The notes beneath the pieces are model-generated. The model was not told the DNA's origin, made no database searches, and saw only the letters and a program-made list of their open reading frames with translations. A DNA stretch of 64,000 nt, from assembly GCA_004297555.1 (NCBI GenBank), contig SCSV01000286.1:1-64000 (forward strand), written 5' to 3'. Below are positions 1-64,000 of the stretch, in pieces (the stretch's first letter is position 1; every line of letters starts with the position of its first letter). Source of the stretch: Salinibacterium sp. (GTDB lineage Bacteria > Actinomycetota > Actinomycetes > Actinomycetales > Microbacteriaceae). A program made the translations under genes and the position numbers.

Positions 1-952
1 GGTTCACGTCGTACAACGGCGCCCAGTCGTACTCACGCACGAAGCGCGTGCTGTCCAGTACGAGGCGACGAATGTCACCGGCACGTGCCGGGTGGTACCC
101 CACGTTCACGTGCTTGCCGACCAGCTTCTCGACACGCTCGATGCTCTCGTACAACGTGAACGCAGTGGACCGGCCGCCTCCGAGATTCCACACACCGGGG
201 CGCGGAGCGTTCAACCACATGATGCAGGCACGTGCGAGGTCACTTGCGTGCAACAGGTCTCTCACCTGCTTGCCGTCACCGAAGGCCCTGAACACCTTCC
301 CTTCGCGCGCGCAGTGCGCCAACCACGGCAGCCAGTTCTGCGCCTCCGTGGCGAGCGCGTAGCGGCCGGTGAAGCAGCCGGGACGGAAGACGCCAACGGC
401 CATCCCGTACTTCTTCGCGTACATCTGGCAGAAGAGGTCGGCAGCCGCCTTGCTCGCGCCGAAGAACGTGATGTGCGTTTGGTCACCGAGCGGGCAGCTC
501 TCGTCGATTCCGTTGAACGCTTGCAGAGCATTCATGCGGTCGAAGTTCTCACCGTAGACCTTCGAGCTGCCGATGAAGAGCAGTGGCTTGCCGGCTGACT
601 GCGTACGGTCGAGCAACTGGAGCGTCCCCATTACGTTGATACGGACGTCGTCGAACGGGTCGTCCTTCCCTCCCTTCCGAGAGTGACACACCTGAGCCGC
701 TGCGTGAACAACGGCGTCGTAGGCGTAGATGCGGTCCGCCCCTAGTGCGTCGACGAAGTCGTCCTTCTCGAACTCGACTCCTGCAGCCCTTAGTGCTTCT
801 GCATTAGCGCTCTGCTTGCGCGGCCCATCTTCTCCGAGCAACTCGTAGCGCGACAGGTTGTCCACCCCGAGCACAGCATCGCCGCGCGCACGAAGCTGCA
901 GGCACAGCTCAGTGCCCAGACAACCAGCCGCGCCAGTAACGATGATGCGCAT
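1..952 (-). CDS. NAD-dependent epimerase/dehydratase, C-terminus beyond left edge
   Basis: My minus-strand translation from ATG at 952: MRIIVTGAAGCLGTELCLQLRARGDAVLGVDNLSRYE... Rossmann GxxGxxG; open to the window edge, hence absent from the ORF track. Confidence 0.85.
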   Translation of the reverse strand, partial: MRIIVTGAAGCLGTELCLQLRARGDAVLGVDNLSRYELLGEDGPRKQSANAEALRAAGVEFEKDDFVDALGADRIYAYDAVVHAAAQVCHSRKGGKDDPFDDVRINVMGTLQLLDRTQSAGKPLLFIGSSKVYGENFDRMNALQAFNGIDESCPLGDQTHITFFGASKAAADLFCQMYAKKYGMAVGVFRPGCFTGRYALATEAQNWLPWLAHCAREGKVFRAFGDGKQVRDLLHASDLARACIMWLNAPRPGVWNLGGGRSTAFTLYESIERVEKLVGKHVNVGYHPARAGDIRRLVLDSTRFVREYDWAPLYDVN

Positions 953-954
953 GC

Positions 955-1551
955 CTAGAGAACACCCCTCGACCAGATGCCCAGCCCACTGCCGGAGGGC
1001 TGTGTGGCGAAGCGGAAGCCGAGCTGAGGAAGCCGCTCGTTGCACGCCTCCACGATGCGATAGGGCGGGTGCTGGTAGTCGTGGAAGAGCAGGATGCACT
1101 CCCGCGCCCAGTGCTTCTGCCAGTTGTCGACGATGCGGTTGATTTGTTCGTACGAGTGGTGGTCGTCGATGAGCATGGTGGAGACCAGAGGTCCTCCATA
1201 CTCGAGTCCATAGTCGGCACCATCGGCGTGACAGAGAACGATGCGGTCGATGATGCGCTTTCGATAGTGGTCGGCAACCAACTCGCGCAGGTTGCGCGCA
1301 ACGCCCGGAGTGATGGGCGCAGTGCCGTCGTTGGTCGCCTGCGAGCCCTCGGGGTACAGGTCGACGCTGTAGACGAGCACGTTGGGCGGCAGCGCTTCGC
1401 ATGCGGCCGCGAGGCTCCGACCGCACCACGCTCCGGTCTCGACGATGGAGGTATGGGCCTTCGCCAACCTCACTGCGCTCTGAAACGCACGTCCATCTTG
1501 CGGAGAGAACATCCCAGGAACCGCGCGCCAGCCAAGTTCGAAGTCAATCAT
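955..1551 (-). CDS. Class I SAM-dependent methyltransferase-like protein (Methyltransf_24 type)
   Basis: IVETGAWCGRSLAAACEALPPNVLVYSVDLYPEG resembles the SAM-binding ETG.xxGxS..A signature; ..VSTMLIDDHHSYEQ.. Confidence 0.65.
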   Translation of the reverse strand: MIDFELGWRAVPGMFSPQDGRAFQSAVRLAKAHTSIVETGAWCGRSLAAACEALPPNVLVYSVDLYPEGSQATNDGTAPITPGVARNLRELVADHYRKRIIDRIVLCHADGADYGLEYGGPLVSTMLIDDHHSYEQINRIVDNWQKHWARECILLFHDYQHPPYRIVEACNERLPQLGFRFATQPSGSGLGIWSRGVL

Positions 1552-1558
1552 TTGGTCC

Positions 1559-3058
1559 TCAGAGTTCTTCGTTGATGTGGAGAAGGCGCCGGTCTCGAAT
1601 ACCGTCGACTATGCCGTGGACACAGCGCATCGCGCGCCTCTCGCGAACTTCAGCCAACCGTGCACTGTTGCACCGCGTGACGTCTTCGAGCGGGGCCACA
1701 GAAATCTCGTGGGGGTCGAGAACGCGAACTGGGACCGGTACGTACTCGTGCTTCGCTCCGGCCCAAACCAGCCGCGTGGTGAAGTCGGTGTCGGCGTGGT
1801 CGCCGGAGCCGTCAAACGTCTCATCCCACCCGTTGATGAGTCGGGCCAGCTCCGTGTCCACCGACTCAGATTTCCAGTGACTGATGTAGTCGACGGGAAG
1901 AGGTCCGGGAGCCGACGGGAACGTCGCGGGCTGGAGGTCCCAGAGCTTCTCATGCTCAACACAGGCTTCGAGGATGCGCGCGGAGGTCATGTTCCCCTTG
2001 AAGATGCTCCAGTGAAAGCGGGCTGACTCGCTTGCCTCCTCAACGACGTCCCAGACAGAAAGGGCGTTCACGAACTTCGAGTCGGACTTGCACGCGACGA
2101 TGCGAGGCTCGAGCGCCGTTCGAATCCACGGTGAGACGCCGATGGTCTTGGGAGCCAACGATGCATGCGCTTCCAGAAATCCCGACGGAGGGCAGGCGTA
2201 CTCGGAGAGGAACACAAGCCGCTTACCACGCGCACGCCTTATCGCCGTGTTGCGGAAGCGGCCGTGAGAGCTGAGTGGAAAAACGGCGTCGTCGCAGGGA
2301 ACGTGTTCGATGTTGGCGCGAAAGAGACCAAGGTGGTTCATCACCGTCTCTTGTCGCCACCGATACAGTGCATCGACGATGATGACTTCGAACTTGTCTG
2401 TCGCCAAGGTCTGCTTCTCGAGCGTGTTCAGCGTCACATCGAGACCACCGAGCCGCCACGTCGGGAGAACAACCGTGACGTCGAGCGTAGGCTTCCATCC
2501 ATCTGCTTTCGTGCTCGGAACTTTGGACTCACCGGTGATGGCCGGTGACTTCAGCGCAACAACCTTCCTCGCCGGCTCGACCCGTGCATCGAACAACATC
2601 GAAGGTGTCTCAGCGCTCCTCCGCCGGAACCCGCGCAAGTCGTGGGTTCCGTTCACCTGCAGCCCGATGAGCGAGGCAGAAGTGCGCGTCAGTTCTGTTC
2701 GCAGTGTCTCGCCACGGGGCATCGTCAACTGCTCACCCTGGAAGAAGATGAACACGAAGTCGGTCATCGCCTCGTGGATAGCGGCTTCGGTAATGAAGTC
2801 TGGACGCACCCGACGAACCACAGCCGGCAGAGGAAGGTCGATTACGGCAAGGGTGGCGAGGTCATCGTCACGAGAGTGCGAACCACGTGCATCATCTGCG
2901 AGAAAGAACATCACCTGACTGAAGCCGTGAGCACGCAGTGTCCCCATCAGCATCTTGAGCGGCTCCAACTGAGCACGCGGCACGCGCACTACTCCACCGA
3001 CAGCCACACGGTCGTGGCTTCCGTCGGAGAGAACGATGGCGGCCACAAGCGTGTTCAT
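1559..3058 (-). CDS. Glycosyltransferase family 2-like protein
   Basis: DVTVVLPTWRLGGLDVTLNTLEKQTLATDKFEVIIVDALYRW, typical GT-A N-terminal motif, in the second half of the protein. Confidence 0.7.
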   Translation of the reverse strand: MNTLVAAIVLSDGSHDRVAVGGVVRVPRAQLEPLKMLMGTLRAHGFSQVMFFLADDARGSHSRDDDLATLAVIDLPLPAVVRRVRPDFITEAAIHEAMTDFVFIFFQGEQLTMPRGETLRTELTRTSASLIGLQVNGTHDLRGFRRRSAETPSMLFDARVEPARKVVALKSPAITGESKVPSTKADGWKPTLDVTVVLPTWRLGGLDVTLNTLEKQTLATDKFEVIIVDALYRWRQETVMNHLGLFRANIEHVPCDDAVFPLSSHGRFRNTAIRRARGKRLVFLSEYACPPSGFLEAHASLAPKTIGVSPWIRTALEPRIVACKSDSKFVNALSVWDVVEEASESARFHWSIFKGNMTSARILEACVEHEKLWDLQPATFPSAPGPLPVDYISHWKSESVDTELARLINGWDETFDGSGDHADTDFTTRLVWAGAKHEYVPVPVRVLDPHEISVAPLEDVTRCNSARLAEVRERRAMRCVHGIVDGIRDRRLLHINEEL

Positions 3059-5826
3059 TTGGTACGCTCACCAACGAAGCTCAAGAAGCGGTCGGTCACG
3101 GATTGCCAACCGTGGCGCGAGACTGCCTTCTCTGCGATGTCTCGACGCAATTCAGTACTCATCGGTTCTTTGAGTGCCTCGACGAGGTTGTCGAGACTCC
3201 ACTCGACGTGATGGTTGTGAAGCACGTCCGGGAGGGCCCCCGCTTCTTTGCAGACCACCTCGCAACCGCACGCCTGCGCTTGCACGAGACTCACGCCAAA
3301 GCCCTCGGGCATCGGGCCACCTGGGTACGCGTACACACCAGACGCCTTAAACGCTTCGAGCAGCACAGCCTGCGGCTGCCATCCACCGCACGTGACTCCC
3401 AGTGGAGCCAGCTCGTCCATCCGCTTCGTGATGCGCTCAACGCGCTCCATCACCGGCATCCCTGGGGCGCCCTGCTTGAGGGACAACATGACGAGGTACG
3501 CGCCGCAGATGTAGAGCGACGCCTGGGGTACCGCCTCCTTCACCCGCGGCCAGATTTCGAGCAGCTCCTCGAGCCCACGCGTAGGGTCCGAAGCGTAGAT
3601 GACGCGGTAGGGGTCCCTGGTGACTTTGTCCCAGTTGGAGAGACAGTTCATCGGGATGCCGTTGCCGAGCAGGTGGTGGCGAGCGTACGTCTCAGTCGAC
3701 AACTCCGGCATCGGCCCGTCCCACGGCTTGTCGGCTGTGACTCCGGTGTAGCCTTCACGGAGCAGCCCTTTTCGCGCCCACTCGCTCACGTGCAGGTGCT
3801 CCTGCATCTCGATGACCTCTTTGCTCCAGAGCCAGGGATTGCCGTAGCCGTTGTCCTGGTGCCAGCAGAAGACCGGCTTGCCCTCCCAAACCTCGCGCAT
3901 CTCGCGGGCGAGGTACGGCGCGCGGCACGTGATGATGACGTCGGCGGATGCCGCCTCGTGCATCAAGACGAAGTCCTTCTGCACGACGCAGAACTCCTGC
4001 TCACCCGGCTCGTTTGTCCAGAGGGAGAAGGCGCCAGAGCCGGCAGGGTGAGGGGTGTACGTCTCGACTGGGTGCCCACGCACGGCCAGCTCGCGCGCGA
4101 GGTGAGCGAGAGAAGACTCGCTGCCCCCAAGTCCCTTGACCAGCAGGTTCTGCGGAATCCACTTCTCCACCGCTGCCGGCGAATAGAAGGCGAACGAGGG
4201 CAACACGGCCGGGCGCGTCTTCACGCGCAGGTGATTCTTCTTCACCTGCTCGGCACTCAACAGCTGCAGCCGGATAGCACCAGCTTCACGCAGCGCATCT
4301 TCAGTGTCGATTCGGTCGCAGCTGACCCAGTCACCGTCGAGAGGCATGCGTGTCGCAGGCTGCTCCCGCGTCAACCGGTTCAGCTTCGCCAGCGTCCCGC
4401 GAATGCGGAGGCTCTTCATCAGGCCACGCGTGGCCGAGAACAGCGGGAACTGCTCGATGAGCATCTTCGAGAGAGAGGGCGCGTCGTCGGTGAGCAGGTC
4501 CGTCGCGTCCAACAACGACGTGGCCAGCTTGTCCAGCCTCAACGCAACCGTTGCCCTCTCCAGAACGAACTGAGCCAGTGGGCTGTTCGGGTAGCGCTCC
4601 GTCATCTCCCTAGCCAGCGCCATCCCCTTCTCGAACTGACCCAGGTTGAGGTACGCGTCTGCGGTCTGCCCGCGCGGCTGAAGGAAGCGCATCAGCGGTT
4701 GGTCGCGCTGCAGCAGCATCGGCTCGCGGCGCAAGCCCCGCTCGTACCACTCGACGCAGGCGGCCCACTTGCCCATGCGGTACGCCGCCTCGCACGCGAC
4801 GAAGTACGCCTCCTGGAACTCCGGGTTGTAGGTGATGCAGGCGCAGGAGACTTCGAGCGCCTTGGGCACGTCGTTCTTGTGCAGCATGAGCGACGCGTAC
4901 GCGAGCCTGTAAGTGTACCGGTCGAGGTCGTTGGTGGCCTGCTGGATGGCGATGAGCAACGAGCGTTCGGCGTTGGTGAGGTCGCCCGAGAACACTTGCG
5001 CGTTGGCGGTGTCGTAGGCGTGGCGCGCCTCGACCGGCATATCGCTCTTCGTCATCTGCTTGATGATTTCGGTGTTGCGAATGGCGCGCTGAGTCGCCTC
5101 TTCACTCGGGTGGTGACGGAGCAGAATGCCCAGATTGGTGATGGCCAACTCCGGGGTGGAGCCGACCGGGGTGAGCACCTCGTGGACGCCGCTCTCGTCC
5201 GGAGACCACCAGATGTGCCCGAGTGCGCGCTTCACCAGCCGCTTGCTCTTCAAGCGAATGACGACGTAGTTGTTCTCGTCAATCTGGTAGTCGTAGCCGA
5301 TGAAGATGGCGTTGGTCGGCGGCGGTAGCGCGGCCAGCCACTGCTGGAGCGGAACAGGCTTCTCGTTGCTGCCAACCTTGGCGGGCTCGAGTCCGTAGTC
5401 ACGCTCGAGATTGCGAATCGCGTTCAAGCCTTCTTCAGTGCCGGCGTCGACGAGCACGTCGTCGGCGTCGAGGCTCCACAGCCACTCACCGGTCATGTGC
5501 TTCCAGTAGATGTTGCGCGCGACGTCGAAGCGGCCGGGCCACTCGAAGGTGACGACCTTGAGCGGCGGGCGCGGGAAAGTGAGAGGGGGCGACCACGAGG
5601 TGATGCTCTCGCCGGCATCCCAAGCTGCAGGAGTGACGTACCCGAGCTTTCTGAGCGTGCCATCCAACTGAGCACGGTCCTTCCCATTGAAGCCGATGAC
5701 GACTTCGTCGACCGGGCAGCCGTTGGTTTTCTCCAGCACGCTCCGCAAACAGCGCTCGAGGGGTTTCCCCGAATGGGCGTCGCCGCACATCACTCCGAGG
5801 GACACCACTGGCTGCTTCGAAGTCAT
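3055..5826 (-). CDS. Multidomain glycosyltransferase (GT-A N-term, TPR-like middle, GT-B C-term)
   Basis: N-term VSLGVMCGDAHSGKPLERCLRSVLEKTNGCPVDEVVIGFNG; helical TPR-like repeats; C-term PEGFGVSLVQAQACGCEVVCKEAGALPDVL (GT4 donor-site motif). 4-nt overlap with neighbour. Confidence 0.75.
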   Translation of the reverse strand: MTSKQPVVSLGVMCGDAHSGKPLERCLRSVLEKTNGCPVDEVVIGFNGKDRAQLDGTLRKLGYVTPAAWDAGESITSWSPPLTFPRPPLKVVTFEWPGRFDVARNIYWKHMTGEWLWSLDADDVLVDAGTEEGLNAIRNLERDYGLEPAKVGSNEKPVPLQQWLAALPPPTNAIFIGYDYQIDENNYVVIRLKSKRLVKRALGHIWWSPDESGVHEVLTPVGSTPELAITNLGILLRHHPSEEATQRAIRNTEIIKQMTKSDMPVEARHAYDTANAQVFSGDLTNAERSLLIAIQQATNDLDRYTYRLAYASLMLHKNDVPKALEVSCACITYNPEFQEAYFVACEAAYRMGKWAACVEWYERGLRREPMLLQRDQPLMRFLQPRGQTADAYLNLGQFEKGMALAREMTERYPNSPLAQFVLERATVALRLDKLATSLLDATDLLTDDAPSLSKMLIEQFPLFSATRGLMKSLRIRGTLAKLNRLTREQPATRMPLDGDWVSCDRIDTEDALREAGAIRLQLLSAEQVKKNHLRVKTRPAVLPSFAFYSPAAVEKWIPQNLLVKGLGGSESSLAHLARELAVRGHPVETYTPHPAGSGAFSLWTNEPGEQEFCVVQKDFVLMHEAASADVIITCRAPYLAREMREVWEGKPVFCWHQDNGYGNPWLWSKEVIEMQEHLHVSEWARKGLLREGYTGVTADKPWDGPMPELSTETYARHHLLGNGIPMNCLSNWDKVTRDPYRVIYASDPTRGLEELLEIWPRVKEAVPQASLYICGAYLVMLSLKQGAPGMPVMERVERITKRMDELAPLGVTCGGWQPQAVLLEAFKASGVYAYPGGPMPEGFGVSLVQAQACGCEVVCKEAGALPDVLHNHHVEWSLDNLVEALKEPMSTELRRDIAEKAVSRHGWQSVTDRFLSFVGERTK

Positions 5827-6236
5827 TTCATCTCCTTCATCGTGTCACCGAACGGTGTGAAGTAGACGTTGCCGACTCGCAGCACGAGCGGTGGGACCGG
5901 AGCTGGCGGCGGGAACCTCTTCTTCATCCCATTCCAGACGTGCTGCGCCTTGCGCTGCGGCGACCACGTGAGCGCGCGCCACCGCGAAAGCACCCACTGC
6001 CAAACGCCGGGGCCGTCCGGCGCGTCACCGAGGTACTCCGCGGAGCCGCGCTCGTAACGCGGGTAGCCCATGGTTCCGGGCTCGTGCCGGTGACCGCAGT
6101 TGGGCATGCCACAGTACGGCGCGCTGCATGGCACCAGTCCCTCGTGCGGCCACAGTTCGGAACATCTGAACGTAGTGATACGGCCGCAGGTGCAGGTGAG
6201 AATTCTCGGGTCCTGCTGTTCGAGATTGGTGACCAT
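5823..6236 (-). CDS. Cys-rich hypothetical protein
   Basis: CTCGRITTFRC...CSAPYCGMPNCGHRH; overlaps both neighbours. Confidence 0.5.
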   Translation of the reverse strand: MVTNLEQQDPRILTCTCGRITTFRCSELWPHEGLVPCSAPYCGMPNCGHRHEPGTMGYPRYERGSAEYLGDAPDGPGVWQWVLSRWRALTWSPQRKAQHVWNGMKKRFPPPAPVPPLVLRVGNVYFTPFGDTMKEMK

Positions 6237-7432
6237 CAGCGGACGAACTCCTCAGCCGATTCTTCTCTGGTGGTGAGCTGCCAATTCTTCTTCATGCAAG
6301 CAGCTTCCATCTCCTTGGCGGCGCGCTCCCAGGTGTAGTTGAAGCGATGAGGCTCGGCCTTGCACACTTGTTCGAGGCTCCATTCCTCGTCCGTCAGGCC
6401 GCGCACGATGAAATCCGGCAGTACCGCATCCAGCTCAGTCGGGTTGGGTGGTAGCCACGTGACAGCACCACCATAGAGTGACGGGAAAGCATCGCGCGGA
6501 GTCGTCATCACGTGACAGCCAGCTGCAATGCCACACGCCAGCGAAGTGCCAAACCCTTCGGTGTAGTAAATCGGCATCAGCGGGTAGCAGTGCACGCGGG
6601 TGATAAACTGCGTCTTGCGCAAGCGCGCTCGCGACACGGCACCGTGGAAGATGATGGACGGGTCGGCTTTGGCTTCCGGGATGATGCAGTTGAGGTGCCG
6701 ACCACGGTCACCGAAGAGTCCAGGAGCCTGGACGGCCATCGGGAGGTACCGGTCGATTTCGTAGAAGACGTGCAGGCGCGCCTCGGGCACCTTCTTCACC
6801 ACCTTGGGCCATGCACGTAGCAGGTGATGCAGTCCGCGGTCTGGAGAACTCCAGTACCCAACATTCAAAGGCCGCTCTTTCCACGGAGGCGGAACGGTGT
6901 CGTTCTTCTTGTAGCCACGGGTGTAATCGTCGTTGGTCCACTTGCCGTACAGCTCGGCATCGAGCCCGTTGTGCACCACCGCATACGGACGCCCTCGCCA
7001 GCCCCAGGTGGGGAGCTGCTGCGCATGGCTTTCGCTCGGGCTCACGATGCAGTCCACCCGGTCCCACGCACCGCGCTGCAGCAGGTCGTTCAGCTGTTGG
7101 GCGTAAATTCTGACCGCGCCCTTCGGCGCCCACTCGAGCGGTCTCAGCGAAGAAAACGAGACGACAGCGTCCCACGGCTGCGAGCACAGGGCGTAGTAGA
7201 GGTCGGCTTGGAGCGAGTGGAACGGCACACCACGCCACTCGCCGTCACGCCCGTACCACCAGCAGTCGACGGAATGCCCCAGCTCGCGCAGCCCTACGGC
7301 AGCTCGAATCGCTGCCTCCTCTCCGCCGCCGACCGTCGGCCCGTCCTCCAGCTCGAGGACATTCGGCGGGGGCTTCCCCCACCAGCCGGTGCCGTTGCCA
7401 CAGTCGAAGCCACAGATGACGGCGATGCGCAT
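6236..7432 (-). CDS. Glycosyltransferase family 4-like protein
   Basis: GT-B architecture: VVHNGLDAELY, LNVGYWSSPDRGLHHLLRAWPKV, YTEGFGTSLACGIAAGCHVMTT. Confidence 0.8.
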   Translation of the reverse strand: MRIAVICGFDCGNGTGWWGKPPPNVLELEDGPTVGGGEEAAIRAAVGLRELGHSVDCWWYGRDGEWRGVPFHSLQADLYYALCSQPWDAVVSFSSLRPLEWAPKGAVRIYAQQLNDLLQRGAWDRVDCIVSPSESHAQQLPTWGWRGRPYAVVHNGLDAELYGKWTNDDYTRGYKKNDTVPPPWKERPLNVGYWSSPDRGLHHLLRAWPKVVKKVPEARLHVFYEIDRYLPMAVQAPGLFGDRGRHLNCIIPEAKADPSIIFHGAVSRARLRKTQFITRVHCYPLMPIYYTEGFGTSLACGIAAGCHVMTTPRDAFPSLYGGAVTWLPPNPTELDAVLPDFIVRGLTDEEWSLEQVCKAEPHRFNYTWERAAKEMEAACMKKNWQLTTREESAEEFVR

Positions 7433-7503
7433 GAGCGGTGTGCAGGTCCCGCGAAGTGGAACGCGTGACAGAAATCACATCACCGGCTCTTAAACAAGAC
7501 CTT

Positions 7504-7522
7504 TGTCACCGTGAAGGTGACG
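7504..7522. promoter_or_regulatory. TGTCAC-N7-GTGACG palindrome
   Basis: TGTCACCGTGAAGGTGACG between the 7543-7581 hairpin and the GT operon start at 7432 (-). Confidence 0.6.
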
Positions 7523-7542
7523 TGTGGTCTGCGCATAAAGAA

Positions 7543-7581
7543 GGCCGCTGCGAGAGGACGGACAGGAACCTCGCAGCGGCC
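7543..7581. terminator. Perfect 12-bp stem terminator-like hairpin
   Basis: GGCCGCTGCGAG (7543-7554)/CTCGCAGCGGCC (7570-7581), 15-nt loop, short T-runs outside both arms; lies 3' of 7694..8002(-). Confidence 0.65.
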
Positions 7582-7693
7582 TGAGCCTTTTCGTCCGAGG
7601 AGGGCGGGCGGGAGGCGTAAGGAGTTAGAACAACGACGCGTCGCGCCGTCAAGAGCACCCTACGCTGTCGCCCGCCGCCGCCGACCTCCGCGC

Positions 7694-8002
7694 CTACTGA
7701 ATGCGCGTGTGCCACGCCGCGGCGAGCAGCTCGCCATTGGCGACGGTGGTGTTCGGGTTGATGAGCACGCACACCGCGCCGGTGCGCGTGTACAGCGAAA
7801 CCGGGAGCGTCGCGCTGGACCACTGCGCGGTGGTCGAGGCACCGCCGGTGCTGATGAAGCCGGCGTTGAACAGCACGGTGTCGAGCGAGTCGAGCGCGCC
7901 GGTGTTGATGGACCACAGGTTGGCGCTCTGGCCGAGCGCGGCCTGAGTGTTCAGCAGCGTCTGCAAGCCTGTGTAGATGAGGTTGCCGAGGAGTGAGGCC
8001 AT
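7694..8002 (-). CDS. Hypothetical protein, possibly virion-associated
   Basis: ORF followed by the hairpin at 7543-7581; Ala/Thr-rich composition. Confidence 0.5.
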   Translation of the reverse strand: MASLLGNLIYTGLQTLLNTQAALGQSANLWSINTGALDSLDTVLFNAGFISTGGASTTAQWSSATLPVSLYTRTGAVCVLINPNTTVANGELLAAAWHTRIQ

Positions 8003-8123
8003 TTGGTTGTTTTCCTGTTTCGGTATGAGGTCGGCCGAAATGACCGGTCAGGCAAAACGGTACAAGCGAAAGGTCGGTGGCCAAAATTTTAACCCGTGAT
8101 TTCTGCTTTGGTGAGCAGGCTCC

Positions 8124-8660
8124 ATGGGCAAGGAATGGACCCAGCCCAACTCCCGTGCTCTCCTTTCCTCTGTGGGTTTGGTGAAGCACAAGGAGCGATG
8201 TCCCGAGAACGCGAAGGTGAAAGCGTTCTTCGAATGGTGGGATGTGAACGGACCGTTCCCAATCGTCATCCTCCGTGGCACCACGACGGACGCTCTCCAG
8301 GAGGCAGAGTTCAAAAAAGGGCGCAAGAAGCTGCCCGACGGCTCTTGGGTGGTCATCGACAAGGGAGCAGTCGTCACGAACGCATTGCGCGCCTGTGACT
8401 CAGCTCACGGTCACGCCGCGGCTGCCGATGCGCATCCCGTCCGCGAGTTCTTCGACAGCGGCGGCGTGAAGCTCATCTACCTGGGCGACGAGCACGACGA
8501 GGAAGTGCGCGAGGAAGCACTTCGGCGCTTCAAGATGTACGACGACCTCGCGAAGAAGCACGGGCTCGAGTCCGGTGAGAACTACCCGGGCATCTGTGAC
8601 CGGCCGCACGTCTGCGACCCGGACTGGCGAAAGCTGCCGTTGGCACCGGGCGTCACGTAA
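8124..8660 (+). CDS. Peptidase M15-like protein (putative endolysin)
   Basis: DSAHGHAAAADAHP approximates M15 SxHxxGxAxD (G replaced by A); downstream ..YPGICDRPHVC.. could supply the second metal His. Confidence 0.55.
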   Translation: MGKEWTQPNSRALLSSVGLVKHKERCPENAKVKAFFEWWDVNGPFPIVILRGTTTDALQEAEFKKGRKKLPDGSWVVIDKGAVVTNALRACDSAHGHAAAADAHPVREFFDSGGVKLIYLGDEHDEEVREEALRRFKMYDDLAKKHGLESGENYPGICDRPHVCDPDWRKLPLAPGVT

Positions 8661-8810
8661 ACGGTGGTGCACGGCGCTTGACCGCTTCTCGAATGCCCGG
8701 CCTAGTCAGCGAGGGGGCGCGTTTTCAGCCGGGGCTTACGACGACCGCCGCACCACCGCGGCGGTACTTCATCCGTGTGCAGCCGGAGTACCGAGTGACG
8801 AGACACGTAA

Positions 8811-8829
8811 TGTCACGTTTCGCGTTACA
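8811..8829. promoter_or_regulatory. TGTCAC-N7-GTTACA palindrome
   Basis: TGTCACGTTTCGCGTTACA in the gap between convergent genes 8660 (+) and 8883 (-). Confidence 0.5.
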
Positions 8830-8882
8830 GGGCAACGGAAATCGTCGTCGTGCCCACTCCACGGAGTGAGTCCACACGTAGT

Positions 8883-9305
8883 TCAATACGGATTCTCTTC
8901 GCCCTGCTGGGTCAGGTAGCTCGACTCGGTGATGCGCTTGGCCGAGATGAAGTCGACGAGCGTCTTCCTCTCCGTCACCTCCCTAAAGAGCTTGAGCCGC
9001 ATCTGGAAGTCCATGGCGTCGCCGTGCTTCGCGTCGTTCTCGTCCCAGACCTTCTTGCAGCCGGGGCAGTTCGTCTCGTTCAGCACACCGTCGCGTTTGA
9101 GCACGCGCTGCTGCATGCCGTCCCACTGCGCCACGCGCGGCCTGAGTTGGTGCATCTGATGAGGTCCGTAGTACGGAGAGCCCAGCTGCCCACACGCGTA
9201 CTCGTAGATGACGGGACTGTCGTCGCAGACGCGTCTCGAGTCGAGGTGAGCGCCGGGAGGAAACCAGTGGTAGACGATTTTCATTGGGACAGGTGAGATG
9301 GGCAT
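8883..9305 (-). CDS. Hypothetical protein with CxxC
   Basis: ORF in the leftward operon; NCPGCKKVWDEND. Confidence 0.45.
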   Translation of the reverse strand: MPISPVPMKIVYHWFPPGAHLDSRRVCDDSPVIYEYACGQLGSPYYGPHQMHQLRPRVAQWDGMQQRVLKRDGVLNETNCPGCKKVWDENDAKHGDAMDFQMRLKLFREVTERKTLVDFISAKRITESSYLTQQGEENPY

Positions 9306-9322
9306 CTAGTCTTCATCCAGTC

Positions 9323-9643
9323 TCAGTTTTCCTCCAGTCTCACGCGCCCATAGTTCTGTGACGCGGTGAACTTGATGACGAACTGCGCACGCGTCGGGCC
9401 GGAGAGGACTGGATGGTCGACGCTGCGCCGCAGCCGGCGGCTGAACTTGCCGAACTTGTAGATGACGAATTCGAGGCCGTGCTCCAACACACAGAGCTTG
9501 ATGAACTCGAATGTGGCTCGGACGATTCTCACTGCATGTTCGCGCTCGAGCCCTTGCGTCTCCTGCAGGTACTTGGCGAGCCCCCGCGTCGTAGGCGGGT
9601 AGTGGCCGGCGGGGAGCTGATGCGCCCGGGGTTGCTCAGGCAT
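9323..9643 (-). CDS. HU/IHF-like DNA-binding protein
   Basis: EFVIYKFGKFSRRLRRSVDHPVLSGPTRAQFVIKFTASQN matches the HU arm (GxF...R.P.TG....V.FK.S). Confidence 0.6.
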   Translation of the reverse strand: MPEQPRAHQLPAGHYPPTTRGLAKYLQETQGLEREHAVRIVRATFEFIKLCVLEHGLEFVIYKFGKFSRRLRRSVDHPVLSGPTRAQFVIKFTASQNYGRVRLEEN

Positions 9644-9818
9644 CGGGGTCCTTGTCGAAAGACCAACACGCGTTCCACAAATTCACCATGTCAGGCGTGA
9701 CCTTTCTATGGTCACCCTTGAAGTACCAGCTCATCGCGGCGCAGAAGATGGACTCCTTGAGCATCTGCCTTTTGCGCACTACGCGTTTCCGTTCCTTCGT
9801 CTTGGCTTCGCGCTTCAT
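9636..9818 (-). CDS. Hypothetical small protein
   Basis: MKREAKTKERKRVVRKRQML...; start chosen internal to the track ORF to fit operon overlaps. Confidence 0.4.
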   Translation of the reverse strand: MKREAKTKERKRVVRKRQMLKESIFCAAMSWYFKGDHRKVTPDMVNLWNACWSFDKDPDA

Positions 9819-10459
9819 TCGATACGCTCCACTCCCACGGTGTGAATCAACGACGGCTGCCACTCGAAGCCGCAGCCGCGCTTGAGCAGCTCGACCAGCA
9901 GCATCGTGCACGGCTCTGGACAGTGCTCGTAGTGTCCACTCATCGGGACGTGCTCGCTGCACCAGCCTCGAACGCGCCCATCAAAGCGTTCAACGTGCGT
10001 GACGGGTTCAGTGCAGCTTCCGTAATCGCACGTGATGCTGTCGACACACCGGTGCGTTTTGTGTGGCCGCGTTGCCCATTCTCCTCGGTCGACGTGCTGC
10101 AGCTTGCACTCCGGGCACGCGATGACAATGGGTATCGGGGGCTCTTTCGAGCCCGGCTTGCAGTGAACGCATTCGCAGATGCACTTGACGACGTCAACAG
10201 CTCCAACGTCGGGGCGCACAGGACGACACGAGGGACACGTCTGGTACTGCAGGATGTCGAAGTTGCTCTGGCAGGTCGAGCAGTAGCCGATGGGACCAGC
10301 CTGAGCACGGCGCTCAGCGCGCAGCTTCTCGCGTGCCGGCCCAGGCGGGAGGCCCCAGTAGCCACAGAAAGCGCAGACTCCGGCGCTCAGTCCTGGGTCT
10401 TCGCCCCTCGGTTCCTCACCGCATCTGTTACAGACCATGACGGTGCGAGTCACGGGCAT
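9815..10459 (-). CDS. Cys-rich multi-zinc-ribbon protein
   Basis: About 21 Cys in 214 aa, many CxxC pairs; contains CPECKLQHVDRGEWATRPHKTHRC, a motif known from phage proteins. Confidence 0.6.
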   Translation of the reverse strand: MPVTRTVMVCNRCGEEPRGEDPGLSAGVCAFCGYWGLPPGPAREKLRAERRAQAGPIGYCSTCQSNFDILQYQTCPSCRPVRPDVGAVDVVKCICECVHCKPGSKEPPIPIVIACPECKLQHVDRGEWATRPHKTHRCVDSITCDYGSCTEPVTHVERFDGRVRGWCSEHVPMSGHYEHCPEPCTMLLVELLKRGCGFEWQPSLIHTVGVERIE

Positions 10460-10677
10460 CCACGCTGGATGGTGTCGAGGGTCTTCTGCAGCAGGTGAGC
10501 ATGCGTCGCAAGCTCAGTACGGAGTTGAGACTTGTTCTTCACGTCGCTCAGCTCCAGCAACGCGGCCGCCTCGTCGCGCACGTGCTTGAAGAGGTTCTCC
10601 AGCACCTGGGCGCGCTCCTTCCTGCTCTGCGCAGGAGGAACGGCTCCATCGAACTTCACGCGTGGAGGGCTCATCAC
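10450..10677 (-). CDS. Hypothetical small protein
   Basis: Overlaps both neighbours. Confidence 0.4.
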   Translation of the reverse strand: MMSPPRVKFDGAVPPAQSRKERAQVLENLFKHVRDEAAALLELSDVKNKSQLRTELATHAHLLQKTLDTIQRGCP

Positions 10678-10880
10678 TTAACTCGTTCCAAATGGGTCGC
10701 GTAGACCACCGGGAAGATGATGGAGAACCCCATCGCGGTGAGGACACACACAGGGGCATAGACGTCGTACGCGATGGTCGTGCGCGCGAACATCTCGATG
10801 ATGCGAAGGGCGATACCGCCGACAACGGTCCCGGTGAGGAGACCCAAGGCCACCGAGAAGATGTACATCAGCTCTCTCAT
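10674..10880 (-). CDS. Small membrane protein
   Basis: Two hydrophobic segments: YIFSVALGLLTGTVVGGIAL and YAPVCVLTAMGFSIIFPVV. Confidence 0.45.
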   Translation of the reverse strand: MRELMYIFSVALGLLTGTVVGGIALRIIEMFARTTIAYDVYAPVCVLTAMGFSIIFPVVYATHLERVK

Positions 10881-10887
10881 TCAACCC

Positions 10888-11076
10888 TCAATCTTTTCTC
10901 TCCGCCCGATTGGTGTAGAGCCAGACCACGAGGGCGGCCAACGTGCTGAGCACCTTGGTGATGAGCAGGTGGTGGCATCCGGTGTTCTGGATGTCCAGCT
11001 CTACGGCAACGAGGTGTGTGCCGATGGCGATGCCGAGAAAGAGCAACCGCGCGAGACGGGCGTCGACCGAGTTCAC
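10888..11076 (-). CDS. Small membrane protein
   Basis: GTG start overlaps the Nudix stop (GTGA); two hydrophobic stretches. Confidence 0.4.
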   Translation of the reverse strand: MNSVDARLARLLFLGIAIGTHLVAVELDIQNTGCHHLLITKVLSTLAALVVWLYTNRAERKD

Positions 11077-11774
11077 TGTGGCTGCCCCCAGGTGAGCCAC
11101 CGACCGATGGCGATTTCGGTGCCGGGCGTCACTGGCCGCGGAGGGATGCGATGGTCGAAGCACTCCCACGGGGTGTGCTTCTCGGGCTCGGTGCACATCG
11201 GCGGCTCATGGTCTCGCAGGTGGAGAAGAAAGTACTCAAGCACCGCGCGCGTACCGTTCGGCCGAACGTGGTGCGACGGAGGACCGAACGGGATGAAGCG
11301 CTCGGGGTCGGCGGTGATGGCCATCTCTTCTTTGATTTCTCGAACTGCAGCCTGCAGTGCAGTCTCGCCGGGTTCGATGTGCCCCCCTGGCGTGGCCCAC
11401 TGTCCATGGAAAATCAAAGGCGGCTTGCGCTTCATCAGCCACATGCCGGCAGAGGAGGTGACGTGCACGATGACTGCGCGGGCGGGCTTGTCCAGCTCGG
11501 CACGCGCGAGCCGCTCGATACCGATGGCGGTGAAGCGTGCCTCGATTTCCTTCACGCTGAAGCGTCGGAAGTCGATGCCGCATGCGGCGCACTGCATCTC
11601 GCCGTCGTCGCCGTAGAGCACGCCCGCGTGCTGCGCGTCGTGGCGCAGCCAGAGCATGTAGCGGAGCTTCATGTTGTCGTCAGTGAGCGTACCGATGGTC
11701 GCGGCCCGTGCGCAGATGGGGCATTTCTCACGAAGCTCGTCGTGGAACTCGCACTTCGTCATGTCACGCATCAC
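11073..11774 (-). CDS. Nudix hydrolase with N-terminal Cys motifs
   Basis: GGHIEPGETALQAAVREIKEEMAI matches the Nudix box GX5EX7REUXEEXGU. Confidence 0.8.
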   Translation of the reverse strand: MMRDMTKCEFHDELREKCPICARAATIGTLTDDNMKLRYMLWLRHDAQHAGVLYGDDGEMQCAACGIDFRRFSVKEIEARFTAIGIERLARAELDKPARAVIVHVTSSAGMWLMKRKPPLIFHGQWATPGGHIEPGETALQAAVREIKEEMAITADPERFIPFGPPSHHVRPNGTRAVLEYFLLHLRDHEPPMCTEPEKHTPWECFDHRIPPRPVTPGTEIAIGRWLTWGQPQ

Positions 11775-13432
11775 GCCACCTCGGGATGGTTCTTCTGCGC
11801 CAGCACCGGGTTGATGTAGTACTGGTCAGTGTCTTCGTCGTCCTTCACGAAGATGCCTCGGCCCACGAGGTCGCGGACGTAGTTGTTCGCGCCGCCGGTG
11901 TTCGGCGCCATGCCGACCTTCTCCTGGATGGTCTCCTTCATCAGCGGGCCGTGCACGCGCACGACCTCGACCATGTCCTTCATCTTGCCGACGATGTTCG
12001 AGCCGTGGCGGACGAGAGCATCGTCGAGCGTGCGCGAGTAGAGCTTGTCGCCCGGCGCGAGCTTCATGCCCTCAGCGGTGAGCTGCAGCTGGCCGTCGGC
12101 GTTAGGCACGATGAGACCCACGGCCTTCATGTCGCGCACGTAGTTGTTGTAGCCACCCGTGCCCGGCTTCATGCCGATGACGGTGGCGAGGTCGTCAGCG
12201 GATAGAGGACCGGCGTAGAGCGCCGCGAGGATATCGTGCATCTTCCCCACGAGCTTGAAGCCGTTCTGCACGCTGTTGACCTGCTTGCCGGCGTGCTCGC
12301 CGACGCTCTTGTCGAGACCGCGCACCGCGCGCTGCATCTCCTTCGCCTTGGACGCACGAAGCTTCTCGTACTTATCCTGCAGTGCAATGTACTCGGGCAC
12401 GGCCTCTGCGCGCGTCGTCTGCGTCTTAGCGTGGAGGACCTTCGCCAGCTCACCCTTCAACCGCTCATTCTCCTCGCGCAGGAGCTTCGGGTCGTTCGCC
12501 TTCGCGGCTTCGAGCGCCTCGGTTAGAGCGCCCTTCAGCTTCTCGACATCGACCGTGCGAAGCGCAGGAGTCCTCTTCGTCTTGCCGCCGAACTCCGGCG
12601 TGTCGGACGAGTCGAACGTGCACTTTGCGTGGACGCGAACGACTTCGCAGACCTTGAGCAGGCGCCGGCTCGCCAGGATGCACTGACCAGTTTCGAGTCG
12701 TGGCAGAGCCCCCTCGATGGTGATGTCGCGCTCGTTGTGAAAGTCAAAGCGCGCCTCTGAGACGTTCGAGTCGAACCACTCGGAGATGGCTTTGCGCTCG
12801 TGCTTCGCACTACAGGCGAACGCGAACACCACCTCGGCGTTGTTGAGACAGCGCTTGTGAATCGACTGTGGGAACTGCGAAATCATCGACGAGCCAACGC
12901 CGCGCTGCCGCCCAATGCGAATGAGCCGCTCGATGCGGTTCAGCAGCGTTGCCGCTTTCGGCTCTGGGGCTCGGTCCTGCGGAATGAAGAGGTGACACTC
13001 TTCCCAGAAGACGTGGAGCGGGTTCCGGTTTCGCTTCTTCAGCTGCCACAGTGCCTCGGCGAAGTCGATGAGGAACTCGGTCTGCTGGCCCAACGTGAAG
13101 TCGGAGATGTCGAGCACCGAGGAGATGCCGCTCGTGACGATGGTCTCGGCGATGACCGCACCCATCTTCGACGTGACGGGGAAGTCGGCATGGTCGCCAC
13201 CGAACACGTAGACCGGGTAGCCGCCCTTCTTCCCATCAGCGCCGATGCGAAGGCCGTAGCCGATGCCCACCGGGTCCACGTAGACGAGCTGCGCGCCGGC
13301 CTCGAGAAACTCTTCGGCGACCTTGGTGGCGGCGTAGCTCTTGCCGGTGCCGCTCATGCCGAGGAAGGCGACGCGTTCGGTGACGAGCTTGAAGGGGAGG
13401 TGCACCTTGGTGCAGACGTTGAAGTGCTTCAT
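11771..13432 (-). CDS. HerA/DUF87-like ATPase with coiled coil and duplicated C-terminal winged-helix-like units
   Basis: Walker A GMSGTGKS; VFWEECHLFIP; repeated C-terminal GTGGYNNYVRDMKAVGLI / NTGGANNYVRDLVGRGIF. Start at MKHFNV. Confidence 0.75.
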   Translation of the reverse strand: MKHFNVCTKVHLPFKLVTERVAFLGMSGTGKSYAATKVAEEFLEAGAQLVYVDPVGIGYGLRIGADGKKGGYPVYVFGGDHADFPVTSKMGAVIAETIVTSGISSVLDISDFTLGQQTEFLIDFAEALWQLKKRNRNPLHVFWEECHLFIPQDRAPEPKAATLLNRIERLIRIGRQRGVGSSMISQFPQSIHKRCLNNAEVVFAFACSAKHERKAISEWFDSNVSEARFDFHNERDITIEGALPRLETGQCILASRRLLKVCEVVRVHAKCTFDSSDTPEFGGKTKRTPALRTVDVEKLKGALTEALEAAKANDPKLLREENERLKGELAKVLHAKTQTTRAEAVPEYIALQDKYEKLRASKAKEMQRAVRGLDKSVGEHAGKQVNSVQNGFKLVGKMHDILAALYAGPLSADDLATVIGMKPGTGGYNNYVRDMKAVGLIVPNADGQLQLTAEGMKLAPGDKLYSRTLDDALVRHGSNIVGKMKDMVEVVRVHGPLMKETIQEKVGMAPNTGGANNYVRDLVGRGIFVKDDEDTDQYYINPVLAQKNHPEVA

Positions 13433-13656
13433 GTGATGCGCTCCTTGCGTGACTTGAGCAGCCCACGACGAGCGAGGTCCTTTCGGACTTTCTGGGCGAC
13501 TCTGAGTGACGCTCCAGTTTCTCGCATGGATTCGAGAATGGTCAGCGTCGGGTCCCGCTCCCACGCCGCTACGAGCTGCGCACGAAAGGTGAAAGGGTCA
13601 CCGGGGCGGGTGACGCGAGACTTGGGGCGCGGGGCGAAGCTCACTGCTCCGGCCAT
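13429..13656 (-). CDS. Hypothetical small protein, HTH-like
   Basis: TILESMRETGASLRVAQKVRKDLARRGLL; overlaps neighbours. Confidence 0.35.
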   Translation of the reverse strand: MAGAVSFAPRPKSRVTRPGDPFTFRAQLVAAWERDPTLTILESMRETGASLRVAQKVRKDLARRGLLKSRKERIT

Positions 13657-13841
13657 CCTCCCCGAGGCGCAAAGGCCGCCCAGGGCTTCATCTGCTTCTT
13701 CTTCACCTTCTTGCCCTTCACCAGAACGTCCTTGCACAGCTTCACGACCTTGTCGGCGGTGAGACGAGAGCTGCCGCCGTTGACGAGGAAGTCGTTGATG
13801 GTGGTCTCCACCGCCACTTCGAGCTTCGCTTGCGCGTTCAT
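13641..13841 (-). CDS. Hypothetical small protein
   Basis: Overlaps neighbours in the operon. Confidence 0.4.
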   Translation of the reverse strand: MNAQAKLEVAVETTINDFLVNGGSSRLTADKVVKLCKDVLVKGKKVKKKQMKPWAAFAPRGGWPEQ

Positions 13842-14161
13842 TTGTCGCTCTTCTTCGCTTCCTTGAACATCTTGTGCTCGTTGCGGAAGTAGATGCAGGC
13901 CACGATGAAGTCGTAGCGATACGCGCTCATCTCCTCCGACGGGTTCATGTTGCCGAACACGACTTTGGGCACCGACGTCACGCGGTCGATGCGCACGTCG
14001 TGGGTACCCCCACGGTGATGCCCATAATCGTCCCGTCGGTAGAGCTTCGTGTCCTTCATGAAGTGGTTACCGACCTGCTCGTCGAGCCACTTGTCGGCGA
14101 CCTCCTCGACCTCGGATGTGGAGAGTTCGAGTTGCTCGCTCCGGGTGATGGTGATGTTCAT
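13838..14161 (-). CDS. Hypothetical protein
   Basis: MNITITRSEQLELS start; 4-nt overlap with thyX end. Confidence 0.45.
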   Translation of the reverse strand: MNITITRSEQLELSTSEVEEVADKWLDEQVGNHFMKDTKLYRRDDYGHHRGGTHDVRIDRVTSVPKVVFGNMNPSEEMSAYRYDFIVACIYFRNEHKMFKEAKKSDK

Positions 14162-15108
14162 CGCGTGAGCCTCTTCATGAGCGCCTTGGCCTCGTCGCTC
14201 CACTGCGGCGAGGAGTCGGTCGGGCCGGCACAGTTGCTCAGGATGCCCCTGAGCAGCATGGTCTCGCTCCTCGACAGCCGCACCGCGTACTTGGTGTACT
14301 CCTCGTAGAGCGCGTACCAGCGCGGAAACAAAGCTTGCGTGAACGCAGCCTGCGCGCGGGCGTACTCCTGGGTGATGCCCTGCGCGTGGCTGTCATCGCG
14401 GAGCCCCAGCATGTGCAGGTCCATTCGCAGGTTCATCTGAATCATGCAGACGGAGTAGATGGTGTTGGGAAGGACCATGCGCGCGGTCTCGGGCGCGATG
14501 CCGTCTTTGAGCGCCTGCTCATACTCACGGTAGGCGGACTTCTGCTCATCTTCGAGAGAGACGAGGAAATTCCCAGCGGCGTGAGGATGCAGCGCACCCT
14601 CGCTGCCCTGCTTGTTCGTTTTCGACTGCCCAAGCACCTCTTCGAGCTTCGGCGCGTAGAAGTCGTTGGGCAGCTGCATGTAGCGCGCGGACGCCTCGTT
14701 GTAGCTCGCGGCTCTGTGTCGATGGAGCTGACGGAAGACGAAGATGGGCGCTTTCCAGAGCGTGCGGATGACCGGCATCTCGGCCGGCGTCTCGTGGCGG
14801 TTCTTGTACATGTACTCGAGGATGCCGTGGTCGCCACGGGGGTAGGGCTTCCACTGGTGGTCACAAAACTGTGACCCTCCAGTTCTAGCGTCTCCTGCAT
14901 CCCGAACAGCCCCACACCCTTCACAGCGCTCGTACGGCTCCCAGCTGATGAAACCTTTGCCGGTGGAAGTCCGAGCCGCCTCGACGATGGTCTCATCGGA
15001 GCCCATGTGGTCGAGGTACTGCACGAAACCGTGTGGCGCGATGTCAATGCGACTGGGGACCGGGCGGTAGATGGTCTCGGCGACAGGTTCGAGTCGAACT
15101 GTCTTCAT
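14158..15108 (-). CDS. thyX: FAD-dependent thymidylate synthase ThyX with CxxC...CxxH insertion
   Basis: RHRAASYNEASARY = ThyX motif RHRxxSxNExSxRY; QSKTNKQG; inserted CEGCGAVRDAGDARTGGSQFCDH. Confidence 0.92.
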   Translation of the reverse strand: MKTVRLEPVAETIYRPVPSRIDIAPHGFVQYLDHMGSDETIVEAARTSTGKGFISWEPYERCEGCGAVRDAGDARTGGSQFCDHQWKPYPRGDHGILEYMYKNRHETPAEMPVIRTLWKAPIFVFRQLHRHRAASYNEASARYMQLPNDFYAPKLEEVLGQSKTNKQGSEGALHPHAAGNFLVSLEDEQKSAYREYEQALKDGIAPETARMVLPNTIYSVCMIQMNLRMDLHMLGLRDDSHAQGITQEYARAQAAFTQALFPRWYALYEEYTKYAVRLSRSETMLLRGILSNCAGPTDSSPQWSDEAKALMKRLTR

Positions 15109-15314
15109 CGTGGTAGTTCCTTCGGCAGTGGCGAGAGGTCGTGCCAGTACTGCAGGTCTCTGCACTTCTGGTCACTACCGGCGTAGCTCCATCGGTCGTT
15201 CATGAACTGCACGAGCACGGTCTCCCAGACCGGCGTGGTGGTACCAAACGTCAACGGACGCAAGCCGACAACGATACGAGAATGAGTCGGGGGTATGGTT
15301 TGCGGAAACCACAT
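15105..15314 (-). CDS. Hypothetical protein (DUF551-like?)
   Basis: MWFPQTIPPTHSRIVVGLRP...VQFMNDRWSY; overlaps neighbours. Confidence 0.35.
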   Translation of the reverse strand: MWFPQTIPPTHSRIVVGLRPLTFGTTTPVWETVLVQFMNDRWSYAGSDQKCRDLQYWHDLSPLPKELPR

Positions 15315-15661
15315 CACAGCCACCACAGAACGACGAGCTTGCCGGTAACGACAGTCACTACCGACAGAATGACGCTCGCCGTAGAGACGATGAACGTTCG
15401 ATTGAATGCCCCCTTGTACCTCTCGTCTTCTTTGGCGGTCTGAATCTGGTGAGTCAAGAGCCCGGTCAGCAACGCGAGACCGAACGCGGCTGCGTAGCTC
15501 AACAGCGGCAGGCCGAAAACCGGCACCACGAACCAGCCCCAAAGCTTCGCGACCGCCCACCCGCGAACGAGCGCCGTGACGACACTGAGCGGGATGGAGA
15601 CGACCACGGCTCCCAGAGTGCGCGCCAACGAATTCTCGTCAGCATCATCTTCTCGTGCCAT
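15314..15661 (-). CDS. Membrane protein
   Basis: Several hydrophobic segments (LGAVVVSIPLSVVTALV, YAAAFGLALLTGLL, VILSVVTVVTG). Confidence 0.45.
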   Translation of the reverse strand: MAREDDADENSLARTLGAVVVSIPLSVVTALVRGWAVAKLWGWFVVPVFGLPLLSYAAAFGLALLTGLLTHQIQTAKEDERYKGAFNRTFIVSTASVILSVVTVVTGKLVVLWWL

Positions 15662-15662
15662 T

Positions 15663-16391
15663 TCAGCGTCCTCCGACGGCGAGACCGTCCTCTTCATAGA
15701 TTTCGAGCCCGTCGATGTGACGCACCTTCGAAGCGATGGCAGCGCGCACCATCTTCTCGTTCAGCTCCAGGTACTCGCGCGGCACCTTCTTGATGTTCAC
15801 CAACCTGAACGTCCAGCGCTTGCGGCTCGCGACCTGGGCGTACTTCACATTTGACGCGGCTGCTGCCACGGCAGCACTCGCCTGGACAACGCGCGCCGGG
15901 GTCTGCACGGTGACCGCCTCGGTGGCGTGCTCCAATGCGGCCTGCATGTCACCAGCAGCTGCCGCTTCATCAGCCTTCCGTGCCGCCTCCAGTCTCAGGC
16001 GTTCTGCAGCAGCAGCCGCTTCGCGCTTGTAGCCGATGAGGTTCTGCCGGAGCGTAGTCTCCAATGCGGCGAGTTTTTGAGTCGCTGGTGCGAACACATC
16101 CCGCGCGGCCTTGAGCGCTGCGTTCAGGGGTTTGGTGATGGTCTCGAGCTTCTCCTTCACCACCTTCTGTGCCGCGACCACCTCGACGAGCATCGAGGCC
16201 GCCTTTTGTTCGGTGACGGCATCGGTGATTTTCAGGAGCTGCGCCTGAGCGGCCAGCGACGTCACCCGAGGCTGCACGAGAGAGAGCGCAGCCGTTGGCT
16301 CTTCGTGCTGGATGGTGGAGATGGAAAGCGGCTTCGCATCCACAGTGGCCGTAGAGGCTTTCACCGGCGTCTTCTTCGCGCGTGCAGGCAT
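15663..16391 (-). CDS. Conserved phage protein, coiled-coil with WTF..VPREYL C-terminal domain
   Basis: KRWTFRLVNIKKVPREYLELNEKMVRAAI..GLEIYEED, a C-terminus familiar from phage/prophage proteins; SD AGGAGG upstream. Confidence 0.55.
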   Translation of the reverse strand: MPARAKKTPVKASTATVDAKPLSISTIQHEEPTAALSLVQPRVTSLAAQAQLLKITDAVTEQKAASMLVEVVAAQKVVKEKLETITKPLNAALKAARDVFAPATQKLAALETTLRQNLIGYKREAAAAAERLRLEAARKADEAAAAGDMQAALEHATEAVTVQTPARVVQASAAVAAAASNVKYAQVASRKRWTFRLVNIKKVPREYLELNEKMVRAAIASKVRHIDGLEIYEEDGLAVGGR

Positions 16392-16405
16392 CTCTGCCCT
16401 CCTGG

Positions 16406-16424
16406 TGTCACCTTCTACGTTACA
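16406..16424. promoter_or_regulatory. TGTCAC-N7-GTTACA palindrome
   Basis: TGTCACCTTCTACGTTACA, 15 nt upstream of the start at 16391 (-). Confidence 0.6.
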
Positions 16425-16466
16425 GTCGTGTACCGCGTCAACAGCGAACTTCGAAGAATCGACGTT

Positions 16467-17147
16467 TCAGAACGGCAGGTCGTCATCAGCGAGAGCGACA
16501 GCCGACACGCCAACGTGCTTGTCGGTCAGCTCATACACCGGCGGGTGGTACTTCCAGCGCAGCCGCTTGTAGCTGACGTGACCGCCGCCGTTCTTCCGCA
16601 CCAGCTCCGCCATCGCGCGCTCCTTCTCTTCGATGAACTTGAGCCCTTCGACCGGGTCGATGTTGATGCGCTCGCGTCCGACCTCGTTCGCGTACTCGAT
16701 GCAGTTGAACGTGCCACCGAACAAGTCTCCATTCCACAGCGAGCAGAGCAGCGTGCAGTCGTCGACGACTGCCTCGTTGCGCTTCTGCATCTTCCACGGC
16801 GCGTAGCCGGGCGAGCAGATGGTCTTCACCACCTTCGCGCTCTGCAGCATCAACCAGTAGAGCTGCCTCGACTCGCTCCACCAGCGTGACTCCTGACCCT
16901 CGAACGGGATGTACGCCCAGAGGTCCGCTCCCATGCCGAGTGCGACTTGCCCAGCCCATTGGTCCCACCCGAGCGCCATGCCGGAGATGACGACGGCGGG
17001 CTTCACCTTGCGCATCACCTTCGCGAACTCACGCTGGCACCAGTCCTTGATGGGCGCGCGCGTCTCGTAGGCGTTGTCGCCGAGCTTATCCGGCCGGTGA
17101 CCGGTCAGCCCGAGAATGACGCGCTTCTTGCGGTTGCACCTTCGCAT
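16467..17147 (-). CDS. SLOG superfamily (DUF1273-like) protein
   Basis: LGLTGHRPDKL..VISGMALGWDQWAGQVALGMG matches GHRP and GxAxGxD.xA motifs. Confidence 0.7.
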   Translation of the reverse strand: MRRCNRKKRVILGLTGHRPDKLGDNAYETRAPIKDWCQREFAKVMRKVKPAVVISGMALGWDQWAGQVALGMGADLWAYIPFEGQESRWWSESRQLYWLMLQSAKVVKTICSPGYAPWKMQKRNEAVVDDCTLLCSLWNGDLFGGTFNCIEYANEVGRERINIDPVEGLKFIEEKERAMAELVRKNGGGHVSYKRLRWKYHPPVYELTDKHVGVSAVALADDDLPF

Positions 17148-17983
17148 CAGTCGTAGTTCTCGAGTCCGTTGCTGAAGCCGAGCGCGTTGAGCTTGTGCTT
17201 GGCAAGACGGGTCAGCGTCGGTAGGTCGCGGTCGTTGCGCAGCAGCGTGCCCCACCAGTACTGAGGGATGAGGTCGAGCGACGTCTCGCTCGCGTGGTCG
17301 CCGGCCTTGCCCGCCGTGGAAGGTCTGTCCACGTAGATGCTCTTCGCGCCCACGCGCGCTCCTATGAGCAGCTCGTTCGGGAAGCGGCAGTCGTCGATGG
17401 CCGCCATCTTCGGGAGCATGTACTTGCCCTGCTCCGTCTTCACGAGCCCACCGGGCTGTGTGTAGCTGAACTCACCGGTGAGCACCTTGAACGCGGTCTC
17501 CATGCCGTAGTTGCCCCAGCAGTCGGGATTGATGCTACGGCCGCACTCGGTGCCGAGCGTCTGCAGTGCGTGGCGGCAGGTGAAGGGGTGCGCCGGAGAG
17601 TCGGTGGAGCCGTTCACCCACCTCCATTCGCTCCAGCACCACCCGGCCACGATTCCCATCGAGCCCGGCACTCCGACACCGCCGAACACGGGAGCGAGGT
17701 GCTCGTTGAACGCCTCGGCGAACTGCTTCGAGTGCTCCCAGCAGTCCCAGTGCGACGTGTTCGGCATCTCCTTGAAGAACTCCGGCGTCTCGATGGCCTC
17801 GTCGCGCTTCGCCGTGGAGCCCCACAGGTTGTCGAACGGCATGCCGAGCGCAGCAGCGAAGCGCTTCATCGGAGCGGCGAAGGAGATGACGACCGCGCCG
17901 AGCTGCTCCTCCGCGACCTTCGCCACAGTGCTCTTGCCGCTCTCCTTCTTGCCGCCAATCAACAGGATGGGTGTACCGTTCAT
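17147..17983 (-). CDS. Deoxynucleoside monophosphate kinase-like P-loop protein
   Basis: LLIGGKKESGKSTVAKVAEE; ISFAAPMKRFAAALG. Confidence 0.65.
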   Translation of the reverse strand: MNGTPILLIGGKKESGKSTVAKVAEEQLGAVVISFAAPMKRFAAALGMPFDNLWGSTAKRDEAIETPEFFKEMPNTSHWDCWEHSKQFAEAFNEHLAPVFGGVGVPGSMGIVAGWCWSEWRWVNGSTDSPAHPFTCRHALQTLGTECGRSINPDCWGNYGMETAFKVLTGEFSYTQPGGLVKTEQGKYMLPKMAAIDDCRFPNELLIGARVGAKSIYVDRPSTAGKAGDHASETSLDLIPQYWWGTLLRNDRDLPTLTRLAKHKLNALGFSNGLENYD

Positions 17984-18204
17984 GACGACACTTCCATGTT
18001 CTCGACGAGCCCGAGGAAGTCGTCCACCGAGATGCAGAGGTCCGTCACGGCCTGCTTGCGCGCGGCGATGTACGCGTTGGCCCCGTCGTTGTAGCCCTTC
18101 GTGTACGCCCCCATCTGCGAGGAGGCGCCGTCACCGGACGCGCCGGCCCGCCAGCCGCTGATGTACAGCTTGAGGTTCTCCACCTTCGACACTTCGTTCG
18201 GCAT
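17980..18204 (-). CDS. Hypothetical protein
   Basis: MPNEVSKVENLKLYISGWRAG...; 4-nt overlap. Confidence 0.4.
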   Translation of the reverse strand: MPNEVSKVENLKLYISGWRAGASGDGASSQMGAYTKGYNDGANAYIAARKQAVTDLCISVDDFLGLVENMEVSS

Positions 18205-18226
18205 GTGCAGGACTCCTTTTTGATGG

Positions 18227-21200
18227 CTACTGCAGAATCTCGGGCGGGCCGTGGGGGATGCGCAGCTGGAACGGCTTCTCGTGGTGCACGCACTTCTCGT
18301 TCTTCTCGCAGACCACGTCCCAGATGGTGACGTCGTCCTGCACGCCGTCCTTCGCGTATTCGGCGCGCGCCATCTTCCCGCAGGCTTTGCACGAAACGAA
18401 GCAAGGCTTCCAGCGCGAAGGCGCGTTCGGTGCGAGCGGCTCGCAGACGTGCACCTCGACGGGCAGGTACCAGTCGCTGTGCTGCTTGTCCACCGGCTCT
18501 TCGCAGACGCGCTTGAAGACCGGCACGAAGGTGGAACAGCGCTTCTTCGGCACGCCGAACAGCAGCTCGTCGTGCACCTGCACGTGCTGCTCGATGTTCT
18601 CACCTTCGGCACGCATGGGCTCCAACACACGCGTCACCATTCTGCGATTGGCCCTTCCCACAATCGTGGCGCCTCCGCCCTGGAAGCGCATGTTCTGCAT
18701 GCTCTCGGCCTCGGGCGAGCCCTCTTCGCTCCCACGGGCACCTTCGAAGTAGTAGATGCGCCGGCCTGAAATCACCTCGTCCAGATAGCCCTGCTGGATT
18801 CCCTTCAGGACAATGTCGCGCTGGTCCTTGAAGAACTGGGGGTAGCTCTTCTTGTACCGGTCGAAGCAAATGAGGAACGCGTCCCACTTCATGTCCGGCA
18901 TCTCGTCGAGCATCTTCTCGTAGCAGCTCTTCGCTCCGCCGCCGTAGCCAAGCAAGTAGGCGAACACCTTCGCCGCGCGATAGCAGCCGGGGTTCTTCTT
19001 CTCCAAGTCCTTCTCCAGCGGCAAGTCGAAGATGCGACTCGCATTCACAATGTGGGGTTTGAGACCCTTGCCGGCGTCGAACTCCTTGAACATCTGAATC
19101 ATCGCGGAATCACCAGTCACGAGACCGTTGAGCCGCATCTCGAGCGCGCTCCAGTCACCAGTCACGAGGTAGTGCAGCCACGCCGCGATGAACATGCCGC
19201 GGATTTCTCCGGGCTGGTTGGTGAGGTTCGGGTCGGAGCCGCTATTGTGGGAGAAAAATCCCCCTTCAACCTGAAAGCTGTGGTCGCCTTCTACTTCGAG
19301 GTCAACAGTTTCAGCGCATCTGCCAACGTCGACCGCTTCAACATCACACCGAGTGAATCCTTCACCTGGAGGAAGTGAATTTGCCTGTGCCCCTTGACCG
19401 TGACTAGAGCCAAGTTGTCCAGTGTGTTGTCCTTCTTGTCCCCGTTGATGTGATGTACATCCATGCCCCGCGGCAATCTGGAGACGCCTAGGTGCTTCAT
19501 CATCACAACGTGATGGGCAAAGTGACGATGGCCCTTGAAGAGAATCGTCAAGTATCCATAACCGTCCTCGCAAAGTCCCTTCCAACGAGGTGCCTTTTCG
19601 GCCCGCTTTCCCCAATGTGGACTCTTCGGGCCTGACTTCGAGGCCGAGTAACGTAGAGCTGAAAGGGCCCTGATTTCTTCGGTCGGCATCTCCAATCTGA
19701 GGGCTTCGACCACTGTCGCGTACGTGACCTTCAAGGTCTCGGCGATGCTCTCCTTTGTAGGCAAGTTGTGGCTTCTGAATAGTGCTGCTGCCGCCTCCCG
19801 ATTCGATTTTACCGCCAGCCATCTTTTCGAGATGCTCACGAATAGCTCCTGCGGTTACCCACTCCGTTCCGTCGAAGAACTTGTGGTCGATTGTAGAGGT
19901 TAAAACCTGCCCGTTTTGGAGCTTGATGTCAACGACGTCGCGTCTGCCGTTGAAGAACACTCGAGTAACCGGCCTCCATCGGCTCAGATGAGTCCAAACC
20001 TCATCTCCAGCGAGAACATCTCGAGCGCGTACCCACCCCCGATTTCGCGTTCTCACTAGAGTCCAATCCGCAAGGCAGAGTCTCCCCGTCGGCACGACGT
20101 GGATGTTGAAGGTGCCGTGCACGCGCACGTGGAACGGGTCGTTCACGTGCTCCTCGCAGCTACACCAGAGCTTGCCGTGCTCATCCTTCCCATGAGCAAT
20201 CAAATCCGGGTAGAGGTACGTCGACTTCATCTTGGCGCACTCACGCCACGCGAAAAGGAAGTCAAGGAACGCTAGTGCCGGCCCTTTCTCACCACGGGCG
20301 ACGAGTTCTTTGCGCGCGGTGAGCAGGAAGTCTTTTTTGGTGGAGAGGTCACCAGTAGCAGTCTGCTGGGTGAGGGGGACTCCCAGGTGTCTGAGCAACA
20401 GCCTTAGCTGCGCAAGGCTCGCCGGGTTGAAAATAGCAGCGGCTTCGTCGGCGTCGGCTTCGTCGTACTCGGCTTCATCGTGGTCCTTCTTGAACGAGCC
20501 CTTGTTCCCCTTGCTCAGCTTCTCCTGTAGCACGGACAACAGCTCTTCGAGCTGCTCATGCTTCTTGGCGCTCTTCTCACTCTTGAGCAGCTCCTTCTCC
20601 AGCAGCTCGCGCATCGAAGCCAGCGCCTTTTCCTGCTTGGACCCATATTCTTCTCTGAAAAGCTCGACCGCGCGCCAATCGACTGGAAAGCCAACGCGCT
20701 TCCAGCGCTGGGCCTGCTCCTCGTACCAGCTGTCGTGCTCATAGAGCGCGACGTCTTCCTTGCGGAGCTTAATCTCCTCGCGCAAGTTGGTGCACGCGGT
20801 GTACTGCACCACGACGTCGTCACATGCGTACTCCCACAGTTCATAATCAGACGATGCAGACCACGCGTCTCCCTCCTCCGTCGTCTTGTAGTACGGCACC
20901 TCGGTCTCGGTACTACCGATGAAGTTCAGGTTGTGAGGGAAGAACGACGTGACGATGTGATGGGCGATGATGCTGTCGAAGTTGCCCGGCTTGTTCGCCG
21001 ATGGAATCTCCAGTCGCTTAGCGAGCCGCCGTACCTTCGAGCGCCGCTTCACTTCCGTCGGCACGGCAGTGGTGTCGCGCAGCTCCAGACACTGACGGTC
21101 GTACTGACCGTTCTGCGTCTCGAGCATGCAGACGTCGAACACCTCCTGCATCCCTTCGTACACCCGCTCTTCCTGGTCGGGTGTCCACCAGGGCAACCAG

Positions 21201-21781
21201 TTGGCCTTCTTCTCGACACCGCGCTTGTTCTCGTTTGGCCACTTTCCGGCGCGGCACATGTAGCAGCGGGGCTGCCGGTACTTGCCGCCGTAGCGCCAAC
21301 CGAACCAGTAGGCGACGTTGCCGGCGACAGGCTTGCCGTTCGCTCCGTGCTTGCAGTTGGGATTCACACAGACCGCGTGCTCTCCATCATCCTCGTCCCA
21401 TGCCCACTTCTTCTCGGTCCAGGTGCCGTCACGGTAGAGGAAGGGAACGCAGATGGTGGTCTGGCCATCGTGGAAGGCGATGCAGCGCACCGCGCACTTG
21501 TACGGGTGGCCTCCGTCAGTCTCGATGTCGTAGCTGACCCGACGTCCCTTCTTCGCCATCGCCTTGAGCACCCGGAGAACGGTCTTGAGGCTCGGTCCGA
21601 TGATGTAGCGCGACCTGTCCCAGCGGGGTTTCCATTCTCTCCTGGCGAGCTTGAGCAGGCGCGCCATGTCGACCTTGAGAACGAGCCCCTCGAACTTCCG
21701 CTTGTCCCGGCCGATGTATGCGGGGTGGAACGTGGGGACACTCCACTCCACCAGTTGGAGGTCTGAGGTTGCGGCAGCCAC
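18227..21781 (-). CDS. Family A DNA polymerase, interrupted by an intein
   Basis: Exo I VSYDIET; motif A GDWSALEMR; motif B RAAKVFAYLLGYGGG; motif C VHDELLFG. Splicing would restore TGRL|SGSDPNLTNQP. Confidence 0.92.
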   Translation of the reverse strand: MAAATSDLQLVEWSVPTFHPAYIGRDKRKFEGLVLKVDMARLLKLARREWKPRWDRSRYIIGPSLKTVLRVLKAMAKKGRRVSYDIETDGGHPYKCAVRCIAFHDGQTTICVPFLYRDGTWTEKKWAWDEDDGEHAVCVNPNCKHGANGKPVAGNVAYWFGWRYGGKYRQPRCYMCRAGKWPNENKRGVEKKANWLPWWTPDQEERVYEGMQEVFDVCMLETQNGQYDRQCLELRDTTAVPTEVKRRSKVRRLAKRLEIPSANKPGNFDSIIAHHIVTSFFPHNLNFIGSTETEVPYYKTTEEGDAWSASSDYELWEYACDDVVVQYTACTNLREEIKLRKEDVALYEHDSWYEEQAQRWKRVGFPVDWRAVELFREEYGSKQEKALASMRELLEKELLKSEKSAKKHEQLEELLSVLQEKLSKGNKGSFKKDHDEAEYDEADADEAAAIFNPASLAQLRLLLRHLGVPLTQQTATGDLSTKKDFLLTARKELVARGEKGPALAFLDFLFAWRECAKMKSTYLYPDLIAHGKDEHGKLWCSCEEHVNDPFHVRVHGTFNIHVVPTGRLCLADWTLVRTRNRGWVRARDVLAGDEVWTHLSRWRPVTRVFFNGRRDVVDIKLQNGQVLTSTIDHKFFDGTEWVTAGAIREHLEKMAGGKIESGGGSSTIQKPQLAYKGEHRRDLEGHVRDSGRSPQIGDADRRNQGPFSSTLLGLEVRPEESTLGKAGRKGTSLEGTLRGRLWILDDSLQGPSSLCPSRCDDEAPRRLQIAAGHGCTSHQRGQEGQHTGQLGSSHGQGAQANSLPPGEGFTRCDVEAVDVGRCAETVDLEVEGDHSFQVEGGFFSHNSGSDPNLTNQPGEIRGMFIAAWLHYLVTGDWSALEMRLNGLVTGDSAMIQMFKEFDAGKGLKPHIVNASRIFDLPLEKDLEKKNPGCYRAAKVFAYLLGYGGGAKSCYEKMLDEMPDMKWDAFLICFDRYKKSYPQFFKDQRDIVLKGIQQGYLDEVISGRRIYYFEGARGSEEGSPEAESMQNMRFQGGGATIVGRANRRMVTRVLEPMRAEGENIEQHVQVHDELLFGVPKKRCSTFVPVFKRVCEEPVDKQHSDWYLPVEVHVCEPLAPNAPSRWKPCFVSCKACGKMARAEYAKDGVQDDVTIWDVVCEKNEKCVHHEKPFQLRIPHGPPEILQ
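19244..20077 (-). mobile_element. Intein in DNA polymerase (278 aa), HNH endonuclease encoded out of frame inside it
   Basis: Starts CLADWTLVRTRNRGWVRARDVLAGDEV; block B-like GQVLTSTIDHKFF; ends VDLEVEGDHSFQVEGGFFSHN|S; no endonuclease motif in the intein frame. Confidence 0.88.
19291..19839 (-). CDS. HNH homing endonuclease nested in an alternative frame within the polymerase intein
   Basis: GMDVHHINGDKKDNTLDNLALVTVKGHRQIHF is HNH; GTG start with AGGAG 6 nt upstream (AGGAGctattcGTG); frame differs from the polymerase by 1 nt. Confidence 0.85.
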   Translation of the reverse strand: MSISKRWLAVKSNREAAAALFRSHNLPTKESIAETLKVTYATVVEALRLEMPTEEIRALSALRYSASKSGPKSPHWGKRAEKAPRWKGLCEDGYGYLTILFKGHRHFAHHVVMMKHLGVSRLPRGMDVHHINGDKKDNTLDNLALVTVKGHRQIHFLQVKDSLGVMLKRSTLADALKLLTSK

Positions 21782-21793
21782 GGTGTGCCCCAG

Positions 21794-22042
21794 CTACTCG
21801 GTCATCTTGGTGAGGATGAAGACGGTCACCTCGGGAAGCTGCATCGCCTCTGCGGCCACCGTTTCGGCGCGCTTGTTGAGCGCCTCGAACTCCTGCTCGG
21901 TCTGCAGACCTTTCAGCTTCACCTCGAACTTCGCCATGAGCGTCACGACCTCTGATGGCGTCTCCGGCTTCAGGGTGGAGCGCAGGTGCTTCACCATCTC
22001 GTCGCGGAGAGTCTTCCAGTCCACTTCAGTCGGCTCAGGCAT
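21794..22042 (-). CDS. Hypothetical protein
   Basis: ORF in leftward operon. Confidence 0.45.
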   Translation of the reverse strand: MPEPTEVDWKTLRDEMVKHLRSTLKPETPSEVVTLMAKFEVKLKGLQTEQEFEALNKRAETVAAEAMQLPEVTVFILTKMTE

Positions 22043-22314
22043 CAGGGTATCCCTTCACAGGCGAGACAGAGGTCGTTCTCGCGATTGACGTACTTCTTCA
22101 CGTGACACTTCTTGCACGGCTTGAACAGGTCGTAGAGCCGTGCCTTGCTCTTGAATTCAGGAGGCAATGGAGGAAGGGGCGCATCAGCCGGAATCGGGCA
22201 CTGGTAGTTCGTGTGTGAACCTAACTTCCACGCGTGGTGGAAGTCGAAGTGCGAGCCGCATCGGCGGCAGCGGTCATGCGCATCGAATTGGGGCACGTGT
22301 TTCGTCGCTGTCAT
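22042..22314 (-). CDS. Zinc-ribbon protein
   Basis: CRRCGSHFDFHHAW...C..KPCKKCHVKKYVNRENDLCLAC. Confidence 0.5.
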   Translation of the reverse strand: MTATKHVPQFDAHDRCRRCGSHFDFHHAWKLGSHTNYQCPIPADAPLPPLPPEFKSKARLYDLFKPCKKCHVKKYVNRENDLCLACEGIP

Positions 22315-22544
22315 CTCAGCACCAGTTCTTCGTGCAGCTCATGAACGGAGCTTTCAAACAGCAGAGCGTACTCCTCGGTGGTGAGTGTGCCGTCACCCGC
22401 GTTCGGGACCTTGGTGGCCTTGTCGATGATGACCTTGGGCACACCGTCGCGCAAAAGCTGAATGACCGCCTGCGCGAAGCGAACGAGACGGCAGTTTTTG
22501 CACCGGCAGTTCGGGTGTTCCACGTGTTCGATGCGCTCAGTCAC
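22311..22544 (-). CDS. Hypothetical small protein
   Basis: GTG start overlaps the upstream stop (GTGA); CRCKNCR motif. Confidence 0.4.
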   Translation of the reverse strand: MTERIEHVEHPNCRCKNCRLVRFAQAVIQLLRDGVPKVIIDKATKVPNAGDGTLTTEEYALLFESSVHELHEELVLR

Positions 22545-22822
22545 GTCTTCACCTCGCTTCCGCTGCCTGCTTTCCAGGCAATTTCTTTCAGCACGCACGC
22601 CGCGTGCGCCGCCAGCTCATCGACAGTCCATCGGTACTTGATGGAGTCCTCTGGTGTCGCCAGCTCGTTGTCGAGCAACTCCACCACGCGTCGCATCCGG
22701 GCTCGAAGCGCTTCGACAGTCGCCTTCCTCAACGTCTCGTCCAGAGTGCCCTGCTCCAGCTGACGCTCCATCTCCAGCGCGAAGCTGAGCACTGGGGCCG
22801 GGAGTCCGACGTTGAGCCTCAT
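22541..22822 (-). CDS. Hypothetical protein
   Basis: MRLNVGLPAPVLSFALEMERQ..; 4-nt overlap with helicase end. Confidence 0.4.
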   Translation of the reverse strand: MRLNVGLPAPVLSFALEMERQLEQGTLDETLRKATVEALRARMRRVVELLDNELATPEDSIKYRWTVDELAAHAACVLKEIAWKAGSGSEVKT

Positions 22823-25800
22823 ACTGCTTCCTCTTGCCCGGACGATTGGCCCACGAGGCTGACCGCTTCCTTCACCCACGGGGGCACCATGGAGACCTTT
22901 CGGTTCATCTCCTCCATGAACTCCTTGTCGAAGATGTACGTGACGCTTTCGTCGGACTCCGAGTTACCAGCGATGAACGTCTTACAGTTCCGGCGAACGA
23001 TTACAGAGCCTAGTTCTGTCGTCGGGCACCAAACCTTTGTGACCGGCCCAGGAGAGATGTTCGCCGCACGCGTGACATCGCTCGTTGCAGGGTTTACGAA
23101 ATTCACGCAGAGCTGTTCTTTGCGCAAGTCATTTGCACTCCGATGGACGGTGATGCTGCTGCGGAATCCGCAGAGCACGAGCAGTTCCTGTAGTTGGTCC
23201 GCAAGAATTCGGTCTGAAGTCCAGTACGAACCATTCGTGTGGAGAGGAGAGCGCCGGCTGGGGCCCCGCGAAGACCCGTCAGATTCCATCATTCCTTCGA
23301 GTAGAGAAAGAAGCCTGGATGGGTCTGCGTTCTCCAGAGCCCACCGAGGGATTCGCTTCTCCGGGTTCTTCCAACCGTCCACCGTGGCCTTTTCTCCGTG
23401 GGCGTAGCTCTGATGTTGCTTGTGCCTGAAGGACCTCTTCTTCGAGTACCTACGACGCTGACCGAACGCGAATACGTCTCGAATGTGAGAGGCGTCCTTG
23501 CCAGAGAACACCCACATAGCGACTGGGCCATTTCTCTCGTACCCGAAGCATGAACCTGCCTCCTTCCCTTCGTAGTACCCAAAGTTCAATTTCAGGTGAG
23601 CTAGAATCTCAACGAGCTTCTTTCTCTGACTCGCTTGTGAGTCAGCCAGCGACTGGTAGATGGTAACGGTGTTTTTGGTCCTGCTTAAATGGCCGTCACC
23701 AATGATGAAGCCCATCAACCAAAACCATGCATCGTCGAGCTTCGTCTGAGGTCTGTCGATTGCCCACCCCCCGCACGGGAGATTGAAGCGCGCCGGGAGG
23801 TCCCGCGCAGGGATGACCGTTAGCCCTTTAGTCTTACGTATGTAGAGCCACTTTTGTACATACGTTTTTCCGTTTCTATTCGTTGTGCCGGTCATCACCT
23901 TGAATGTCTTCACCTGCGCCAGCATTCTATGGTCAGGCGTCACAACGGCATCGACGGCATTCGTTTTGATGTTGACCGTCTGCTCTGGTAGCTCTGGGCG
24001 ATTGACGTCCAATACCTTGTTCTCCACTACCGGCAATCGACCACACCGGAACGGCCGTGCATTCTTCTCGAAAGCGGATTTCGGGACTCCATAGACGGTG
24101 TCTCCCGGCTGAAGTTCCGTTCCGCTCTTCCATCCCATAGTGGTAAGAATCTCGGTGTCGTAGTCGAAGCAGCGATTGCTACGCCCGAGCCCTTGAATGA
24201 GCTTGGTGAAGGTGAGCCAGCGGTACCATGCCGGGTCGACTTTCGCGCGCGCCTTGATTTGGCCGTGCCACATCGGCCTGGGAGCCGCGGGGATTATCTG
24301 GAACCGAGAGAGGTCACCGTGCAGGTCGGCACCCTCCCAATAGCCAGACGCGGCCAGAACTGTCGGTCCTCGACTCAGCACGTGCTCCCGGTACTTGGCT
24401 TCGCGGTCTCGTCCGTAAGCGAAGATGAGGCGCATGCGGTTGCTCTTCGACACGTTGTCGGAGATGAACTTGAGCATCTCGTTCGAGGGACAGAGCAGCA
24501 GTCCCTTCTCTCGCTGGTGATGATTCATCAACCCATCGACGAGTTGTGCGGCGCGCGCCCAGCCAAATTCTCGGTTGCTCTTCCGCATGTCGAGCGGCAC
24601 CACCTTGATGGGCCGGTTGGCGACCGGGAAGACGCTGCCCATCTGCACGAAGTCGCCTTTGGCCAAATCCAAGCCGATGTTGGTGCAGAGCTGACCGGCA
24701 TCGAGCACGGTGGCGCTCATGAAGAGGCACTTCTTACCGTGTCCCCAGAGCCAGTGGCCGTACTCGTGAACACGCAGTGGCTTGACGGCGAACCAGTCGG
24801 GTCGAAGCGTCCCGTCGTTTTCGCGGCCGCGCTCGATGACGTAGTCGATGGACGCGTTCGCCGCTTTCGCCTTCTCCACCTTGGCCAACACGAATCCGAT
24901 GCGGCGAATCAGAGAGCGCATCTCCTCCTTCTCTTGTGCATCGGTGAGTACCTTCTCGCGCGTTCGCAGATTCGGCAGTGCGTTCTTCATCCACGTGAGG
25001 TACGGCTCGAGGCTGTCTTCGGTCGCCGGAAGCGGGTCAGTCTTCACTCCGAGCTTGCGCAGGTTGACGCTCACCCCCGTCTGGTCGAGCAGGAACGACT
25101 CGATGACGTGTGCCTCGTCGAGGACCATGAAGGGGCGCTTCACAGCCGAGGCGCTCTTCTTGGTTCGCTCCTCAACCGCATTGAGCAGCTGTTCTCCCTC
25201 CAGCTCTTCGGTCTCGCTGTCGTTCTCGCTGGTGTCGTACATCGCGGCTTGCCCGATGTTTGAGAGGAACGAGTGGTAGTTCGACATCATGAAGGTACTG
25301 TTGAACGCGGTCTGCTTGCCGAACAGGTACGGACACGCCGCGGAGTCGTGCGGCATCGGTGGGTCCTTGGCCAACGGGTCAGGTGGGCCGTAGCAAGCAT
25401 CCTCTCCGCCGAACAACTCCTTGCCGATGAGGCAGGATTCCCCAGCGCGCTTGCACTCGTACTTTCCTCGTCCCTTCAGGACGCGCATGTTCATCGGAGC
25501 GGCGAACTCCGTCATGTACTGCTCCTGCAGTTGGGCGGTGAGGGTGGTGAAGTACGAGCGCGGACCGTAGGCGTTTGCCAACGCCACGCCAATGAGCGAT
25601 TTGCCGCACCCCGGAGGCGCCTCCAAGACGACGTAGTCGACGCCGTTCTCGTATGCCTCGATGCAGCGGCGAATCGCCTCGACCTGGATGTCTCGCGGCT
25701 TCTTCTTGACAAGCGCGAACACCTTGAGCGCCTTGTCGAGGAGCTTGGCGACTGCCGATGAGGGCGCTGGCGACGACGGCAGGTTCACTTCCACGAAGGT

Positions 25801-26001
25801 CTCGTTGGCAAATGCCGCCGGGACGCCGAACTTAATTCCTTCTCCGGCTGCTGCCTTCGCCGCACGTTTCGCCTCCCGCTCGTCGAACTTCTTCTTCGCA
25901 CGTGCTTTCGACTTGGTCGTCTTCTTCGCGCGTTTCGAAGGGGTCACGTCCCGGTCGTCAACGCAGTCCGGGCAACCGGGGCATCCGTTCCAGCAACTCA
26001 T
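22819..26001 (-). CDS. DinG/XPD-type SF2 helicase with Fe-S-like Cys cluster, interrupted by an intein
   Basis: Walker A APPGCGKS; DEAH; Cys set KYECKRAGESC...ACY...SAACPY; motif VI QGLGRSNR|SESDE interrupted by the intein. Confidence 0.85.
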   Translation of the reverse strand: MSCWNGCPGCPDCVDDRDVTPSKRAKKTTKSKARAKKKFDEREAKRAAKAAAGEGIKFGVPAAFANETFVEVNLPSSPAPSSAVAKLLDKALKVFALVKKKPRDIQVEAIRRCIEAYENGVDYVVLEAPPGCGKSLIGVALANAYGPRSYFTTLTAQLQEQYMTEFAAPMNMRVLKGRGKYECKRAGESCLIGKELFGGEDACYGPPDPLAKDPPMPHDSAACPYLFGKQTAFNSTFMMSNYHSFLSNIGQAAMYDTSENDSETEELEGEQLLNAVEERTKKSASAVKRPFMVLDEAHVIESFLLDQTGVSVNLRKLGVKTDPLPATEDSLEPYLTWMKNALPNLRTREKVLTDAQEKEEMRSLIRRIGFVLAKVEKAKAANASIDYVIERGRENDGTLRPDWFAVKPLRVHEYGHWLWGHGKKCLFMSATVLDAGQLCTNIGLDLAKGDFVQMGSVFPVANRPIKVVPLDMRKSNREFGWARAAQLVDGLMNHHQREKGLLLCPSNEMLKFISDNVSKSNRMRLIFAYGRDREAKYREHVLSRGPTVLAASGYWEGADLHGDLSRFQIIPAAPRPMWHGQIKARAKVDPAWYRWLTFTKLIQGLGRSNRCFDYDTEILTTMGWKSGTELQPGDTVYGVPKSAFEKNARPFRCGRLPVVENKVLDVNRPELPEQTVNIKTNAVDAVVTPDHRMLAQVKTFKVMTGTTNRNGKTYVQKWLYIRKTKGLTVIPARDLPARFNLPCGGWAIDRPQTKLDDAWFWLMGFIIGDGHLSRTKNTVTIYQSLADSQASQRKKLVEILAHLKLNFGYYEGKEAGSCFGYERNGPVAMWVFSGKDASHIRDVFAFGQRRRYSKKRSFRHKQHQSYAHGEKATVDGWKNPEKRIPRWALENADPSRLLSLLEGMMESDGSSRGPSRRSPLHTNGSYWTSDRILADQLQELLVLCGFRSSITVHRSANDLRKEQLCVNFVNPATSDVTRAANISPGPVTKVWCPTTELGSVIVRRNCKTFIAGNSESDESVTYIFDKEFMEEMNRKVSMVPPWVKEAVSLVGQSSGQEEAV
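22963..24171 (-). mobile_element. Intein with LAGLIDADG endonuclease in the helicase (403 aa)
   Basis: C1 in CFDYDTEILTTMGWKSGTELQPGDTV; AVVTPDHRMLA; LMGFIIGDGHLS and LLEGMMESDGSS; ends KTFIAGN|S. Confidence 0.9.
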
Positions 26002-26231
26002 TGGGCGGCCTGCTTCCGCTTCGCGTACCGAATCTGTGCCCTGGTCATGCACTTGCGACAGCGCAGGTAACCGGTAGCGTTGAACACGCCGTACTTTTTG
26101 CTCGGATGACCATGACTGCAGGAGGCACGCGAAAGCACCGCGTGGCCGCTCATGACGCGCACGTAACCGGGCATCCCGGGAACTTGAGAGGCCTTCTTTG
26201 CGCGCTGGTACTTCTGCTTGGACGTGGTCAT
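25998..26231 (-). CDS. Small zinc-finger protein resembling an HNH C-terminal tail
   Basis: CSHGHPSKKYGVFNATGYLRCRKCMTRAQIRYAKRK; compare CANGHPLTDETTYVSPRGKRSCREC in the HNH at 41025..41492. Confidence 0.5.
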   Translation of the reverse strand: MTTSKQKYQRAKKASQVPGMPGYVRVMSGHAVLSRASCSHGHPSKKYGVFNATGYLRCRKCMTRAQIRYAKRKQAAQ

Positions 26232-26458
26232 TTTCTCCCCAATCGTTTCCGCAAATCATCCAACGCATCTGCCCAGGTCATCCCGGCGGTGATGGCCACG
26301 AAGTTTTTGCCGCGTCCGGTTCCCACCAGGAACCGGTACGGGGTGAAGTCGGCCGACGAAGGTACGACCGGCAACTCCTTCACTTCGCCGTTCGACGAAC
26401 GCAGGAGCTTGCGGACTTCCCTTCTTGCTTGCTCATAAGTCACGTGACACTCCTCCAC
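26228..26458 (-). CDS. Hypothetical protein
   Basis: ORF between neighbours. Confidence 0.4.
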   Translation of the reverse strand: MEECHVTYEQARREVRKLLRSSNGEVKELPVVPSSADFTPYRFLVGTGRGKNFVAITAGMTWADALDDLRKRLGRK

Positions 26459-26910
26459 TTTTGATGGGAGATGATGTTTCTGACCTGTCGAGTGCTAATT
26501 CCGAAGCTGCGCGACAACGCAATTTGCGTACAACCGCCAGCAGCACGGCAACGAATGGACCGAACCTGCTCGGCGCTCAACCGAGATTGGCCGTTACGCT
26601 CGCCTATGCTGCTGCGCCTTTTACTGACCATGTCGCGCATGTTGTCGGCGTGGGTCCCCAAGAATAGGCAGCCGCCGTTTCCTCCCGGCTCCGCATGGAC
26701 ACACCATCCATGGTCGCATCGATGGAGCACGTTAAGGCCTCTGGGGATGGGCCCATTCACCAGTTCCCAAGCAACTCGATGCGCCGCAAGGTTGTTTCCT
26801 TCTTCGTCGTAAACCTGTCCGTACCCTCCCTTATTGAGCGAGCGCATCCAACGCCAACAGCCGTTGGGCAGTTTCTCCACGTACCTCCAGAAGTCCTGCG
26901 CGATGTTCAT
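26440..26910 (-). CDS. Free-standing HNH endonuclease with C-terminal HTH
   Basis: GCWRW..AHRVAWELVNGPIPRGLNVLHRCDHGWCVHAEP..LGTHADNMRDMVSKRR; HTH-like QIALSRSFGISTRQVRNI. Confidence 0.85.
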   Translation of the reverse strand: MNIAQDFWRYVEKLPNGCWRWMRSLNKGGYGQVYDEEGNNLAAHRVAWELVNGPIPRGLNVLHRCDHGWCVHAEPGGNGGCLFLGTHADNMRDMVSKRRSSIGERNGQSRLSAEQVRSIRCRAAGGCTQIALSRSFGISTRQVRNIISHQKWRSVT

Positions 26911-27122
26911 ACGAGCTTCGCCTGCGTTGCCCACCAAAGGCTCACAATGAGGGTTCCTTCGTGTCCCGATTCGAACACCTCCGAGTCTTCGTGGATTTGA
27001 CTGACGGGTACCCAGGTGTCGGAACCTTCTTTCAGTCCGCTGCAGAGCAGAGCCTTGCCGCTGTCGCTGAACTTCAGTGCCTTCACGCCTTCGAACTCGG
27101 CCTTGTTGTCGGTGTTCGTCAT
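26907..27122 (-). CDS. Hypothetical protein
   Basis: MTNTDNKAEFEGVKALKFSDSG...; 4-nt overlaps on both sides. Confidence 0.5.
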   Translation of the reverse strand: MTNTDNKAEFEGVKALKFSDSGKALLCSGLKEGSDTWVPVSQIHEDSEVFESGHEGTLIVSLWWATQAKLV

Positions 27123-28792
27123 TTGTGTCCTTTCCTCGGTGGAAGTCCTTCGCCCATGCCACTGGGCGGTTTCGTCAGCTCCGGTACGGCATAGCTCCAG
27201 CGCGGGATGATGCCCATCAAGCGCTCCCGCCGCTCCTTCATGTTTTCCACGTAACCGCGGTGAGCGGTGATGCCGCTGAACCCGAGCGTCGACTCCAACG
27301 CGAAGTTGCCCATCTGCTGCCACGCGCGCGCGCTGACAAAGCCCTCCTTAGCCATCTGCTTGTAGATGGGAAGGATGCGCGGACTCTTGCAGATGCAGAG
27401 GTGCTTGTCGGGGCCTCTGAGATAGCGCGGGTGTTCGGCGGTAGAGCACGTCTCGCACCTCGGGATGCGCAACTGGGACATCAGGCGCGGTCTGCAGCAG
27501 TCGACCGGGTGATTGAAGGAGAGGACCTCTTCCTTCTTCTTGCCCTTCTGCTCTGTCTTGTGTTGCTTGCGCGCTACTTGGAGGAACAATTTCAGGTCGC
27601 CGCCGGGGGGAAAGCACAAGATGGAGTTGTCAATCCATACTTGCGAGCGCTTCAGATTGTGGCGCGTGAGCCAGTTTTCGAAAGTACGGCCAGAGCGACC
27701 ACAGTTGTGCACCACGTACCCGTTAGCGATAAACGTCCCACACGTAGTGGTGATGTCGACTACCTCGCGTACTCCGAGAGGAGTACGCCGAAGGACGCGT
27801 GGCCGATTCATCGACGCCCATCGCGCTCCCATTCCGTCACGCATCAAGACAGCACGGAAATTGGAGAGGAGACGCTTAGGGCGGACGGTTCCGAGAAGCT
27901 TTACAGCTTCGGTGAATCCGCCGCGTAGGTAGCGTTTGGCATTTGCTACGCCCTTCACACGCTGAATCTCAGAGCGTCCAAACTTGAATCCGAGCTGGTC
28001 GAAAAGTTCACTGACATGGTCGAGCGTCGACCCGACATTCTGCGCGAAGCCGAGAATGGTTCCGCGCTTTTTCGTAGGACCTCTAGTTCCCCCAACGTGC
28101 CCCTCACCATCAAGGAACCCGGCAAGGTAACCGAAGTCGTATCCCGTCGGAGGCGCCCATGGCGCGAACGGTCGAACGAGGCGAGAGCTGCGCATTGCGG
28201 TGATACCTGACTCCGCTTGGAGCTTTCTGTACCCACTTCGGTATCCGTCCCACTGTTGCATTTGGTCGACACGAACCCAAGCTTGCGAAGCGCCTTTCAT
28301 ACTTCCGTTGAGGAACTGGTGGTCAGCTGACGAAATGATGGAACCGCCATCCGACGTGTCGACCTGGAAGACTTCCGCGACGCGACGGACAACGTTGGTT
28401 ACAACACCAGCGGTCCATCGACGTGCACCTCTCGACGTTAAATTGCGATGCCCGTCAGGACGCTCAGGTCCATTCTCGGTTACGCCCAGAATCTCATCAC
28501 CGACCTTCAGGTCGCCGAGCGGTTTCCATTCCAGCATCCCAGTAAGTACGAGCGTCTCTGGGACCAAACAGAATGGAATACCCACCGCAACCTCATCCCG
28601 ACCCGGCGCTTCACCGATGAACGCAACGAGCGCGTCACGTGGACCGTCTCCCCAGACCGGCTCTTGACCGTTCAGCGGACACTGGTCGCACTTCGCGCCC
28701 CACTTGCGCGGGTCATCGGAGCGGAAGCCCCAACTGGTCGGTGGCGTCTGGCGGTGGTCGACCTTCGACTCGCCGTAGATTCCCTCACGCAT
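27119..28792 (-). CDS. Uracil-DNA glycosylase superfamily protein, interrupted by an intein
   Basis: FIGEAPGRDEVAVGIPF|CGRSGRTFENWL after removal; extra Cys (CDQCPL; CETCSTAEHPRYLRGPDKHLCIC). Confidence 0.82.
   Translation of the reverse strand: MREGIYGESKVDHRQTPPTSWGFRSDDPRKWGAKCDQCPLNGQEPVWGDGPRDALVAFIGEAPGRDEVAVGIPFCLVPETLVLTGMLEWKPLGDLKVGDEILGVTENGPERPDGHRNLTSRGARRWTAGVVTNVVRRVAEVFQVDTSDGGSIISSADHQFLNGSMKGASQAWVRVDQMQQWDGYRSGYRKLQAESGITAMRSSRLVRPFAPWAPPTGYDFGYLAGFLDGEGHVGGTRGPTKKRGTILGFAQNVGSTLDHVSELFDQLGFKFGRSEIQRVKGVANAKRYLRGGFTEAVKLLGTVRPKRLLSNFRAVLMRDGMGARWASMNRPRVLRRTPLGVREVVDITTTCGTFIANGYVVHNCGRSGRTFENWLTRHNLKRSQVWIDNSILCFPPGGDLKLFLQVARKQHKTEQKGKKKEEVLSFNHPVDCCRPRLMSQLRIPRCETCSTAEHPRYLRGPDKHLCICKSPRILPIYKQMAKEGFVSARAWQQMGNFALESTLGFSGITAHRGYVENMKERRERLMGIIPRWSYAVPELTKPPSGMGEGLPPRKGHK
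27704..28570 (-). mobile_element. Intein with LAGLIDADG-type motif in UDG (289 aa)
   Basis: C1 in CLVPETLVLTGMLEWKPLGDLKVGDEI; SSADHQFL; YLAGFLDGEGHV; ends TCGTFIANGYVVHN|C. Confidence 0.9.
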
Positions 28793-28997
28793 TGAAGCCC
28801 TCGATGAGGGTGGTGAGGTTGATGATGAACTCAGTGCTCAGCTGCCCGTGCGCGAGCATGTAGAACTTCGCGGCGCGCTGGTGACAGAAGTCGCTGAGGC
28901 GCTCACCGACGAAAGGGAGCGGTGAGAGGATGACGCCGAGTCCCGTCCATCCTTCTGCGACCTTCTGCAGCTCTGCTCTGCGCGCGTCCGTCAGCAC
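28785..28997 (-). CDS. Hypothetical protein
   Basis: VLTDARRAELQKVAEGWTGLGVILSPLPF...; start uncertain. Confidence 0.35.
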   Translation of the reverse strand: MLTDARRAELQKVAEGWTGLGVILSPLPFVGERLSDFCHQRAAKFYMLAHGQLSTEFIINLTTLIEGFNA

Positions 28998-29065
28998 GAT
29001 GACCCCGAGATGATGAGTAGAAAAAAAGAGTGATGGTTGTCTCCAGCATCGGCACTCCGAACAGC

Positions 29066-29100
29066 GCGCCGGTGGATGCGGAGACAGCACCCACCGGCGC
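29066..29100. repeat. 10-bp inverted repeat hairpin (possible terminator)
   Basis: GCGCCGGTGG / CCACCGGCGC, 15-nt loop, in the gap after 29175..29717(-). Confidence 0.5.
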
Positions 29101-29174
29101 TCACTTCGAAGATGCGTGTTGCAGGCACTGCGAGCGCTATGCACGCGCTCTCAGCTCACGCACCTTCCCTCCAG

Positions 29175-29717
29175 CTACGCCGAAGCCTGAGCGGCTCCCC
29201 GGCGGCGCGACGGCGTGGTGGCCGTCTGCGAACCCGCGACCGCCCCGTTCTTGTCGGTGGCGACCTTGGCCGGGAACTTCTTCGGGTCCTGCACGATGTG
29301 CGTGACGCCGGTGAAGGACTTCCCGGTCTTCTTGTTGGTGGTGGTGCCGATGCGCACGAACGCCTCCTTCGTGGAGAAGGAGCGGGGGTCGACGGGCTTG
29401 GCCTCCTTCGGCCACGGAACCCCCAGACCCTCGTACAGCATCCGCTTCAGGCGACCGAGCGCCTTCTTCTTGTCGGTCTCCGAGTCCGCCGCGGCGGGCC
29501 ACGTGAACCACGCCTTGGAGAGCTTCTTGCCCTCCATCGCCGGGTGGTTCTTGTCGTCCTTCACGGTGAACTCGAGGATGAGCTGCGCCTTGGTCCCGTC
29601 GGCCGACATCCCACGCGAGGCATCGCTCACGATGCAGTGGTAGTCGTCCGCTTCGGGACCGGAAATGGTGTCGCCGCCGGCCGAGAAGAACGCGTCCGGG
29701 GCAGCATTGATGGCCAT
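29175..29717 (-). CDS. Hypothetical protein, possibly ssDNA-binding (next to the recombination ATPase)
   Basis: MAINAAPDAFFSAGGDTISGPEADDYHCIV..LILEFTVKDD; inferred from position. Confidence 0.4.
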   Translation of the reverse strand: MAINAAPDAFFSAGGDTISGPEADDYHCIVSDASRGMSADGTKAQLILEFTVKDDKNHPAMEGKKLSKAWFTWPAAADSETDKKKALGRLKRMLYEGLGVPWPKEAKPVDPRSFSTKEAFVRIGTTTNKKTGKSFTGVTHIVQDPKKFPAKVATDKNGAVAGSQTATTPSRRRGAAQASA

Positions 29718-29838
29718 GATTTTTTCTCTCTTTGTGTGTGGTTGTTGTGGTGTTGCGTTGGTGTTGCGGTTGAGTGGGCGTTCGTTACAGCTGGTGGAGA
29801 GCTGCCCTCCTTCTCCTCTCCACCGTCATTCGTTGTGG

Positions 29839-30771
29839 CTAGCTGCGCGCCTCCAGCAGGCCTTCCTTCACCATGATGAGGTCGAGGTTGGCGGGCTCCT
29901 CCGCTTCGAGCGTCGAGCGCATGCCGTTCTCTCCCTCGACCATGCGACTGTTCGCGCTGCCGATGTAGAGGTCGGTCGGCGCGGTGTGGATAATGGTCTC
30001 GGTGTGCTTGACGAGGTCGCCGGTCGGGAGCACCTCGGCGGTGATGTAGTCGTCCGAGACGCGGTTCTCCGCGGTGTCCGGTACGTACCGGGTCTCGAGA
30101 CTCTGGTAGAGAATCCAGTTCGCCTTCCGTGCGAGCTGCGCTGCCATCGCAGGTGACAGGTTCAAGCCGGCGTACGTGCCCTTCTTCTTGAAAGCGGTAC
30201 GTGCCTTGTCGTCTCCAGGTGCTTCTTTCGCGTGCGCGATGGCGATGACATGGACGTATTGCGAGACCTGGGACAGCAGGTCGATGAACTCGCCGAAGTC
30301 CGCGTTGAACAGCTGGTAGCCGTTGTTGTCCTTCACGTCACCGAGGAAGCGCTGGCTGGTCACGCGTGCCGCCTCCGCCTGAGCCCAATCGAAGTACTGC
30401 GTGACCGAGTCACAGGCCAGAACGTCGAAGTCGAGCCCGTCGTTCGCGCGGGCGTACTCGAGCATCTGCTGCAGAAGCTGTTTCGCTTCGAGCAAGCTGG
30501 TGACTTCGTAGGTGTCGTCGGGATGGGGGATGCGATTGAGCGCTTCGAGTGTCGGGATGGCATTGCTGTCCGAGATGAGCCACTTGACCTTACGGCCGTG
30601 GAGCGTACTCACTGCGGTAGTCTTCCTCACCTTCGGCCAGCCGTAGAGCACGATGAAGCGCTTGCCGCTGCGCAACGCTTTCTTGCCGGGAGTGAATCCG
30701 CTCCCGCTGGGTGGAGCCACGACAGGTGCGCTCACCACTGCTGCCGAACCGTTTTTCTTCTTGCTTGCCAT
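29839..30771 (-). CDS. RecA-like/Sak4-type (AAA_24) ATPase
   Basis: KRFIVLYGWPKVRKTTAVSTLHGRKVKWLISDSNA; FDVLACDSVTQYFDWAQ; VIAIAHAKE. Confidence 0.65.
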   Translation of the reverse strand: MASKKKNGSAAVVSAPVVAPPSGSGFTPGKKALRSGKRFIVLYGWPKVRKTTAVSTLHGRKVKWLISDSNAIPTLEALNRIPHPDDTYEVTSLLEAKQLLQQMLEYARANDGLDFDVLACDSVTQYFDWAQAEAARVTSQRFLGDVKDNNGYQLFNADFGEFIDLLSQVSQYVHVIAIAHAKEAPGDDKARTAFKKKGTYAGLNLSPAMAAQLARKANWILYQSLETRYVPDTAENRVSDDYITAEVLPTGDLVKHTETIIHTAPTDLYIGSANSRMVEGENGMRSTLEAEEPANLDLIMVKEGLLEARS

Positions 30772-30834
30772 GTCCGTCCGTCTCCTTGAAAGTTACGAGT
30801 CACCAATAGCAGGTGGGGCTGACATTCATCCGCA

Positions 30835-31779
30835 TCACACGACCCCCACGTAGGCGTCACTCAATCTGCTCACCTTGTCCCTGAGAACCACGTCGCCTTC
30901 GTCATTCACCCAGGCGTAGCCCTTGCGCTGGTTCTGCTTGAAGAGGTGCTTCTCCGGGCCATCGCCCCAGCAGCGCTCATAGTAGTGGCAGGGTCCGTAC
31001 TTGCCGACGCACGACGGCATGCGCTTGGGGAAGATGGCGCGGAGGCGCTTGTAGAGGAGTGCTTTTTGGTGGTCGTCCTTTGGCTTGTTGCCGTCCTGGC
31101 CGCAGACCTCGTACTTGTTCAGCTCACTGCACGCCTCGTCGACTCGCGCGTGAATCTCGAGCCGTGCATCGTTCACCAGCTGCTCGACGGCCTCGCGTTC
31201 GCGCTCGCCGACTTCGACTTCGAACTGTTGCACGCGGCCGAAGTTGTCTCCGCCGGCCTTGCAGATGACGTCGACGATGGCCTTCTCAGCTCCATGCCCC
31301 ATTGCCTCGGCGAGAATGCCCAGGTTCACGTTCCACTGCTTCTCGTCGTGCTCGGAGAAGAAGATGGTGCTCTTGAAATCGCGGATGGCCTTCCGCTTAC
31401 CGAAGCTCAGTTCCTCTCTATCCGCTTTGGCCGTCATGCCGAATGGAAGCGTGCGCTGTTTCTCCTTCGCGGTGGACGACGGAATGGGTGGGCCGGCGAG
31501 GCGCTCGTCGTAGAGCTTCTTCGCCAGCTCGATGTGAGGGTGGTACTCGGGCGGGAAGGTGTAGAGCCCTTCGACACTCCATCCCTCCAACAGTGCGTGG
31601 TAGAGCGTGCCGACGTGAAGGTAGTCCGGCGTCTTGACCGGGAAGAGGGCCAAGATGTACTTGAGGAGAAAGAGGCGCCAGCACGTTTGGGTCACCGTCC
31701 AGAACGTGGAGCCGCGCGGGGTACCGGTTCCAGGGTCACCGGTGCGCTTTCTGGAGGGCTGTGCAGGTCGTCCGTCCAT
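30835..31779 (-). CDS. PD-(D/E)XK nuclease (RecB/Cas4-like)
   Basis: HVGTLYHALLEGW; KRKAIRDFKST; C-terminal C..GPCHYYERC. Confidence 0.65.
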   Translation of the reverse strand: MDGRPAQPSRKRTGDPGTGTPRGSTFWTVTQTCWRLFLLKYILALFPVKTPDYLHVGTLYHALLEGWSVEGLYTFPPEYHPHIELAKKLYDERLAGPPIPSSTAKEKQRTLPFGMTAKADREELSFGKRKAIRDFKSTIFFSEHDEKQWNVNLGILAEAMGHGAEKAIVDVICKAGGDNFGRVQQFEVEVGEREREAVEQLVNDARLEIHARVDEACSELNKYEVCGQDGNKPKDDHQKALLYKRLRAIFPKRMPSCVGKYGPCHYYERCWGDGPEKHLFKQNQRKGYAWVNDEGDVVLRDKVSRLSDAYVGVV

Positions 31780-31813
31780 CCGCGACGGCTTCTCTCATGG
31801 GCCGTGTGCTCGT

Positions 31814-31852
31814 TGCAACAAAAAAAGTGACGGTGTCACAAGAAAAGTGACA
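31814..31852. promoter_or_regulatory. Two tandem TGTCAC-N7-GTGACA-type palindromes, 1 bp apart
   Basis: TGCAACAAAAAAAGTGACG-g-TGTCACAAGAAAAGTGACA, 35 nt upstream of the start at 31779 (-). Confidence 0.65.
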
Positions 31853-31859
31853 CCGGGGC

Positions 31860-32036
31860 TTAAACCACGTGAGGGTGCGTCCTCACGTTCTCGCGAACGA
31901 GTCTCGAGAGCTTCTCGAACAACGGCCTCAACCGTTCGATGGTGGCGTGTGCCTTGTATGCCTCGTGCACCGCGTTGTTCGTTCGGAACCACGGCTTGGC
32001 GTGTGAGCGAACGGTCTTCGGGTCACGTGCGTCCAT
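31860..32036 (-). CDS. Hypothetical small protein (58 aa, below the ORF-track cutoff)
   Basis: My translation: MDARDPKTVRSHAKPWFRTNNAVHEAYKAHATIERLRPLFEKLSRLVRENVRTHPHVV*. Confidence 0.4.
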   Translation of the reverse strand: MDARDPKTVRSHAKPWFRTNNAVHEAYKAHATIERLRPLFEKLSRLVRENVRTHPHVV

Positions 32037-32039
32037 GCT

Positions 32040-32291
32040 TCAACTCCTCTTCGGGTCAATCTTCTCGCGGTGTCTCTCGACGAGAGATTTCAGCTCCTCG
32101 CGGAATTTTCCCGTCAGCTCAGAAACCGCGACGGCCTCGGGGGACTTGCTCCAGCGCTCATGGCAACCGGGGCACATGCCGGCGTGTGGCGAGAAGATGA
32201 AGTTCGCCATGCCAGTGAACGGGTCGATGGTGGAGTAGCTGTTCCTGCAGATGACGCAGGTCCAACAGTGGAGGGGAGGGTCATCGCCCAA
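32040..32291 (-). CDS. Hypothetical zinc-finger protein
   Basis: HCWTCVICRN..HAGMCPGCHERW; TTG start with upstream AAGGAGA. Confidence 0.4.
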   Translation of the reverse strand: MGDDPPLHCWTCVICRNSYSTIDPFTGMANFIFSPHAGMCPGCHERWSKSPEAVAVSELTGKFREELKSLVERHREKIDPKRS

Positions 32292-32820
32292 TCTCCTTCT
32301 GCATCTCTCGCCAGTCACCTTCGATGACCCAACCGCACTCGGTGCAGCTCCAGCCGATGGGCTTCAGCTCGTAGCGCTCGTTCCACTGGTAGTGAAACGA
32401 GACGCAACGGGAGTTTTTGAGGACGCAGGCAGGGCTCATACTGCCGTGCTTGAAGCCAATGCGTTGAATGACGATGAAACGGTAGTACCAGAGGACGAAG
32501 CGGAAGCGGAGACGGGGAAAGAACGTGGTCAGCTCGAAGCGAACGCGCTGCTTGAAGTTCCACCAGCCCCACCAGCGGGTCGAGAACTTGTCGAGCGCGA
32601 TTCGGAACTCGTGACACTCCTGGTGCAGGTGAATGGGAGTGACGCAGTTGGGCAGGGGGCAGACGAGAGCCCCATCGCACTCGTCACAGTTCAAGTAGGG
32701 ATGTGGAAGTGGGGACGTCGGTGGGAGAGGTGCGTTGATGCCCATGCAGTGTGGGCATGCTTGTCCCGGAGGACGACCGTGCGCGCAGCCGAGCACGGGT
32801 GGTATCGCAGGTGACGTCAC
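32281..32820 (-). CDS. Cys-rich hypothetical protein
   Basis: CPHC; CDECDGALVCPLPNC; CTECGW. Confidence 0.45.
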   Translation of the reverse strand: MTSPAIPPVLGCAHGRPPGQACPHCMGINAPLPPTSPLPHPYLNCDECDGALVCPLPNCVTPIHLHQECHEFRIALDKFSTRWWGWWNFKQRVRFELTTFFPRLRFRFVLWYYRFIVIQRIGFKHGSMSPACVLKNSRCVSFHYQWNERYELKPIGWSCTECGWVIEGDWREMQKEIGR

Positions 32821-33128
32821 TCGGTCTCTCGCTTGTGCTCACGCAGCGTGGAGATGAACGCTGAGCGACAGGCGGCGGTGCAGGCGGTCACCGCTGCTCT
32901 CAAGTCACCCCTGCACACCGGACCTTGAATGCGAGGGTCGCGCTCGTCAATCTCGAGTTCCTGAACGAACTCGATGAGCACGTCCAGCTCCTCGTTGAGG
33001 TGCGCGTCGAAGAACAGCTGCACCATGGTCGCCTTGTTGTGGTTTGAGGCATCTGAAGCCAGGATTTTCCTGACGAGGTCGAGGGACGAGATGGCTGCTT
33101 CGGGTACCTTCGCGGAGGGGCCGGGCAT
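32817..33128 (-). CDS. Hypothetical protein
   Basis: MPGPSAKVPEAAISSLDLVRKIL...; overlaps. Confidence 0.4.
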   Translation of the reverse strand: MPGPSAKVPEAAISSLDLVRKILASDASNHNKATMVQLFFDAHLNEELDVLIEFVQELEIDERDPRIQGPVCRGDLRAAVTACTAACRSAFISTLREHKRETE

Positions 33129-33397
33129 CAGACTGAGCGCTCCACGCGCAGAACCCCGCGTCGTTTTTTCGTGATGGGAAGGCGACCAATGAAACGGAGC
33201 CGGTCCCACGGGCGCGGAAACTCTCCACACAGCGTTGAGGTCCACAGAAATTCTGGTGTCACGAAGAAGGTGACGGTCTCTCCGGTAGTATGGTCCAGAA
33301 ACGAAAGGTCGGCCTCGGTGGCCCTACCTTTCTTGTCGAAGAGCATTCCCGACCCGTCGAACTCGTAGTGCGCGTAGCGCTTCCACTTGTCACCTAC
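33128..33397 (-). CDS. Hypothetical protein
   Basis: ORF 33128..33421 with an internal GTG start fitting the operon overlap. Confidence 0.4.
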   Translation of the reverse strand, partial: VGDKWKRYAHYEFDGSGMLFDKKGRATEADLSFLDHTTGETVTFFVTPEFLWTSTLCGEFPRPWDRLRFIGRLPITKKRRGVLRVERSV

Positions 33398-34980
33398 AGC
33401 TTGTCGTCGGAGACTGTCCAAAGGCCGACCTCTTCAATTCTCGATGCGCGCGCCTCCAATCGTGCGACCAAGTCTGCGAGTGATTGTTCTTCGGAGACAG
33501 TCTCCAAAAAAGTGACATTCTGCGCAAGAGGCTTGAGCATCGATGACAGCGCGGCGGTACTTTCGCCTGTGCCGGCGATGCCTTGTGCCTGTACCAGCTT
33601 CTCGTACTGCCGCTCGGCAACCACCTCGTCAGCTCCTCCCTCGATGCACAGGTAGTAGATGGACACCGGCCGTCTCATGTTCTCGGGCTGACGTGCCGGG
33701 TCGATTCGACCCTCGCACTGCAGCTGCTTCATCGGTCGCCAGTCGAAGTCGCAAAAAATCATGCACGCGGCGCGCACCAGCGTGGCTGATTCGTTGACCG
33801 CGTCCATGGTGCAGACCAGAACGGGACACGACGAGGGAGCCTTGCCTTCTAGTGCGGGAACTTCATCGTCACGCTTCCAGCGCTCGATGACTTCGTCTCG
33901 CTTCTTGGCGACCACGTCACCGGTGGCAAGGAGCGCACCGATGCGAAGATTGGCGAGGTGAACCATCAGTTGCCGCGCGTGCTCGCGCTTGTACGTGTAG
34001 ATGACGACCGGCTCACCCAGCTCTTCGGCCAGCTCGGCGGCGTACTTCAACTTCTGCTCGGCGCACTTGCGCAGGGCCTCGTCGATGGTGCCGCCCTCCT
34101 TCATCTTGGCCACTTTGGCCGGTGACACCCTGAACGCTTCGCTCTTCGGGGAGAGGCGCTTGAGGATGCGCTGGACAGCCGGCAACTCGCCGTATGCCTC
34201 CTTGACGCTGCGCGAGAGCATGAGAGAGGCGGTGTCGTCTATCAGCGCTTGCTTGTACTGTGGCCCCATGAAGTCGCCGACGATGCGCCCGAAGCCACCG
34301 TTGGTGACGTGCATGAAGAAGTAGCGGTCAGCCCACCTGCGGAAGCTTCCCGCGTAGCCCATCTTGCACGTGTCGAGCAGGTTGTAGAGGTCCTTGGGCC
34401 GATTGTGGACAGGCGTCCCGGTAAGCAACATGGTGACGTTGGACTTCGCGACCAACGGCCTGACTGCTTGCGAAGTACGAGTCGAATAGGTCTTCAGGCG
34501 ATGTGCTTCGTCACAGATGAGGCTGCCGAAAACGATTCCGTGCGCAATACTTGCCTGCAGGAGCTTGGGTACGCTCTCGAAACTCACAATGGGGAAGTGG
34601 TGCTCGGCGTTGGGGACCTCACCCTTCATCACCGGCAGCCACGTGTCGAGCTGGCGCTTCGAGAAGTCCTCTTCGCTCTCCCCTCTCCTACGGTACTTCG
34701 GTTCGTCGTTGCAGAGCACCGCAGTCTTCGCTTCGGGCCACACGCGCGCGATTTCTCGTCTCCAGTCTCCACGGGAAATCGCGGTGGTGATGATGGGCGT
34801 GACATTGCCGTCGTTGTTCCGTTCCGCGCGTAGCTTCACTGCAGCAAGTGCTTGACAGGTTTTTCCAAAGCCTCGGCCATCAGCGAGGATACGCCCACGA
34901 TGGAAGTCAGGCGGCTCGCTCAAGAACTCCGCACCAGCACGCTGATAGGACCTCAACTTCCACTCGTCCATCCAGGTCAT
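33394..34980 (-). CDS. SNF2-family DEAH-box helicase
   Basis: ILADGRGFGKTCQALAAV; LICDEAHRLKTYSTRTSQAV; MLLTGTPVHNRPKDLYNLL; QCEGRIDPAR. Confidence 0.88.
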   Translation of the reverse strand: MTWMDEWKLRSYQRAGAEFLSEPPDFHRGRILADGRGFGKTCQALAAVKLRAERNNDGNVTPIITTAISRGDWRREIARVWPEAKTAVLCNDEPKYRRRGESEEDFSKRQLDTWLPVMKGEVPNAEHHFPIVSFESVPKLLQASIAHGIVFGSLICDEAHRLKTYSTRTSQAVRPLVAKSNVTMLLTGTPVHNRPKDLYNLLDTCKMGYAGSFRRWADRYFFMHVTNGGFGRIVGDFMGPQYKQALIDDTASLMLSRSVKEAYGELPAVQRILKRLSPKSEAFRVSPAKVAKMKEGGTIDEALRKCAEQKLKYAAELAEELGEPVVIYTYKREHARQLMVHLANLRIGALLATGDVVAKKRDEVIERWKRDDEVPALEGKAPSSCPVLVCTMDAVNESATLVRAACMIFCDFDWRPMKQLQCEGRIDPARQPENMRRPVSIYYLCIEGGADEVVAERQYEKLVQAQGIAGTGESTAALSSMLKPLAQNVTFLETVSEEQSLADLVARLEARASRIEEVGLWTVSDDKL

Positions 34981-35735
34981 TTGGACAGCTCCTTCCTCGC
35001 GTACTTCGCAGCCATCGCGGCGACAAGCTTCAAGCTCTTCTCAGTGGCTTTGAACCACCCTTCGCGCTCGGTCCGGTACGGCGACAATTTCGCTCTCGCC
35101 TGTTCCTTCGTGAGGTCCGACACGCCAAGAAGCAACAGTTCCTCGTTGCCACAACGTTGTGCTGGAGCAGCAGTGCTTCCCACCCGAATCTGATTCCTTC
35201 TCTCGTCCAGCCCGAAGAAGGCCATCAGGCGTTCTCCGGTCCAACCGTACTTCCTCGGGGTCACCCACGGCATTCCGAGTTCAGCAGGTGCCTTGAGGGA
35301 AGACCATCTGAAGTCATCGATGGAGAGCTTGACCTCTGGAGGGAGGAGAGCCGTAACTGTCCTGAGGATGTCCTCCTGGGCCACCGGACAGTGAAATGTG
35401 AACGTGGCATACGGTGGGTCCTTTCGCGTAAGGCGCTTCCCCGATTGGACGCACACCCAGAAGTACCCTTGGGCGTACGCAGCACGAACACAGACCCTCC
35501 AGGCTTCTGAGCCGTCGAACGCCATTCCCCAACTGAGCCCCTCGCTGAGATTGGGCGTCTTGAGTGGGCTGTTTTTCATCAACCCCTCCCACCCGGCGTG
35601 GCTCACACCGAAATAGGAACGAGGACGTCCCAGACGCCCGTCGGGAGGGTAACCGTCTTGAGCCCACTGGCGGAGTCGCTCAGCCGGCGACAACTTCCCT
35701 CGAATGTGCTTCAGCATCAGTTGCTGTGGTGTCAT
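34977..35735 (-). CDS. Hypothetical protein
   Basis: 252-aa ORF; 4-nt overlap with helicase. Confidence 0.5.
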   Translation of the reverse strand: MTPQQLMLKHIRGKLSPAERLRQWAQDGYPPDGRLGRPRSYFGVSHAGWEGLMKNSPLKTPNLSEGLSWGMAFDGSEAWRVCVRAAYAQGYFWVCVQSGKRLTRKDPPYATFTFHCPVAQEDILRTVTALLPPEVKLSIDDFRWSSLKAPAELGMPWVTPRKYGWTGERLMAFFGLDERRNQIRVGSTAAPAQRCGNEELLLLGVSDLTKEQARAKLSPYRTEREGWFKATEKSLKLVAAMAAKYARKELSK

Positions 35736-35755
35736 GGAGTCCCCTCTAGTGCGGT

Positions 35756-35835
35756 TGAGTGTAAGTAACTAATCAAGTACTCTTATATACACGAGTGTGT
35801 GTATATGGAAATACTTGATTAGTTACTTACACTCA
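35756..35835. repeat. AT-rich dumbbell: perfect 24-bp inverted repeat enclosing an inner 8-bp stem
   Basis: TGAGTGTAAGTAACTAATCAAGTA (35756-35779) / TACTTGATTAGTTACTTACACTCA (35812-35835); inner ATATACAC (35785-35792) / GTGTATAT (35799-35806). Confidence 0.95.
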
Positions 35836-37022
35836 CCATCGCCAGAGAGGGCAGATACCGTCACCTCTCCGTCGGTGCCCTCTCCCAGCTTCACCATCTT
35901 GGCGTCCTCGAGAGAGTTGATGCTCTTGCGGACCTCGTCACTCTTCAGTGCACAGCCGCGCATGACTTCGGACCAGCTGCACTTGCCGTCGTGACGGATG
36001 ACATATCGATGAATGCGCTTGGCGAGCCGGTCACCTTCAAAGTCACCACGGCCGCGTGCGAAGCATTCGTCGATGACCTCGGGGACCTTCTTCCACCATG
36101 CCTCCATGAGGTAGTCGAGCGCACGTCGAGTAGCCTTCTTGCCGATGGCCTTTGCCTCGGGGTTCTCGTCAATTTGCTCGATGGCCGAGAGCTTGTGCAG
36201 GTGCACTGATGCGCGAGCGAGGCTCATCTTCAAGTTCGGCTCTTCCGGTGGACGCGGGAGCTTGTCCACCACCTTCAGTGCGGCATTGTCGTAGTCGAAG
36301 AGTGGGCGTTTCAGTTTCAGCTGATTGTTGCGCCATCGGCGCATGCAGCCGTGAAGAGCGTCCGCGTGCTTCAGGTACTCGGCTTCAGTCGGAGTGCTAC
36401 CGCGCTTCATCTCCTTGGTGCGCACTCCGTGAATCAACATGCAGCGCGAGAAGAAACCACCGAGCCAGTCTTCCGCAGTCGACATTGTCGGCAACAGCTC
36501 GATGGCCACCCCACCCAGCATCGAGATGCGCGGCTGCGGGATGGTGAACTCACTTTTGGCGAGGGCACGCTTCTTCACCGCAGGAACGTCGAACAACTCC
36601 ATCAGCAGGGGCTTCATGCTGATGGAGTAGCTTCGCTCGTACTGCGTGAGCATCAGTGCGAACTCGCCGGCCACGATGATGCCGCTCGCGTTGTTCTCCT
36701 CCTGCTGGTGCCGCTTGCTGAGCCAGCCGAGCAGACCTTCGGGACTGCCGTCGGTGGGTGCGTCGATGGTGTCGTCGACACGGCGCATGACCTCGTGGGA
36801 CATGGAGATGGCTGTCGTCTTCCGACTATCGCCGCTGTCACCGACCAGCAACACCCAGGTGTTGGTCCACCGCGGAGGCACCCCACCCGCGAGAACACAA
36901 CGGTATTTCCGCCGAGTGAGCAGAGCACCGAAGGCTGCATACGCACAAGCCGGGTGGAAGACCTCGGGGGCGTCGGTGTGCTTCGCCATCGACGACTCGT
37001 ACGACCGCAGAAACAGGCTCAT
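35823..37022 (-). CDS. DUF3987-like P-loop ATPase (replication)
   Basis: Walker A-like LVGDSGDSRKTTA; PQPRISMLGGVAIELLP; C-terminal wHTH-like. The track ORF extends to 37106; ATG at 37022 preferred. Confidence 0.6.
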   Translation of the reverse strand: MSLFLRSYESSMAKHTDAPEVFHPACAYAAFGALLTRRKYRCVLAGGVPPRWTNTWVLLVGDSGDSRKTTAISMSHEVMRRVDDTIDAPTDGSPEGLLGWLSKRHQQEENNASGIIVAGEFALMLTQYERSYSISMKPLLMELFDVPAVKKRALAKSEFTIPQPRISMLGGVAIELLPTMSTAEDWLGGFFSRCMLIHGVRTKEMKRGSTPTEAEYLKHADALHGCMRRWRNNQLKLKRPLFDYDNAALKVVDKLPRPPEEPNLKMSLARASVHLHKLSAIEQIDENPEAKAIGKKATRRALDYLMEAWWKKVPEVIDECFARGRGDFEGDRLAKRIHRYVIRHDGKCSWSEVMRGCALKSDEVRKSINSLEDAKMVKLGEGTDGEVTVSALSGDGECK

Positions 37023-37112
37023 GTGTCCGTCCGTGCAGGGAGACGTTGGTAACCGAACTGCTACAAAGCGACTGCCACCAATGTCACGACCAAGAAACTG
37101 CTGCAAGCCTCT

Positions 37113-37131
37113 TGGTCCAGAAAATGTGACA
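37113..37131. promoter_or_regulatory. Half-conserved TGTCAC-type site in divergent promoter region
   Basis: TGGTCCAGAAAATGTGACA; another half-site TGTCAC at 37082-37087. Confidence 0.35.
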
Positions 37132-37287
37132 CCGCCTTTCTTGCTCTTGCGTAGGTGAGCAGTCCCACATACCGTTCATGGTATGAAGACCGAAGAAGAG
37201 AAGAAGGCACCGAACCTGCACTCGCGCGCCAGTCGTACGAAGGGTGGACGTGGTGTCCCCCCGGCACGAGAAGCAGAGGAGTCGAGG

Positions 37288-37521
37288 ATGCACTTTCCGA
37301 AAATCGCCGCACTGGTGAAGAAGACGCGCGCCGAGCAGGGCGTGAGCCTTCGCGAGCTGGCGCTCAAGACCAAGTTGTCCCACCAGCAGATTCTTCGCGT
37401 GGAGCGCGGCATCTGCTCCGTGGAGTCTGCGCTCGCGGTGCTCAAGGCGCTGGAGGTTCCGAAGGTCACTCGCGCGAAGGTGGTGACCGGCGAGATGTAC
37501 CGGCTGGCGATGGCGAGCTGA
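37288..37521 (+). CDS. XRE-family HTH regulator
   Basis: VKKTRAEQGVSLRELALKTKLSHQQILRVERGICSVESALAVLKALEV is HTH_3-like. N-terminus could extend to 37183. Confidence 0.75.
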   Translation: MHFPKIAALVKKTRAEQGVSLRELALKTKLSHQQILRVERGICSVESALAVLKALEVPKVTRAKVVTGEMYRLAMAS

Positions 37522-37787
37522 TGGGTGCGTGGAACACGTGCAGCTGTGGCCTCGTCTGCTCAGACCTCACCGAGCTACAGAATCACCTCAAGGAGTTCCA
37601 GTCTCATCACGTTGGAGGGACCGTGCCGACGACCGAAGCAGAGCTGCACCGAAAGGTGAAAGACCTCGAGGCCAGGGTGAAGTCACTTGAGGACAAGCTG
37701 GTCGACCAGGAAAAGGAACTGTCTGACCTCTACCGGCGCTTCGGCAGGCTCGGCCGAAGAACCGGTGACCTCTTGACTCTGCGGTGA
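37521..37787 (+). CDS. Hypothetical protein with coiled coil
   Basis: MGAWNTCSCGLVCSDL..; KVKDLEARVKSLEDKLVDQEKELSDLYRR; TGATG overlap. Confidence 0.5.
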   Translation: MGAWNTCSCGLVCSDLTELQNHLKEFQSHHVGGTVPTTEAELHRKVKDLEARVKSLEDKLVDQEKELSDLYRRFGRLGRRTGDLLTLR

Positions 37788-37876
37788 AGCAAAACGACGC
37801 GCGACACGAAAAAAAACCTCACAGGTGAGTGCGTCGGAGTCCCATAGGTAAATAGGGGCTGTCGACGCCAGTCCCC

Positions 37877-38287
37877 CTACCGCCCACGCTTCACGAACAG
37901 CTCGCGTGCTTCGTGTGCCTGCTTCCACTCCTCGTCGGCTTCATCCTGCGTCCGGTAGAGCTTGATGTCCTTGCTGTACCTCAGCGCGTTCAGCTCCAGC
38001 GCCACGCGCAGGTTGCTCTTGTCGTTCGCGGTGAGCCATACAGGTCTGCGTGGCAGTCTCACCATACTGATGTGACCAACCCGTCCGTGCTCATCCTGTC
38101 GAAGCGCGCGCACGTCGCGCATGTCGTAGACGTTTTTGGAGAGCTGCGGCACCTTGCGCGCCTGAATGCTCCACCAGTTTCCTTCGGCATCGCGAAACAC
38201 TCCGGCATTGTCCAGAGGCTTCCCATCTCGCGTGTTGAACGCGAGCGGGAACGCGGTAACGCTGAAGTCGTCTCGCTCTGCGGTCAT
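37877..38287 (-). CDS. Hypothetical protein
   Basis: MTAERDDFSVTAFPLAFNTRDGK...; overlaps the 38284 ORF. Confidence 0.45.
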   Translation of the reverse strand: MTAERDDFSVTAFPLAFNTRDGKPLDNAGVFRDAEGNWWSIQARKVPQLSKNVYDMRDVRALRQDEHGRVGHISMVRLPRRPVWLTANDKSNLRVALELNALRYSKDIKLYRTQDEADEEWKQAHEARELFVKRGR

Positions 38288-38676
38288 GCGTGCGCTTTCT
38301 TCTGAGTGATGCGACACTTGGTAGGAATCCCTGCCGCGTCGCGCTCGAGACGTTTCTGGTTTCTCACGTCGTACTGCACGGTGAAGCCGTAAGGTCTGAC
38401 AGAAAGTGGGCGCATCTCCGGGTAGACCGTGCTCACCAACGGTTGCACGAACGTGCGAACGAGGCGGGCGAGAATTTGCTGTGCCACACGGCTGCGCAGC
38501 CACTTTCCGTATTTGTTCATCGAGTTCGGTGGGCCGTCCTTCTCCAACGCGGCCAGGAGATGGAAGGTGGAGAGGTCGTACGATGGAATGACATCGTCAC
38601 GCACGAAGACGCCAGGGGTCACCTCTCTCCATCCTCTCCACGCACGCGCACTCTGTTTCTTGGTGACCTTCGGCAT
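38284..38676 (-). CDS. Hypothetical protein
   Basis: 130-aa ORF. Confidence 0.45.
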   Translation of the reverse strand: MPKVTKKQSARAWRGWREVTPGVFVRDDVIPSYDLSTFHLLAALEKDGPPNSMNKYGKWLRSRVAQQILARLVRTFVQPLVSTVYPEMRPLSVRPYGFTVQYDVRNQKRLERDAAGIPTKCRITQKKAHA

Positions 38677-38694
38677 GCGCGCTACCCTACCACC

Positions 38695-39039
38695 ATGGCC
38701 ACGAATGCGTCTTCCTCTCTCATCGACCTCATCCGCAACGGTGCCTCGTCCCCCGATGAGGTGGCTGCGAAGCTGGTTCCCTCCATCTGGGACACGGTGG
38801 AATTCCGTTCAGCCGCCACACCGCCCATTCGCGCCGCCATCGCGTACGACCCATATGGGCCGCCGTCTCCCGTCATGCAGTGGCTGCAGCCGACAGTGAT
38901 TCTCACTGGCAACGCGGGCCGAACGGTCATCCGTCCGTACGGAGGAACCGGTGACGGTCCCGACGGCACGCTGGTGTTCGCAGGCTTCTTCGCGGCCATC
39001 GTGGGAATCGGCTTCGTGCTTGGGCGCATCAGCAAGTAG
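38695..39039 (+). CDS. Hypothetical membrane protein
   Basis: MATNASSSLIDLIRNG...; C-terminal VFAGFFAAIVGIGFVLGRISK. Confidence 0.45.
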   Translation: MATNASSSLIDLIRNGASSPDEVAAKLVPSIWDTVEFRSAATPPIRAAIAYDPYGPPSPVMQWLQPTVILTGNAGRTVIRPYGGTGDGPDGTLVFAGFFAAIVGIGFVLGRISK

Positions 39040-39048
39040 CATCAGGCC

Positions 39049-39342
39049 ATGGTGGTCAAAACGATTCGGGGCGAGGTCTACAAGCTGGTCGTGCTCCACA
39101 TTCTCGAGGCACACTACGACTCGAGCGATGTGACCTTGAATGTGTGCCTGAGCAACACCTTCAAGGGCGGGGACCTCGTGATGTACGACGCCAAAGGACG
39201 CTCTCCCGTCTACCGAATCAAGCAGTGTCACGGACGCTTCATCGTCCACCGCGGACGTCACATCCACCGAGCAGAGGGCATCACGCACGGTACGCGGGTC
39301 AACCTGATTCTGTGGTGCAAGCAGCTCAAGAAGAAGAGATGA
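39049..39342 (+). CDS. Minimal 2OG-Fe(II) oxygenase-like domain (97 aa)
   Basis: HYDSSDVTLNVCLSNTFKGGDLVMY (HxD strand) and HRGRHIHRAEGITHGTRVNLILWCK (distal H plus R). Confidence 0.65.
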   Translation: MVVKTIRGEVYKLVVLHILEAHYDSSDVTLNVCLSNTFKGGDLVMYDAKGRSPVYRIKQCHGRFIVHRGRHIHRAEGITHGTRVNLILWCKQLKKKR

Positions 39343-39506
39343 GATGGGTACGCGTTCCACATCTAGATGGAAAAAAGTCCTTCGCGTCGACGGCAAGCTG
39401 GCATGGCGGTGCTCTCATCTCCATCGGACCCAAGGTGCCGCTCGCGTCTGCGGTCGAAGCATCAAGGTCTTCGTTCCATCTGGGGGCAGAGTTCGGATTC
39501 AAGTAG
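39339..39506 (+). CDS. Hypothetical small protein
   Basis: MRWVRVPHLDGKKS...; ATGA overlap. Confidence 0.35.
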   Translation: MRWVRVPHLDGKKSFASTASWHGGALISIGPKVPLASAVEASRSSFHLGAEFGFK

Positions 39507-39520
39507 AATGCGCTTGACCC

Positions 39521-39539
39521 TGTCACGTAAAACGTGACA
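39521..39539. promoter_or_regulatory. TGTCAC-N7-GTGACA palindrome
   Basis: TGTCACGTAAAACGTGACA (perfect 6+6 arms) upstream of groES. Confidence 0.65.
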
Positions 39540-39627
39540 AGACTCTTCGCCATCGTGAACGCGCTGACGAGCGGACAACAACTTCGGTTGCTCATCGTGG
39601 CGCTGACCATCTCCAAGGAGCACGCAC

Positions 39628-39894
39628 ATGGCACGCATCCGTCCTCTGCACTCGAAGGTCCTCATTCGCCGGAAGGAGGGCGCCGGAAAAGTGGGCCGTA
39701 TCCTCATTCCCGAGAACGCGAAGGAAGTGCCCTGCGAGGGTGAAGTGTTGAGCGTGGGAAATGACGTCAAGGAGTTTGGCGCTGGTGCGGTCGTGCTCTT
39801 CAGCAAGTACGCCGGCACCGAGGTGAAGCTCGAAGACGGTCTCGCGCTGATGATGAATGAAGAGGATGTGCTCGCGGTCGTCGAGGAGCGCTGA
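39628..39894 (+). CDS. groES: GroES-like co-chaperonin
   Basis: MARIRPLHSKVLIRRKEGAGKVGRILIPENAKEVPCEGEVLSVG..VLFSKYAGTEVKLEDG. Confidence 0.85.
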   Translation: MARIRPLHSKVLIRRKEGAGKVGRILIPENAKEVPCEGEVLSVGNDVKEFGAGAVVLFSKYAGTEVKLEDGLALMMNEEDVLAVVEER

Positions 39895-39895
39895 G

Positions 39896-40159
39896 ATGTC
39901 AGTCGCTGATGAAGCTCATAAGCTGTTGCTTCAACAGCTCTCGTGGGAGAAATTGGAAGCTGCCAAACCCATCATCCGCGAGCAGCTCTCTAACGCGAAG
40001 CCGAAGATGTCCGCGGTAGAGTTCGAGGTGGTCTCCGGCATGGTGAACCGCGTGCTCAAGGTCGACTCGAAGGAGAAGTGGGACCGGCTCTCATTATTCG
40101 CCTGCACCAAGGTCATCGAGGCTTTCGACGCCATCATGAAGTTCGAAGAAGGGGGCTGA
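39896..40159 (+). CDS. Hypothetical protein
   Basis: MSVADEAHKLLLQQLSW.... Confidence 0.5.
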   Translation: MSVADEAHKLLLQQLSWEKLEAAKPIIREQLSNAKPKMSAVEFEVVSGMVNRVLKVDSKEKWDRLSLFACTKVIEAFDAIMKFEEGG

Positions 40160-40161
40160 CC

Positions 40162-41028
40162 GTGGCCATCAAAGAAATCGACGCGCTCGGCAACGCCAAG
40201 GGCGCACTCGAATCCCACAAGCCCAGCGTGATGCTCTGCCTCTTCTCCTACGGCGGCGTGAAGGGCCAGACGCTCTGGTCGGTGATTCAGGAGCTGCGGT
40301 ACTTCGACAGGCTCGGCGTCAACTTCATCTTCCACTCCGTCGACGACGACGCGCTGATTTCACGTTCGCGAAGCAAAGCTCTGTCAGCTTTCATGGCGAA
40401 CAAGAACCTCGACGTCTGCTTCATGCTCGACCACGACATCGAGTTCGAGGTCGGCGCGGTCTTGAGTACGTGCGTGAAGGCGAAGATGGTGCAGAGCTGC
40501 GTGGCCGGCATCTACTCTGCGCGCGCAATCGGAAGGGGAATGAGTTCTAGACCTCTTGATGAACGCGTGTCCGTGGCTGCGGGCGCAGACACGCTGATTC
40601 CCGCCGAGTACCTGGGTGGCGGGTTCCTCGCGATTCCAAGGCTCGTGGTCGACGAGGTGTTCGAGGTGGGCATGAGTGCGTGGAAGGAGTGCGACAACCA
40701 TCACGTCGAAGAACTCGAGCGCCGTGCGAACATGTCACTCCACGCGAGCCTCTACGCCGGCAGAGCCCCGTCGTACGACTTCTTCCGACCCATCTGTGTG
40801 CCGCGCACCATCGAGACCGCGAAGCTCCGCCCGGACCTGCCAACCGTCGAAGAAGTTCCGTACGAGTATTTGAGCGAGGATTGGGCCTTTAGCGCCAGAT
40901 GCCGCTGGGCCAACCCTTCAAGGCCGCTCTACCTGTGGGCGATGCCGTGGCTGCGCCACTGGGGCGATTTCGGATTTTCAATGTCAACTGCTTTCCTCTC
41001 GGAGGAAGCACCGAAGGTCAAGTTGTGA
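40162..41028 (+). CDS. GT-A-type glycosyltransferase-like protein
   Basis: SRSRSKALSAFMANKNLDVCFMLDHDIEFEVGAV..LIPAEYLGGGFLAIPRLV..YLSEDWAFSARC. Confidence 0.65.
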   Translation: MAIKEIDALGNAKGALESHKPSVMLCLFSYGGVKGQTLWSVIQELRYFDRLGVNFIFHSVDDDALISRSRSKALSAFMANKNLDVCFMLDHDIEFEVGAVLSTCVKAKMVQSCVAGIYSARAIGRGMSSRPLDERVSVAAGADTLIPAEYLGGGFLAIPRLVVDEVFEVGMSAWKECDNHHVEELERRANMSLHASLYAGRAPSYDFFRPICVPRTIETAKLRPDLPTVEEVPYEYLSEDWAFSARCRWANPSRPLYLWAMPWLRHWGDFGFSMSTAFLSEEAPKVKL

Positions 41029-41492
41029 CCGTCGAGTGGAGACCGGTCGTTGGATTCGAGGGACGATATGAGGTCTCATCCGACGGGCGTGTTCGAACCG
41101 TGTCGCACGAGTTGAAGCAGTCCGGAACTGGACGTGACTACTTGGCGGTCTCCCTTGGGCATGGGCGAGGACAGGGAAAGGCGATGAAGAAGGTTAGTGT
41201 CCATCGGCTGGTTGCGCTTGCTTTCCACGGCCCTCCGCCGACGCCAAAGCACGAGGTCAATCACAAGGACACGAACAAGAAGAACAACGCAGCGAACAAC
41301 TTGGAGTGGATGACCAAAAGTCAGAACGCCAAACACGCTTACGCCAATGGATGCCGTTCGAAGCCCAGACGGCGCAAGTCACATTGTGCCAATGGACACC
41401 CGCTCACCGACGAGACGACGTACGTCTCTCCTCGAGGGAAACGTTCGTGTCGGGAGTGCAATCGAATCAGAGACGCTGGGAGGATTCGATGA
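41025..41492 (+). CDS. NUMOD4-HNH endonuclease with C-terminal zinc finger
   Basis: EWRPVVGFEGRYEVSSDGRVR (NUMOD4); HEVNHKDTNKKNNAANNLEWMTKSQN (HNH); CANGHPLTD..CREC. GTGA overlap with the GT stop. Confidence 0.88.
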   Translation: MTVEWRPVVGFEGRYEVSSDGRVRTVSHELKQSGTGRDYLAVSLGHGRGQGKAMKKVSVHRLVALAFHGPPPTPKHEVNHKDTNKKNNAANNLEWMTKSQNAKHAYANGCRSKPRRRKSHCANGHPLTDETTYVSPRGKRSCRECNRIRDAGRIR

Positions 41493-41668
41493 AGTTCGAC
41501 GAGATGGAGAAGCAGGTGGTGGAGCGGACGTTCAAGATGAACCGGCTCCACATCGCCGCCGTTCTCCTCGGGACGTACACGTTCTCCGACATTGAAATGC
41601 AGCTGGCACTCACGGCAGCAGAGCAGCTGATGAAGGCAAACGATGAGCGAAAGGTCGTGATGCCGTGA
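41489..41668 (+). CDS. Hypothetical small protein
   Basis: MKFDEMEKQVVERTFKMNRLH...; overlaps. Confidence 0.4.
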   Translation: MKFDEMEKQVVERTFKMNRLHIAAVLLGTYTFSDIEMQLALTAAEQLMKANDERKVVMP

Positions 41669-42222
41669 GGACGCGCTGCACGAAGTGCAACCAGACTTGG
41701 GAGCGGGGCGCGACACTGAACTTGCCCGATGACGCATGTGTCGACGCCACCCTCGACCACCGAATCATCCTACTGTGCGGCGAACTGAACGGTGGAAAGC
41801 TCTCTTGCGACCTGCAAGAGGGACACGGAACGCGACACTCTGGAGTGGACGAGAAGGGTCTCCGCTGGAACTGGGACTCGCCGGTTCTGGCGGTAGCGGC
41901 ACTACCTGTGAGCGCTGCTGCACACGAGCAAAAGGCGGGAACGATTCCGACCGTCGGCCGCGTGGTGCATTACACCAACCTGGGCGACCGCGACGGTCGC
42001 TTCCCTCCCGAAATCCAGGCGGCCATCATCACCAAGGTCGCGATTCGAGACCTCGCAACGCTCGCTGAGAATGGACACGTTCCGAAGGAAGCCGGCTACA
42101 CCGTCTCCCTCCACATCTTCTACGAGATGGGCGACTTCAAGATGAAGGATGTCCCTTTCACCACGGAGCCGGCGGGCAGTGAAGCGGCGCGTGGCAAGTG
42201 GACGTGGCCGGCGAAAGTGTGA
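41665..42222 (+). CDS. Conserved phage hypothetical protein
   Basis: VGRVVHYTNLGDRDGRFPPEIQAAIITKV...GKWTWP, a motif arrangement seen in phage hypotheticals. Confidence 0.5.
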   Translation: MRTRCTKCNQTWERGATLNLPDDACVDATLDHRIILLCGELNGGKLSCDLQEGHGTRHSGVDEKGLRWNWDSPVLAVAALPVSAAAHEQKAGTIPTVGRVVHYTNLGDRDGRFPPEIQAAIITKVAIRDLATLAENGHVPKEAGYTVSLHIFYEMGDFKMKDVPFTTEPAGSEAARGKWTWPAKV

Positions 42223-42225
42223 CCC

Positions 42226-43056
42226 ATGCGCATTCGCCTCTCCAAGTCCATCATCCTGGACCTGATGAGCCCACAGGTGCTCGCGGACGGGTTCCGCGCG
42301 TGGGTCGCAGGTGAGTCCGGTAGCGGTAAGTCATCCGCTGCGATGCTCTTCGCCTCCCAGATTGTGGAGCAGGACGGTCAGGTCATCGTTCTCGACGCCC
42401 ACGGTGAGTACGAGCGGCTCTGGGAGGTGAAGCCCGGGGCAGTGGTGAAACTCGGTTACGGCAGCAAGCCAGTAGACGAATCCTCGGTGGAGTTCTGCAT
42501 GGAGCTGGTGCGCCAGGGCAAGAGCGTTCTCATCGACCTCTCTCACTGGACCGACCTCGAGCCACCGAAACTCGACGCCTTCGTGCTCGACTTCATCCGA
42601 GAGCTGTACAAGTTGAGGCGTGAGTGCCCGCGGCAGACGTTCCTCATCGTCGAGGAAAGCCAAAACTTCATGCCCCAGCAGCAGGAGTCTGGACAGGCGC
42701 AGAACATCAAAGTGTTCCTCGGCATCATGACGGGAGGCCGCAAGTACGGCCTCAACTTCATCTTGTGCAGCCAGCAGCAGTCACTCGTCGATGTTCGCGC
42801 GATTCGCAGCTGCAACGTGCGCGTCTTTCTCAGAATCTCAGATGAGGGAGACTGGAAGAAGGTCCGCGCGTACATGCCCGAGAACCTCTCCATCGGTTTC
42901 AAGGCCGGTGAGAAGAGGAACGACATCACCAAGTTCAAGAGCGGAGAAGCTGTCCTCGTCTGCAGGTGGATTGGAGAGGACAAGCGCGTCCAGCTTGCCC
43001 TGCCGGAAGTAACTCCGAGGCAGCCGCTCATCGAAGCGATGAAGGAGGTCCATTGA
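42226..43056 (+). CDS. HerA/DUF87-like ATPase
   Basis: WVAGESGSGKSSAAMLFASQ; IVLDAHGEYE; FLIVEESQNFMPQQ; FILCSQQQSLVD. Confidence 0.8.
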   Translation: MRIRLSKSIILDLMSPQVLADGFRAWVAGESGSGKSSAAMLFASQIVEQDGQVIVLDAHGEYERLWEVKPGAVVKLGYGSKPVDESSVEFCMELVRQGKSVLIDLSHWTDLEPPKLDAFVLDFIRELYKLRRECPRQTFLIVEESQNFMPQQQESGQAQNIKVFLGIMTGGRKYGLNFILCSQQQSLVDVRAIRSCNVRVFLRISDEGDWKKVRAYMPENLSIGFKAGEKRNDITKFKSGEAVLVCRWIGEDKRVQLALPEVTPRQPLIEAMKEVH

Positions 43057-43277
43057 CCGTTCGAATCGTGGTGCACAAGTACGAGGGGAAGAGCCACAAG
43101 AGGTGTCACGCGACCTTTGCGCGCGTGCCGGCCATCGGTGAGTGCATTCGCCTCGGAGAGGAGCGGTTGCGCGTGGAGGACGTGGAGCACCTGACATGTG
43201 GCGTTTACTCACTGGCTTCCGAGCCGATGGCAATCATTTGGGTGTGGCCGGCTGCGCACCGTGACGATGAGGCGTGA
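43053..43277 (+). CDS. Hypothetical protein
   Basis: TTG start overlapping the preceding stop, SD GGAGGT. Confidence 0.4.
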   Translation: MTVRIVVHKYEGKSHKRCHATFARVPAIGECIRLGEERLRVEDVEHLTCGVYSLASEPMAIIWVWPAAHRDDEA

Positions 43278-43283
43278 GGACGG

Positions 43284-43634
43284 ATGATGGGACCACGCGC
43301 AGACGACCAAGGAGCTGGACGCGGAGCGCGTCACCATTGCCATGCAGCCGGCTGCAGCCGACATTGCGAACCGGAAAAGCTGATGTGCTTGGCGCACTGG
43401 CGGATGGTCCCGCTCATCATCCAGCGCGCGGTGTACAAGTTCTACCGTCCTGGTCAGTGCGATGACATGAACCCGAGCGAGAACTGGCACAGGGCGGCTG
43501 ACGCGGCCATCGCCGCAGTCGCCTTGTTGGAAGGGAAGCCGGTGCGCAAGAAGATGCTGAAGGAGCTGCTCGACGTTCCCGTCAATCGGTTGCCACTGCC
43601 GCTCGTGGCCAAGCTCACCAAGTTGAGGAGCTAG
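43284..43634 (+). CDS. Phage zinc-finger hypothetical protein
   Basis: CHAAGCSRHCEPEKLMCLAHWRMVPLIIQRAVYKFYRPGQ. Confidence 0.5.
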   Translation: MMGPRADDQGAGRGARHHCHAAGCSRHCEPEKLMCLAHWRMVPLIIQRAVYKFYRPGQCDDMNPSENWHRAADAAIAAVALLEGKPVRKKMLKELLDVPVNRLPLPLVAKLTKLRS

Positions 43635-43636
43635 CA

Positions 43637-43909
43637 ATGCACGACGTCGTCTTGCAGACGTGGAAGTGCCCGCTGTGCAGTGCCGGCGATGGCGAGTTCG
43701 GTGAGGGTCCGTACCGCTTCCGCCTACCGTATCCGATTCGACGGCGCGGCAAGTCCATCAGCTTTGCCGCTCAGAAGCGGGCGCGAAAGCCGTGGAAGTG
43801 TACCCGATGCAAGAACAAGTTCGAGCTGCCAGTGTTGGGGGCGCCATTGAAGGTGAGGCGTACGGAGATGAGGGACGAGTCGATGTTCTCCACACTCGTC
43901 ATCGATTGA
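43637..43909 (+). CDS. Zinc-ribbon hypothetical protein
   Basis: CPLCSAG...CTRCKNKFELP. Confidence 0.45.
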   Translation: MHDVVLQTWKCPLCSAGDGEFGEGPYRFRLPYPIRRRGKSISFAAQKRARKPWKCTRCKNKFELPVLGAPLKVRRTEMRDESMFSTLVID

Positions 43910-44229
43910 TGAGCTGCTTCGTAGTCACCGAGTGGAACTGCAAGCTGTACGAGGACTACGACGCAAACGTCGTTGGCGTCTTCCACGGACTGGGGGAGGC
44001 CGAGAAGTTCGTCAAGGAGCAGCCGAAGCTCATCGACGACAAGTTCCTGTCGCGTCGCGAGCGTGAGCGCAATGAGCAAGAGCGCTGGGCCCGGTTTTAC
44101 GTCGAAGAGTTCGACGGTCCGCGTTGCCTCATGGTCTACCGAGCGAAGCGCGAGGACGGCGCGCTCTATCGGGATAGGAATTACGTACCGCCGAAGGACC
44201 TCGGTCTCGAGACTGCCGCCAAGGAGTAG
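43909..44229 (+). CDS. Hypothetical protein
   Basis: MSCFVVTEWNCKLYEDYDANVV...; TGATG overlap. Confidence 0.45.
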   Translation: MSCFVVTEWNCKLYEDYDANVVGVFHGLGEAEKFVKEQPKLIDDKFLSRRERERNEQERWARFYVEEFDGPRCLMVYRAKREDGALYRDRNYVPPKDLGLETAAKE

Positions 44230-44232
44230 GCC

Positions 44233-44871
44233 GTGGGCATTGGTGGCCGGAAGCCAAAACGCTCACTGACCACCGCACAGTGGGAAACCATCTACCGCCT
44301 CGTCAAATCCGGCCGCACGCAAGTCGAGCTGGCCGCGCGCTACGGCATCGAACAGGGAACCATCAGTCACTACATTCGAAGACGCGAAGGTCGACTGTCG
44401 AAATCGGACCGAGAGAGAAACGTCACTAAACAAGTGGACTGTGTCGCGTGCGGCGACATGTTTTCTTCGAAGCACGGAGGAATCGGGGCGGAACTGTGTT
44501 GGAAGTGCAATCAGAAACTATGTCGTGACTTCCCGCGTTCTCGCGAGGGTGACCTCCTTCGGGACGTGAGAAAGTGGGCGGCCAAGCATAAGGCAGATGA
44601 CGAGCAAGCACGCCGCGAGGTGCAACTCCTCTACGGCATGTTCGAATATCGAGAGTTGCCCATCAGACGTGTGACCGAATTGCCGAAGGACAACCTCCCA
44701 TTGCGAGTTCCAGGACGGAAGTCTCAGTGGCCCATCGACCAGTACTTCGCTGAAATCGAACGTCTCGTGCTGGGTGAGCAGTCTCTGGAGTTTCTACAGC
44801 GCCGTAGGGACCAGGAAGCTCGGGTAGTAGTAAGCCGACCAGACCGACCACGGCGACGGACAAGATATTGA
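44233..44871 (+). CDS. HTH DNA-binding protein with zinc ribbon
   Basis: LVKSGRTQVELAARYGIEQGTISHYIRRR; CVACGDMF..CWKCNQK. Confidence 0.6.
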   Translation: MGIGGRKPKRSLTTAQWETIYRLVKSGRTQVELAARYGIEQGTISHYIRRREGRLSKSDRERNVTKQVDCVACGDMFSSKHGGIGAELCWKCNQKLCRDFPRSREGDLLRDVRKWAAKHKADDEQARREVQLLYGMFEYRELPIRRVTELPKDNLPLRVPGRKSQWPIDQYFAEIERLVLGEQSLEFLQRRRDQEARVVVSRPDRPRRRTRY

Positions 44872-44902
44872 CGCGCCATTCAGTCTCGTACATCGTCAGT
44901 TG

Positions 44903-45319
44903 ATGCTGACCATCGCACTCGTGGCACTCGCACAGCTCGATGGCGGCAGTGCCATCGAGTCGGATGCTGGGCAGGCCTCGACGCTCACTGAGCTGTACGG
45001 CAGCTGTCCCGAGGTCGAGTTCGCCGACGGCGGACATGCGGAGTACGCGTTCCCGGTGAAGCGAACCGGCTCCTTTATCGAGGAGCTGCCACCGGATGCG
45101 GGTGCGAGTGCGGATTACGTGCTCCCCTTCCCTCGAGCCCAGCGCACCAGCTGCAGGCTCGCCGCGTGTGAGGCGCGCGTGGTCGAGCTGGACTCGTGGG
45201 GAAACGGACTGCAGTTGCCTTGGTGGGCAGCGCTGTCCATCGCCGTCACTTCAGCTGCGCTTGGTGTCTTGGGCACGTACGAGCTGTGCGTCCACGTTCC
45301 AATTTGTGGTGGACGCTAG
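44903..45319 (+). CDS. Hypothetical membrane protein
   Basis: N-terminal hydrophobic segment; C-terminal WWAALSIAVTSAALGVLGTYEL. Confidence 0.45.
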   Translation: MLTIALVALAQLDGGSAIESDAGQASTLTELYGSCPEVEFADGGHAEYAFPVKRTGSFIEELPPDAGASADYVLPFPRAQRTSCRLAACEARVVELDSWGNGLQLPWWAALSIAVTSAALGVLGTYELCVHVPICGGR

Positions 45320-45322
45320 CTG

Positions 45323-45916
45323 CTAGCTGTTCAACTGCTTGCCCGGGTCCACAGCAGCTGCCACACCAGCAGCGACCGCGTTCCCCGCGCTCGGCAGCTT
45401 CGCCTTGCCGTAGTGCTCCATCGCGTCCTTCACCGCGCCCCAGATGCCGGCGGCCGAGAGGCTCACCGACAGCACCGTGCGCACCAGCTCGAAGTCGATG
45501 GCCTTGCCCGCGAGCAGCGCAGTGCCGAAACCGCCGGCCATCGCGGTGCACGTGTTCAGCACCCAGCCACCGAGCTTCGTGTCGTAGAGGAAGATGAGCG
45601 GCTTGTCGGCGAACGAGTCGTCGGGCAGGAAGTCGTGCAGCTTCTTTCCGAACGCGCGAAACACGGCGACGAACAGAACCAGTACCGCGGCTGCAAGCGC
45701 GCCCCAGTTCTTCTTCTCCACCGCGTCGAAGATGATGCGCAGGTACACGGTCGGGTCGTCGAGTGAGCTGACGACGGCGGCGGGCTCCGCAGCGAACGCG
45801 ATGCCAGCGGCGAACAGGATGAGCGCGATGGCAAGCGTGGTGAGCAGTCGAAGACTGAGCATCAAGCTCGCATGGAGAAAAGGTGTCTTCTTGAAAGAGT
45901 GCAGGAGGTTTTTCAT
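45323..45916 (-). CDS. Multi-TM protein with signal-like N-terminus (holin candidate)
   Basis: LRLLTTLAIALILFAAGIAFAAEP; LAAAVLVLFVAVFRAFG; strand opposite to flanking genes. Confidence 0.45.
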   Translation of the reverse strand: MKNLLHSFKKTPFLHASLMLSLRLLTTLAIALILFAAGIAFAAEPAAVVSSLDDPTVYLRIIFDAVEKKNWGALAAAVLVLFVAVFRAFGKKLHDFLPDDSFADKPLIFLYDTKLGGWVLNTCTAMAGGFGTALLAGKAIDFELVRTVLSVSLSAAGIWGAVKDAMEHYGKAKLPSAGNAVAAGVAAAVDPGKQLNS

Positions 45917-45927
45917 GGTGGTAGAAG

Positions 45928-45946
45928 TGTCACTCGGAAAGTTCCA
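45928..45946. promoter_or_regulatory. Variant TGTCAC-N7-GTTCCA site in divergent gap
   Basis: TGTCACTCGGAAAGTTCCA, 12 nt from the 45916 (-) start and 50 nt from the 45996 (+) start. Confidence 0.45.
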
Positions 45947-45995
45947 AACGCCGAAATTTCCCCTCTGTCACCCCGACACCTTAAGGCACCTGCAC

Positions 45996-46523
45996 ATGCC
46001 CACCATCGAACGCGAATCCGGCCTGAACCTCCCCAACGTAATGACGCCAGGAGCTTGGGTCATCGTGGCTGTTGTTCTCACCGCGATTGCCCTTGGGGTT
46101 GGTGCCATGGTGTGGCAGCTGTGGTCTTCGCGGGTGAAGTGGCAGCCGCTCGGTTTCATGGGCGTGCAGTACTTTGCCGTGAACGGGTGCGTGAGCGCCG
46201 AACGATTGACGGCCGCAGTGGACAAGGCCCGCGCGTTTCTCATCCTCACTGGAAAGTGGAGCACGGCGCAGACCGACAAGGCCCTCGGTGGCTTCAACAT
46301 CTACGTGTTCGACCACGAGACCGAGGCCGGGAAGCCGGGCATCAGTGGCTCTCAGCTGGGCAACGTCGTCAACGTGAACCGGAGGCTCACCACTCTGTGC
46401 CACGAGATGGGGCACCTTCTGCAGGAGCGCATCGAAGGCATCGTGGACCACAATCACGTGCGCTGGGAGACCGATGGGTTCGTCAAGGCCGAGCGTGCGT
46501 ACTCCGACTGGTTGAACGGGTGA
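45996..46523 (+). CDS. Membrane-anchored zinc metallopeptidase-like protein
   Basis: N-terminal TM WVIVAVVLTAIALGVGAMVW; LCHEMGHLLQ (HExxH). Confidence 0.6.
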   Translation: MPTIERESGLNLPNVMTPGAWVIVAVVLTAIALGVGAMVWQLWSSRVKWQPLGFMGVQYFAVNGCVSAERLTAAVDKARAFLILTGKWSTAQTDKALGGFNIYVFDHETEAGKPGISGSQLGNVVNVNRRLTTLCHEMGHLLQERIEGIVDHNHVRWETDGFVKAERAYSDWLNG

Positions 46524-46756
46524 AGTACCACCGCACCGACATTGTCGAGGCCGCCATCAAGCGCTTCGGCAAGCGAAAGAAACTGGCCCTGGAAGAGGTC
46601 GGAGGTCTCTTTCGCGTCCGTTCGGTTGGAGGGCCGATGCGCGAGGTCGTCATCGACAGTGTACGGCATCTGATTGAACGCGACGTTGTCACCTATGCCG
46701 GGCCCTTCAATTCGCTTGCGGAATGCGCGCAGTTCTTCGGTGTGAAGAAGCGCTAG
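46520..46756 (+). CDS. Hypothetical small protein
   Basis: VKYHRTDIVEAAIKRFGKRKK...; GTG start overlaps preceding stop. Confidence 0.45.
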   Translation: MKYHRTDIVEAAIKRFGKRKKLALEEVGGLFRVRSVGGPMREVVIDSVRHLIERDVVTYAGPFNSLAECAQFFGVKKR

Positions 46757-46757
46757 C

Positions 46758-46776
46758 TGTCACATTTCGCGTGACA
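46758..46776. promoter_or_regulatory. TGTCAC-N7-GTGACA palindrome
   Basis: TGTCACATTTCGCGTGACA (perfect arms), 36 nt before the 46813 (+) start. Confidence 0.65.
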
Positions 46777-46812
46777 GGTGCGACGTGCTCGTGCTAGTTC
46801 TTCGAATCTCAC

Positions 46813-47679
46813 GTGCCTACCAGACCCCTACTCATCGGACGCGGTCCATGGGCCCAGAAGCTCTGTGCGGCTCTCCCTCCAGGTGTACAGCCAACCATCG
46901 ACGGTCACATCACGTGCAAGGAGAGCATCCGCGAGGCTCGAGTCCGCGGAAACGACTGCATCATCATCGCTACGAGCGCGAACTCGCACTACGAGCTGTT
47001 GATGCTCGCACTGGAGCAGAAGCTGCCGGTGTTTTGTGAGAAGCCGATGGTGCTGAGGGTGCGTGATGCAGAACGGGTGGAGAAGGCCTGGGATGCGGCT
47101 GACCGACCTCCGTTCCTATGCGATTTCGTCCACCTCTGGTCGCATGGTTTCGAGTACGCGTGGCGGCGATTCACCGCACAAGGTGGACTGATGAATGTGG
47201 GAGGTGAGTTGAGGCCCACGCCGAAGTTCACTGCCGAATTCAGCGGCCCGGTGAGAAGAAAGGACGCGCACCCGGTCTGGGACTATGGATGTCATGCCAT
47301 CGCGATGGCACTGATGCTCGGCTACGACTGCCGTGGGCTGGCACTCTCCAGTGGTCCCGGTGACCGATGGCTTCTTGAGAACGAGCACGTCGAGGTCATC
47401 GTCAACACCAACTCCGATGCGGAGAAACGAGCCTGCGTGAAATTGGAGAAGGTGTTCCTCTACGATGGAGAGACCTGGGACTTCTACCGGGCCACCGGTC
47501 GAGACCAACCGTTCAAGAACTCCGACGCACCACCATTGCAGCGCGCTCTCACGTGGTTCTTGAGCCCCAACAGGGACGTGTGGCGTGTCCACCCACGTTC
47601 ACGTGTCGGCCTGTGGCTCCCGGTGCAGGTCACCCGCGTACTCGAGTCCATCTGCAGCCCAGAATCGCCATTCAAGTGA
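46813..47679 (+). CDS. Gfo/Idh/MocA-family oxidoreductase
   Basis: DCIIIATSANSHYELLMLALEQKLPVFCEKPMVL (EKP motif). Confidence 0.75.
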   Translation: MPTRPLLIGRGPWAQKLCAALPPGVQPTIDGHITCKESIREARVRGNDCIIIATSANSHYELLMLALEQKLPVFCEKPMVLRVRDAERVEKAWDAADRPPFLCDFVHLWSHGFEYAWRRFTAQGGLMNVGGELRPTPKFTAEFSGPVRRKDAHPVWDYGCHAIAMALMLGYDCRGLALSSGPGDRWLLENEHVEVIVNTNSDAEKRACVKLEKVFLYDGETWDFYRATGRDQPFKNSDAPPLQRALTWFLSPNRDVWRVHPRSRVGLWLPVQVTRVLESICSPESPFK

Positions 47680-47686
47680 GGAGGAG

Positions 47687-47773
47687 AACGTTCGGAACGA
47701 GTGCGGTCATCTGAGGCAGGTCCATGGGCACCTCCTTTCGTTGTGAGCCCGCTCAGCACTCGTTCCGAACGTT
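47687..47773. repeat. 18-bp perfect inverted repeat around a 51-nt loop (structured leader candidate)
   Basis: AACGTTCGGAACGAGTGC (47687-47704) / GCACTCGTTCCGAACGTT (47756-47773). Confidence 0.9.
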
Positions 47774-47801
47774 GTCTTCGTCAGTGGTGAAGGAGGAAAG
47801 C

Positions 47802-48035
47802 GTGGGACGTCGTTCGCACGGACAGCGCATCACCCAGACGCAGCGTCGAGTGCTCGCGGAGAAGCTGCGCGAGTTGCTGATGCGAGAACCGAACCTCTCG
47901 CGCGACGAGCTGGTGAAGCGAACCGGTGCGCCGTTCGACATGTGCAACTTCATGAAGCGCCGGATGAAGGAAGAGCGCGAAGCGTTCGAGCGAGCGCGTG
48001 GTGAGAACCCATTGATGGAAGCTGGACACGCATGA
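47802..48035 (+). CDS. Small HTH-like protein
   Basis: VGRRSHGQRITQTQRRVLAEKLRELLMREPNLSRDELVKRTGAPF; SD AAGGAGGA. Confidence 0.5.
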   Translation: MGRRSHGQRITQTQRRVLAEKLRELLMREPNLSRDELVKRTGAPFDMCNFMKRRMKEEREAFERARGENPLMEAGHA

Positions 48036-48382
48036 AGACCCGCGTCGTCAACATCCGTGCCAGCAAGTACGACGTTTACGTCGGCCGCGCCGGCAAGGGG
48101 CAGAAAGGCACGCACGGGAACCCGTATCTGGTGAGCCCGTCGCAGCCCCGCGGGTCCACGGTGAACACGCTCTACCGGAACCACTTCAAGTTCAAGGTGG
48201 AGAACGACAAGGCCTATCGCGCTGAGGTCGAGAAGCTCGTGGAGCTGAAGCGGAAACAGAACGGAGAGCTGACCCTCGGATGCTTCTGCGCAGAAGGCAC
48301 CGCGGTGCTCACCGCCGGCTCTCCACCGTACGTCTGCCACGGGCAGGTCATCGCGGAGTACATCGACGAGAGGTGCCCATGA
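48032..48382 (+). CDS. DUF4326-family protein
   Basis: YDVYVGRAGKG..GTHGNPYLV; LTLGCFCAEG...CHGQVIAEYI. Confidence 0.7.
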   Translation: MKTRVVNIRASKYDVYVGRAGKGQKGTHGNPYLVSPSQPRGSTVNTLYRNHFKFKVENDKAYRAEVEKLVELKRKQNGELTLGCFCAEGTAVLTAGSPPYVCHGQVIAEYIDERCP

Positions 48383-48744
48383 ACGAGAGTAGCGGAACGG
48401 TTGACGCATTCATGAGACTGATAGGCGCTCAGCTCGCCGAGCGCGCGTGGAAGGACATCTACGAGTTCGGCTCACCCGAGGCGAAGCAGAAGCTCGCCGA
48501 TGCAGTGCTGGATGCCCTACCGGAAATGATGCGCTACACCAATGCGAGTGTAGCGACGCGCATCTACCAGATGCCAGAGGTGAAGTCGGCGATGGAGGCG
48601 TACGCGAAGCGCGTCTGCGGCTACATCGACGGGTTCGACCCGGCCTCGCTGGCGGATGAGACAAAGGAGCGAATCCTCGCCGAGGTGAAGCGCGAGGTCG
48701 AGACGAAGCTCCGCGACAACATGATGCTCTACGTGAAGAAGTGA
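48379..48744 (+). CDS. Hypothetical protein
   Basis: MNESSGTVDAFMRLIGAQLAERAWKDI...; 4-nt overlap. Confidence 0.5.
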   Translation: MNESSGTVDAFMRLIGAQLAERAWKDIYEFGSPEAKQKLADAVLDALPEMMRYTNASVATRIYQMPEVKSAMEAYAKRVCGYIDGFDPASLADETKERILAEVKREVETKLRDNMMLYVKK

Positions 48745-49142
48745 TGCTGGGCGACGAGCACATCATCGCACCGGCCGTGCACCGCGAGCGTCGACCCGCG
48801 TACGACATGAGCGAGTTCACTGCTTGCCGTGCGATGGACGATGCGAATGACGCAGCGCGCGCTCGGCTCGAGTCCATCGCGTTGGATTCGAGCGCACCCA
48901 TCAAGCTCCCGCGCTGGGCGTGGGACTACTGGCGCCGCATCTTGGGTGGCTACGACACCACACTGCCGACCGGCACTCGCATCGGGAAACGCTGGTGCCG
49001 CGAAGAGTGCACGCGTACTCCCGGTGGCACGTTCTCGCCGACCGGCCGCTACTTCATCGGCGAGTACGGCGTGAGCAGCAAGGGCGACGGCTTCGTGAGC
49101 ATCACGTGGTACCCGGTGGAAGTGGACGAAAAGGACAAGTGA
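48744..49142 (+). CDS. Hypothetical protein
   Basis: MLGDEHIIAPAVHRERR.... Confidence 0.45.
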   Translation: MLGDEHIIAPAVHRERRPAYDMSEFTACRAMDDANDAARARLESIALDSSAPIKLPRWAWDYWRRILGGYDTTLPTGTRIGKRWCREECTRTPGGTFSPTGRYFIGEYGVSSKGDGFVSITWYPVEVDEKDK

Positions 49143-49143
49143 C

Positions 49144-49530
49144 ATGCCCAACGAACTGAAGCTCGGCGGCACGTACTGCCACTACAAGACGAAGGGTCTG
49201 TATCAGGCGCTGGCCGTGGTGCAGAACAGGCCGCTCAGACCCGGTGAGCAGGTCGTCGAGGTAGCGACGGTGAAGGACACCAGCGACGGGCGCAACGACA
49301 AGCTCATGAAGCTGTGCCACTCGTTCACCACGGGTCACCTGTTCGTCTTGAACACCGGAGACAGCCCGACCACCCACGATGGTTCACTCAACGACCTGAT
49401 GGCTCTCTACTACTCGTTCTCCGCCAACAACCTCTTCGTGCGAGTGCTGACCGAGTTTGTGGGAGAGGTGGCTGTTGACGGAATGACGAATCCTCGATTC
49501 GCTCCGCGCTTCGAGCTGCTGTCGCGCTAG
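49144..49530 (+). CDS. DUF1653-like protein
   Basis: LGGTYCHYKTKGLYQALAVVQNR....LFVRVLTEFVGEVAVDG..NPRF. Confidence 0.6.
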   Translation: MPNELKLGGTYCHYKTKGLYQALAVVQNRPLRPGEQVVEVATVKDTSDGRNDKLMKLCHSFTTGHLFVLNTGDSPTTHDGSLNDLMALYYSFSANNLFVRVLTEFVGEVAVDGMTNPRFAPRFELLSR

Positions 49531-50690
49531 TCGATTCCCACGTAGGTCTGCATCGCCCAGCCGAAGAATGAGCGCAAGCCCTCGTCCAGACCCATGCACG
49601 GCGACCAGCCCAGCTCGCGCAGCTTCGTGACGTCGGGGCACCGGCGCTTCGGTTCGGTCTGGTAGTGGTCGGGCGGGTCGATGAACGAGTACTCGACCTC
49701 GTGCCCCGCGGCCGCCACGCACTTCGCGATGAGCTGAGGTACGGAGATTTCGTCCACGTCGAGCCCGACGTTGTAGATGCCGGTGCCCTCGGGCGCGTTC
49801 TGCACGCCCATCCGCCCGCCGTCGATGGCCACTTTCAAAAATCCCAGTAGCGTGTTCGCCACTGGCGTGTACGTGCGCTTCGGCAGCCACGGCAGCTCGT
49901 CGAGTGACTTGCCCTGCTCAGTCCACGTGCGCAGTCCTGGGGCGAACACCTTCATCTTCTTCTTGCCCTTCATCGCGCTCGCGATGCGCGGCAGGATGCG
50001 CCGGTCGACCTCGGCCATGCCGGGTCCGAACGAGTTGAAGATGCGCACCACGCTCACGTGCGTGTCGTGCTTCTGTCCCTCGACGTAGCAGAGCGTCTCC
50101 GCCATCAGCTTCGAGACGTCGTAGCAGCTGCGCTCGGAGCAACTCGGAATCGCTCCGACGTACGTCTCCGGTGTCGGCACGACGTCAGCCGTCTGGTACA
50201 CCTCGGAGCTGCTCGTGAACATGAACCGGGCGCCGTGCTCGCGTGCATACCGAAGCAGCGTGCGCGTTCCGTCCACACTCACCGCGATGGTCTCTTCCGG
50301 CAGCTTCTTGTACCAGTACGGGGACGCGATGCCCGCCAGATGCCAGATGTGGGTGAACTTCCGACCACCGAACAGCAACCCTCCCGCGTGCGTGAGGTCG
50401 CACTTGTACGTGGTGAGGTGCGGCTCGTTGCGCCACTCCTCGACTCGCGGTTCCTCGTTGCCGACCGCGTAGCTGTCTGCCGCGACGATGGAGATGGGAG
50501 CCCGAAGACCGGCGTCCTCGCGGTTCAGCTGCAGTAGGGTCTCAACTACGTAACGGCCGAAGAAGCCACGAGCGCCTGTGACGAGCACACGCGCCCCGTC
50601 GAGCTTTGCGCCAGCCATTCCCAACGCCTTCAGTGCAGCTTCGACGAGCGGCTTTCGTGCTTCGCGGTCGAACGACGTTCCGGCTTCCAT
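49527..50690 (-). CDS. NAD-dependent epimerase/dehydratase
   Basis: RVLVTGARGFFGRYVVETLL; SSSEVYQTADVVPTPE; SCYDVSKLMAE (YxxxK). Confidence 0.85.
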   Translation of the reverse strand: MEAGTSFDREARKPLVEAALKALGMAGAKLDGARVLVTGARGFFGRYVVETLLQLNREDAGLRAPISIVAADSYAVGNEEPRVEEWRNEPHLTTYKCDLTHAGGLLFGGRKFTHIWHLAGIASPYWYKKLPEETIAVSVDGTRTLLRYAREHGARFMFTSSSEVYQTADVVPTPETYVGAIPSCSERSCYDVSKLMAETLCYVEGQKHDTHVSVVRIFNSFGPGMAEVDRRILPRIASAMKGKKKMKVFAPGLRTWTEQGKSLDELPWLPKRTYTPVANTLLGFLKVAIDGGRMGVQNAPEGTGIYNVGLDVDEISVPQLIAKCVAAAGHEVEYSFIDPPDHYQTEPKRRCPDVTKLRELGWSPCMGLDEGLRSFFGWAMQTYVGID

Positions 50691-50739
50691 GAGGTGCAGC
50701 TCACGTTTCGTCCGTCCCTGGGGGTGTGGTTACAACGTA

Positions 50740-51993
50740 CTACTTCTCTGCCTGCTCGAACGGCACGACGATTTGGTTGTGCTCGAAGCCCATTTCGCGA
50801 AGGCGCATGACGATGCCCTCAGCGAAGTTCCATGCTCCGACGAGCACGGTGTCGACCGTGCCGCCTCCCTTCGCGTGACGTTTGAGGTGGTCGACCCCCA
50901 CCACCGGAAGTCCCGTACCCGGAGTGAACAGACCCTGCTTGAGCGGTGAGTCGTCCACCACGTAGGCGAAGTCGACGCCTTTGTTGAGCCCCAACCCGTA
51001 CAGGAGCGTGGTGAGCTTCGCAGGTGCGCCGTAGATGACCACGCGCTTGCCCTCGAGCAACGAGCGCAGACGCTCGCGCTCCGCGTCCATTTTCTCTTTG
51101 AGCACGCCCCAGCTCATTGCCCAGTCGCGACGGGATTCGGTCTCGATGAAGTGGTAGACGCGAAAGTCTGGGTGAAGGTGAGGCCGCGTGGGAACTTCTC
51201 CAGACCGTTCGACCCACACGCGTAACGAGCCACCATGCGTCGGTACCAACTCAATGTCGACCACCGCCCATGGGGTGTGCTCGTGCAGGTGATTCACCAG
51301 CTCCGTGGCGCGCCAGTACGAAACGTGTTCATGGTAGGTCATGTCGAACATCCCGCCGTCGAGCAGCGAGCCCAGGTACTGCACTTCGAACGCGCCAGCC
51401 TTCGCTCCGGTCAGCGCCAGCGCGTTCAACGTGCCCACGAAATCGTTGATGTGGGCGAGGACGTTGTTCGCGGTCCAGAAGTCCATGTTGAAGAGTCGAC
51501 GCTCGTTGACGAGCTTCTCCGAGAAGAACCCGTGGCTGACGTTGAGCCCTTCCTTCAAGCATTGCTTGACGAGATTCTCGGCGGGCTCGACTCCGAAGAC
51601 CTCCGCGCTCCTCGAGCACTTCGCCGCGTTGTACATCGCATGCAGCATCGTGCCGTCGTTCGAGCCGACTTCGAGGAAGCTGTTCGTATCCGGAAACCGC
51701 CGCACGATTTCCTCGGCGTACTCCTTGAAGTGTTGGCGGAACGATTGAGCCGTGCCGCTCGCGTACGCGTAGTTCTGAAACATCAGCTTGGGGTCAACAA
51801 CAGTACCCAATTGATGGTGACCGCACCGCTCGCAGCAGTTGACGTCGAGCGGGAACTTCTCCAGCGCCACCGACTCCTCTCGCGTCTTCATGAACGAGTT
51901 CGCGAGAGGAGTCGGCGGTAGATGGAGTACGGCCGCCAGCTTGTCGTTGTTGCAGAGACGACACGTTGTGCGCTGGCGGTACTTCACGGTCAA
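50740..51993 (-). CDS. NDP-sugar C-methyltransferase-like protein
   Basis: CRLCNNDKLAAVLHLPPTPLANSFM; CERCGHHQLGTVVDP; FLEVGSNDGTMLHAM; CxxC N-term plus Methyltransf_13/14 layout. Confidence 0.75.
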   Translation of the reverse strand: MTVKYRQRTTCRLCNNDKLAAVLHLPPTPLANSFMKTREESVALEKFPLDVNCCERCGHHQLGTVVDPKLMFQNYAYASGTAQSFRQHFKEYAEEIVRRFPDTNSFLEVGSNDGTMLHAMYNAAKCSRSAEVFGVEPAENLVKQCLKEGLNVSHGFFSEKLVNERRLFNMDFWTANNVLAHINDFVGTLNALALTGAKAGAFEVQYLGSLLDGGMFDMTYHEHVSYWRATELVNHLHEHTPWAVVDIELVPTHGGSLRVWVERSGEVPTRPHLHPDFRVYHFIETESRRDWAMSWGVLKEKMDAERERLRSLLEGKRVVIYGAPAKLTTLLYGLGLNKGVDFAYVVDDSPLKQGLFTPGTGLPVVGVDHLKRHAKGGGTVDTVLVGAWNFAEGIVMRLREMGFEHNQIVVPFEQAEK

Positions 51994-52667
51994 GCCTCCT
52001 GCGGAGCGCCGGCAGTCGGGGTCTCAGCCGGAGGCGGAGGAGGCGGAGCCTCGGTGTTCACCGGCACGGGCACCTCGACCTTCGGCAGCATCAGCGGCAC
52101 GCTCAGCCGCACGAGGTCCTGCTCGTACTCGGTCGGCGTACGCGAGAGCCGGCCGAGCGTCAGGAAGATGGTGTCCTCCGGGAAGTACATCGCGTGCTCC
52201 ATCTTCGGACCGGTGTACATCCCGTAGCCCTCCTGCACGATGAACTTTTCCGGCGTCTCGATGCTCCCGACCGGCCGCTCGTAGTACTCGATGCGGCCCT
52301 TCACCACGAAGCAGAGGTGAGCGTCCTCCTTGTGGTAGTGGTTCGCGCGCACCGTGTTCGCCTTCGAGGTGATGACGGCCACCGCGCCGACGGGCTCGTG
52401 GAGGACGTTCTGGATGAGACCGCGCTCGTCGACGTGCTTCAGGAAGCTGTCGAGCATGGGTGTGCCGGACGATTCGCGGTAGGCCTCGAGCCTCGCGAAT
52501 GTCTTCGCCACGCGGTCGAGCACGATGGCGGAAGGAATCTCACGCTCACGCGCCTCTTTCGTGTACTTCATCCCCATTGCGGGGTCGACCTTCTTCCCGC
52601 TGGCGAATCTCACCGGCTTCGCAGCCTTCTTCGCCCTCAACGTCTTCGCCTTCTTCTTCTTCGCCAT
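51990..52667 (-). CDS. Cupin-fold sugar isomerase/epimerase-like protein
   Basis: VRANHYHKEDAHLCFVVKGRIEYYERP..KFIVQEGYGMYTGPKMEHAMYF. Confidence 0.6.
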   Translation of the reverse strand: MAKKKKAKTLRAKKAAKPVRFASGKKVDPAMGMKYTKEAREREIPSAIVLDRVAKTFARLEAYRESSGTPMLDSFLKHVDERGLIQNVLHEPVGAVAVITSKANTVRANHYHKEDAHLCFVVKGRIEYYERPVGSIETPEKFIVQEGYGMYTGPKMEHAMYFPEDTIFLTLGRLSRTPTEYEQDLVRLSVPLMLPKVEVPVPVNTEAPPPPPPAETPTAGAPQEA

Positions 52668-52759
52668 GTGCAGGCCCTCCAGGGTGTGCGCGATAAGCGC
52701 GTGGAGACGCAGTTGTTAAATGTCGGTGCGGAAATGTCAATCCACACGGCTCTAGACGC

Positions 52760-52778
52760 TGTCACTTTCCGTGTTACC
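52760..52778. promoter_or_regulatory. TGTCAC-N7-GTTACC palindrome in divergent gap
   Basis: TGTCACTTTCCGTGTTACC, 9 nt before the 52788 (+) start, 92 nt before the 52667 (-) start. Confidence 0.55.
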
Positions 52779-52787
52779 GTCCCGCGC

Positions 52788-53495
52788 ATGAGTCTCCTGC
52801 ACAGCCTCAAGGTACGCATGAAGTACAGCAACCGTGTGAGAAAGGCCGCGGAGGAGATGCTCACCTATGTACGGCGGGGGGTCTCCTTCGAGATTCCGAA
52901 CGGCAACATCAGCGACGCCACCACGCGAGCTGTGCTTTGCCTGCGCGAGACATACCCCGAGCAGGTCGAGGTCATGTATCAGGCTCGCGGCATCATCATC
53001 GGACCGCTGAAGAAGGCCATGCAGAAGGTGGGTGAGGAAGGCTGGAAGAATCTCGAGAAGGGTCAGTACCTCCCATCGGCTCAGCTCGCACCCAACCACG
53101 AACGCTTCATCGACGACCAACACGCGTGGGCCGCGATGCAGGGTCTGAACAGGGACCAGGAGGCAGCCGAAGGCCAGCGTCGGCAGGCCGAGCGCGACCG
53201 GCTGGTGATGAGCGGAGAGGGTGTCCTCGCGGCGGAGCGCAACGCGGTGCCGAAGCGCGCGCTCACGCCGGAGGAACTTCTCGACCGGGCTGCTGAGGCC
53301 GCGCTCCAGAAGAAGGCCATCGAGGACGAAGCCGCACGAAGAGCAAAGGTCGCCGCCAGCGGCGGTCCACTGCCGCGTGGTGGGGCTCAGCCGCGAGCTG
53401 CATTCATCGACGAGGCGACCTCGACCAGCCCGGCGACACCGCTGGAGCAGAAGGGTGCACCGTTGCCGAGCAACCCCAACATCACCGTGGAGTAA
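52788..53495 (+). CDS. Hypothetical protein (possibly virion)
   Basis: MSLLHSLKVRMKYSNRVRKAAEEMLTYV...; helical, charged. Confidence 0.5.
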   Translation: MSLLHSLKVRMKYSNRVRKAAEEMLTYVRRGVSFEIPNGNISDATTRAVLCLRETYPEQVEVMYQARGIIIGPLKKAMQKVGEEGWKNLEKGQYLPSAQLAPNHERFIDDQHAWAAMQGLNRDQEAAEGQRRQAERDRLVMSGEGVLAAERNAVPKRALTPEELLDRAAEAALQKKAIEDEAARRAKVAASGGPLPRGGAQPRAAFIDEATSTSPATPLEQKGAPLPSNPNITVE

Positions 53496-53498
53496 CGC

Positions 53499-56087
53499 AT
53501 GTCGAACGGGAACGAGGCCATCTGGGCTCCGGTGATGGAGCGGATGAAGCGGAGGCTTCAAGCCGGCGGCAAGGTCATCGCTCTTGGCGCATTCATGAGC
53601 GCAAAGAGAGAAGCGCTTCCCATCTTCTCGGAGCTGAACTTCCTTCCAGAGAAGGGCACCTTCTCCCAAGCTGAGGTTGAATCGGCGCACGCGCTCTGTA
53701 CGAAGGAACGTTGTGGCTCCGCAATTCGCGCGGGGCTCGCGAAGAAGTTCATCACCGCACTCCTGAGCGAGGTTCCACTTGCGCCGGTCACCGATGAAGA
53801 GGTCGCCGAGGGCATCAAGAAAGGCGAAGCCGACCACGAGTCGAAAGTCGCCGCTCGACGTGCTGCGCGCGCAGATGAGAAGCACGCTGACCCTTCTCGC
53901 AGCGCTGTTGCTGGCGGGAATCCTCCAGGGCCCGACGACGTGGACGAAGAGGGTGAAGAGGAAGATGGGGAAGAGGTCGGCGAAGAAGAAGACGAAGACG
54001 ATGGCGAGCAGCTCGACGGCGATGAGGACACGGACCCCGGTATCCCTTCGCACGCGCACGCGCGCCGGTCTCCTCCGCGACTGAGTGCTTTCGAGAAGGT
54101 GAATCGTGGAGCCGAGCGTGCAGCCGCGCGCACACAGCGCCACCACAGTGAGGATGCGATGAGCAACGAGAACGACGACCAGTACGAAGGCCAGCACGAC
54201 GAGGACGAGGTTGACGAGCAGGAGGAACAGCCGCCTTCGAAGCGCCCGCGCGCCCGCCAGCCTCCTCCGCAGGTCATCGTCGTGCCGCAGGCTCCTCGTC
54301 AGAAGGCGCCTCGTAACTTGAACGCCGCGCCCCGCAACCGCTTCATCAAGAACAGCGACATGGTGCGCATCAGTAAGCGCATCGCTGGCGGCAAGCGCAG
54401 CCACATCGGCGACTACACCTCCGAGGACATCGGTCCCGGCATCTCGCTGCAGCAGTTCATCAAGGAGTACATCGACGAAGAGAACCGCGAGCCGGGCCGC
54501 ACCGTCTACGAGGTGGTGCCACTCAACGGCAACGGCGACGAAATCGGGAGGCCGCAGCAGTACATCATCGAGAATCAGAGCTTTGCCGAGACGAACCCGA
54601 ACGACCCGGTGGGGCAGGCGCGTAGCGTGCTCGACCTCTTCGCCGACCTGAAAGAGCAGGAGAACGAGAAGCAGTCGCAGAACTCCGAGATGCTCAAGGA
54701 GGCCCAGAAGAAAGCCATCGCGGGCGGCGACATGCAGGGCCTCTTCATGTTCATGATGATGAACCAGATGATGGACAGGCCCCGCGGAGGAATCGACGAG
54801 GCCGCCATCATCGCGAAGGTGCTCGACCGCCTCGGGCCGCAGCAGCAGCCGATGATGATGCCACCGCCTTTGCCGCCGGTGCAGATGGTTCCTCCGGCGC
54901 CAGCTCCTCTGGCTGGGGCAATGGAGCAGCTGGTGCAGGCGAGCATCGCTTCGATGCTGAAGCCCGACGCCCCGCCGCCGAGCCCCATTCAGCAGCTGAA
55001 AGACATGATGGAGCTGCAGACGCTCATGCAGAAGATGAGCGGGAGCGGTACCGACATGGCCACGGTGGTGAAGTTGCTGCTCGAGAAGCAGACGCCCGTG
55101 AAGCCGCCCGAAGTGGCTGGTGTCGACAACATGATGCTCACCTTCGAGAAGCTCACCACGATGGTGAAGGCACTGGCGCCGCAAATCAACCAGGGCGGAT
55201 GGGCGGGCCCCATCCAGGGAATCTTCTCGCAGCCCGAGGTGCAGAAGGCCATCGCCAACATTCTCGGAGGCGTGACTGGACAGCCGGGTGCGGTCGCTCC
55301 GCAACTTCCGCCCGGCGCTCCAGGCGCGCAAACGGTGAATGGTCAGGCCGCGAACGCGAATGGGCAGGTGCAGCCACAGCCTCAGCAACCCCAGCCCCAG
55401 CCCACGCCGCAGATGCGTGACGCTGCTAACGCGTTCCGCATCGCTCAGACGAAAGAGGTTCGCGTCGAGCGTCTGATGCAGCTCATCCAGGTGATGTACC
55501 TCGCTGGGTACCAGCCCGTCATCGAGCCGGTTCTCACCGCGGCGCGTGACGGCAACATCGTTCCGGCGCAGCGCTTCCTCGCCACGCTCATCGCCGACAT
55601 CGACCCGTCGAAAGTCACCGTCGACCTCATCAACGCGGTGCTGCGCGTGAGCGCGGGGCTCGCGGGTGAAGAGGGCAAGAAGATGATGGCCGCACTCGAT
55701 GCGTCGGAGAAGGGCGAGACTCTGAAAGTGGAGGAGAAGAAGCCTGGAACTGTTGAGACGCCGAACGCGCAAGTCGTTCCCATCGCCGCGGCTCCTGCGC
55801 ACGCGAACCATGCTGCGTACATGGCCCAGGTCGCGGAGCTGGAGCGGCAGAAGGAAGGAAAGAAGGATGGGGGTATGGCGACTCAACCGAGCGTCCCGCC
55901 GGCCGCGAACCCGCACGCGCCTGAAGTCGAAGTGAAGGAGAAGAAGGTGGTGGAGGCGAAGGTGGAGGTGGCGACCGAAGCGCAGACACCGAAGGTGGAA
56001 GCGCAGACGCCGTCGCAGACACCGCCGGCCGAGGTCATCAACTTCAACGAGAAGCCCGAGAAGCCAGCGGAGCAGACCGCGCGCTGA
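53499..56087 (+). CDS. Large hypothetical protein with acidic and Pro/Gln/Met-rich low-complexity regions
   Basis: DDVDEEGEEEDGEEVGEEEDEDDGEQLDGDED; GGDMQGLFMFMMMNQMMDRP; PQPQQPQPQPTP. Confidence 0.6.
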   Translation: MSNGNEAIWAPVMERMKRRLQAGGKVIALGAFMSAKREALPIFSELNFLPEKGTFSQAEVESAHALCTKERCGSAIRAGLAKKFITALLSEVPLAPVTDEEVAEGIKKGEADHESKVAARRAARADEKHADPSRSAVAGGNPPGPDDVDEEGEEEDGEEVGEEEDEDDGEQLDGDEDTDPGIPSHAHARRSPPRLSAFEKVNRGAERAAARTQRHHSEDAMSNENDDQYEGQHDEDEVDEQEEQPPSKRPRARQPPPQVIVVPQAPRQKAPRNLNAAPRNRFIKNSDMVRISKRIAGGKRSHIGDYTSEDIGPGISLQQFIKEYIDEENREPGRTVYEVVPLNGNGDEIGRPQQYIIENQSFAETNPNDPVGQARSVLDLFADLKEQENEKQSQNSEMLKEAQKKAIAGGDMQGLFMFMMMNQMMDRPRGGIDEAAIIAKVLDRLGPQQQPMMMPPPLPPVQMVPPAPAPLAGAMEQLVQASIASMLKPDAPPPSPIQQLKDMMELQTLMQKMSGSGTDMATVVKLLLEKQTPVKPPEVAGVDNMMLTFEKLTTMVKALAPQINQGGWAGPIQGIFSQPEVQKAIANILGGVTGQPGAVAPQLPPGAPGAQTVNGQAANANGQVQPQPQQPQPQPTPQMRDAANAFRIAQTKEVRVERLMQLIQVMYLAGYQPVIEPVLTAARDGNIVPAQRFLATLIADIDPSKVTVDLINAVLRVSAGLAGEEGKKMMAALDASEKGETLKVEEKKPGTVETPNAQVVPIAAAPAHANHAAYMAQVAELERQKEGKKDGGMATQPSVPPAANPHAPEVEVKEKKVVEAKVEVATEAQTPKVEAQTPSQTPPAEVINFNEKPEKPAEQTAR

Positions 56088-56181
56088 CCGTTGCCGTCGA
56101 AGCTATAAAACCTCTTCTTTGCCGCGCCCCAAAGCACACGGGCTCTACACTCGGGAGCGAACACACTCTTCTGAGGTGCCC

Positions 56182-56598
56182 ATGGCTCGTGGCAAGCGGT
56201 CGCGTCGTCGCAATTCGGGTGGTGGTGCCCGAGCTTTCTGCCCGGTCATTCGTGTGAAGTGTCCGAAGCGGAAGTACTCGCAAGCCACCGGTCCGTCGTT
56301 CGTGGAGCGCGCTGGCAAGTACGCTGCGTACTCGGCGCAGGTGAAGGCGGCGAAGTCCAAGCTGAAGAAGGCGATGGGCTTCGGAAGCGTCCACCCACAG
56401 GCGGAGGCCACGTCTCTGCCGGCGGCTGCAGTGCAGACCGTGGCCAAGGCGAAGGCGAACCTCGTCGGCAGGTGTACGGTGTCGATGGGCGGCCGCAGCT
56501 ACAAGGTGAGCGGTGCCGCTGTCGGCAACAAGATTGCCGAGCTGATTCGCGCGCAGCGCAGCGGTGGATGCTGCAGCCCGAAGGTCCAGAGGGGCTGA
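56182..56598 (+). CDS. Highly basic small protein
   Basis: MARGKRSRRRNSGGGARAF...VKAAKSKLKKAMGF. Confidence 0.5.
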   Translation: MARGKRSRRRNSGGGARAFCPVIRVKCPKRKYSQATGPSFVERAGKYAAYSAQVKAAKSKLKKAMGFGSVHPQAEATSLPAAAVQTVAKAKANLVGRCTVSMGGRSYKVSGAAVGNKIAELIRAQRSGGCCSPKVQRG

Positions 56599-56602
56599 GC
56601 CG

Positions 56603-56971
56603 ATGAGCAAGGGACTCGCATCGCTCAAGCGCTGGAAGAAGTGCCAGCGGAGAGTCGCGACGAAGGCGCTCAAGGCGGTCAACTACCACGTGTCTCGCCC
56701 CAACGCGTCGGCGATGAAGGCAGCCGCGAACGCACTCGCTTCTGCAGCGTGCAGCAAGGGCACCAAGGGCACCAAGGGCAAGAAGAGGAGCAGCAAGCGC
56801 ACGCAGTGGCCTTGGCGCAAGGGTGACTCGTCGAGCGCTTCGCGCTACGAGCGCAAGCAGCGCAATTCGAAGCGCGCGAAGGCGTACGACAAGCGCTTCG
56901 AGCCGCCGGACTTCGCTCGCCAGTTTGCACCTTCTCCGCCTTCCGCCTACGACGACAACTGGGGGTACTGA
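56603..56971 (+). CDS. Highly basic, H1/protamine-like protein
   Basis: KGTKGTKGKKRSSKRTQWPWRKGDSSSASRYERKQRNSKRAKAYDKRF. Confidence 0.5.
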   Translation: MSKGLASLKRWKKCQRRVATKALKAVNYHVSRPNASAMKAAANALASAACSKGTKGTKGKKRSSKRTQWPWRKGDSSSASRYERKQRNSKRAKAYDKRFEPPDFARQFAPSPPSAYDDNWGY

Positions 56972-57342
56972 TGTTCGGGCGGGTGCTGAACTACAGCACG
57001 CCCGGCTACTCGCCCGGCAAGCTCGTCGACGAGTTCGGCCAGGGCTCGAGCAACGACAGCTACGGGCGCACGGTGGTGGTGACTGCGACCGAGCAGGTCG
57101 ACCTGTACGCGTTGGACCCGACCATTCCCTATGGCGCCGTGCGAGCGAATCGGGTGCCGTGGTTTCGCAACCTCGACATGCTCGGGGGCATTACGGCAAT
57201 TGGTCTCGCGATACTCGGTCACAGGAGCAGCGCGCTCATCGTCGGTGGGCTCGTGGTCGCCGACGTGGTGGGTCGCCGTGTCTCGCCCAACTTCGATGCG
57301 GCAATGTCGATGATTCCTTTCAACCGAGCTGCGGAGGCGTAG
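56971..57342 (+). CDS. Membrane protein
   Basis: LDMLGGITAIGLAILGHRSSALIVGGLVVADVVG. Confidence 0.5.
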   Translation: MFGRVLNYSTPGYSPGKLVDEFGQGSSNDSYGRTVVVTATEQVDLYALDPTIPYGAVRANRVPWFRNLDMLGGITAIGLAILGHRSSALIVGGLVVADVVGRRVSPNFDAAMSMIPFNRAAEA

Positions 57343-57699
57343 ATGGGACACAACGCATTCGGAACGTGTTGCGCGGACTGCGCGCAGAAGGCGACGACGC
57401 TGGGCATGCTGGGATGGCTGCCGAGTGGGTTCGGTGGGCTCGGCACCACCTGCGACGCTGCTGGGAAGTGCTACCCGGCGGAGTTTCCACCGTCGCCTCT
57501 CGCGACTCCTTCTCAGTACCGCGCGGGTGCGCTCATCGGGCTCGGCATCGGTGGCGTTCTCTCCTATGGCGGCTACTCGCTTTGGCGCTCGAAGCACCAG
57601 ATTTGGGGCGGCCTGCTTCTCGTGCTCGGACTGCCCGGCGTGGTGAGCGGGAGCTACCAGCTGGCTACGGGGCAGCCTCTCTTCAACTGGAGGGGCTGA
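57343..57699 (+). CDS. Membrane protein
   Basis: ALIGLGIGGVLSYGGYSLW; IWGGLLLVLGLPGVVSGSY; N-terminal CCADC. Confidence 0.5.
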   Translation: MGHNAFGTCCADCAQKATTLGMLGWLPSGFGGLGTTCDAAGKCYPAEFPPSPLATPSQYRAGALIGLGIGGVLSYGGYSLWRSKHQIWGGLLLVLGLPGVVSGSYQLATGQPLFNWRG

Positions 57700-57701
57700 G
57701 C

Positions 57702-58751
57702 ATGGCTCACGGACGCAAGAAGTGCCCACGCGAGGGAACGCGGTTGAAGTACGAGCCGAGTCCCGTCTCGCACGCGATGTACACGCGCCCTCCGATGCCG
57801 GGCGAGGTCGGCACGGTCGTTTCCCTTCCGCTCCCTGGGGCTGGTCGGAAGACGTGTACGGGCTCGCACTCGCAGGACCTCGTGTACGTGAACTGGCCGA
57901 GCATCGGCACGATGGGCGTGGCGCGCGCGGACGTCGAGAAGGTGAAGGGGCGTGGGCCGAAGCAGATGCAGGTGAACGGTGCGTTGGCGGACCGCATCTA
58001 CGCCTACGCCATCGGGCAGCGCGTCATCGTGAGGGGGCTCGGGCCGGGCCACGTCACCATGAAGCGCGGCATCCACTTGGGCGTGAAGCTCGACAGTGGG
58101 GCGTTCACCTACGCGCATGTGTCGTCGGTGGAGCCGACGGGCGAGCGTCAGCGCTTCAGTGGGCCCAAAGATGTGCAGTACGAATCGGTTGGTGAACACA
58201 TGACACTCGGCGGACTTGGGCTGCCAGCCGAACGCCACGTCGACAAGGCGCAATACTTCCAAGAGCACGCGTTGAATGCGGCGCAAGAAGCAGAGAAGCA
58301 TCTCGCGAACAACGATTGCCTCTCTGCGTTCCAACACCTCGTCGATGCAATTCAGGACGACCGCACAGCCGCAACTCACGTTCGTGCTGCAAACGGCAAT
58401 GCAATGGCGACCCCCGGCCTCCACACTACGCTCATCGAGTTCAGGAAGAAGTGCGTGAAGCGTGATGCGAGAACGCTTGGCGGCGTGGGGGTCTGGATGG
58501 AAGGCCAACAGAAAATTCGGCTCACCTACGGCACGCTTCCCGACTTCGAGACGTTCGAGCGTCATTTCGGGAAGGGCACGTTCCCCATCCATCACGGCTC
58601 GTCGGGGCGCGGCAGGATTCGTCCAGCTGAGGGCAACTACACCGCGCGCGAACTCTACGCGGAGCTTCAGAATCTCGTCTCGTACGAGGACGATGAAGCG
58701 TCGAGCTGGGTCAGCTCGATTCTTTCTACTCTCGGATTCGAGTGGGTGTGA
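57702..58751 (+). CDS. Hypothetical protein
   Basis: MAHGRKKCPREGTRLKYEPSPVSHAMYTRPP...; start follows the preceding stop. Confidence 0.5.
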   Translation: MAHGRKKCPREGTRLKYEPSPVSHAMYTRPPMPGEVGTVVSLPLPGAGRKTCTGSHSQDLVYVNWPSIGTMGVARADVEKVKGRGPKQMQVNGALADRIYAYAIGQRVIVRGLGPGHVTMKRGIHLGVKLDSGAFTYAHVSSVEPTGERQRFSGPKDVQYESVGEHMTLGGLGLPAERHVDKAQYFQEHALNAAQEAEKHLANNDCLSAFQHLVDAIQDDRTAATHVRAANGNAMATPGLHTTLIEFRKKCVKRDARTLGGVGVWMEGQQKIRLTYGTLPDFETFERHFGKGTFPIHHGSSGRGRIRPAEGNYTARELYAELQNLVSYEDDEASSWVSSILSTLGFEWV

Positions 58752-58752
58752 C

Positions 58753-59223
58753 GTGGACGAGCTGCCCAAGTGCCCAGGTGACGCTCCCCCGGTGGTGCGC
58801 CTCTCGCTGCGTCATGAGAAGTGCCCGCGCAAGGGCGTCGTTCGGCACTTGCGCACGCCAAACGACATCCACTCGTACTTGAAGACCGAGTACGGATGCG
58901 AAGCGCAAGAGTGGGCGGTCGTCATTGGCCTGGGTTCCAACAACGCCATCCTCGGCATTCACGAAGTCGCCATTGGCGGGCTCGACTCGACGGTCGTAGA
59001 CCCGCGAGTAGTGTTCGCCGGACTCCTTCTGATGGGCGCTGCAGCGTTTGTCTTCTGTCACAACCATCCAAGCGGCAGTACACAGCCGAGTACGTTGGAC
59101 GTCACGATGACTCGCCAGCTCAAGGACGCCGGCAAGATTTTGGGAATCCGCATGGTCGACCACATCATCGTGAGCGGAACCGGCTACACCTCTTTCCTTG
59201 CAGAGGGAATGTTTCCATCGTGA
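58753..59223 (+). CDS. RadC-like JAB/JAMM-domain protein
   Basis: FVFCHNHPSGSTQPSTLDVTMTRQLKDAGKILGIRMVDHIIVSG; JAMM HxHPSG..xxS..D. Confidence 0.82.
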   Translation: MDELPKCPGDAPPVVRLSLRHEKCPRKGVVRHLRTPNDIHSYLKTEYGCEAQEWAVVIGLGSNNAILGIHEVAIGGLDSTVVDPRVVFAGLLLMGAAAFVFCHNHPSGSTQPSTLDVTMTRQLKDAGKILGIRMVDHIIVSGTGYTSFLAEGMFPS

Positions 59224-60956
59224 CCCTCGACCAAGCCATCGCTTTGCTGCTCGGCGCCGGCTTCGGTGCGCGTGCACTGGATGGGAGAAAAAACGCTCTC
59301 GCCCGCGTCGGTTACGCGCTGGTCGGCTACGACCTGCTCAAGACCGGAATCACCGGCCAGGGTTCCATCTTTGGTGCGCAGTCGAGCGGACTGGCGAAGG
59401 TGTCATCGTCCAGGGCGAAGTTGAAGTTCGAGGAGCGTCGGGTCCGAACCATCGCAGAGCGTGTTGCGTATGTGCACGAGCAGATGGTGCTGGGCACCCG
59501 CGACCCTCAGGTCTACGCACTCGCTCGAGAAGTTGTCGCGCGAAAGTGCGGTGCAGAGTTCTGCATTCCGGAGAAGGACCACAAGGGCGAGATGGCCGCG
59601 CTCTTCAACGAAGCTCGAGCCCGTTGCCGATACACGCTCGACCCTGTCGACTACGATGCGTTTCAGACGCCGGGCAAGACGCTGCAGCTCGCCAGCGGCG
59701 ACTGCTTCGTGAAGGGCACGGTGGTACTCAAGAAAGGGCACGAGTTGGTACCGGTCGAGTCTCTCCGTCTCGGAGACGAAATCTGGGGGCTCAATCGCTG
59801 GTCGAAGGTGATGAACACTTGGGAGAAGGGAGTGCTCCCGACGTGGAACATCCAGCTCAACAATGGCTCCGCGATGCGCTTGACTCCAGACCACAAGGTT
59901 TGGGTGTGGAAGTGCAAGGATGAGCACAAGGATGCGCGGTACGGAGGACAAGAGTGTTCGTGTCGCCTTGACAACCGAGAGTTGGTTCGCATCCGCGTGA
60001 GGGAACTTAAGTGTGGCATGGTGTTGCCGCAGCCGGAACGCATCCCGTTCGGTTCCGAAAAGATGGACCCAACTCGCGCGTACGTTGAGGGGCTCTACGT
60101 TTCTGACGGCTCATCGGCACACTCGAATACGTTCGAGATTGCCGGCCAAGACGGTTGTCCAAAAGAGGCGCAGAAGAAAGAAGTCGAGCGCATCTGCGCG
60201 GTGCTCGGAATTCCGACGAGGTGGTATCGGAAGTACATCACGGTGAAAGACAAAATCTGGACGCAGCGGATGAAGACGATGGGTACGCGTGCGCCCAACA
60301 AGCGCGCCCTTTCCATCAACCTCGAAGAGGGCGGAGCACTCAATTTACTTCGCGGTATCATGGCCGATAGCGGGAAGAACAGCCAAGGTTTCGGCTCTAC
60401 CTTCACCACTACTTCTCGCCAGCTTTGGCTTCAGACGCGCGTGCTACTCAAGATGGCTGGCAAAACAGCAAGCGAGCGCTACATCGTCGACCATGGCGGC
60501 CTCGGAGAGAATCCGATTTGGAGGTTGGGCATCCGAGGTGGCGGCCCGGCCGGCAATGCGTCCAAGCTCCTGCGCGTGAAGGACGTTGTTCGGGACAATG
60601 TCGAGAAGCCGTGCTTCGACATCGAGACGGATGACCACTACGTGTGGCTCCCAGAGGCCGACTGGACCACGAGCCAGTGCGACGATGAAGTGAGCTTGCT
60701 TGGCGCGATGCTGCGCAGTGTCGGCATTCCCGTGCGCAGTCGCATCTACCAGACGCAGGGCAACACGACTTGGAACCACATCAACCTGATGGCCCAGGAC
60801 CCAGGTACCGGCACGTGGCACTCTCTCGACCTCGCCGCGGTGGGTAAGCCGCCCGGCTGGGAGGTCCCGAAGCAGTACATCATCAAGCAGCGTGACTTCG
60901 ACGTTCTCGAGAAGGAAGTACCGCGTTTGTCTGCGGCGCTGAATGCGGTACCCTGA
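59220..60956 (+). CDS. Transglutaminase-like protein, interrupted by an intein before the catalytic Cys
   Basis: Spliced ASGD|CDDEVSLLGAMLRSVGIPVRSRIYQT...WNHINLMAQDPGTGTWHSLDLA (TGc-like C..H..D). Confidence 0.78.
   Translation: MTLDQAIALLLGAGFGARALDGRKNALARVGYALVGYDLLKTGITGQGSIFGAQSSGLAKVSSSRAKLKFEERRVRTIAERVAYVHEQMVLGTRDPQVYALAREVVARKCGAEFCIPEKDHKGEMAALFNEARARCRYTLDPVDYDAFQTPGKTLQLASGDCFVKGTVVLKKGHELVPVESLRLGDEIWGLNRWSKVMNTWEKGVLPTWNIQLNNGSAMRLTPDHKVWVWKCKDEHKDARYGGQECSCRLDNRELVRIRVRELKCGMVLPQPERIPFGSEKMDPTRAYVEGLYVSDGSSAHSNTFEIAGQDGCPKEAQKKEVERICAVLGIPTRWYRKYITVKDKIWTQRMKTMGTRAPNKRALSINLEEGGALNLLRGIMADSGKNSQGFGSTFTTTSRQLWLQTRVLLKMAGKTASERYIVDHGGLGENPIWRLGIRGGGPAGNASKLLRVKDVVRDNVEKPCFDIETDDHYVWLPEADWTTSQCDDEVSLLGAMLRSVGIPVRSRIYQTQGNTTWNHINLMAQDPGTGTWHSLDLAAVGKPPGWEVPKQYIIKQRDFDVLEKEVPRLSAALNAVP
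59703..60677 (+). mobile_element. Intein with LAGLIDADG-type endonuclease in transglutaminase-like protein (325 aa), C-terminal Gln
   Basis: CFVKGTVVLKKGHELVPVESLRLGDEI; LTPDHKVWV; YVEGLYVSDGSS; LLRGIMADSGKN; ends DDHYVWLPEADWTTSQ|C. Confidence 0.87.
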
Positions 60957-60968
60957 AAGGACCTGCAC

Positions 60969-61466
60969 ATGGCACTCCTCGACACGAACAATCCACCGGC
61001 CGAAGTGCTCGCCGCCAACAGCGAGTTGATGATGGGAGAGGTGCGCAAGTGGCTCAATGACCTTGCGTGCGGCGACTTGAAAAACACTCCGGCGCTGCTG
61101 AACCCGTTGCTGCTGGGGTTGATTGCTCTGCGCCTCGGTCAGCTCGTCAACAACAAGGCGCAGGGGTCCAACTACTACCGCATCTCGCCCTTTCAGCTCA
61201 CCAAGGAGGGTCAGAAAATCGTCGAGCGCCAGCAAGACGGGCTGGTGCGCACTGTTCTGCTGTGGGTCGACAAGGCCGGCGCCGGCCCCACACCGTACAT
61301 TCGGGTCGGTGTGAACAAGATGAACATGGTGGCCGGGCAGCAGGGCAGCGGTGGCATCCAGGCGGACGCCGGCAAGCAGCACGAGCTGGGCAACGTTCGA
61401 CCTGAGGTGGAGCTGTGGGCGGCTTCCAGCGTCGACATCTGGACGTACGTCATCGAGTACGCGTGA
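60969..61466 (+). CDS. Hypothetical (possibly virion) protein
   Basis: MALLDTNNPPAEVLAANSELMMGEVRKWL.... Confidence 0.5.
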   Translation: MALLDTNNPPAEVLAANSELMMGEVRKWLNDLACGDLKNTPALLNPLLLGLIALRLGQLVNNKAQGSNYYRISPFQLTKEGQKIVERQQDGLVRTVLLWVDKAGAGPTPYIRVGVNKMNMVAGQQGSGGIQADAGKQHELGNVRPEVELWAASSVDIWTYVIEYA

Positions 61467-61476
61467 GGAGCCACTG

Positions 61477-63852
61477 ATGGCCGCGGTCACGAACAACATC
61501 GAGTCGCACAATGCGCGGGGCATCGAGCGCTCGGACGTGGTGGTCGACAGTGGAAATCTCCACGGTCTCGGCGCGGCCGCGGTGAATCAGGCGTCGCTCG
61601 CGAAGAGCCACACCATGCTGACGAAGTTCGTCTGGTTCCGCTCGATGCTCGAACGCGAGCTGCAGCTGCAGAGCTACAAGCTGGTGAAGGAGGACGGCCT
61701 GTACCGGTTCGTCCTCACGCCTGGGCTGCGGAAGGAAGCCGTGCCGTGGCAGCGCTTCGCCGCCGAGCGGTACACGAAGGCGCTGCTCTGGGGAACGGAC
61801 AACGCGAAGATGCAGTGCCCCACGTTCGCGATTCCGGCCGGCGGCGTGATGGTCGGCGGCACGTGCCCCGGTGCGGACGCCGGTCAGACGGTCACGCCGG
61901 TGAACGCCCGCGTGGCGCGTCTCGAAGGCGCTGCAGACGGCTGGCACCTCCGCACCGAAGCACCGGGCACCGGCGTGAAGCCGCTGGTGAAGGAAGGGCT
62001 TGCCGTCTGCCAGAGCTGCGTGACCGCCGATGCGCTCGTTCTCGTCCGCAATCGCGGACTCGTCCCCATTGGAGAGCTGGTCAACGCCGGCATGGTGGAA
62101 GTGTGGAGCGGAAAGTCGTGGCAGAAGACGCATGCCGTGTTCAACGGCGTTCTGCCGACGTTCCTGGTGACACTGTCCGATGGGCGCACGATTCGCGCAA
62201 CTGGAGACCACAACTTCATTCTCGCTGACAACTCTCGCGTTCGGGCCGATGAGCTTCAAGAGGGAGAAGCACTCCCGTGGGAACTTCCGGAGCCCGATGC
62301 ATCGAACTTCGACGTGACGGGACGGCTGCCGCTCGTTCACCTTGAAGAGCAGCACTTCAACGAGAAGCGAGGCCAGCTCCCGACACAGTGGTCTCGTGAG
62401 TTGGGCCTCTGGCTCGGCTACATCATCGGGGACGGATGGTTCAACGGAAGCGTCAAGCATCCGACCATCGGCATTTGCGCGGCGGAGCAAGACCGCGGTG
62501 ACCTCGACCACATCAACGCATTTGTGTCGAGGTGGACAGGTTCGGAAGCCGAGGTGAACGTCAGTGAGGTCGAACGTTCGAATGACCTCGTCACGTGCGA
62601 GACGCCACAGTCGATGGCGAAGGTTTTCTGGCGTCAGAAGTCGGCTGTGGCACTCGCGTTGGGGCTTGGGCTCAAGAAAGCCAAGGCGGACACGAGAACG
62701 CCGGAGTCCATCTGGTCGGCGCCGATGGATGCGGTTTCGGGCTATCTCTCCGGCCTTTTCTCCACTGATGGGAGCGTCGGCTTTCGAGGGCACGGAGTTG
62801 AGATTTCGTTCGCTTCAGTTTCGCGCACGCTCGTCGATGAGGTTCGACAGCTGCTCATCATGTTCGGCATCAAGTCGAGCTTGACGAAGTACAAGAGCAA
62901 TGAGGAGCGCGGCTACCTTCCGTTATGGAAGGTCTCGCTGACTTGCCACGAGAGCATCATGCGCTTTCGGAAGCACGTCGGATTCTTCAATGAGCGCAAG
63001 TCGAAAAAGCTGGAAGCGTTCATCATCAGTCCGAAGTTCTCTCACCGTGAGCGCAAGACGAATGCGCACGTCGAGAGTGTCGTTCCTACCGGTAAACTCG
63101 AGCCAGTATTCGACCTCGTCAACGTCGGGCCTGAGCACCAGTTCACAGCCAACGGCATCAGCATTTCAAATTGCTACGCGACCGAGGGCTCGTTCAGCCG
63201 GTCGAGTGTTCAAACGGATGAACTCGTACGCTTCTGGTGGATTCGCTCGCAGCTGCAGAACAAGAACGAGGCGCTACTGGAGCAGGTCTTCGTCGACTCC
63301 ATTCTCTCGCTGCCGTTCAAGCACGACCGCCACGGCATCAAGCCCATCCGCCTGCACGACTCGGGTGACTTCTTCTCACAGAAGTACGCCGAGATGTGGC
63401 TGCGCGTTGCTGACGAGCTGGCGGTGCGGATGCCCGAGGTCGTCATCTGGGCTCCGACGCGCACGTGGGCACAGGGCGGGTGGACGGAGTTCTGGAACCA
63501 GCGGCTGCCGCGCTTGAAGAGCGTTCAGTTGGGAAGACGCCCCAACCTGATGGTGCGCCCCAGCGCGTACAACTTCGGAGACGCCGCGCCGGAAGCGATG
63601 GCGCAGGGGAACTCGCGCGGCTCGACGTCCCTCTACGCGGTGCACGCGCGCGTGCCGGCGGAGCTGAAGAACAGGACGGACGCCACGAAGGTCGGCCTCA
63701 CGCGAGGGCTCGAGCCACGCGCCGACTTCAACTGTCAGGTGTACGGAGCGGAGACGGCGTCGTGCACCGCTTCGCTCGCGCCGGATGGAAAGCGCGGCTG
63801 CCGCGCGTGCTGGGTTCACCCTGAGTTGAGGATTAATTATTCTGCTCACTAG
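61477..63852 (+). CDS. GP88-like (Gene product 88 family) protein, interrupted by an intein
   Basis: GTCPGAD...AVCQS|CYATEGSF...RLHDSGDFFSQKYAEMWLRVAD..WAPTRTW. Confidence 0.78.
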   Translation: MAAVTNNIESHNARGIERSDVVVDSGNLHGLGAAAVNQASLAKSHTMLTKFVWFRSMLERELQLQSYKLVKEDGLYRFVLTPGLRKEAVPWQRFAAERYTKALLWGTDNAKMQCPTFAIPAGGVMVGGTCPGADAGQTVTPVNARVARLEGAADGWHLRTEAPGTGVKPLVKEGLAVCQSCVTADALVLVRNRGLVPIGELVNAGMVEVWSGKSWQKTHAVFNGVLPTFLVTLSDGRTIRATGDHNFILADNSRVRADELQEGEALPWELPEPDASNFDVTGRLPLVHLEEQHFNEKRGQLPTQWSRELGLWLGYIIGDGWFNGSVKHPTIGICAAEQDRGDLDHINAFVSRWTGSEAEVNVSEVERSNDLVTCETPQSMAKVFWRQKSAVALALGLGLKKAKADTRTPESIWSAPMDAVSGYLSGLFSTDGSVGFRGHGVEISFASVSRTLVDEVRQLLIMFGIKSSLTKYKSNEERGYLPLWKVSLTCHESIMRFRKHVGFFNERKSKKLEAFIISPKFSHRERKTNAHVESVVPTGKLEPVFDLVNVGPEHQFTANGISISNCYATEGSFSRSSVQTDELVRFWWIRSQLQNKNEALLEQVFVDSILSLPFKHDRHGIKPIRLHDSGDFFSQKYAEMWLRVADELAVRMPEVVIWAPTRTWAQGGWTEFWNQRLPRLKSVQLGRRPNLMVRPSAYNFGDAAPEAMAQGNSRGSTSLYAVHARVPAELKNRTDATKVGLTRGLEPRADFNCQVYGAETASCTASLAPDGKRGCRACWVHPELRINYSAH
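62017..63171 (+). mobile_element. Intein with LAGLIDADG endonuclease in the GP88-like protein (385 aa)
   Basis: CVTADALVLVRNRGLVPIGELVNAG; ATGDHNFILA; LGYIIGDGWFNGS; YLSGLFSTDGSVG; ends HQFTANGISISN|C. Confidence 0.9.
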
Positions 63853-63882
63853 CGACGCAGCACGGGTGCTACGCTGGCCGCT

Positions 63883-64000
63883 ATGCTCAAGAAGCACGAA
63901 GACGTGTCGTGGGTCGACGCTGCTCGATTCTGGGAGCGCGTCGAAAAAACTGATGGATGTTGGCTGTGGAAGGGCAAAGGACGTCGTGGGTCATCAACTG
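63883..64000 (+). CDS. N-terminus of a probable HNH endonuclease, truncated by window end
   Basis: My translation: MLKKHEDVSWVDAARFWERVEKTDGCWLWKGKGRRGSST; FWxxVEK..GCWxW matches the HNH at 26440..26910. Confidence 0.6.
   Translation, partial: MLKKHEDVSWVDAARFWERVEKTDGCWLWKGKGRRGSST

What the first reader, a model, noticed from the sequence alone, without database searches (positions are those of the whole stretch)
19244..20077. Intein whose homing endonuclease is an overlapping out-of-frame gene
In sequence: the polymerase reading frame runs through a 278-aa intein (C1...HN|S) with recognisable N- and C-terminal splicing blocks. The middle of the intein frame is biased, motif-poor sequence (STIQKPQLAYKGEHRRDLEGHVRDSGRSPQIG...). 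The same DNA in another minus-strand frame (19291..19839) encodes an HNH protein (GMDVHHINGDKKDNTLDNLALVT) with a GTG start and AGGAG 6 nt upstream. Its last codons overlap the block F-like segment VDLEVEGD. Known: bifunctional inteins normally carry the endonuclease in frame as part of the precursor. Inference: an HNH gene invaded a mini-intein out of frame, making endonuclease output independent of polymerase translation and splicing. About 183 codons of the polymerase frame must stay stop-free because a stop would truncate the polymerase. I cannot confirm novelty without a literature search.
Basis: partly seen in the sequence, partly recalled or inferred. Interest (0 to 1): 0.95.

Follow-up and report, generated by a model that had tools for sequence, protein, structure and literature searches.

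The report
Intein hiding an out-of-frame homing endonuclease
A self-splicing insert in a phage DNA polymerase gene carries, in another reading frame of the same DNA, a complete gene for a DNA-cutting enzyme, and about thirty unrelated phage polymerases share this two-in-one design, so it is a conserved mobile element and not an accident or a sequencing error.

Summary
Window 19244-20077(-) is a 278-aa intein with intact splicing motifs and a predicted Hint fold, in a phage family A DNA polymerase at TGRL|SGSDPN. The same DNA encodes a complete 182-codon HNH gene in another frame (19291-19839(-), GTG, AGGAG 6 nt upstream). About 30 distinct uncultivated-virus contigs carry the same arrangement in diverged polA genes, always in the same relative frame. 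Across 32 such HNH genes the polymerase frame has 0 stops where about 212 are expected from synonymous shuffling; 18 homologues outside inteins show 271 against 249. HNH and splicing-domain distances correlate (r=0.69); neither tracks the polymerase, so the pair moves as one unit. The nearest phage HNH relatives sit in group I introns of polA a few codons away, so one endonuclease lineage serves an RNA and a protein splicing system. The same site also shows a decayed form (L175) and a natural split intein without HNH (L183). [quoted passage not shown] Splicing, internal initiation and cleavage are inferred, not tested.

The parts
18227..21781 (-). Phage family A DNA polymerase precursor ORF, 1184 aa including the intein
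   Evidence: PF00476 E=1.8e-27
20078..21781 (-). N-extein, ends ...HVVPTGRL
18227..19243 (-). C-extein, starts SGSDPNLTNQPGE; polymerase motifs DWSALEMR and VHDELLFG present
19244..20077 (-). Intein, 278 aa, C1...HN
19811..20077 (-). Intein N-terminal splicing domain (residues 1-89; C1, T62, H65 invariant in 19 inteins)
   Evidence: pLDDT mean above 90 for residues 1-80
19244..19357 (-). Intein C-terminal splicing domain (residues 241-278; D259, H277, N278 invariant)
19291..19839 (-). Out-of-frame HNH endonuclease gene, 182 codons, GTG start, TAG stop; helical N-terminal domain plus HNH_3 domain
19399..19461 (-). HNH catalytic motif DVHHINGDKKDNTLDNLALVT
19846..19850 (-). Shine-Dalgarno AGGAG, 6 nt before the HNH start; also intein-coding sequence
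19291..19335 (-). Last ~15 HNH codons, overlapping intein block F; conserved in both frames
   Evidence: z=10.4

Best explanation
A polA intein and an I-HmuI-like HNH homing endonuclease share DNA in two reading frames and spread together. Translation of the polymerase frame gives a precursor whose Hint domain (intein residues 1-89 and 241-278) is expected to excise itself and join TGRL to SGSDPN; the ~150 residues between are a disordered, stop-free spacer. Ribosomes starting internally at the HNH start codon, placed by a Shine-Dalgarno made of the intein's own codons, make the free endonuclease. It is expected to cut intein-less polA alleles in the conserved TGR-x5-PN coding region, and repair copies in intein plus HNH. 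Shown computationally: both ORFs, splicing residues, folds, stop avoidance, start and SD conservation, co-inheritance, transfer between unrelated polymerases. Inferred: splicing, internal initiation, cleavage, homing.
For: Intein: catalytic positions invariant in 19 inteins; model matches NpuDnaE intein across both halves, E=2.6e-6, TM(target) 0.77. HNH: HNH_3 E=2.9e-12, pLDDT 85, Foldseek second hit I-HmuI, probability 0.97 but E=0.046. Dual constraint: 0 stops against 129.7 expected in 19 loci and 0 against 82.6 in 13 more, while 18 homologues outside inteins give 271 against 248.7. Independent retrieval by the intein N-domain alone: of 28 contig loci with this polA-site intein, 26 carry the full HNH in the same frame and none has it in frame with the intein. 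Initiation: SD of at least 5 nt in 12/19 starts against 6.3% background, p=1.4e-10; most start MS[IV]SK. Mobility: Mantel HNH-Hint r=0.69 (p=0.0005), Hint-Pol 0.08 (p=0.19), HNH-Pol -0.01. Natural control: L125, of the intein HNH lineage but beside a truncated polA with no intein, has 15 shadow-frame stops.
Against: No expression, splicing or cleavage data. Of the 19 first-set starts, four have only a 4-nt SD match and three (L048, L049, L058) 3 nt or less, so some may use weak or other initiation; starts of L053, L056 and L062 were chosen partly by their SD. The first 19 loci were picked by open frame (corrected). No empty allele in a close relative of the window phage was found, so homing here is indirect. 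The insertion site varies by up to three codons (GR|, GRx|, GRxx|, GRxxx|), which is unusual for homing.
Confidence: 0.86

Rival explanations
1. The HNH is made not by internal initiation but by programmed ribosomal frameshifting from the intein frame, giving an N-extein/N-intein/HNH fusion.
For: The HNH starts inside the intein N-domain and the frame relation is constant in all polA loci.
Against: Conserved start codon with MS[IV]SK, SD enrichment, complete stand-alone ORFs of about the same length as intron-encoded homologues. I did not scan for slippery sites.
Confidence: 0.08
2. ShiLan-like case: the insert no longer splices, the polymerase tolerates it or has lost function, and only the HNH is selected.
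For: ShiLan-type methylase insertions have open host frames without splicing motifs (PMC11855218; L063, L078, L082, L090, L129).
Against: Splicing residues invariant in 19 diverged inteins, Hint fold predicted, host is a replicative polymerase with an intact family match, and stops in the polymerase frame are avoided throughout.
Confidence: 0.05
3. Assembly or sequencing indels put an in-frame HNH out of frame.
For: The window lies in a 425-contig metagenome-assembled genome.
Against: The HNH ends in its own stop, so two compensating errors would be needed; about 30 independent contigs share the frame.
Confidence: 0.01

Closest known systems
ShiLan domain (hidden HNH in actinophage DNA methylase; PMC11855218, 2025)
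   Same: Mobile insertion whose host frame stays open while an HNH gene lies out of frame
   Different: ShiLan has no detectable splicing domain and no detectable RBS; here a full Hint intein and an SD are present. My methylase loci L063, L078, L082, L090, L129 use the opposite out-of-frame relation, and their stop avoidance is weak: 0 observed, 0.4-2.5 expected each
Group I introns with HNH endonuclease in phage polA (e.g. Phormidium phage Pf-WMP3, Escherichia phage PhAPEC7, Acinetobacter phage APK32)
   Same: Homologous HNH, same gene, same conserved stretch (introns after GR-x5-P)
   Different: RNA splicing (Rfam RF00028), exons not in one continuous frame, second frame full of stops
Ordinary bifunctional inteins, e.g. 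cyanophage CL131 dCTP deaminase intein with in-frame HNH_3 (PMC6293099)
   Same: Hint splicing domain with HNH at the usual site between N and C splicing parts
   Different: There the nuclease is part of the intein polypeptide; here it is a separate overlapping gene
Split inteins with endonuclease genes between the halves ('fractured genes'; from general knowledge, the paper itself was not read)
   Same: Endonuclease expressed separately from the intein polypeptide
   Different: Here the host gene is continuous; but L183 at this polA site is a split form without HNH
Brucella phage terminase with a 'putative intein-encoded HNH' located out of frame (PMC4422536, 2015)
   Same: Claimed out-of-frame HNH in an intein
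   Different: The passages read give no splicing-domain evidence; the accession numbers I tried were not in the collections, so it could not be tested

Membership tests
Intein (Hint, class 1) | C1 nucleophile, block B T..H, block F, C-terminal HN, S/C at +1 | tested here: met
Intein (Hint, class 1) | Hint fold | tested here: met
   (predicted structure); sequence match to Mtu RecA intein
Intein (Hint, class 1) | Pfam intein model at its curated cut-off (a detection threshold, not a biological criterion) | tested here: not met
   PF14890 14.7 bits against cut-off 35.8; the long spacer splits the match
Intein (Hint, class 1) | Protein splicing activity | not testable with these tools
   needs expression
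HNH homing endonuclease (I-HmuI type) | HNH_3 motif with catalytic His-Asn-His | tested here: met
HNH homing endonuclease (I-HmuI type) | Structural similarity to I-HmuI | tested here: inconclusive
   probability 0.97 but E=0.046
HNH homing endonuclease (I-HmuI type) | Site-specific cleavage of the unoccupied allele | not testable with these tools
   needs biochemistry; horizontal movement supported
Group I intron | Catalytic intron core around the ORF | tested here: not met
   no Rfam match at E up to 5 in window 18200-21800, none in 9 related inteins
ShiLan-type element | Out-of-frame HNH in an open host frame | tested here: met
ShiLan-type element | No splicing domain detectable | tested here: not met
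   Hint domain present

The most novel reading that the evidence does not exclude
Dual-coded inteins are a widespread class in environmental phages in which one endonuclease lineage has switched between a protein-splicing host and an RNA-splicing host at the same polymerase site, and loss of the hidden HNH frees the spacer to acquire stops and a start, giving a natural split intein (L175 as decayed form, L183 as split form).
Probability: 0.45. Interest if true: 0.9.

Novelty: new variant of a known kind. Interest (0 to 1): 0.84.

Why it matters
Mobile inteins are taken to carry the endonuclease in frame, as part of the precursor. Here the mobility gene is uncoupled from splicing yet locked to it by overlap: an indel in the HNH also breaks the polymerase. 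It gives a clear, replicated example of overlapping genes under dual constraint, links group I introns and inteins through one endonuclease family at one site, and suggests a testable route from invaded intein to split intein. The usual annotation of a continuous polymerase ORF would miss the nuclease.

Tried and rejected
Group I intron inside the window: none. Sequencing indel: rejected. HNH elsewhere in the same genome: one copy only. Isolated phages with the same architecture: three tblastn searches of INPHARED showed none among the listed best hits; those examined were intron-encoded, the rest were not examined. Direction of the intein/intron exchange: intron HNHs form one clade (99/93) and nest inside intein HNHs in the best tree, but intein monophyly is not rejected once long branches are dropped (p-AU 0.28; 0.019 before), so direction stays open. 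A scan with all 18 intein N-domains failed for lack of conserved stretches; a narrower set worked. Brucella phage records: the accessions I tried were not held or were another phage. A search with a methylase-type HNH to reach them listed none. A first run of the identity null model timed out and was rewritten.

Full report
Observation. The window carries a polymerase ORF at 18227-21781(-) that is open through a 278-aa intein (19244-20077) and, in another frame of the same strand, a 182-codon HNH ORF (19291-19839). The window is a phage contig in a metagenome-assembled genome: terminase large subunit, helicase, primase and polymerase are present.

What the two products are. The intein's N-part matches the Mtu RecA intein (E=2.3e-5). 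AlphaFold2 with 19 intein sequences gives pLDDT means above 90 for residues 1-80 and 251-270 and under 50 for most of 90-230; Foldseek matches NpuDnaE and other inteins across both halves. The HNH model has mean pLDDT 85 with a helical N-terminal domain and an HNH domain; I-HmuI is the second Foldseek hit with probability 0.97 but only E=0.046.

Relatives. Scans of viral contigs with HNH alignments returned contigs with the same arrangement. In every case the polymerase frame has the same offset to the HNH frame and the third frame is full of stops. Because those loci were recognised partly by the open frame, I repeated the search with the intein N-domain alone: of 28 contig loci with an intein at this polA site (some near-duplicates), 26 have a full HNH in that same frame. 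The exceptions are L175, which keeps about the last 50 HNH codons while the intein and polymerase frame stay open, and L183, which has no HNH and is split: the N-half ends in TAA and the C-half starts at ATG after AGGAGG.

Dual constraint. Shuffling synonymous codons within each HNH gene keeps its protein and codon usage. Nineteen intein HNHs have 0 polymerase-frame stops against 129.7 expected and 13 more (two of them near relatives of the first set) have 0 against 82.6; 18 homologues outside inteins have 271 against 248.7. Of those 18, the ones in L012-L017, L024, L030 and L042 overlap an Rfam group I intron match; L034, L041 and L044 were tested without a match and the others were not tested. 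The polymerase-frame residues in the overlap are 23.3% identical against 21.6% in a stop-free null; the largest excess by far lies in the last HNH codons, over block F (z=10.4). So the middle is mainly a stop-free spacer and the end is truly dual-coded. L125, in the intein HNH lineage but next to a truncated polA without intein, has 15 stops in that frame.

Separate translation. Twelve of 19 HNH starts have an SD of at least 5 nt at a proper distance, against 6.3% of background ATG/GTG (p=1.4e-10), and most begin MS[IV]SK. Three starts were chosen with the SD in view, so the p value is somewhat generous.

Mobility. Over 30 loci HNH and Hint distances correlate (Mantel r=0.69, p=0.0005), while Hint-Pol (0.08) and HNH-Pol (-0.01) do not; mean identities are 45% HNH, 39% Hint, 27% C-extein. 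The unit therefore moves between unrelated polymerases.

Link to introns. The nearest phage homologues of the HNH that I examined are encoded in group I introns of polA, inserted after GR-x5-P where that could be read, whereas the inteins insert after GR, GRx, GRxx or GRxxx. Intron HNHs form one clade (99/93); whether introns took the HNH from inteins or the reverse is not settled.

A second origin. L208 has an intein in a Mu F-like head protein with an out-of-frame HNH of another type (HNH_3 E=1.1e-11) and 0 stops against 5.2 expected. Methylase loci with an HNH in the opposite frame and no Hint motifs look like the published ShiLan type.

Literature. In the held library the ShiLan papers (PMC11855218, PMC9957025), an announcement of a phage with a methylase of that type (PMC12613952) and one unsupported statement on Brucella phages (PMC4422536) are the only precedents found in ten searches. 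The library lacks most subscription journals, so priority is not proven.

Noticed in passing
window 22819-26268 (-): Helicase ORF (ResIII, Helicase_C_2) with an apparent in-frame LAGLIDADG intein, an ordinary bifunctional intein in the same phage.
   Followed up: partly
window 27119-28792 (-): Uracil-DNA glycosylase-like ORF with an apparent third intein (GIPF|C...VVHN|CGRSG) holding a weak LAGLIDADG match.
   Followed up: partly
L208:2-1198, HNH within about 657-1019: Intein in a Phage_Mu_F-like head protein with an out-of-frame HNH of another type: an apparently independent origin of the same architecture.
   Followed up: partly
L183:2306-5734: Apparent natural split intein in phage polA at the same site, with AGGAGG before the C-half start and no HNH.
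   Followed up: partly
L175:4001 onward: Same polA intein with the HNH mostly deleted but the intein frame kept open: a decay stage of the homing cycle.
   Followed up: partly
L063, L078, L082, L090, L129: DNA methylase ORFs with an HNH in the opposite out-of-frame relation and no Hint motifs: ShiLan-type, one in a Rhodobacteraceae assembly (L129).
   Followed up: partly
L060:1-4455: polA interrupted by an HNH element at the same site and by three further Rfam group I intron matches downstream.
   Followed up: no
L018, L048, L193: polA ORFs of 1556, 2149 and 1627 aa; L018 shows a second intein-like segment (NCLDAETEAL...VTGN) further downstream in the polymerase.
   Followed up: no
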